Positions 1-20,450 of a DNA stretch of 20,450 bases are shown here, in pieces. The stretch spans positions 1 through 20,450 of the IMG/VR virus record IMGVR_UViG_3300021519_000094; one strand, written 5' to 3'. The number at the start of each line of letters is the position of its first letter. Position 1 is the first letter of the stretch. The notes under the pieces are model-generated. The model saw only the letters and a list, made by a program, of their open reading frames with translations, searched no databases and had not been told where the DNA came from. Source of the stretch: a virus. Position numbers and translations under genes: made by a program.

Positions 1-65
1 GTCATGTCGTCAAACATGGCCTGAACATTGTTCTTACGAAAGCGCTGTGTGATGATTGCTGCCAT
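1..65 (-). CDS. T4-type virion structural protein, N-terminus only (partial)
   Basis: Leftward frame opening with ATG at 65 and running off the left edge, so only 21 codons are visible. They begin MAAIITQRFRKNNVQ. An opening of the type MAAIIT-x-(K/R)-F-R-x-x-N is, from memory, typical of a structural or baseplate-wedge protein lying next to gp6 in environmental T4-type phages. That family assignment is recognition, not something 21 residues can prove. It follows the 871-residue structural protein by 32 bases, and a perfect TATAAATA octamer lies 17 bases before the ATG, so it probably has its own late promoter. No Shine-Dalgarno sequence is visible before the start. By position it could correspond to gp8 of T4. 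Confidence 0.6.
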   Translation of the reverse strand, partial: MAAIITQRFRKNNVQAMFDDM

Positions 66-82
66 ATATTACGTTGTAAGGT

Positions 83-90
83 TATTTATA
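83..90 (-). promoter_or_regulatory. T4-type late promoter (TATAAATA)
   Basis: Read leftward, the sequence is a perfect TATAAATA, the -10 element recognised in T4 by gp55 sigma with gp33 and the gp45 clamp. It lies in the 32-base gap between two structural genes, 17 bases before the ATG of the leftmost gene. Transcription starting about 6-7 bases downstream would leave a leader of only about 10 bases. No -35 element is expected for this class. Confidence 0.75.
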
Positions 91-97
91 TGAGTCC

Positions 98-2713
98 TCA
101 GGTTGCGTATCCCTGGCCTCGAAAGAATGTTAGCGTGTTTCCTGCGGCGGATGGTGTGCCCGATGAGATCGTGATGGTTCCAGATCCAGGAGAAGGAAGA
201 GCTTGACTTATCGTCGCGATCTGACCAGATGCGCCCGCCGGCCTCTGAAAGCTAATTATTGGATTAGCCGTGGACTTGTAATCGCTTGAGCCTAAAGTTG
301 TAGCATTTGACAGCGCAATGGTAGCAAATGACACGCTCCCATTCGTTTGTTTATTTGAAACACCCGTGACCGTCGTATTAGGCGGAATGCCAAATCCCGT
401 GACTGAATCACCGAAAAAAATTCCTTCAATCTGATCGCTCTGTATCACGACGGATGAGGCCGACATGGTGTACGACATCGTTGAGCCGGAATCGCCTGAT
501 ATGGCACTAATGGCATTGATGATCGCCGCGGGTGCAGGTATACTCTTAGAAAGTTGAAGATATGGTGCCGTGCTCAAGGTGTATGACGCCGAATGACCCA
601 CGTTAGAGGTGTATGAGAGATCCGATGGCTGAAATGCCTGAAGGTCAATTGTGCCACCCGTATGATAAAAGTCCACATATCCGGAAAGGGCCTGTGAGCC
701 AACATATCCTGAAGAGGCCCTGTATGTGGATCCAGATGAATACACCGTGATCGCCGATGAGTCATACCCAGCTCCACCAGCTCCACCGGAGCCAACAAAC
801 ATAGTATTGTATCCTGACTCGTGTGTGACACGATACCATCCTGAAGCATAGCTGGCCGAAGAATTGAAATTAACGATCGCGCCCGTAGCAGGGACCGTGA
901 GGCTTGAACTTGTCAGTGAAGATCCACTAACATTGGCCGTGATCACCGTACCTTCCTGAAGATTAGCTCCGGCGATCGACATTCCGGCCACGATTCCAGA
1001 ATTGTACAAATATGGAAATGAACTAAGACCTGCCTGGACCGAGCTTGTGGGTGCAAACGTTGTGCCTGAACCAAATGCATTATATTCACCGGCCGTCACG
1101 GAAGGAATAACGGCAATAGGCGTCGGAGTCGATACACCTGTGATCGTGGTGGATCCGGTGGCAAATACTATTCCAGGATCTGATGAACTCACGGACATGC
1201 CCACGATGACTCGAGGATCCACATTTGGATATGATAATGCCGACCCTGTGCCATATGATATCGCTTTGGTGAAACTATTAAAGGTCGCGGTCTGGGCAGA
1301 TGGGCGCACATTCCCCGCGTTCGGAACGGATAGATTGTATATCTGGCCTGAGAAACTCACAATACCTGTCGTGCCACTCGTGATTGCCTGATTAAGAGTG
1401 ATGGTGGCGCCTGAAACGGCCGTGATATATGTATTAGGTGAAAATTGAGGGCCTCCTGACCCCACGACTGAACTCACAAACAATCCTGGAACCACATTCG
1501 TGTCAGAGACCGTCAGGGTTAGGGTTGTTGAACCCGTCGTCCCGGTCACGGAATTCTTGGTGAAATTAACAAAATCAGGCATACTCACGACCACCGCGCC
1601 ACTTCCAACGCTTGAACTTGCCGTATCAGAAACGGTCAGTGACATGAACTGCTCGCGTCGATCCGCCGCGACGATATATGAATTGCCCTGAAGGCCATAG
1701 AATCCGCCCGTGACATACTTAAGGTTTGCGCCGATGTTTGAGAAATACGTGTATCCTTCAGGAAAGGTGGGATCATAGGCCGTGAACGGATTGCCCGCGC
1801 GCTCAATCGTTAGGCTTCCGTATTCCGAGAGCGGTGTGGGATCCCAGAACTTCAGAAACCCCTGATAATCGGCCCGCGCATCCACCATTCGTGAGCCTTC
1901 GATCTCGAGGATCAGGAGAACGATAATGCGAATAATCGCACCATTGACGCGCACGTCAGGCTGTGAAGTCGGAGAGTGTGAGCCGGCCGTCACATAGAGC
2001 ATCCCTTCGGCCAGTGTTCCGGGAATGGTCCATCCCTTCATGCCTGGCATGATACTCAGGTTCGTGTAGTTCCACTTATCGGCGAGCTTGGATTCCAGAT
2101 CAAGCCAATCATTTTTCGACGCAACAATGATTCGAAGAAGCTGAAAATACCGAAACCCGATCGGATGAACCAGCGCCTTGTACGATGCATCCCACCCAGT
2201 TTGATCCGTCACGATCCCATATGAATATGGCGCCCAAGCCTGAACATTCTTATCACCTCCCGCATTCCCGCCGTATGCCGAGAGCCAGCCCTGAATCTGT
2301 GGATTCAGTGCGCCCGATGACCCATCAATAAGTTCGATGATCGCGTCAAGAAAGATGCGAAAGAACACGGAGGCAGATTCTCGTGAGCCGCGCGTGTTGT
2401 AATAGTACTTGACAATTTTCTTGTAGAGCGATACGCGATTGATTCCAGGTGTGCCAACCGGCACATATGCGGCGATCTGCGCGCCGATGTGTGAGAGATA
2501 TCGCTCGGAGGTCTCGTCAATATCCACCTCCGAGAGAGACGAATAAAGCAGGCTTGACGGAAGATCCGCCGAGTTAAGAAACGTGTAGTACTCCTTGAGC
2601 AGAGAGATGAACGCATCGGCCGAGACCCTGACCTGCTCAGGGATAAGCTCGGGCGACCTGGGCGCCTCAAAATTGCGAGTAGAGAGACCTGAGGTTCCAA
2701 GGGTAGATAGCAT
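98..2713 (-). CDS. Large baseplate wedge/structural protein in the gp7 position, with beta-module extension
   Basis: 871 residues. Residues about 25-125 form the recognisable part: an aromatic-rich EYYTFLN segment, a DIDETSERYLSHIGAQIA segment and an IVKYYYNTRGSRES segment followed by FFRIF. This head is typical of structural proteins next to gp6 in environmental T4-type phages. The middle (about 160-350) has no family I can name. From about residue 385 the protein turns into Gly/Ser/Thr-rich beta modules; the core GIVAGMSIAGANLQEGTVIT (573-592) resembles modules in the gp6 and gp53 homologues of this window. It is downstream of gp6, where T4 carries gp7 (1032 residues), but sequence equivalence to gp7 is inference from position. 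The gap to gp6 is 40 bases and holds a TATAAATC octamer 12 bases before the ATG. No Shine-Dalgarno sequence is seen. Confidence 0.7.
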   Translation of the reverse strand: MLSTLGTSGLSTRNFEAPRSPELIPEQVRVSADAFISLLKEYYTFLNSADLPSSLLYSSLSEVDIDETSERYLSHIGAQIAAYVPVGTPGINRVSLYKKIVKYYYNTRGSRESASVFFRIFLDAIIELIDGSSGALNPQIQGWLSAYGGNAGGDKNVQAWAPYSYGIVTDQTGWDASYKALVHPIGFRYFQLLRIIVASKNDWLDLESKLADKWNYTNLSIMPGMKGWTIPGTLAEGMLYVTAGSHSPTSQPDVRVNGAIIRIIVLLILEIEGSRMVDARADYQGFLKFWDPTPLSEYGSLTIERAGNPFTAYDPTFPEGYTYFSNIGANLKYVTGGFYGLQGNSYIVAADRREQFMSLTVSDTASSSVGSGAVVVSMPDFVNFTKNSVTGTTGSTTLTLTVSDTNVVPGLFVSSVVGSGGPQFSPNTYITAVSGATITLNQAITSGTTGIVSFSGQIYNLSVPNAGNVRPSAQTATFNSFTKAISYGTGSALSYPNVDPRVIVGMSVSSSDPGIVFATGSTTITGVSTPTPIAVIPSVTAGEYNAFGSGTTFAPTSSVQAGLSSFPYLYNSGIVAGMSIAGANLQEGTVITANVSGSSLTSSSLTVPATGAIVNFNSSASYASGWYRVTHESGYNTMFVGSGGAGGAGYDSSAITVYSSGSTYRASSGYVGSQALSGYVDFYHTGGTIDLQAFQPSDLSYTSNVGHSASYTLSTAPYLQLSKSIPAPAAIINAISAISGDSGSTMSYTMSASSVVIQSDQIEGIFFGDSVTGFGIPPNTTVTGVSNKQTNGSVSFATIALSNATTLGSSDYKSTANPIISFQRPAGASGQIATISQALPSPGSGTITISSGTPSAAGNTLTFFRGQGYAT

Positions 2714-2725
2714 GTTTATAGAAAT

Positions 2726-2733
2726 GATTTATA
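2726..2733 (-). promoter_or_regulatory. Probable late promoter (TATAAATC) before the gp7-position gene
   Basis: Leftward TATAAATC matches the T4 late -10 octamer at 7 of 8 bases. It sits between gp6 and the 871-residue gene, ending 12 bases before the ATG at 2713. A second partial copy (TATAAAC) lies directly against that start codon. Either would give a very short leader. Confidence 0.45.
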
Positions 2734-2753
2734 TGATCGTGCAGGTCAGGCGA

Positions 2754-5700
2754 TCATGTCGATCGAAGGGCCACATTCTGTGGGAATGTGGTGTATCCAT
2801 CAATTCCCGCCGCACCCGAGATAGCCACCAGGTCCACCTCGCCTGTCACGGTGGACAAGGCCGTGTCAATCTGAAGAAGCCCATTTCGCTTGGGTGCAAT
2901 GTCATTTGATGCCGGCTCAGAGTAAATCCTAATGTCTGGGGCGACGGTCGCGGTGTTGACTCCCGAGATGAAGATCTCGTATGCCGTCGACGTGTCAGGT
3001 GTGAATGTGGCCGACGGAGTGAATGTGAATGAATTGGCCGTGGCCGAAGCGATCAGCCCCGTGATGCCAAAGCCTGTACCTGACGTGATAAGCACGGAAT
3101 ATCCCGTGGGATATGATCCTGCCACCGCGTTCCAACTCTTGGAAGTGTCCGTGATCGTGACTGAAGTCGTTCCTCCTCCAGATGACGAATAGGCTACGCC
3201 GGTTTCAGATCGATACAGGTCGCACTTACCGGTCGCAGGATACAGCGTCCCGACCAGGATATCAGTTCCAGGCGTGGGAACTCCCGCCTTATCCGTGGAC
3301 ATGTACAATTTTCTATTGGTCGTGGATCCTGAATCCACGCCATCCTTTAGATGATATCCCAGCTCCGGGCCACTAAACAGCAATGAAGTGGCCACGGTCC
3401 CAGAGGTCGGGGCCGATAGCTCGGCGACATGTGCGTTACTGAAGCTGGCGGATGAGACGGCTCCAAGGTGTGGAGAAGAGACGGAAATCATCATGCCCGT
3501 CGCCGTCAGGGTGGTGGAATATGTCGACGTGATTGGCCCAGACAGGCCAAGAGTGACGCCCGTGAAGGTTACCGCCCCAGAGCCCCCGCCAGTCCCCGTG
3601 ATGGGTGAGGCGAATGTGATTATAAGATTGGCGCTGGCCGTATCTAAAGCAACGGAAACGACCGACCAGCCAATATTGGCGCCGGCAAAACCACCAGACC
3701 CACCCGAGCTCGTAGATATAACCATTCCCGGTGAGATCGTGCCCGTGAGATTTGTCGTGTTGTTCGGGACCGTTATCACATAAGATGAGGAATGGGAGGA
3801 AGCAGAGCTTATGTATGTGTAGGCCGGTCCGATGGAGGTTACAAGCGTGTTGTCCGGAACGCCAGTTCCAGATATGGAGGCGCCGGCCGCCGTTTTAACA
3901 AACTGCGCGGAGCCCGTGACGGTTGTGGAATTTGGGACGGAAAGAGTGATCGTGGTCCCAGATATTGCAGTCACCAAGGCGCCCGCGCCGATACCTCCAC
4001 CCAAAGAGCCCGTGCCCACGGCCGTCGGACAATTGGCCACGGATTGGCCTACGGCGATTCCCGTCGCGGAAGAGACCACGATCGTGGAGGAGCCGGATGA
4101 TCCCGTAACGGCCGTGATGCCTGAGCCCGCAAGCCCGTCGGCAATCGATACGGTCGCAAGCCTTAGGCCATTCGATGTATAAGACTTGGAAGAGCCCGAG
4201 AAATACAATGGGGTGATCGCCGTGACCCGAGCACTTGGCACAATTCCCGTGCCGGAGGCAATCGATCCGATCACACACGGATAGGTTGTTTCAGGAGAGA
4301 CCAGGGTCGATCCCAATATCACTCCGGAAGCAAGGGTCGGATATGCGCCATCCGAAAGAGATGTGACGGCCGTTGAATTAAATGTTATGGTCCCAGACAT
4401 TGTCCCCGCTGATTTGGAAAGTGTGATATTGGTGTTTGCGCCTGATGTGATTGCAGTAGCTACAAATGTATTGGCTGGGATATTGGCGCCAGTTACTAAT
4501 GCCGATACCGTGATACCTGAGGCCGTATCAACCGTCAACTGCGTTCCTGAGCCAGAAACATATGTGGCCGTTTTTGCCGGTATGCCCGTGCCAGAAATTA
4601 TCATACCAGTTGCAATTCCGGGATTAACACCTGTCAATGTGATCGTTGAAGATCCAGAGATGCCTTGTGCCGAGGCCGATACATTGGGCGTGTAAGCCCA
4701 TGAATCCGACTGAATCAATGGAATCGCCTGATCAACGGTTCCATTAAGGCCGCCCGGAAACTGCACGGAAAGAAGCTTCCCTCCCTTTAACGCGGCCAGA
4801 GTTGTCGAGGCCAGAGGATTAGCCGTGAACTTCTTGTAGAAATAGATGTTTGCCTCAGAATTGATTATCGCTGGATTTGATGTATCAATCTGATCTAGAA
4901 GGTTTGAATATCGAAAAATGCCGTCAAAGCGCTCAAGGTTATTGAGTGAGTAATTCTTGACCAATGCCTTGACGCCGTCCTGAAGATCTGATCGAGGCTG
5001 AGTGGTCAGATTCGATGAATACTTGAAAAATACATCCGCATAGATGTATGTGTAGTCAGGATCCACAAAGTTGGTACGAATCGTCATGACCCGCTTTTCC
5101 GCCAGAACCTGAGAGATGGCCGCTTTCTGAACCGCGCTCAGGTTCGATGTGGTGCCAAGCTGTTTGATCGAGATGTATACCTGTCCTGCATAGACCGAAG
5201 CATTCCGCGGATCATATTGCACCTCGTCTTCACCGCCCCAAACGGAAAGTGATGAGATGTATGCGAAGTTGTTGAGGAGAATCGCCTTGTAATCATTGGC
5301 CGTAACGGCCCGGTTTTGTGTGATAAGTGATTGCGGCGCATTAAATCTGACCGATTCTATAGACTCCGCATCTCCGCCTGAGGCGGATGTGAGAACCGTT
5401 GAGATTACTGGAGTTCCGGTAACGCTCCCATCCGTGCCTGAGGCAAAGGTGAATAGAGAGGCACCATTGGCTGGGACGCCTGAAGTGGCTACAAATTCAA
5501 GGGAGACAACATTGAGATTCTTAAGGGTCACGCCAAAATTAGGCGCGCCGTTTGCCGCAGGTTGGCCAAATGAGATCTCATATTGCCCATACACATTCTG
5601 CGAGATAAAATACACGGCAGAATTTGCGGCCGTTGTTGAGAACGAGGAGAACGGCACAAAGGTGGTGTATTTGGATGAATTCTCATAGTCATACACGCGA

Positions 5701-6533
5701 ACCAGAAGAGTCGAAATATCCACGTTAGGATCGGCGATAATGAACTTCTGATTAACCACTGAATTATCCACGACATATGACACGGCTCGAAGCGTGCCTT
5801 CCACAACCCGGATCATCGCATTGGGTGAACCCTTAACGGCGATCGTGTAATGAGTCGTGGAGTCAGGAATGAATGTTTGCGTGCTCGCAAAGGTGAGAGT
5901 GTTGGCCGTGGATGAAAGAATATCAATTGAGTTTCCTGAGCCTGTCCCGTCAAAGATATAGGCGACATATGAGGTGTCGCCGACTGGATTCCATGTTCCT
6001 ACAACCCAATTCTGCGTCGCGTCATACAGTTTTGTGGGCCCAACGGGGGATGTCGCATAGCTTGGAGAGATCACGCCATATGTGAACTTGTATGTCCCAT
6101 CATATGATTTAGAAACGTTTGTCGCGGCGGGGGTGACAAACGTGTATGCAACGGAATTAAGTGTCGAGGTAAACTGTGTTCCACGCGGAAGAGTATATGT
6201 TGTCGCCGCCGAAGCTGGATTTGCCGTGAATGTGGCGGCGAGCAGGGCCTCAGCTCCTTTAACGGAGCGCGGGAGATATCCGAGCAATTTAGCCTGAGAT
6301 GTAACGGATGAGCGAAGCTGTGCCGTGTCAATAAAGCTCTCGTTCAGGGTCATGTGCGCCAGCATCGCATTGTATTGCGTATTGTATGCCAAGACATCAA
6401 GGAGCATGTTGAGGCCAGAGCCATTGAAATCCCAATCCGTGAACGGCGACGATTGCCGCTTAAAGTATGACTTAAGATTTGCCTTGATCTGGTCGAAATC
6501 AAGTTCCGTAACATTGAGGGTCGCTTGTGCCAT
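2754..6533 (-). CDS. 6: Baseplate wedge subunit gp6 (baseplate J-like), enlarged by insertions
   Basis: gp6 in T4 dimerises to form the ring of the baseplate inner wedge. The N-terminus is diagnostic: LDFDQIKANLKSYF (11-24), DWDFNGSGLNMLLDVLAYNTQYNA (33-56, highly conserved) and ESFIDTAQLRSSV (65-77). Residues 395-600 match the gp6 core (TANDYKAILLNNF, a DPDYTYIYADVFFKY strand, RFDGIFRYSNLLDQID). The end resumes gp6-type sequence at about 1055 (GPELGYHLKDGVDSG) and 1210-1259 (NDIAPKRNGLLQID). At 1259 residues it is nearly twice T4 gp6 (660). The excess is an approximately 440-residue block of Gly/Ser/Thr beta modules (about 615-1055) and two copies of a separate module near 170-235 and 1125-1191. 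It lies between gp25 and the gp7-position gene, in T4-like order. No Shine-Dalgarno sequence; CTTAAATA lies 6 bases before the ATG. Confidence 0.93.
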   Translation of the reverse strand: MAQATLNVTELDFDQIKANLKSYFKRQSSPFTDWDFNGSGLNMLLDVLAYNTQYNAMLAHMTLNESFIDTAQLRSSVTSQAKLLGYLPRSVKGAEALLAATFTANPASAATTYTLPRGTQFTSTLNSVAYTFVTPAATNVSKSYDGTYKFTYGVISPSYATSPVGPTKLYDATQNWVVGTWNPVGDTSYVAYIFDGTGSGNSIDILSSTANTLTFASTQTFIPDSTTHYTIAVKGSPNAMIRVVEGTLRAVSYVVDNSVVNQKFIIADPNVDISTLLVRVYDYENSSKYTTFVPFSSFSTTAANSAVYFISQNVYGQYEISFGQPAANGAPNFGVTLKNLNVVSLEFVATSGVPANGASLFTFASGTDGSVTGTPVISTVLTSASGGDAESIESVRFNAPQSLITQNRAVTANDYKAILLNNFAYISSLSVWGGEDEVQYDPRNASVYAGQVYISIKQLGTTSNLSAVQKAAISQVLAEKRVMTIRTNFVDPDYTYIYADVFFKYSSNLTTQPRSDLQDGVKALVKNYSLNNLERFDGIFRYSNLLDQIDTSNPAIINSEANIYFYKKFTANPLASTTLAALKGGKLLSVQFPGGLNGTVDQAIPLIQSDSWAYTPNVSASAQGISGSSTITLTGVNPGIATGMIISGTGIPAKTATYVSGSGTQLTVDTASGITVSALVTGANIPANTFVATAITSGANTNITLSKSAGTMSGTITFNSTAVTSLSDGAYPTLASGVILGSTLVSPETTYPCVIGSIASGTGIVPSARVTAITPLYFSGSSKSYTSNGLRLATVSIADGLAGSGITAVTGSSGSSTIVVSSATGIAVGQSVANCPTAVGTGSLGGGIGAGALVTAISGTTITLSVPNSTTVTGSAQFVKTAAGASISGTGVPDNTLVTSIGPAYTYISSASSHSSSYVITVPNNTTNLTGTISPGMVISTSSGGSGGFAGANIGWSVVSVALDTASANLIITFASPITGTGGGSGAVTFTGVTLGLSGPITSTYSTTLTATGMMISVSSPHLGAVSSASFSNAHVAELSAPTSGTVATSLLFSGPELGYHLKDGVDSGSTTNRKLYMSTDKAGVPTPGTDILVGTLYPATGKCDLYRSETGVAYSSSGGGTTSVTITDTSKSWNAVAGSYPTGYSVLITSGTGFGITGLIASATANSFTFTPSATFTPDTSTAYEIFISGVNTATVAPDIRIYSEPASNDIAPKRNGLLQIDTALSTVTGEVDLVAISGAAGIDGYTTFPQNVALRST
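3369..4691 (-). repeat. Beta-module insertion block within gp6
   Basis: This stretch encodes about residues 615-1055 of the gp6 homologue. The repeating pattern is roughly G-S-S-T-I-T-(L/V) followed by a Gly-rich turn, G-M-x-(I/V)-S-G-T-G-(I/V)-P, a (T/L)-V-T-x-I strand and T-I-T-L-S, ending in T-x-x-G-x-x-x-F. Clear copies begin near residues 627, 672, 815 and 885. T4 gp6 has nothing comparable, and conserved gp6 sequence resumes on both sides. Boundaries are approximate. Copies are diverged at the DNA level, so this is an old protein-level expansion rather than a recent tandem repeat. Confidence 0.7.
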
Positions 6534-6551
6534 ATTGTGTATTTAAGATTG

Positions 6552-7007
6552 TTACCGGAGACGTTCAAGGTAGAATGAAATGCGGCCTCGTCTATTTAGA
6601 GAAACGATCGTGAATTCTATCGTGACCCGATACTCATTGGTGTCACTATTATCCACGACCACAACATTGACATTGTTGACACGGGGCTCGTGGTCAGTGA
6701 GCACCCTAGTAATTTCGCTCTGAATAGCCTGAGCCGTTAAATAGTTGGCATTTTCAAACAGGAGCGCTCGAATGTTGCTTCCTAGAAATGGCTGATGCGG
6801 TCGATCGTGATAGTTTGACAGGACCAAGTTCTTAACGGCATTTTTAACCGCGTCAATGTCCGTGAGAGGCGTGATGTCGCCGGAGCCTCCACCGTTTTTT
6901 TTGCCTATAACGCCGAGACGAAGATCAAGGTCAGAATAGAGAGGAGCTTGCGCTACATTGAGCGGCGTGACCCCACTCTTGTTGAAATCTGAATTCGCAA
7001 CGCTCAT
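6552..7007 (-). CDS. 25: Baseplate wedge subunit gp25 (sheath initiator)
   Basis: 151 residues; T4 gp25 is 132. gp25 joins the baseplate wedge to the first sheath ring and nucleates sheath assembly. Its fold was long named lysozyme-like, but it is structural. Family hallmarks in order: LYSDLDLRLG (23-32), GDITPLTDIDAVKNAVKNLV (43-62), RPHQPFLGSNIRALLFEN (69-86) and a C-terminal strand EYRVTIEFTIVSLN. The N-terminal 20 residues are less conserved. It sits between gp5 (13-base gap) and gp6 (18-base gap). AATAAATA overlaps the preceding stop and ends 7 bases before the ATG. No convincing Shine-Dalgarno sequence is present. Confidence 0.93.
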   Translation of the reverse strand: MSVANSDFNKSGVTPLNVAQAPLYSDLDLRLGVIGKKNGGGSGDITPLTDIDAVKNAVKNLVLSNYHDRPHQPFLGSNIRALLFENANYLTAQAIQSEITRVLTDHEPRVNNVNVVVVDNSDTNEYRVTIEFTIVSLNRRGRISFYLERLR

Positions 7008-7014
7008 GCACTTC

Positions 7015-7022
7015 TATTTATT
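7015..7022 (-). promoter_or_regulatory. AATAAATA junction octamer before gp25
   Basis: Leftward AATAAATA matches the late octamer TATAAATA at 7 of 8 bases and overlaps the gp5 stop codon. It ends 7 bases before the gp25 ATG, so transcription from it would be nearly leaderless. It may be a weak late promoter or simply an A/T-rich translation-start context. Confidence 0.35.
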
Positions 7023-7734
7023 ACGGATTCAGGTCTATTCGTGTGGCACTCAAGGTATAGTTTCCAGCTACTTTATGATACACATTTCCGGCCGTGAACA
7101 TGTGCATGTTGCCCGCCGCATCAAATTCGATAAACGAGCCGGATCGATGGGTGATTGATATCCGCTCATATCCGGGCGTATCATCATATTCGACCGTGTG
7201 ACCAGAATTGGTGGTCAGGACCTGGTTAAGCGGATAAGTCGGCCTGATCCGGGAGTCAGAAGATGGCTGGCCTGAAATGGTCCCGGCCGCGGCCTTGAGC
7301 TTGTATGCGCTAGATTCTTTGTACCTTGATGTCGCCGCGAGCGGAGTATCCACGCCTTCAGTCTTGGGATTGACTCCGGTCGGATCAGAGAATCCCCTCC
7401 CTTTATCGGCCTTGTACGATTGAGAAGGCACGGTCCCGATGATCAAAGGATCCTGTGCGGATTGGCCATCGCGGAAAAAGCCAATCACCCATGAGCCACG
7501 AAGCACGCCGGTCCCGGATATTCCAGCCCCAGCCATGGATGGCGAATTAACCGGGAGTGTGACAATTGCCCAAGGAAGTGATGCCGTAGGAATCGCCGAT
7601 AGGTCATCCGTGTGATATCCTACACACCGAACCCTGACACGACCCATTTCGAGAGGATCATTAACATCTTCAACCACGCCGTGAAACCAGCAATAGGTCT
7701 GGGCTGAATTGGCAAAATTGTCTTTCGGATCCAT
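7021..7734 (-). CDS. 5: Baseplate hub gp5-like OB-fold protein lacking the lysozyme domain
   Basis: 237 residues against 575 in T4 gp5. The first 110 residues form the OB-fold that seats gp5 on the gp27 ring: a WFHGVVEDVNDPLEMGRVRVRC start, LPWAIVTLPVNSP, then GSWVIGFFRDGQSAQDPLIIGT. The T4 lysozyme domain (T4 residues about 174-339) is absent; a short linker leads into a VgrG-type tail with HTVEYDDTPGYERISITHRSG (179-199) and SFIEFDAAGNMHMF (200-213). The needle is tiny: only about one VxGNYxL turn before the end. gp5 forms the trimeric puncturing needle under the hub, so cell-wall digestion must come from another protein or be dispensable. It lies 3 bases after gp27, its structural partner. 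AATAAATA ends 4 bases before the ATG. Confidence 0.88.
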   Translation of the reverse strand: MDPKDNFANSAQTYCWFHGVVEDVNDPLEMGRVRVRCVGYHTDDLSAIPTASLPWAIVTLPVNSPSMAGAGISGTGVLRGSWVIGFFRDGQSAQDPLIIGTVPSQSYKADKGRGFSDPTGVNPKTEGVDTPLAATSRYKESSAYKLKAAAGTISGQPSSDSRIRPTYPLNQVLTTNSGHTVEYDDTPGYERISITHRSGSFIEFDAAGNMHMFTAGNVYHKVAGNYTLSATRIDLNP

Positions 7735-7737
7735 ACA

Positions 7738-9162
7738 TTATTTATTGATGTCGTATGAGAGTGAATCCCGCTTAACGCGAAGCTTGCAATAATACTCCGC
7801 GCCAAATGTGTGTATGATCGATGTCACGATATACGTTCCCGAAAGAACGCGATCATAGATGTCATCATCGCTTTTCGAGGCCGTTTTATCATATGCGCCA
7901 AAGTCAATCGCCTTGGGAATTTTAAGAACCACCCTTTTACCTGCCGACAGTGTAAAGTCACCGGCAATGGTGAGATCATGGACAAATGCATCCATGTTCT
8001 CGTTAAACGCGTCAAGATATGAGAGGTTGGCCGGAGATAGGCCATGATAGTTCGAGACGGATCCGTCAGATGAAAATGCGTATTTGTTGGTTGGAACATG
8101 CCCTCGCTTGGCATTGTGCATGTCCTGAAATCCTTTTGAAGAAGGACTCTGAATATCGCTTATCGTGCCTGATGCGTTGCCATTGCGCTTGTCGGCATTT
8201 TTAAGCGGAAGCATGAATTTATCTGAGAGGAGAGAATATCCATTCAGGGTCACGGTATCATCAAACGCATCCGAATAGTTGTAAACTTCCGTCGATAATT
8301 TCTTGGTTGAAAGATCCATGAAAAGGCCAGTTGACCCATATGCGCCACCCATCGCCGGAAGAATCTTGGATAGTTTGAACTCCGATGAAATTGAGTAAAT
8401 TCTCTCCTGGCGCTGCTTAAAGTCCGCCTCCGTTCCCGCGACCGTGTTGAAAATCTTATGGTCAAAATACGTGCGATGGATCGGATTGATTGCCGGATCA
8501 AGGAGGCGCGCATATGATCTGAGCTGAATGCCATCTCGAAGTGTCTCATGGAGAAAGAACGGCGCGGACTTGGCCGTGTCATATGTTCGACGAAGAAGCC
8601 AGGAGGCCGCGTCGAGCGGGTTCATGTACGGGATAACGCCGTGAAAGCGAGAGGAGGCCGCGTCCCATGTCCCGATCTTTGAGGCATTGAGATCGTTGGC
8701 TAAAATACTTCGAATCTCTTCAGATGTCACATTCTGGACGGCGCGTGAAATGCGAAGAAGTTTTGAGAGGTACGCATGCCTTGAGACACCAACAATCGCA
8801 TATACCTGCGTGCTTTGTTGCTTGTCCGCGCGACCATACAATGGATATTCCGTGACAAAGAATTTCAGATCAACGCTCAGGATCTCTGCGGAGGCATAGT
8901 CCTGGCGCCCAATCTTAACATCGATGGTCTCTTGCCCATTAAGCTCATATTCTTCGATAAAGTTCGCAACATCCTTGATGTTGGCCTTGAAAATAAGCGA
9001 AGATGTGTAGAGAGACTCCGTGATCGAGAAATCCGTGATGATGTTCTGAATGTCGGCGGTTTTGCCCGCGTGATTGGTCAGGACAATTGCATCAATATTG
9101 TATGCAAGAGGCGTGAGGGCCTTGAGCGTGTTAGGCTTTACATTTGCGCGGGTAGTGGGCAT
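7738..9162 (-). CDS. 27: Baseplate hub gp27-like protein
   Basis: 474 residues; T4 gp27 is 391. gp27 trimers form the torus that links gp5 to the tail tube. Supporting features are the N-terminal AYNIDAIVLTNHAGKTADIQ strand, the ITDFSITESLYTSSLIFKANI segment (typical of the gp27/gpD tube-like domain), SRHAYLSKLLRISRAVQNVTSEEIRSIL (168-195), and a late FTLSAGKRVVLKIPK strand before the VLSGTYIVTSIIHTF segment common to hub proteins. Its neighbours gp53 (one-base overlap, TAATG) and gp5 (3-base gap) support the call. The start relies on translational coupling; no Shine-Dalgarno sequence is visible. Assignment rests on pattern and context, since gp27 homologues diverge widely. Confidence 0.85.
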   Translation of the reverse strand: MPTTRANVKPNTLKALTPLAYNIDAIVLTNHAGKTADIQNIITDFSITESLYTSSLIFKANIKDVANFIEEYELNGQETIDVKIGRQDYASAEILSVDLKFFVTEYPLYGRADKQQSTQVYAIVGVSRHAYLSKLLRISRAVQNVTSEEIRSILANDLNASKIGTWDAASSRFHGVIPYMNPLDAASWLLRRTYDTAKSAPFFLHETLRDGIQLRSYARLLDPAINPIHRTYFDHKIFNTVAGTEADFKQRQERIYSISSEFKLSKILPAMGGAYGSTGLFMDLSTKKLSTEVYNYSDAFDDTVTLNGYSLLSDKFMLPLKNADKRNGNASGTISDIQSPSSKGFQDMHNAKRGHVPTNKYAFSSDGSVSNYHGLSPANLSYLDAFNENMDAFVHDLTIAGDFTLSAGKRVVLKIPKAIDFGAYDKTASKSDDDIYDRVLSGTYIVTSIIHTFGAEYYCKLRVKRDSLSYDINK

Positions 9163-12143
9163 TATGTGTTGATGGTTGTGCGATATGTCTGGGCGAAGGC
9201 TCGAATATCCTCCGCGCGCACCACGCGTATATTTGCCCGCGCATCATTGAGCTCGAGCTCATGATCCGCATACAGTGTGGTGGAGACCGGAGCTACATTT
9301 CCCGCAAGTGCATCATGGGCCGTCACATTTCTTCCACCTGAATCGGAATATGAATATGGCGCATTTCGCGCAGAGTCAATGGTCGCATATGGCGCGTATG
9401 TGACCACTGAGCCAGAAAAGATCAGATTTGCCGTTGGAATCGCCGGAGATATGAACTTCTCTGAATTTCCATCCCGCCAATCATTATATGATACGGTCCA
9501 GGCATAATTGGCCGAAGCGGCCAAATTGAACTCTGATCCAGGGTTAAGATTTGTGAAATTTGGATTAAGCGTCTCAAGCGTGAAGGTAGATGGCACTTGT
9601 GTCGGAAAATCAGATGGATTGAATGTCGTTAGCCTATCGATAAATGATGAGTCAATGATCTTGGCCGACACGGTTAATTCTATTTTAGGCTGGATAAACT
9701 TTGCCGATACTCCAGATATAAATGGCATCACACTCACTAAAACTGGATCGGACACTATTCGACCAAAAGCGTCCACGGTCATCCCAGTAGTAGGTAGGAT
9801 ACCTACGGCGATTGATCCGACCGTGATTATATTTCCACTTGAATCTGCAATTGAGAGTGGCGCGAGCGCCGAGCCTGAGCTTGTCGTTGTGACCACGGGT
9901 ACAGGAAATGGAATACCCGTAGTTTGTAGATTTAAGTTTGTTGAGGTGGCCGTGTAGAACAAAAGTGGAGATGTTGCACTCGCCGTTACGGCAGAGGAAA
10001 AATAGCTCCCGGCCGTGGCTAGCACCACCTTGGAATATGACCGAGTAAAAGTAAGACTGGAACCAGAAGAAATCACACTGCCTGAAGTGAAATTGCCACC
10101 TCCTCGATTTATAATGTTAATTCGTCCATTTGACGCATCTATCCCGACTACTTGAAATGGGCCAACAAGACCTCCTGAAGCGATGGCGTCCGTATACAGA
10201 TTTGCTCCACTTACATAATCAAGAAGAGAGATTTGAGGTATATTGCCAGTGGAGATGTTAACTCTAACAGTGTCTGCCGCACTGGGCGCGCCCACGCCCG
10301 AGTCTGGAGGTGATATGGAACCGGCACTTGGTACACTCTTTACTACCGGAGAGCCGACGGAAAGGACAGAAACGGAGCCATCCGTAATACTCCCTAGATT
10401 TCCACCCACGGCTTTCTGACCAGCTTGGAGTCCGTTATCCAATTGAACAACGATTGTACTTGAGCCAGTAATGCTTGAAAATGTAGCATTGATTGTAGTT
10501 CGAGATGCGACCGGTATAGGCAACGGTGTTGATATTGCATTTATCTTGGTGACCGGCGCGCCGGTCACGGAAATATTACCACCCACGAGATTGCCCGCAA
10601 TAAGCGTAGAGCCCGTAGGAGTGATGACATCAATATTACCGTAGCCAGGTATACCTCTCTGGAATGTTAATGTCGCGGAGGAAATATTGCCATAGAGAGG
10701 CTTAGAGATATTAACGACTATGTGATTGAGAAGTGAGTAGATGATCACGGAATTAACCACGGATCCTGCCTGAATATTTTGCCCCGTGACATTCATACCC
10801 GCGGCAATGTGTGAAAAATAAACAGTTTCGGATGATATTCCACCGAGATTGATCTCGGTGGAAATACCAATAACCGTTGGAGATGTGACGCTTGTGACAC
10901 GTGTTCCTTCTGGAATGCCCGCGGCGCCATACATTGCCATGCCAACCACAATTCCAGAATTAGTCGAAATCGTAAGTGAAGTGGCACCTGGGGAGGCCGT
11001 GCAGGTGGCCGTGGTGACCGAGCCTGAGGTAATCGACCCCGTGAGTGTCACTGATCCTGAAGTGCCAGTGAAAGGCGCCGTGAATGACGCTAGGCCAGGA
11101 AACACCGTCGTGGAACCGAGCAGGATAGGATGTGTCACCTCGACAAGAGGAGGACGACTGTATCCTGCGCCAGGATTAGTCACTCTTAATCCTACCCTCC
11201 CATAGAGGTCAGAATATATCGCCAATTCAGCGGAGATGGCCGGTGTCTCATCAATTGCCACCTTGATGGGCACGCCGCCATCAAATTCAGAGATATATCC
11301 TGATCCGGGCTCAAGAAGCCGAAGGCCCGTGATGGATCCTGAGCTTCCACTTGACAGGATAGGTTCCACTAGGCATCCTATCCCATTTCCGCCTGAAACG
11401 ACTGCTCGTGGAAACAGTGAAAATGGGCCGCCAGTATTCTTAGCCTGAGAGGCGATTGATATCACTCCGACCGTTCCTTTCTTGATCCAGAGCTGATTTC
11501 GATCTGGGTCATACTTAACGATCCTGGCCAATGCGCCAGAACTTATTTCACGAAGACATACGTTAGGGTTTGTGGAGAAATCTATTCCATTCAGCGCGTT
11601 GATCTGATTGACCCCCGCTTCGTTCAGCGAATATGACCAACCTGAATTGAGACCTACTCGACTAGCAATTTGCTTTGGAGATAGCCACCAGGTGCGATCA
11701 GAAAGAGTCGGCCTATTAAGCGTGCCATTTCCATCCACATATCCGATACCCGTCAGAATGAGGGATTCCGACATGACGAGCACACCGTAATCGTCATATT
11801 CCGCCGCCATGTATCGCTCAAGCTGGCCCGGAGACATAGGCCACGCCGGAAGACCTGACTTGAGCGAATTGTTGATCACAAAGAATGTCCAATAATAGTC
11901 AGGATCTCGGTACAGGAGCTGCGACACCGTATCAGGCCTATCGCCATTCTGAATCCGATAGAACTGGTATGCGATGGCCTCATTAAGCTTGCCCTGATTA
12001 ACCGTGGCATTTCGAAACAAGTCAACAACATTGGTCTTAACGCCTGATCTGGTCCTGATCTGATCGGCCCGAGGAACATTGATGTTTTGGATCAGGGCGC
12101 CAAAATCATAGGTTGTTATGGGAAACTGGCGAAAAAATGACAT
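9162..12143 (-). CDS. 53: Baseplate wedge gp53-like protein with a giant central insertion
   Basis: 993 residues, five times T4 gp53 (196). gp53 links neighbouring wedges in the assembled baseplate. Residues 1-120 are gp53-like: FRQFPITTYDF, a block VDLFRNATVN, then DRPDTVSQLLYRDPDYYWTFF (68-88), the LysM-like core motif, and WPMSPGQLERYMAAEYD. The last 45 residues (LYADHELELNDARANIRVV and RAEDIRAFAQTYR) are the expected gp53 C-terminus. Between them lie about 700 extra residues: two GxGY-x-P-x-V modules (near 280 and 325), then Gly/Ser/Thr beta modules with a GMAMYGAAGIPEGTRVTSVT core (401-420), related to those in gp6. The gap after gp48 is 8 bases, A-rich and without Shine-Dalgarno. Confidence 0.88.
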   Translation of the reverse strand: MSFFRQFPITTYDFGALIQNINVPRADQIRTRSGVKTNVVDLFRNATVNQGKLNEAIAYQFYRIQNGDRPDTVSQLLYRDPDYYWTFFVINNSLKSGLPAWPMSPGQLERYMAAEYDDYGVLVMSESLILTGIGYVDGNGTLNRPTLSDRTWWLSPKQIASRVGLNSGWSYSLNEAGVNQINALNGIDFSTNPNVCLREISSGALARIVKYDPDRNQLWIKKGTVGVISIASQAKNTGGPFSLFPRAVVSGGNGIGCLVEPILSSGSSGSITGLRLLEPGSGYISEFDGGVPIKVAIDETPAISAELAIYSDLYGRVGLRVTNPGAGYSRPPLVEVTHPILLGSTTVFPGLASFTAPFTGTSGSVTLTGSITSGSVTTATCTASPGATSLTISTNSGIVVGMAMYGAAGIPEGTRVTSVTSPTVIGISTEINLGGISSETVYFSHIAAGMNVTGQNIQAGSVVNSVIIYSLLNHIVVNISKPLYGNISSATLTFQRGIPGYGNIDVITPTGSTLIAGNLVGGNISVTGAPVTKINAISTPLPIPVASRTTINATFSSITGSSTIVVQLDNGLQAGQKAVGGNLGSITDGSVSVLSVGSPVVKSVPSAGSISPPDSGVGAPSAADTVRVNISTGNIPQISLLDYVSGANLYTDAIASGGLVGPFQVVGIDASNGRINIINRGGGNFTSGSVISSGSSLTFTRSYSKVVLATAGSYFSSAVTASATSPLLFYTATSTNLNLQTTGIPFPVPVVTTTSSGSALAPLSIADSSGNIITVGSIAVGILPTTGMTVDAFGRIVSDPVLVSVMPFISGVSAKFIQPKIELTVSAKIIDSSFIDRLTTFNPSDFPTQVPSTFTLETLNPNFTNLNPGSEFNLAASANYAWTVSYNDWRDGNSEKFISPAIPTANLIFSGSVVTYAPYATIDSARNAPYSYSDSGGRNVTAHDALAGNVAPVSTTLYADHELELNDARANIRVVRAEDIRAFAQTYRTTINT
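9429..11426 (-). repeat. Central beta-module insertion block within gp53
   Basis: Encodes about residues 240-905 of the gp53 homologue, between conserved N- and C-terminal gp53 sequence. It begins with two GxGY modules (GSGYISEFDGGVPIKV and GAGYSRPPLVEV), continues with GMxxxGxxIPxGTxVTxV-type modules, and then lower-similarity Ser/Thr/Val-rich sequence. Boundaries are approximate. No such insertion exists in T4 gp53. Confidence 0.65.
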
Positions 12144-12151
12144 AGGCTTTT

Positions 12152-13153
12152 TTAAGGAGTCTTACGTACGGTCGTGGCACTTGTCGCAAGCTGAGTATTT
12201 TCATCGATTCCAAGGTTGGAAGTTCCAGATTGAAGTGCCTCAATGTCAATCGCATTAAGGACTCGTGTCTCTTGGTATGATAGGCCAATCGCGACCTCGA
12301 GCGGTGATCCATCCGTTCGAAATGCATTCTGACTCGAGTTGAACGTTGTCGTGAATCCTGTCAGGTAGCATCCGAATATGCGCGGATAATATGGATTTTC
12401 TCGCCCATCGGCATGAAACTTGATCGTCCAGACAGGCGGATAGTCAAGAATAAGGTTTGGCGCACTTGAATCGGCCGAGGCATAGGTGTAACGCCTGAAG
12501 AAATTGTGAATATCCTTGATCACGGCCGTATCGGCCTTGTTCTTGGCGATCATCGTGAAAGCAAATGAGAATGTCCTGACCGTGTTTCCCGTGAATGAGG
12601 TGTTGGTGTTAGGTGCATCAATCTTTTTTTGCGCAAAGAACCCCATCTCTTTGGCCTTATCGCCGATCTTAGGAATAAACTTGGAAATAATACTGGCTTT
12701 TTCTATAGCCTTCAAATTCATTGCCTGATTCACCGTGTCTGATACACCAGTTTTAAGCGCATCCGCCACCGTGCCTTGACCATTTAAAACATTCTGCAGC
12801 GCATCCATTCCCCCAGTGCCTAATTTACCCAGGTCAATTGAAGAGTAACTTCCGCCATCACCAAATGAGACGCCAACCGGCATCGGAAGATGGACATGCT
12901 TAAACATATTCCCAGTTGCGCCATCACCGGGCGATGTGACCGTGGAGAATGATACATGTGGATATCCAGCCAAAGTATTGCTCAGGTCAGATGGAAATGA
13001 CAGTATAAGATTGCCTTCACGGGGCTTAGGTCGCGGCGCTCCAAATATATTCCCGGGAGGCTTAGGGCTGGCATTTTCCACTTCTCGCCGACGCTCTTCC
13101 GCCAGGCGGTAGGTTGGATTATTGAAGTTGAAGTTGTATGCAGGTTCTGACAT
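12152..13153 (-). CDS. 48: Baseplate tail-tube cap gp48-like (gp48/gp54 family)
   Basis: 333 residues; T4 gp48 is 364 and its paralogue gp54 is 320. These proteins sit on the hub and start tail-tube polymerisation. The N-terminus is a Pro/Arg-rich linker (about 20-50). The second half carries the tube-like fold: FTGNTVRTFSFAFTMIAKNK (187-206), AVIKDIHNFFRRYTYA (210-225), LILDYPPVWTIKFH (234-247), FGCYLTGFTTTFNSSQNAFR (260-279) and EVAIGLSYQETRVL (288-301). Choice of gp48 rather than gp54 rests on general resemblance and location at the head of the baseplate operon; the two cannot be separated firmly by eye. A perfect TATAAATA lies 15 bases before the ATG. The gene diverges from gp4. Confidence 0.82.
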   Translation of the reverse strand: MSEPAYNFNFNNPTYRLAEERRREVENASPKPPGNIFGAPRPKPREGNLILSFPSDLSNTLAGYPHVSFSTVTSPGDGATGNMFKHVHLPMPVGVSFGDGGSYSSIDLGKLGTGGMDALQNVLNGQGTVADALKTGVSDTVNQAMNLKAIEKASIISKFIPKIGDKAKEMGFFAQKKIDAPNTNTSFTGNTVRTFSFAFTMIAKNKADTAVIKDIHNFFRRYTYASADSSAPNLILDYPPVWTIKFHADGRENPYYPRIFGCYLTGFTTTFNSSQNAFRTDGSPLEVAIGLSYQETRVLNAIDIEALQSGTSNLGIDENTQLATSATTVRKTP

Positions 13154-13158
13154 AAATA
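13151..13158 (+). promoter_or_regulatory. Rightward late promoter (CATAAATA) for gp4
   Basis: CATAAATA, 7 of 8 to the late consensus, reading rightward and ending 27 bases before the gp4 ATG. Its first three bases are the complement of the gp48 start codon. A start 6-7 bases downstream would give a leader of about 20 bases without a Shine-Dalgarno sequence. Confidence 0.5.
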
Positions 13159-13168
13159 AACATGAAAC

Positions 13169-13176
13169 TATTTATA
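13169..13176 (-). promoter_or_regulatory. Leftward late promoter (TATAAATA) for the baseplate operon
   Basis: Perfect TATAAATA read leftward, 15 bases before the gp48 ATG and inside the 32-base gap between the divergent gp48 and gp4 genes. It is placed to drive gp48-gp53-gp27-gp5-gp25-gp6 and beyond. The predicted leader is about 9 bases, without Shine-Dalgarno. Confidence 0.75.
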
Positions 13177-13185
13177 TCATAAGTC

Positions 13186-13629
13186 ATGGCTTATTCTGGG
13201 CGCTACTCACTTAAAAATCCAGGAAAATACACGGGCGATGGATCACGCGTCATGTTTCGCTCTCTCTGGGAGAGGCAAACATTCCGGTTTCTGGATGAAT
13301 CGCCCGACATCGTGGCCTGGTCATCGGAGGAGATCGTGATCCCGTACATCTGCAAAACGGATAATCGGCCACATCGGTATTTTGTTGATCTTCACATCCA
13401 GTTCCGGGACGGGCGCCAATTTCTCATTGAAATCAAGCCTAAGTGCCAGACCGTGCCGCCCAAAGAGCCATCCAGGCAGACACGAAGATACATCACGGAA
13501 GTGCTTGCCTATGTAAAGAATCAGTCTAAGTGGGATGCGGCCGATGCCTATGCCAAGAGCCGTGGATGGACATTTAATGTGTGGACGGAAGAGACACTTC
13601 GCTCTCTAGGAATTAGACTTCTCACATAA
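13186..13629 (+). CDS. 4: Head completion protein gp4 (nuclease-fold)
   Basis: 147 residues, close to T4 gp4 (150). gp4 (also called gp50/65) acts on filled heads before tail joining and is thought to be a nuclease of the PD-(D/E)XK/TnsA type. Visible hallmarks are the RVMFRSLWERQTFRFLD entry (21-37, with Glu29), WSSEEIVIPY (45-54), the catalytic-type Asp in RYFVDLHIQF (64-73, Asp68), and LIEIKPK (80-86, Glu82 and Lys84). The end KSRGWTFNVWTEETL is also typical. Glu29, Asp68, Glu82 and Lys84 form the expected nuclease set, so the site looks intact. It opens the rightward operon, 32 bases from the divergent gp48. No clear Shine-Dalgarno sequence. Confidence 0.92.
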   Translation: MAYSGRYSLKNPGKYTGDGSRVMFRSLWERQTFRFLDESPDIVAWSSEEIVIPYICKTDNRPHRYFVDLHIQFRDGRQFLIEIKPKCQTVPPKEPSRQTRRYITEVLAYVKNQSKWDAADAYAKSRGWTFNVWTEETLRSLGIRLLT

Positions 13630-13634
13630 AAGTC

Positions 13635-13642
13635 TATAAATA
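13635..13642 (+). promoter_or_regulatory. T4-type late promoter (TATAAATA) between gp4 and the 197-residue gene
   Basis: Perfect rightward TATAAATA in the 21-base gap after gp4. Only 8 bases separate it from the ATG at 13651, so the expected start of transcription falls one or two bases before the start codon and the message would be almost leaderless. Confidence 0.65.
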
Positions 13643-13650
13643 AGAGCGCG

Positions 13651-14244
13651 ATGGCCGACTCAATATTTCAGACACTCTCCGCGGAGGCAAGCGCCGGAGG
13701 CATTACTCGAAGAACCGTCGCGGCTCGAGATTGGTTCATCAAGAGGCTTAAGAGCATTGGGCGGGTAAATCCTTCGGCTATCCTTGCGGATTCAACCCTT
13801 ATCAAAAAGAACGCGCCTCTTCCAGGCCGAATGTTCATGTTCATCTATGACCCGAAAGGGAAAGGTGAGCTTCCGTATTACGATAAGTTCCCGCTCATAC
13901 TTATGGTCGGGCCCGCGACCGATGGATTCTACGGCCTTAATCTTCACTATCTTCCACCGCTTCTTCGTGCTAAGTTTCTTGACAAGCTCATGGCCTTTGC
14001 ATCATCCAAGGACCTTGACGAGAACACCAAGATAGTTTTTTCATACAAGCTTCTCGCATCCGCCTCAAAATTCAAGGAGTTTGCTCCATGCTTCAAACAC
14101 TACCTGACCAGCCACATTAAGTCCAAAATTGAGATGGTTCCTGCGCCGGAATGGGACATTGCCGTGTTTATGCCAACGGAGCAATTTGCTGGAAAGAGCG
14201 CAACGGGTGTGTGGCTTGATTCTCGACAGACGGCCGGAATTTAA
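13651..14244 (+). CDS. Conserved T4-type phage protein of unknown role
   Basis: 197 residues, no function I can assign. The centre is striking and, from memory, recurs in many environmental T4-type phages: GRMFMFIYDPKGKGELPYYD (59-78), then FPLIL, a GFYGLNLHYLPPLLRAKFLD segment (92-111) and a C-terminal WDIAVFMPTEQF strand. The aromatic, Gly- and Pro-rich core suggests a small structural or baseplate/neck component rather than an enzyme; no catalytic motif is seen. It lies between gp4 and a tail-tube-type protein, 21 bases after gp4 with a perfect late octamer between them, and 4 bases before the next gene. A head-to-tail joining or baseplate role is inference from context only. Confidence 0.75.
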   Translation: MADSIFQTLSAEASAGGITRRTVAARDWFIKRLKSIGRVNPSAILADSTLIKKNAPLPGRMFMFIYDPKGKGELPYYDKFPLILMVGPATDGFYGLNLHYLPPLLRAKFLDKLMAFASSKDLDENTKIVFSYKLLASASKFKEFAPCFKHYLTSHIKSKIEMVPAPEWDIAVFMPTEQFAGKSATGVWLDSRQTAGI

Positions 14245-14248
14245 TCTT

Positions 14249-14797
14249 ATGGGATACAATTCTTCAACCGACGTTCTCTCAGCCATCCTAGCAACCAGGA
14301 ATGGATTGGCCAAGACCAATCGCTTTAATGTGATATTCTCCGTGCCAGGAGGAAACACACGGGCCGCGCAAGAGATTGCCATCTTGTGCGAGAGCTGTTC
14401 AATACCGACGCATGCAATCACCACCACGGATTATGCACCCGTTCGTCATCCAGTTAAAATTCCGACAGGATACACAAACGAGGATGTGTCATTCACGTTT
14501 CTTCTCACGTCGGATTTTTACCTCAAAGAACTGTTTGATTCATGGCTTGAGCGGGTGGTTGACCCGATCAGTTATCGCATCCCGTATCAGGAAGACTATT
14601 CATCGGACGTGACTATTGAGCAGCTTGACTCTGAGAACAATAAGGCGTATTCAGTGATACTGCAAAAAGCATATCCCACATCGATATCCGCCATCACGCT
14701 TGATTCTTCCGCAAACGATCAAGTTCAAAAGATGACCGTGACCATGACATATGATGATATCGTCAAGGATAAGACGGGCGGTAAAAGATCAGGATAA
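14249..14797 (+). CDS. Tail-tube-fold protein (gp19/gp54 family)
   Basis: 182 residues from ATG at 14249; T4 gp19 is 163. The pattern fits the contractile-tail tube family: TNRFNVIFSVPGG (23-35), an EIAILCESCSIPTHAI segment (42-57), HPVKIPTGYTNEDVSFTFLL (68-87), DFYLKELFDSWLERVVDP (90-107), and the closing VILQKAYPTSISAITLD strand followed by QVQKMTVTMTYDDIV. This start leaves a 4-base gap after the preceding gene; a longer reading from 14129 would overlap that gene by over 100 bases with unlike sequence, so it is not used. It could be the baseplate-tube initiator gp54 in reduced form, or a tube paralogue; the main gp19 is normally encoded near the sheath gene, outside this window. A weak GGA lies 11 bases upstream. 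Confidence 0.72.
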   Translation: MGYNSSTDVLSAILATRNGLAKTNRFNVIFSVPGGNTRAAQEIAILCESCSIPTHAITTTDYAPVRHPVKIPTGYTNEDVSFTFLLTSDFYLKELFDSWLERVVDPISYRIPYQEDYSSDVTIEQLDSENNKAYSVILQKAYPTSISAITLDSSANDQVQKMTVTMTYDDIVKDKTGGKRSG

Positions 14798-14800
14798 ATA
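14793..14800 (+). promoter_or_regulatory. GATAAATA junction octamer before gp26
   Basis: GATAAATA, 7 of 8 to the late octamer, overlaps the stop codon of the tube-fold gene and ends 4 bases before the gp26 ATG. AGGAT at 14791-14795 could instead serve as a weak Shine-Dalgarno, spaced 10 bases from the start. Promoter function is doubtful. Confidence 0.3.
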
Positions 14801-14804
14801 AACC

Positions 14805-15521
14805 ATGATGCTACCTATACTTGAGACGCCTAAATTTGAAACCATGATTCCTTCTTCCAAGAAGGTGGTGGAATTTCGCCCATATCTTGTCAAGGAAGAG
14901 AAGATCCTCATGATCGCCCTTGAATCCAATGATGAACGCCAGATGCTTCGCGCGATGAAAGAGGTTATCCGCGCATGCACATTTGACAAGATTAACCCTG
15001 ATGACCTGGCAATCTTTGACCTCGAATACCTGTTCTTGAAGCTCAGGGCAAAGTCCGTGGGCGAGAATGTCACACTTCAGGTTAAGTGCAAGACGTGTGA
15101 TGGATCGACTCCGGTTGACATTAACATTGACGAAGTCGAGGTTAAGTTTCCAAATGGCAAGGACATCAAGAAAAGCATCTGGCTCACGGAGAACGTTGGC
15201 ATCACGCTCAGGCCAATTTCCATCAAGAGCCTATCACGGCTTGATTTGCCAGATCCATCAGATAAAACGGCCCGAATCATGGAGCTTCTGGCCGCGTCGA
15301 TCGAAACCATCTTTGATCGTGAAAAGGTGTATCCGGTCGAGGACGTGTCAAAGGAAGAGATCATGGCCTTTATCGATTCACTTAATCGAGCACAAATTGG
15401 AAAGATAGAGGAGTTTGTCACGAGCCTCCCTAAACTTGAAAAGGAAATCAAGTTCACCTGCGCAAAGTGCACGGGTCAAAGTGAGATCACTCTATCAGGA
15501 ATCCAAAGTTTTTTCGCATAG
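14805..15521 (+). CDS. 26: Baseplate hub subunit/assembly protein gp26
   Basis: 238 residues; T4 gp26 is 208. gp26 belongs to the T4 baseplate-hub family and is needed to build the hub. Diagnostic segments are VEFRPYLVKEEKILMIALES (22-41), FDKINPDDLAIFDLEYLFLK (60-79, the strongest signature) and LRAKSVGE (80-87). Two CxxC pairs, C95/C98 (CKTC) and C219/C222 (CAKC), lie at matching ends of a strand-rich domain and could bind one zinc. ATG codons at 14805 and 14808 are both possible starts, with AGGA 10 bases upstream. The last sense codons AGT TTT TTC GCA before TAG contain a T-TTT-TTC slippery heptamer, so a -1 product extended into the next frame (about 303 residues) is possible. It precedes the gp51-position frame and a tape-measure-like gene. 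Confidence 0.88.
   Translation: MMLPILETPKFETMIPSSKKVVEFRPYLVKEEKILMIALESNDERQMLRAMKEVIRACTFDKINPDDLAIFDLEYLFLKLRAKSVGENVTLQVKCKTCDGSTPVDINIDEVEVKFPNGKDIKKSIWLTENVGITLRPISIKSLSRLDLPDPSDKTARIMELLAASIETIFDREKVYPVEDVSKEEIMAFIDSLNRAQIGKIEEFVTSLPKLEKEIKFTCAKCTGQSEITLSGIQSFFA
15509..15515 (+). promoter_or_regulatory. Candidate -1 programmed ribosomal frameshift site (T TTT TTC)
   Basis: In the gp26 frame the codons run AGT TTT TTC GCA TAG, so the heptamer T TTT TTC is correctly phased for tandem -1 slippage (X XXY YYZ). After slipping, reading continues CGC ATA GGC from 15515 and stays open for 66 codons to TAA at 15713-15715. That frame has no upstream start codon of its own. The 0-frame stop is one codon after the heptamer. 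No strong downstream stem is obvious: a 4-base GGCC pairing (15521-15524 with 15541-15544) is weak. Confidence 0.55.
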
Positions 15522-15715
15522 GCCTTTCCCATGACTCTCTGGCCAATTTCTACAATGTCAACTTTGAGATGATCCAGCGGCATGGATACTCATTGACGGA
15601 ATTGGAACATATGATACCATGGGAAAGGGAAATTTACGTAGGTCTCTTGATTCAATTCATCAAAGATGAAAATGAAAAGCAGAGAAAAGAGATGGAAGCC
15701 GCAAAACGGAGATAA
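15515..15715 (+). CDS. gp51-position hub-assembly frame, likely read as a -1 extension of gp26
   Basis: Open frame of 66 codons filling nearly all of the space between gp26 and the tape-measure-like gene. It reads as real protein: HDSLANFYNVNFEMI, RHGYSLTELEHMIPWEREIY, then VGLLIQFIKDEN and a charged tail EKQRKEMEAAKRR. A Tyr/Leu-rich helix, then WEREIY, then an acidic/basic helix is the sort of pattern seen in T-domains of tail-assembly chaperones. In T4 the gene after 26 is 51, a hub-assembly catalyst of 249 residues, so the match is by place, not by size. The only in-frame ATG early on is at 15569 with no good Shine-Dalgarno, which would give a 48-residue protein lacking the conserved front. 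A -1 frameshift from gp26 explains the frame better. Expression mode is inference. Confidence 0.65.
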   Translation, partial: RIGLSHDSLANFYNVNFEMIQRHGYSLTELEHMIPWEREIYVGLLIQFIKDENEKQRKEMEAAKRR

Positions 15716-15721
15716 ACAATC

Positions 15722-17224
15722 ATGCCCAACGCGACATTTACAGACATAGTGGAGGAACTCAAGGTGACAAATAAAGCCTTGGGAGGCCTTGATGTCGATA
15801 TTGGGTTTATGTTTGATGTATTGGTTCAATCAAGCAATGCATCGGCTGAAATGTTCAAGAGCATGATACGCTCGATTGAGAGTATCGGAAGTCTTAATTC
15901 TGTGCCTGCCGGCAACTCAGGAGGCCCTCAAGGAGGCAACTTTGTGTCCGGAGGCAACTCAGGAGGCACTCAAGGAGGCGGGAGCAATGAAGTGCCCGAG
16001 ATAAAGTTTAGACAAACTATATCATCCATACTTAAAGGCTCCACGCTTAACATGCTAGGAACAAAGTTTCCTTCGATGATAAAAAGCACCAAGGGTGGAT
16101 TTGATAAGATGGGTGAAATGGTTACTGGACTCGGAAAAGAGTCCATTGAACGAGGTGCGGCGAACCTAAGCTCATTGTCCTCCGCATTCACCTCATTCGC
16201 AGAAGTTAAGTGGAGTAAAGTGCTTTTTGGCATAGGTGCCGTGAGGCTGATTGGTCCTTTGTTTTCTAAACTAGGAACAATTCTCGGAAGCGCCGAAAAT
16301 ATGAAAGGGCTTGCGAGCTTCGACAAATTTGCCAAACGGCTTGGATCCATCGCCGAAGCTCTCTCGGGCACGTTTGCCAAGATAGGAAATGCTATCGGCC
16401 AAGTGATCTCTGGCATATTTCAAGGAATCGCCGATGGCCTCTCCGCGCTGGCAAAACCCAAGGTGTTTATAGGCATTCTGGCCATGGCGCTTTTGGCCGC
16501 TCCTGTCTATCTGATGGCCAAAGCATTTCAGGAGTTCTCTGAAGTGGGCTGGGGAGATGTTGCGATTGGCGTCACGGCGATTGCGCTGCTTGCGGCTGGG
16601 GCCATGGTGTTAGGCACGCTCTGGTCCTCAGGCGTCCTTCCACTCGGCATTCTTGCATTAGGTGGCCTCGGACTCGCGGCGATGGCATTCGGCGCGGCGA
16701 TGCTTATGGCTGGAAAAGGCATGTCACTTTTTTCTGAAGGATTAGGAGGCATGGTTGATCCGCTCATCACGCTTGCGGGAATCGGGCCTGAACTTCTAGT
16801 CACGGCCGCGGCGATCGGTGCCGTGGGAGTTGCACTTGCCGCATTTGGCGTAGGTCAAGGCGTCGCGGGAATTGGCGCATTCTTTGGTAGACTCCTGGGT
16901 GGAGAGTCTCCAGTTGACAAGCTCATGAAGCTCGCGGCCCTTGCCAAGGGTCTGACGGAAACGGCCAATGCCATGGATCGGATCAATTCGGCCATTTCCA
17001 CGACCGCCCCTAAGACATCACGTCAGATGGGTCAGCTTCAGGCTGAGTCGGATTCCATGTCCGTTGCCGCGGCCGGAACTCCCATGGTCACGATGCCGAT
17101 GGGTGGCTCAGGTGCATCCGGGCAAGGGTCTTCAAATGTCACCAACAATGTAACTTCCACGATCGTCAATTCCGGATACATGCCTGATCGATCCACGGCC
17201 TTGGTTCTCTCACCCGCATTCTGA
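15722..17224 (+). CDS. Putative tail tape-measure/hub-associated protein
   Basis: 500 residues. The N-terminal 60 residues are helical and polar (FTDIVEELKVTNKALGGLDV). A Gly/Ser/Gln-rich linker (about 63-87) holds two near-identical GNSGG(P/T)QGG units. From about residue 165 to 390 the protein is dominated by Ala/Gly/Leu-rich hydrophobic helices such as VFIGILAMALLAAPVYLMAK and DVAIGVTAIALLAAGAMVLG, as in tape-measure proteins that later enter the host membrane. The C-terminus has NNVTSTIVNSGYMPDRS. Its place directly after gp26 and the frameshift-linked frame is where tape-measure genes follow tail chaperones; T4 has gp29 (590 residues) in the same neighbourhood. No sequence signature proves gp29 identity. 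GGAG 10 bases before the ATG is one of the better Shine-Dalgarno sites here. A hairpin follows the gene. Confidence 0.6.
   Translation: MPNATFTDIVEELKVTNKALGGLDVDIGFMFDVLVQSSNASAEMFKSMIRSIESIGSLNSVPAGNSGGPQGGNFVSGGNSGGTQGGGSNEVPEIKFRQTISSILKGSTLNMLGTKFPSMIKSTKGGFDKMGEMVTGLGKESIERGAANLSSLSSAFTSFAEVKWSKVLFGIGAVRLIGPLFSKLGTILGSAENMKGLASFDKFAKRLGSIAEALSGTFAKIGNAIGQVISGIFQGIADGLSALAKPKVFIGILAMALLAAPVYLMAKAFQEFSEVGWGDVAIGVTAIALLAAGAMVLGTLWSSGVLPLGILALGGLGLAAMAFGAAMLMAGKGMSLFSEGLGGMVDPLITLAGIGPELLVTAAAIGAVGVALAAFGVGQGVAGIGAFFGRLLGGESPVDKLMKLAALAKGLTETANAMDRINSAISTTAPKTSRQMGQLQAESDSMSVAAAGTPMVTMPMGGSGASGQGSSNVTNNVTSTIVNSGYMPDRSTALVLSPAF
15911..15979 (+). repeat. Imperfect 27-base direct repeat in the Gly-rich linker
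   Basis: Two copies, 15911-15937 and 15953-15979, identical at 26 of 27 bases and offset by 42 bases. Each encodes GNSGG(P/T)QGG in the tape-measure-like gene. The near-identity points to a recent in-frame duplication in a flexible linker, a place where copy number could vary between related phages. Confidence 0.85.
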
Positions 17225-17238
17225 CGGATGACATGATA

Positions 17239-17286
17239 AAGGAGGGCCCCTTGATGGAGGCCCTCCTTGTTTCTGTTGGTTTTTTT
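17239..17286 (+). terminator. Rho-independent terminator-like hairpin between convergent genes
   Basis: A perfect 10-base stem, AAGGAGGGCC (17239-17248) with GGCCCTCCTT (17259-17268), closes a 10-base loop. It begins 15 bases after the tape-measure-like stop. On the plus strand it is followed by a T-rich stretch ending in seven T at 17280-17286, offset 11 bases from the stem. On the minus strand the stem is followed only by a short TTTATCAT. It fits a terminator for the rightward operon and may also slow or protect the convergent gp32 message. Confidence 0.7.
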
Positions 17287-17295
17287 GTGGGCGGT

Positions 17296-18222
17296 TTAGG
17301 CTTTGGCCAACTTGGCGAAGTAGCTCAAGGTGTCATCTCCATCGTCGTCAAGGCTTTCGGGCCGCTCAGGCTCAACGAGGCTTGGGGTGGCCTTTGAGGC
17401 CGCCTGGACAGGAGCCAAGGATTTACCTGGGCGAGGCACGGGAAGTTCCACTGCCTCCGCGGACTCGGCGCCGTAGTTTCCATCTTCTCCAAGCACCAAG
17501 GCCAACTTAGCCGCGAGTTCCGCATATGACTTGTATGTCTTGGGATCGATAAAGGTCTTGAGCTCATAGAGCTTATCATAAACCTCCTTGAGGCGAGTCT
17601 CATCCGCATTAAAGAGCGCCGAAGGCTTATCGAACTCGGACTTGTCATAGTTCCTGTATCCTTCAACCTGACGAATCTTAAGCTTGAAGTTTGCGCCGGT
17701 CCAGAAGTCATACGGATTAACAGGAGCCTCGTCTTGGAACTGAGGCTGCATAACGTCTTGGATCTTGTCAAAGATCTTCTTTCCGTACTTGAACAAAAAG
17801 ACTTTGCCTTCATTTGCCGGATTTCCGGGGTCAGACACGACAAAGATGTTGGACACGTAATGGAGCCTACGCTTACGAGTACGCACCAGATCCTTGTCCT
17901 CCTCTCTTCCGGAATTCCAGAGTTTGGTGTTCTGCTCAGAGAGCGGATCAGGAAGCCCGATCGAGGTCAGGGAGTTTTCAATGTACCATCGACCAGATGG
18001 GCCCTTGAATCCATGATCCCAGTATCGAACCCACGGGATATCCTCACCCTCCGCCGCAGGAAGAAAGCGGAAAACGGCGTATCCATTTCCTGCCTTATCC
18101 ACGGTCGGTGCCCAGAAGCGATCATCGGCAAATGATTTGGTTGAAGAGCCGATCTTGTCGGCGGCCGCGGTCAGCTTAGAGATAGCCGCCGCACGATTGA
18201 TTTTAAGACTTTCGAATGACAT
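17296..18222 (-). CDS. 32: Single-stranded DNA-binding protein gp32, zinc-less form
   Basis: 308 residues; T4 gp32 is 301. It coats single-stranded DNA and organises replication, recombination and repair. The core is recognisable: DRFWAPTVDKAGNGYAVFRF (34-53), PWVRYWDHGFKGPSGRWYIE (63-82), LHYVSNIFVVSDPGNPANEG (120-139), FLFKYGKKIFDKI (142-154), NPYDFWTGANFKLKI (169-183) and GYRNYDKSEF (188-197). The acidic tail (ESLDDDGDDTLSYFAKLAKA), used in T4 to bind gp59, polymerase and primase, is present. T4 holds zinc through three Cys and a His after the matching WYIE segment; here that stretch (about 79-105) reads IENSLTSIGLPDPLSEQ with no Cys, and the whole protein has none. The leader holds a hairpin and a C/A-rich run. 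CGGA lies 11 bases before the ATG. Confidence 0.95.
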   Translation of the reverse strand: MSFESLKINRAAAISKLTAAADKIGSSTKSFADDRFWAPTVDKAGNGYAVFRFLPAAEGEDIPWVRYWDHGFKGPSGRWYIENSLTSIGLPDPLSEQNTKLWNSGREEDKDLVRTRKRRLHYVSNIFVVSDPGNPANEGKVFLFKYGKKIFDKIQDVMQPQFQDEAPVNPYDFWTGANFKLKIRQVEGYRNYDKSEFDKPSALFNADETRLKEVYDKLYELKTFIDPKTYKSYAELAAKLALVLGEDGNYGAESAEAVELPVPRPGKSLAPVQAASKATPSLVEPERPESLDDDGDDTLSYFAKLAKA

Positions 18223-18288
18223 GTATTTTGTTCCGTATGTTGTGTGTTGCAGTGTATTAGCAAGAGGCCCGACCTCGTGTCCCTTGCT
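18223..18288 (-). promoter_or_regulatory. gp32 leader: hairpin plus unstructured C/A-rich stretch, possible autoregulatory operator
   Basis: Read leftward, AGCAAG (18283-18288) can pair with CTTGCT (18259-18264), and inside it GAGGT (18272-18276) with GCCTC (18264-18268) around a three-base loop; the last C is shared, so one pair is lost. Between the hairpin and the ATG lie about 35 bases almost free of pairing (for example CTGCAACACACAACATACGG). In T4, gp32 represses its own mRNA by nucleating on a leader pseudoknot and spreading along unstructured RNA to the start. The layout here is similar, but no pseudoknot pairing was found. Confidence 0.45.
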
Positions 18289-18292
18289 TACT

Positions 18293-18300
18293 TATTTATT
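18293..18300 (-). promoter_or_regulatory. Late-type octamer (AATAAATA) upstream of gp32
   Basis: Leftward AATAAATA (7 of 8 to the late octamer) in the 91-base gap between gp59 and gp32, ending 70 bases before the gp32 ATG. A start 6-7 bases downstream would place the whole candidate operator hairpin just inside the leader. A middle or host-type promoter was not seen, so this is the only promoter candidate in the gap. Confidence 0.4.
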
Positions 18301-18313
18301 GTACCAGGATTTG

Positions 18314-18925
18314 TCAGGAAGTAAACATATTCGTGACAATCGTTTTCATCTTGCACAGCTCAATCCGATCCTTGAGAAATGGGACATATTTCTGTGCGAT
18401 AATGAAATTTGCGTGATGCATCCCGAGCGGGTCAGACACCTTGCGAATGCTCTCGGCCAGGAAACCCGTTAAGGCCTCAAAGATGGAGACCGTTTCAAGC
18501 GAGATGTTTCCAAGCAGCCTTTGCGTCCAAATCTCAGGAGGCCTCCCACCAATCGGCCTGAGAATCAGGTCAAGGCTCGAGTAGGCCTCCGAGAGCCTCC
18601 GAGTGTCGGCCGTGAATCGATATGTGAGTGAGTCAAGCCTGGCCCGTGTCTCGGTCACGGGCTCATCGGTCGTGTCTCCAATCCACTTGTTTCCGCACAG
18701 TATATTGGACACACAGAACCAGACATAGTCGTCATGGGCCGGGTATCGCTTGGCCGCCCTCTCAAAGTAATATCGATCCTTTCTGGACTCAAATGCCGAG
18801 GCCTTGAGATTAGGCATTCGAAAATTGTACCTGTGCGCATCATATGACCCCGTGAAATGAAGGCGAATGGCCGAAAAGATTCGCCATGCATCCACGGGGC
18901 CAATTCGCTGATCGTTCCGATTCAA
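18314..18925 (-). CDS. 59: gp59 loader of replicative helicase gp41
   Basis: 203 residues; T4 gp59 is 217. gp59 binds forked DNA and gp32 and loads the gp41 helicase. Family features: VDAWRIFSAIRLHFTGSYDA (11-30), the HRYNFRMPNLKASAFESRKDRYYFERAAKRY region (31-61, matching T4 DKYNW...RRDKYFFQKLSEKY), then VWFCVSNILCGNKWIGD (68-84, matching FISNLVA..DAWIGD), and an all-helical C-terminal half. The start is TTG at 18925, overlapping the TGA stop of the upstream gene as TTGA; the next in-frame ATG would remove the conserved first helix, so TTG is preferred. Its neighbours gp33 upstream and gp32 downstream are as in T4. Confidence 0.9.
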   Translation of the reverse strand: MNRNDQRIGPVDAWRIFSAIRLHFTGSYDAHRYNFRMPNLKASAFESRKDRYYFERAAKRYPAHDDYVWFCVSNILCGNKWIGDTTDEPVTETRARLDSLTYRFTADTRRLSEAYSSLDLILRPIGGRPPEIWTQRLLGNISLETVSIFEALTGFLAESIRKVSDPLGMHHANFIIAQKYVPFLKDRIELCKMKTIVTNMFTS

Positions 18926-19176
18926 GGCTTCGGGACCGGGTTTCTGAAAGGCAAGATCGTGCCATCAGGTCCCACCACATTATGCCTGATCTTGATGAAT
19001 CGGCTCTTGAGCTTGGGCGGATTACGATTAACCTTGATGCCGTATTTCTCGACAAGTGCATTGGCCTCCGCAAGGATCTCGGGCGGAGGAGTGACGCCGT
19101 TCGAATAAAGCTCCATCATGGATCGAACTTTCTGCGTGTCTTCAGGGGTCATCTTGTCCGTGGGGATGTCTTTCAT
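18922..19176 (-). CDS. Small hypothetical protein between gp33 and gp59
   Basis: 84 residues, not recognised. The N-terminal half is predicted helical and acidic (DKMTPEDTQKVRSMMELYSN, then PEILAEANALVEKYG); the C-terminal half is basic and Pro-rich (NRNPPKLKSRFIKIRH, ending FRNPVPKP). No Cys, no membrane segment. It overlaps gp33 by ATGA and gp59 by TTGA, so translational coupling is likely and the gene is real. In T4, dsbA lies near 33 and 59, but no resemblance to DsbA (89 residues) is visible. A nucleic-acid-binding accessory role in late transcription or helicase loading is only a guess from neighbours and the basic tail. Confidence 0.75.
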   Translation of the reverse strand: MKDIPTDKMTPEDTQKVRSMMELYSNGVTPPPEILAEANALVEKYGIKVNRNPPKLKSRFIKIRHNVVGPDGTILPFRNPVPKP

Positions 19177-19427
19177 GCGTATACCAGCGAGGCCGTGTTT
19201 TTGTTGCGTTTTGAGATGAAGTTGTATGCCATGGCCTCGGCCTCAATCTTGGCATAGAGAGGCGGAGAGATCAACTTAACAATGTCAGATGGATCAAGGC
19301 CAAGTGACTGGCAGATGTGCGTGATCGCCTCGGAATACCTGATCTTGTCTCGATGAACTAGCAATTCCGTGCGCTCGGCAAGAGAGTGCTTGGTGAGCAC
19401 GGGCATGATTTCGTGTGGGGTTTTCAT
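19173..19427 (-). CDS. 33: Late-promoter transcription coactivator gp33
   Basis: 84 residues; T4 gp33 is 112. gp33 bridges host RNA polymerase beta-flap and the gp45 sliding clamp and is needed, with gp55, for activated late transcription. The central block aligns with T4: KIRYSEAITHICQSLGLDPS (28-47) against a SYLEATTAFLEENSI-type helix, then DIVKLISPPLYAKIEAEAMA (48-67) against AKFIPSGIIEKIQSEA. The C-terminal segment FISKRNKNTASLVYA ends in hydrophobics, as required in T4 for clamp contact, though the T4 LDFLL tail is not matched. It overlaps the upstream gene by one base (TAATG) and the next by four (ATGA). Its presence fits the TATAAATA octamers in the window. Confidence 0.85.
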   Translation of the reverse strand: MKTPHEIMPVLTKHSLAERTELLVHRDKIRYSEAITHICQSLGLDPSDIVKLISPPLYAKIEAEAMAYNFISKRNKNTASLVYA

Positions 19428-20413
19428 TAGATTGTTCGGAGAATGAGCGTGTCCGCGTTAACGCGTCCCCGTGCGGGCCTTCGCTTGGTTGAAAGCTTCT
19501 CAAGCTCTTTGCCTATCTGTGTGATGGTTTTACCCAACACGATAGGGAGGTGGATCAGAGGCTTACGTAGGCCTTGAACAAAGGATGTTGCCGGATTGAA
19601 CCCGAGGATCGAAGAGCCTCGAACGGAGAGCCCAGACGGGCCATCCGCCTCATAGTAGTGAAGCGCCTTGTAGGCCGTGTTGAACAGGAACAGGTGTCGC
19701 GAGCCCGGGATCGAGAGCGGAGACACGGAGTTGGCCGCATATTCCTTGGATGAAGAGAGAAACTTGAGCTTGGCCGTTTGCTTATCCGCCGACTTAACTC
19801 GCTTGGCCCTTGGCCGTCGAAGCGCCTTTTTCCCGAGCAAATATGTCTCAAGTTCAAGGTGCATGCCTTTGAGTGATTCGATCCATGTTTTAAGAATACG
19901 TTTCGGCATGTACGAATAGGCCTGAGTGAGGGCCGGATCCTTTCCAGAAGCGGCCTCCGTGAACTCCCGGAGATATCGATCAAGCCACTCCTTGACGCTC
20001 GCAACGCCGGACCCGGGAATGGCGTTAGCCTCAAGCCTCTTGATCAGAGAAAGTCCAAACACTGGCGCCTGTCCCTTTTGTGCATCCGTGATCCAGGAGT
20101 CAAGCATCTCTTCAAGATCACACAACACGGTTCGTCCAACCTTTGCCCGGACACGATCAATGGGGTTCTGACCCGGAGATGGATCCTTTCGAGCCTGAGC
20201 CCGTGAGCCGTGTAGGCCCAAGGCGATTTCGGCCAAGGCCTCCTTGATACGGGCGCGGATGTATGCCGTGTCATTTGTCTTGCCCTCCCGATGCACGGGG
20301 GTCATTCCCCGAAGAATGGCCCGTGCAAGCTTTGAGGCCGTGAGTTCCGGGACATAGTCAGGCGCACCTTTAATGGCCGCCAGCGCCCGAGCATCATACT
20401 TGTTTTGTGACAT
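19427..20413 (-). CDS. Conserved hypothetical protein upstream of gp33 (start possibly beyond the window)
   Basis: 328 residues from ATG at 20413; function unknown. The first 110 residues contain helices and an N-terminal YDARALAAIKGAPDYVPEL motif. A basic segment (KKALRRPRAKRVKSADKQ, 193-210) leads into a beta-rich block, HLFLFNTAYKALHYYEADGP, then SGLSVRGSSILGFNPATS, and LRKPLIHLPIVLG. The pattern LFxxNTxxxxLxxYxAxGxxGLSVxGxxIxGF followed by LRKP recurs, from memory, in hypothetical proteins of other T4-type phages. The same frame stays open upstream to the window edge (reading LRLSLLEW directly before the ATG), so the true start may be outside. It is one base into gp33, in a replication/late-transcription cassette. 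Confidence 0.75.
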   Translation of the reverse strand: MSQNKYDARALAAIKGAPDYVPELTASKLARAILRGMTPVHREGKTNDTAYIRARIKEALAEIALGLHGSRAQARKDPSPGQNPIDRVRAKVGRTVLCDLEEMLDSWITDAQKGQAPVFGLSLIKRLEANAIPGSGVASVKEWLDRYLREFTEAASGKDPALTQAYSYMPKRILKTWIESLKGMHLELETYLLGKKALRRPRAKRVKSADKQTAKLKFLSSSKEYAANSVSPLSIPGSRHLFLFNTAYKALHYYEADGPSGLSVRGSSILGFNPATSFVQGLRKPLIHLPIVLGKTITQIGKELEKLSTKRRPARGRVNADTLILRTI

Positions 20414-20450
20414 CCACTCAAGCAGTGAGAGTCGAAGCTCACTCGGAGAT

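Follow-up and report, generated by a model that had tools for sequence, protein, structure and literature searches.

A probable T4-type late promoter at the gp2 start codon and a candidate class of leaderless late messages in T4-like phages

We analyzed a 20,450-base IMG/VR virus record (this whole stretch is referred to as the window) that carries a T4-like baseplate and neck cluster, and found that a T4-type late promoter is probably set at the start codon of its gene for gp2, with RNA beginning at or within a few bases of that codon. Comparison with related phages points to a fixed, lineage-wide spacing between promoter and start as the real finding, of which the window, with a predicted leader of three bases, appears to be a somewhat looser instance. 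It also suggests that leaderless late genes make up one class of late messages, not all of them. This reading builds on features that we observe: the octamer, its spacing, the identities of the genes, conservation, and a gene for gp33 in the window. In the mechanism we propose, the octamer would be read by RNA polymerase together with gp55, gp33 and the sliding clamp, and RNA synthesis would start at the start codon or a few bases before it. At the spacing of 5 found in many relatives, +1 would be the A of the ATG and the message strictly leaderless, while the spacing of eight in the window would yield the leader GCG. The 5'-terminal AUG would then be bound directly by the ribosome and initiator tRNA, without Shine-Dalgarno (SD) contact.

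PHROGs assignments in the window comprise gp6, gp25, gp5, gp53, gp48, gp4, gp2, gp26, gp32, gp59 and gp33. The features around the gp2 start are:

13151 to 13158, plus strand: CATAAATA, candidate late promoter of gp4, with a predicted leader of 22 bases that holds no SD-like word
13186 to 13629, plus strand: gp4, head closure (phrog_218, E 2.7e-53), its stop codon 21 bases before the gp2 ATG
13635 to 13642, plus strand: TATAAATA, perfect T4-type late promoter octamer of gp2, recognized by its sequence and by its presence at the same place in relatives
13648 to 13650, plus strand: predicted transcription start at 13648 (a G after a C) and leader GCG, from T4 numbering and the sixth-base signal of relatives
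13651 to 14244, plus strand: gp2, DNA end protector, 197 aa (phrog_429, E 4.4e-49)

The preliminary description was right that a perfect octamer ends 8 bases before the ATG of the 197-residue gene. It had also placed the transcription start one or two bases before that ATG, and here T4 numbering, in which the octamer spans -13 to -6 (excerpts of PMC2988020), gives a leader of three bases instead. Such a leader is too short for an SD sequence, and no SD-like word occurs within 18 bases of the gp2 ATG in the window. The start codon is ATG, the AUG expected of a leaderless mRNA. The eight-base spacer between octamer and ATG, AGAGCGCG, has G or C at six positions; in T4 late promoters the stretch that follows the octamer is rich in A and T (excerpts of PMC2988020), a trait that the window's gp2 site lacks and that is seen in spacers of relatives such as GATAT. 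The N-terminus of gp2, MADSIFQTL, matches MADSLFDTL in the relative L006, and a Pfam search with the protein gave no match.

A scan of related IMG/VR phages for gp2 returned 80 loci. With near-copies dropped, 47 of these were combined with the window and seven isolates into a table of 55 rows, in which either NATAAATA or NCTAAATA was accepted as the octamer. It lies 4–8 bases before the start in 29 of the 55 rows, 23 of these at exactly 5. Nine rows have it at 9–16 bases, three of them (L039, L046 and L047) with an SD; three rows have longer spacing, and no octamer was found within 60 bases in the other 14. The gp2 spacing in C48C1 is 27. A tree of gp2 groups the window with L004 (98/92), adjoining six rows of spacing 11, and on it the 4–8 label changes 7 times compared with 18.5 times in shuffles, indicating that gp2 spacing is inherited, yet has been altered several times. 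L004, the window's nearest gp2 relative, has a GTG start at spacing 5, and GTG starts are poor for leaderless translation.

For gp25 we retrieved 82 loci, 77 of them usable and 31 non-redundant, with a query from a spacing-5 phage, so that the set is biased to close kin; starts were picked by alignment to the query, independently of the octamer. In this kin-biased set the octamer (TATAAATA in 30 contexts, GATAAATA in one) lies exactly 5 bases before the start in 31 of 31 non-redundant contexts, and this spacing is kept although the N-terminus moves by -14 to +13 codons relative to the query. Outside it, the gp25 spacing is 8 in Mosig, 16 with an SD in Melnitz and 20 in C48C1; in four cyanophages the 20 bases before gp25 hold no octamer, and in S-BM3, a cyanophage, AATAAATA lies at about 24 bases, judged by eye. 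The five-base arrangement is not general: C48C1, gp25 of Melnitz, the cyanophages checked and T4 are exceptions. A purine word (AGG, GAG or GGA) stands directly 5' of the octamer in 25 of the 31 gp25 contexts (L119-L199), and such a word precedes 10 of 22 sites at spacing 5, compared with 11 of 85 at long spacing. It may belong to the promoter or serve read-through RNA as a distant SD.

These comparisons bear on the alternative that gp2 is expressed mainly by read-through from the gp4 promoter and coupled to the end of gp4 translation, with its octamer adding little. The closely preceding gp4 stop codon and gp4's own CATAAATA fit such an arrangement, as do L053-L057, where gp2 lacks an octamer and its ATG comes immediately after the stop codon of gp4, suggesting coupling to gp4 in place of the octamer; the purine word before the gp25 octamer could likewise act as a distant SD. 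Read-through leaves unexplained, however, why the spacing is exactly five, why unrelated genes share it, and why it tracks the start codon as the N-terminus changes, and we consider this alternative unlikely.

The predicted position of the RNA start was compared with 85 sites of longer spacing. Base six after the octamer is A in 53 of them; 51 of the 85 have a pyrimidine-purine step at that base, versus 25% at other positions (P 5e-12); in the T4 stretch described below, the sixth base is A or G in 83% of 17. Since the step also occurs in 45% of 51 octamers without a start nearby, the signal is not confined to sites with long leaders, and some of those octamers may be promoters too. We take the sixth-base step as probable independent support for T4 start geometry; with a spacing of 5, the sixth base is the A of the ATG and the predicted leader is 0, that is, strictly leaderless. 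The octamer might instead be used with RNA starting elsewhere, or another promoter might give a longer leader: early-type promoters are possible, and the choice of start site is here a prediction from sequence. The agreement of the sixth-base step, in the relatives and in the T4 stretch, with T4 numbering makes this very unlikely.

A preference for spacing 5 extends beyond gp2 and gp25. We pooled 171 non-redundant TATAAATA sites from C48C1, seven longer records and the gp2 loci; for 121 of them a reading frame opens with ATG no more than 60 bases away. Spacing 5 accounts for 22 of the 121 and spacings 4–8 for 35, against a background of 1.67 per position; the Poisson P for the peak at 5 is about 1e-17, and the second commonest spacing is 6, which goes against leaders in multiples of three (spacings 5, 8, 11 and 14), an idea considered by eye. 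The pattern TATAAATA-N5-ATG has 30 matches in 21 records, compared with 1 for the backward control, and in the 105-kb record G007 the spacing-5 set includes tail-tube-like, portal-like and PAAR-like genes (named by eye from their N-termini). In the cultured Pelagibacter phage HTVC008M we used GenBank's own starts, 189 in the record up to its last 4.4 kb. NATAAATA lies at 5 before nine of the 189, among them those of gp2 (NC_020484, 18916, minus strand), gp25 (31132, plus strand) and gp48 (19456, plus strand), where 0.03 to 0.25 are expected; none has the octamer at 9–17 bases, and 20 other words of the same letters give 0 each at spacing 5. Scanned without selection, viral_contigs gave at least 120 loci for TATAAATA-N{0,30}-ATGGCA. 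Among the matches listed, 99 open at least 60 codons, and nine of these have spacing 5, equal to the count at 23; the scan has a local peak at 5, but 5 is not singled out by the scan alone. In a 43-kb stretch of T4, 12 octamer sites stand 14–32 bases from an ATG, nine of them with an SD-like word, and a 45-kb stretch of Syn9 has two octamer-like sites near starts, one of which is TATAAATA at 21 bases.

The AT-rich word could also be a translation-initiation signal, unstructured and S1-binding, rather than a promoter. Its composition and its closeness to the ATG would suit that role, as SD-less RNA needs an open start region. We hold this, too, to be very unlikely, because the word is also present at long distances from starts that have an SD close by, and other words of the same letters have no peak at five.

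Further octamers and near-octamers of the window, with the gp25 gene, are:

83 to 90, minus strand: TATAAATA before the leftmost gene (start 65), with a predicted leader of 12 bases
6552 to 7007, minus strand: gp25, baseplate wedge (phrog_261, E 1.4e-35)
7015 to 7022, minus strand: AATAAATA before gp25, with a predicted leader of 2 bases, GC; its A at -13 is a known T4 late promoter variant (excerpts of PMC2988020)
7739 to 7746, minus strand: AATAAATA 4 bases before gp5, overlapping the end of the upstream gene and possibly fortuitous
13169 to 13176, minus strand: TATAAATA before gp48 (start 13153), with a predicted leader of 10 bases
14793 to 14800, plus strand: GATAAATA 4 bases before gp26, holding the stop codon of the upstream gene and possibly fortuitous

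Three perfect TATAAATA sites are present in the whole 20,450 bases (83-90 and 13169-13176 on the minus strand, 13635-13642 on the plus strand), of which the one at gp2 is the nearest to a start. When the 60 bases before 17 gene starts were dinucleotide-shuffled (n=3000), a perfect octamer ended 3–9 bases before any of the 17 starts in 0.97% of shuffles. ATAAATA occurs 3–9 bases before four of the 17 genes (gp25, gp5, gp2 and gp26), which was equalled in 0 of 3000 shuffles. At gp5, gp26 and gp25 it overlaps the upstream stop codon, and these three sites are weaker than that of gp2; the window alone is thus suggestive, not decisive. Chance placement of the octamer in the window might be read from just one perfect octamer in three being this near a start, but we give it almost no credence in view of the shuffling result, about 1% for the window alone, and the conservation of the octamer at gp2 among relatives.

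Turning to translation, SD-like words lie within 18 bases of the start at four of 35 short-spacing sites of the pooled set, versus 30 of 66 at spacings of at least 18; the corresponding count inside predicted leaders of 0–3 bases (0 of 35) is empty by construction. By the same measure, HTVC008M has them at two of 12 genes spaced up to 8 and at 12 of the 14 spaced more widely (Fisher P 0.001), and in the two short-spacing genes the word is 5' of the octamer or overlaps it. This suggests that the late genes of HTVC008M fall into two classes, SD-led and leaderless. In the window, SD-like words precede two of 17 genes, non-late ones included (shuffle mean 1.6). As this is chance level over all 17 genes, the missing SD does not set the window's octamer genes apart, and the window phage may initiate without SD rather generally. 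The earlier suggestion that late messages may be translated without an SD step is well supported by sequence comparison for the near-leaderless gp2/gp25 type, from spacing 5 in relatives and the nine HTVC008M starts; as a general claim it is too broad, since other late genes of the relatives are long-led, often with an SD. Caulobacter, an alphaproteobacterium and so of the class of SAR11, has 375 leaderless mRNAs that are efficiently translated (excerpts of PMC4117421). Leaderless messages withstand kasugamycin (PMC5230787). The annotation of HTVC008M includes a gene for ribosomal protein S21 (NC_020484, 91228-91431; L116), and a phage-encoded bS21 was considered as a helper; the idea was dropped, as none of the 17 IMG/VR records searched, mainly fragments, had a PF01165 match.

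Several observations count against the main reading: the GC-rich AGAGCGCG, the spacing of 8, the GTG of L004 and an out-of-frame AUG in gp48. The predicted gp48 message opens with this AUG (13161-13163, minus strand; 14 codons), which would be a decoy for ribosomes that capture AUGs at the 5' end; such ribosomes would misread the message, which is unfavourable to the leaderless reading. Leaders of about 5–11 bases had been claimed for the leftmost gene, the gp7-position gene and gp48. Those predicted for the gp7-position gene (7 bases, after the imperfect octamer TATAAATC) and gp48 (10 bases) fall in this range, and that of the leftmost gene, which is gp8-like (N-terminus, judged by eye), is 12 bases. 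The gp25 site of the window, which the preliminary description leaves out, fits the near-leaderless pattern better than these three sites.

Between gp48 and gp4, each strand of the segment 13151-13176 carries a late octamer, and the two are directed past one another, an arrangement also found in T4 (gp53/gp4) and C48C1 (gp48/gp4). The remaining features of the window that concern us are:

19173 to 19427, minus strand: gp33, late-transcription coactivator (phrog_254, E 1.3e-15; PF16805, E 2.8e-16)
98 to 2713, 2754 to 6533 and 9162 to 12143: regions that together code for gp6, gp53 and the gp7-position protein, with Ser/Thr/Gly-rich stretches

Neither gp55 nor gp45 was seen within the 20-kb window fragment, and the open reading frame of 84 residues that lies between those for gp33 and gp59 (18922-19176, minus strand) had no PHROGs match. 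The proteins gp6 (1259 aa), gp53 (993 aa) and the gp7-position protein (871 aa) have long Ser/Thr/Gly-rich stretches outside their conserved parts; a search for a domain common to the oversized baseplate proteins, by comparison of gp6 with gp53, gave no significant match.

We tentatively propose, as a possibility with the odds somewhat against it, that a marine and freshwater T4-like lineage makes long-leader, SD-led late messages beside strictly leaderless ones (gp25 and gp2; in single phages also genes for tail-tube-like, portal-like and PAAR-like proteins), and that locking the promoter to the start sustains 5'-AUG translation of chosen structural genes when SD initiation is weak or altered late. 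If the reading is true, the fixed five-base spacing would mean that in abundant ocean phages the promoter sets the translation start; it would also supply many natural examples of leaderless phage genes and help gene finders to place starts in these genomes. The cultured pair of HTVC008M and its SAR11 host, Candidatus Pelagibacter ubique HTCC1062, makes the idea testable. Searches of the open-licence literature gave no paper on leaderless late messages of T4-like phages; as far as that literature tells, the parts are known and the combination is new.

T4 late transcription is a textbook system. Like T4 late promoters (gp55, gp33, gp45), the sites described here carry the octamer TATAAATA, with variants such as A at -13, and a sixth-base purine, and the window encodes gp33. 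Unlike those of the T4 stretch, where the ATG is 14–32 bases off and an SD accompanies 9 of 12, they stand 4–8 bases from the start without an SD, in many relatives at exactly 5. Every gene-adjacent promoter in the examined T4 stretch leaves room for a leader, in contrast to a promoter that abuts its gene. The resemblance to bacterial leaderless mRNAs, as in Caulobacter (excerpts of PMC4117421), is that the predicted RNA starts at or within 3 bases of the AUG, without an SD; here, as predicted from the DNA sequence, a late promoter of the phage would set the start through its fixed spacing. Phage transcripts are described as 'often leaderless' (excerpts of PMC5312081), and lambda cI is a leaderless phage message (excerpts of PMC9031893). 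Both concern phage genes translated without a leader, as predicted here, but in these excerpts neither T4-like late genes nor a promoter-to-start spacing shared across phages. T4 gene 25 itself has a split ribosome-binding site, in which an SD 27 bases away is brought close by a hairpin, and more distant T4-related phages are without this arrangement (both from excerpts of PMC3014915). The same gene thus has an unusual initiation in both cases, with an octamer 5 bases from the ATG in the phages described here.

Follow-up and report, generated by a model that had tools for sequence, protein, structure and literature searches.

A probable -1 frameshift at the tail assembly chaperone gene of an uncultivated T4-like phage, with a conserved RNA stem downstream

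Gene layout of the locus

The window analysed here is the whole 20,450-base IMG/VR record IMGVR_UViG_3300021519_000094, a single contig from an uncultivated T4-like phage. Profile matches identify homologues of gp32, gp59 and gp33 in it, together with gp6, gp25, gp53, gp48, gp4, gp2, gp5 and a tail tube protein; scanning it against Rfam and for tRNAs yielded no match. The locus of interest comprises a gp26 gene, a second open frame that overlaps its end in the -1 register, and a large ORF immediately beyond, and its best match among isolates has about 41% identity. Its features, all on the + strand, are:

14805..15521 (+): gp26, or TAC-N, the putative short form of a tail assembly chaperone (TAC), 238 aa (PF12322, 1.5e-60; phrog_150, 2.9e-64)
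15497..15500 (+): AGGA, a weak and possible Shine-Dalgarno-like element, 8 nt upstream of the heptamer
15509..15515 (+): candidate slippery heptamer T TTT TTC, -1 type (in frame in 251/253 relatives; in 114/114 representatives against 46 expected)
15515..15715 (+): -1 frame extension of 66 codons plus TAA, the putative TAC-C or gp51 C-terminal part (phrog_634, 2.9e-25; coding pattern; hhalign to the T4 gp51 C-terminus, E 6e-7)
15516..15522 (+): spacer between heptamer and stem, 7 nt
15519..15521 (+): zero-frame stop TAG, one codon past the heptamer (0 or 1 codon past it in 245/251 loci)
15523..15533 (+): 5' arm of a conserved RNA stem, CCTTTCCCATG (synonymous-site covariation)
15618..15628 (+): 3' arm of the conserved RNA stem, CATGGGAAAGG (synonymous-site covariation; uninterrupted 11-bp stem in the window)
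15722..17224 (+): downstream ORF, 500 aa, tape-measure-like by position and hydrophobic segments

The gp26 gene ends CAA AGT TTT TTC GCA TAG, and its heptamer is phased with the gp26 ORF, as a preliminary description of this DNA had pointed out. In the -1 register the reading frame stays open between 15485 and the TAA at 15713-15715, and the ATG of the next ORF (15722) follows 6 bases on. Both the coordinates and the coding pattern described below agree with the earlier claim of a 66-codon coding frame ending just ahead of that gene, and the predicted product of about 303 residues had the right size, given that the shifted product would comprise 237 + 66 = 303 aa. The downstream ORF matches a tape measure profile weakly (phrog_10613, E 0.41) and contains six hydrophobic 19-mers.

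Elsewhere in the window, the gp5-like protein (7021-7734, - strand) has only 237 aa, with an OB domain, and seems to be without a lysozyme domain, since its tail lysozyme profile matches cover short parts of far longer models. Three baseplate-region proteins, an 871-aa unknown, a gp6-like protein of 1259 aa and a gp53-like protein of 993 aa whose gp53 match is its first 120 residues alone (98-2713, 2754-6533 and 9162-12143, - strand, respectively), carry long Ser/Thr/Gly-rich stretches of a similar type, for example GSSTITLTG...GIATGMIISGTGIP, which look like one repeat domain added to several baseplate proteins.

Conservation of the heptamer and of the -1 frame

Relatives were gathered from IMG/VR and from annotated phages, and the 253 counted are those with gp26 and a gp51-like frame adjacent, T4-type genomes, in which 26 and 51 are divergent, being left out. 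An in-frame T TTT TTY lies close to the gp26 stop in all but two of these (251/253), and in every one of the 251 the -1 frame extends for 55 codons or more. A non-redundant set of 114 representatives, sharing less than 70% protein identity, has the NNT TTT context without exception, where amino acids and codon usage predict 46.4 occurrences (log10 P = -45.8), whereas other Phe-Phe pairs in the same genes have it in only 2 of 65 cases. The comparison proposed in the preliminary description, made across these relatives, found heptamer, phase and open -1 frame all conserved. The slip site is a run of six T, extended to seven in a third of the relatives. Within 20 nt upstream of the heptamer, 73 of the 114 representatives carry a Shine-Dalgarno-like tetramer; it falls on a conserved Gly codon and is at best a weak candidate for an upstream stimulator.

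The two exceptions are Maynard, a Salmonella phage, and VPALA, a Vibrio phage. Both have an open -1 frame and a non-canonical junction: A ATT TTC in Maynard, where the frame matches phrog_634 weakly (E 0.0028; L092, 3281-3464), and A CTT TTC in VPALA, where it has no profile match (L093, 3152-3371).

The extension shows the evolutionary pattern of a protein-coding sequence. Of the differences, 30%, 16% and 53% fall at codon positions 1, 2 and 3, and the -1 frame has no stops, whereas the remaining two frames contain 3.6 and 4.4 per 42 codons. The 66 residues match phrog_634, the gp51 family labelled 'baseplate hub assembly catalyst', over positions 59-119 of 121 (E 2.9e-25), and also the C-terminal end of phrog_150. 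The first ATG, GTG or TTG of this frame in the window is the ATG at 15569, 18 codons past the shift point, which bears out the earlier statement that the frame has no start codon near its beginning. The same holds widely among relatives, a point that the preliminary description had proposed to check: 92 of the 114 representatives have no -1-frame ATG up to 40 nt past the gp26 stop, and a Shine-Dalgarno-like motif precedes the first -1-frame ATG in only 3 of the 114.

Individual phages vary in this respect. In the Vibrio phages PG216 and nt-1 and the Stenotrophomonas phage Mendera (L087 around 3328, L095 around 2851 and L089 around 3229, respectively) the heptamer is accompanied by an ATG that overlaps the gp26 stop in the -1 frame, and the C-terminal part may therefore be produced on its own as well. 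Annotation of the gp51 extension is missing in S-CAM1, DSL-LC03 and Aswh_1 (L002, 3215-3398; L097, 3233-3400; L094, 3206-3368), and in S-P4 and Mosig it begins at an internal start. Many public gp51 annotations in such phages are start-truncated or missing, and could be corrected.

Relation to T4 gp26 and gp51

In T4, genes 26 (208 aa) and 51 (249 aa) are transcribed divergently, which rules out joining them by a frameshift. Residues 1-201 of T4 gp51 nonetheless form a PF12322 domain (3.9e-52), and phrog_150 spans its residues 3-248 (2.6e-84). The fusion predicted in the window aligns with T4 gp51 end to end, from residue 14 to 245 and including the junction (hhalign probability 99.2, E 2.2e-19), with VFKLLVNP of T4 gp51 placed under FFRIxLSH of the fusion. 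T4 gp26 aligns with the part of the fusion that precedes the junction and ends GAG TTC TTT GAG, so the heptamer is gone in T4. The pairing of gp26 with gp51 made in the preliminary description therefore stands, with one refinement: the extension does resemble the gp51 C-terminus, but T4 gp51 is more than a 66-aa tail and has a gp26-like domain of its own, which identifies T4 gp26 with the short form and T4 gp51 with the long form.

Gene counts follow the same division. One PF12322 gene is present in each of the 12 searched records with a canonical heptamer (S-PM2, S-CAM1, P-SSM4, S-P4, PG216, ACP17, Mendera, DLP6, Aswh_1, nt-1, Mosig and DSL-LC03), and two, divergent, in all seven T4-type records (T4, Lazarus and five others); the window, itself a fragment, contains one. 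The simplest reading of these sequences would be a duplication, with one copy kept as the short form and the other as the fused long form.

Predicted fold

The AlphaFold2 model of gp26 (mean pLDDT 94) has an N-terminal domain of 85-94 residues that matches 3fgx (Z 8.0, 85 residues, rmsd 3.8 A) and the HK97 tail assembly chaperone 2ob9 (Z 7.3, 83 residues, rmsd 3.9 A), the latter score lying under the aligner's advised Z of 8 yet well above background; the next-best structural match reaches Z 2.8. Foldseek alone, run with the gp26 model against the PDB, returned no significant match, and we therefore regard the fold match as good, not overwhelming. The model of T4-type gp51 (pLDDT 82.9) finds 2ob9 at only Z 3.7 and, in a viral library, matches the gp26 and gp51 proteins of many T4-like phages; Foldseek with this model returned no significant PDB match, and a gp51 sequence search of the PDB found nothing. 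The short form, gp26, is thus predicted from these matches to have a TAC-like N-terminal fold.

A conserved RNA stem past the heptamer

In the window, CCTTTCCCATG (15523-15533) pairs with CATGGGAAAGG (15618-15628) in an uninterrupted stem of 11 bp that starts 7 nt past the heptamer. The 120-nt stretch folds at an MFE of -38.4 kcal/mol (z -3.58 against dinucleotide shuffles), compared with -22.7 +/- 3.2 for synonymous shuffles. The initial 60-80 nt alone are not unusually stable, since the 3' arm lies 85 nt further on.

The pairing is maintained by synonymous change. Among 97 ungapped representatives with a PWE[RK] motif, the two column pairs with the highest corrected mutual information of all both belong to the stem. 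One joins the third positions of a Leu codon (CTN) and a Glu codon (GAR), with T-A in 34 sequences, C-G in 28 and other T/C by A/G combinations in 12 (Fisher 7e-10); the other joins those of the codon preceding that Leu and an Arg codon (AGR), with C-G in 55 and T-A in 12 (Fisher 1e-7). A sign test on supported branches did not reach significance, there being too few independent pairs, and we therefore used a likelihood test of dependent change on the gp26 tree with empirical controls. The two pairs gave likelihood ratios of 53.6 and 49.9, against a maximum of 35.1 among 370 control third-position pairs (mean 17.1, sd 5.8); judged by these controls, the chi-square p values of the same test are too small.

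The stem is concentrated in the 68 sequences with LSH in the extension. All six core pairs form in 58 of these, compared with 36 +/- 2.4 under column-preserving synonymous shuffles and with 0.4 when codons are redrawn from usage elsewhere in the extension; the stem is also present in 61 of the 68 individual minimum-energy folds, and the mean z against within-sequence synonymous shuffles is -2.38 in this group compared with -0.65 for a control stretch in gp26. RNAalifold run on all 97 sequences together predicted no structure, since about 30% of them, S-PM2 and P-SSM4 included, lack the stem; on the 68 LSH-type sequences the default version gives the stem at only -0.48 kcal/mol and the ribosum version at -21.95. 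The full core is formed by the Pelagibacter phage Mosig but not by S-PM2, P-SSM4, S-CAM1, S-P4 or DSL-LC03. Within a large group of marine relatives, most of them uncultivated, the stem is a genuine RNA structure.

In the 46 representatives that do not belong to the LSH group (L001 and L003, for instance), the downstream regions have a mean z of -1.30 against synonymous shuffles, with 13 of the 46 under -2, and a different stimulator may exist there.

Discussion

On the strength of sequence conservation, homology, fold similarity and RNA covariation, we conclude with high confidence that this locus encodes the tail assembly chaperone of a T4-like phage, as a short form and, by -1 fusion, as a long form. 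The comparison with lambda G/GT offered in the preliminary description gains support from the heptamer's conservation, the gp51-like 66-aa segment, the T4 gp51 alignment and the gp26 fold, and the sequences indicate that a tail-chaperone frameshift of that type very probably operates at the end of gp26. From this we infer both the slipping and its rate: most ribosomes would stop at 15519 and yield the 238-aa gp26/TAC-N, and a minority would slip by -1 at T TTT TTC and yield a 303-aa product ending in a gp51-like TAC-C domain. By analogy with lambda gpG/gpGT, the tape measure protein would carry a coat of both forms, the long form serving to recruit tail tube subunits, while the RNA stem 7 nt past the heptamer would probably raise the slip rate. 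In T4, two genes, 26 for the short form and 51 for the long, would have replaced the frameshift.

Could the gp51-like frame be a small gene of its own, started at an internal ATG or by reinitiation past the gp26 stop, with no fusion at all? GenBank annotates cyanophage gp51 in that way, and an ATG lies no more than 5 nt from the stop in some relatives (overlapping it in PG216, nt-1 and Mendera), but the window offers no start before 15569, where initiation would drop the first 18 conserved residues, and among the representatives early ATGs are mostly missing and Shine-Dalgarno motifs nearly absent. A separate gene would also leave the conserved heptamer unexplained, and in T4 gp51 the two parts are naturally fused at the same junction; we consider this reading quite improbable. 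Still less credence goes to RNA polymerase slipping on the T run and producing mixed mRNAs. The six T, or seven in some relatives, would give it a substrate, but bacterial transcriptional slippage usually requires longer runs, and translation agrees with both the strict codon phasing and the ribosome-like spacing of the stem. As for a sequencing or assembly error that splits one gene, the locus does lie on a single 20,450 bp contig, but the arrangement recurs in 251 loci, finished phage genomes among them, and we rejected this possibility as next to nil.

What the stem does is a question apart from the frameshift itself. It may be real but serve a different purpose, for example in stabilizing the mRNA or in regulating the downstream gene, and do nothing for slipping; its absence from many frameshift-type relatives, which means that it is not essential for the frameshift in general, speaks for such a role, which we nevertheless think unlikely, as the 7-nt start falls inside the usual heptamer-to-stimulator spacing of 5-8 nt (PMC4066793). 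Judged by that spacing, the stem likely stimulates slipping. On balance we lean towards a chaperone frameshift that, in a large and mostly uncultivated marine group of T4-like phages, is tuned by an undescribed stem with a loop of about 84 nt and paired synonymous changes.

The abstract of a 2022 study of T4-like tail chaperones reportedly names 26 and 51 as chaperone genes and describes frameshifting as conserved in several T4-like groups. By its title and the papers that cite it, that study (Vladimirov, Gautam & Davidson, Virology 2022;566:9-15) concerns T4-like tail assembly chaperones with gp26 as TAC-N and gp51 as TAC-NC; of the papers citing it, one states that a short and a long chaperone gene occur in some T4-like phages (PMC10885494) and another that TAC-N genes of T4-like phages carry poly-T slippery sites (PMC12846349). 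To the extent seen through these sources, the short-gene/long-gene solution of T4-like phages is already published, and the unification of 26 and 51 with the frameshifted chaperones, put forward as new in the preliminary description, was proposed there. The present analysis adds broad sampling, the one-versus-two gene count and the RNA stem. The frameshift would also account for two earlier observations: G-T type frameshifting being widely conserved 'except T4' (Atkins et al. 2016; PMC5009743), where the two forms are split into two genes, and cyanophage gp51 being without the first ~200 residues of T4 gp51, unexplained in the survey of Sullivan et al. 2010 (PMC3037559), where gp26 supplies the missing part. 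The literature searched, to which the full text of Vladimirov et al. 2022 did not belong, makes no mention of the stem, which may be a new element. Through it, the proportion of short to long form becomes open to testing and perhaps to tuning.

Comparison with known systems

The locus involves the same protein families as the T4-like chaperones of Vladimirov et al. 2022, as far as the title and citing papers of that study tell. With the HK97 tail assembly chaperone (2ob9) it shares the predicted gp26 N-terminal fold, but gp26 continues into a further C-terminal domain, some 150 residues long, for which the PDB offers no clear match. A parallel in predicted organization is lambda gpG/gpGT, which likewise pairs a short form with a -1 fusion and has its heptamer near the end of the short gene; the tape-measure-type gene that follows in lambda may have its counterpart in the tape-measure-like downstream ORF. 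The lambda heptamer is G GGA AAG, whereas the one found here is T TTT TTC; gp26 is larger than its lambda counterpart, and, in a further departure from lambda, there is a conserved 3' stem whose whole core forms in about 60% of the relatives tested (58/97). The combination of a slippery heptamer with a 3' stem at 5-8 nt spacing recalls the -1 signals of E. coli dnaX and IS911, from which the stem described here differs in closing a loop of ~84 nt that is itself coding.
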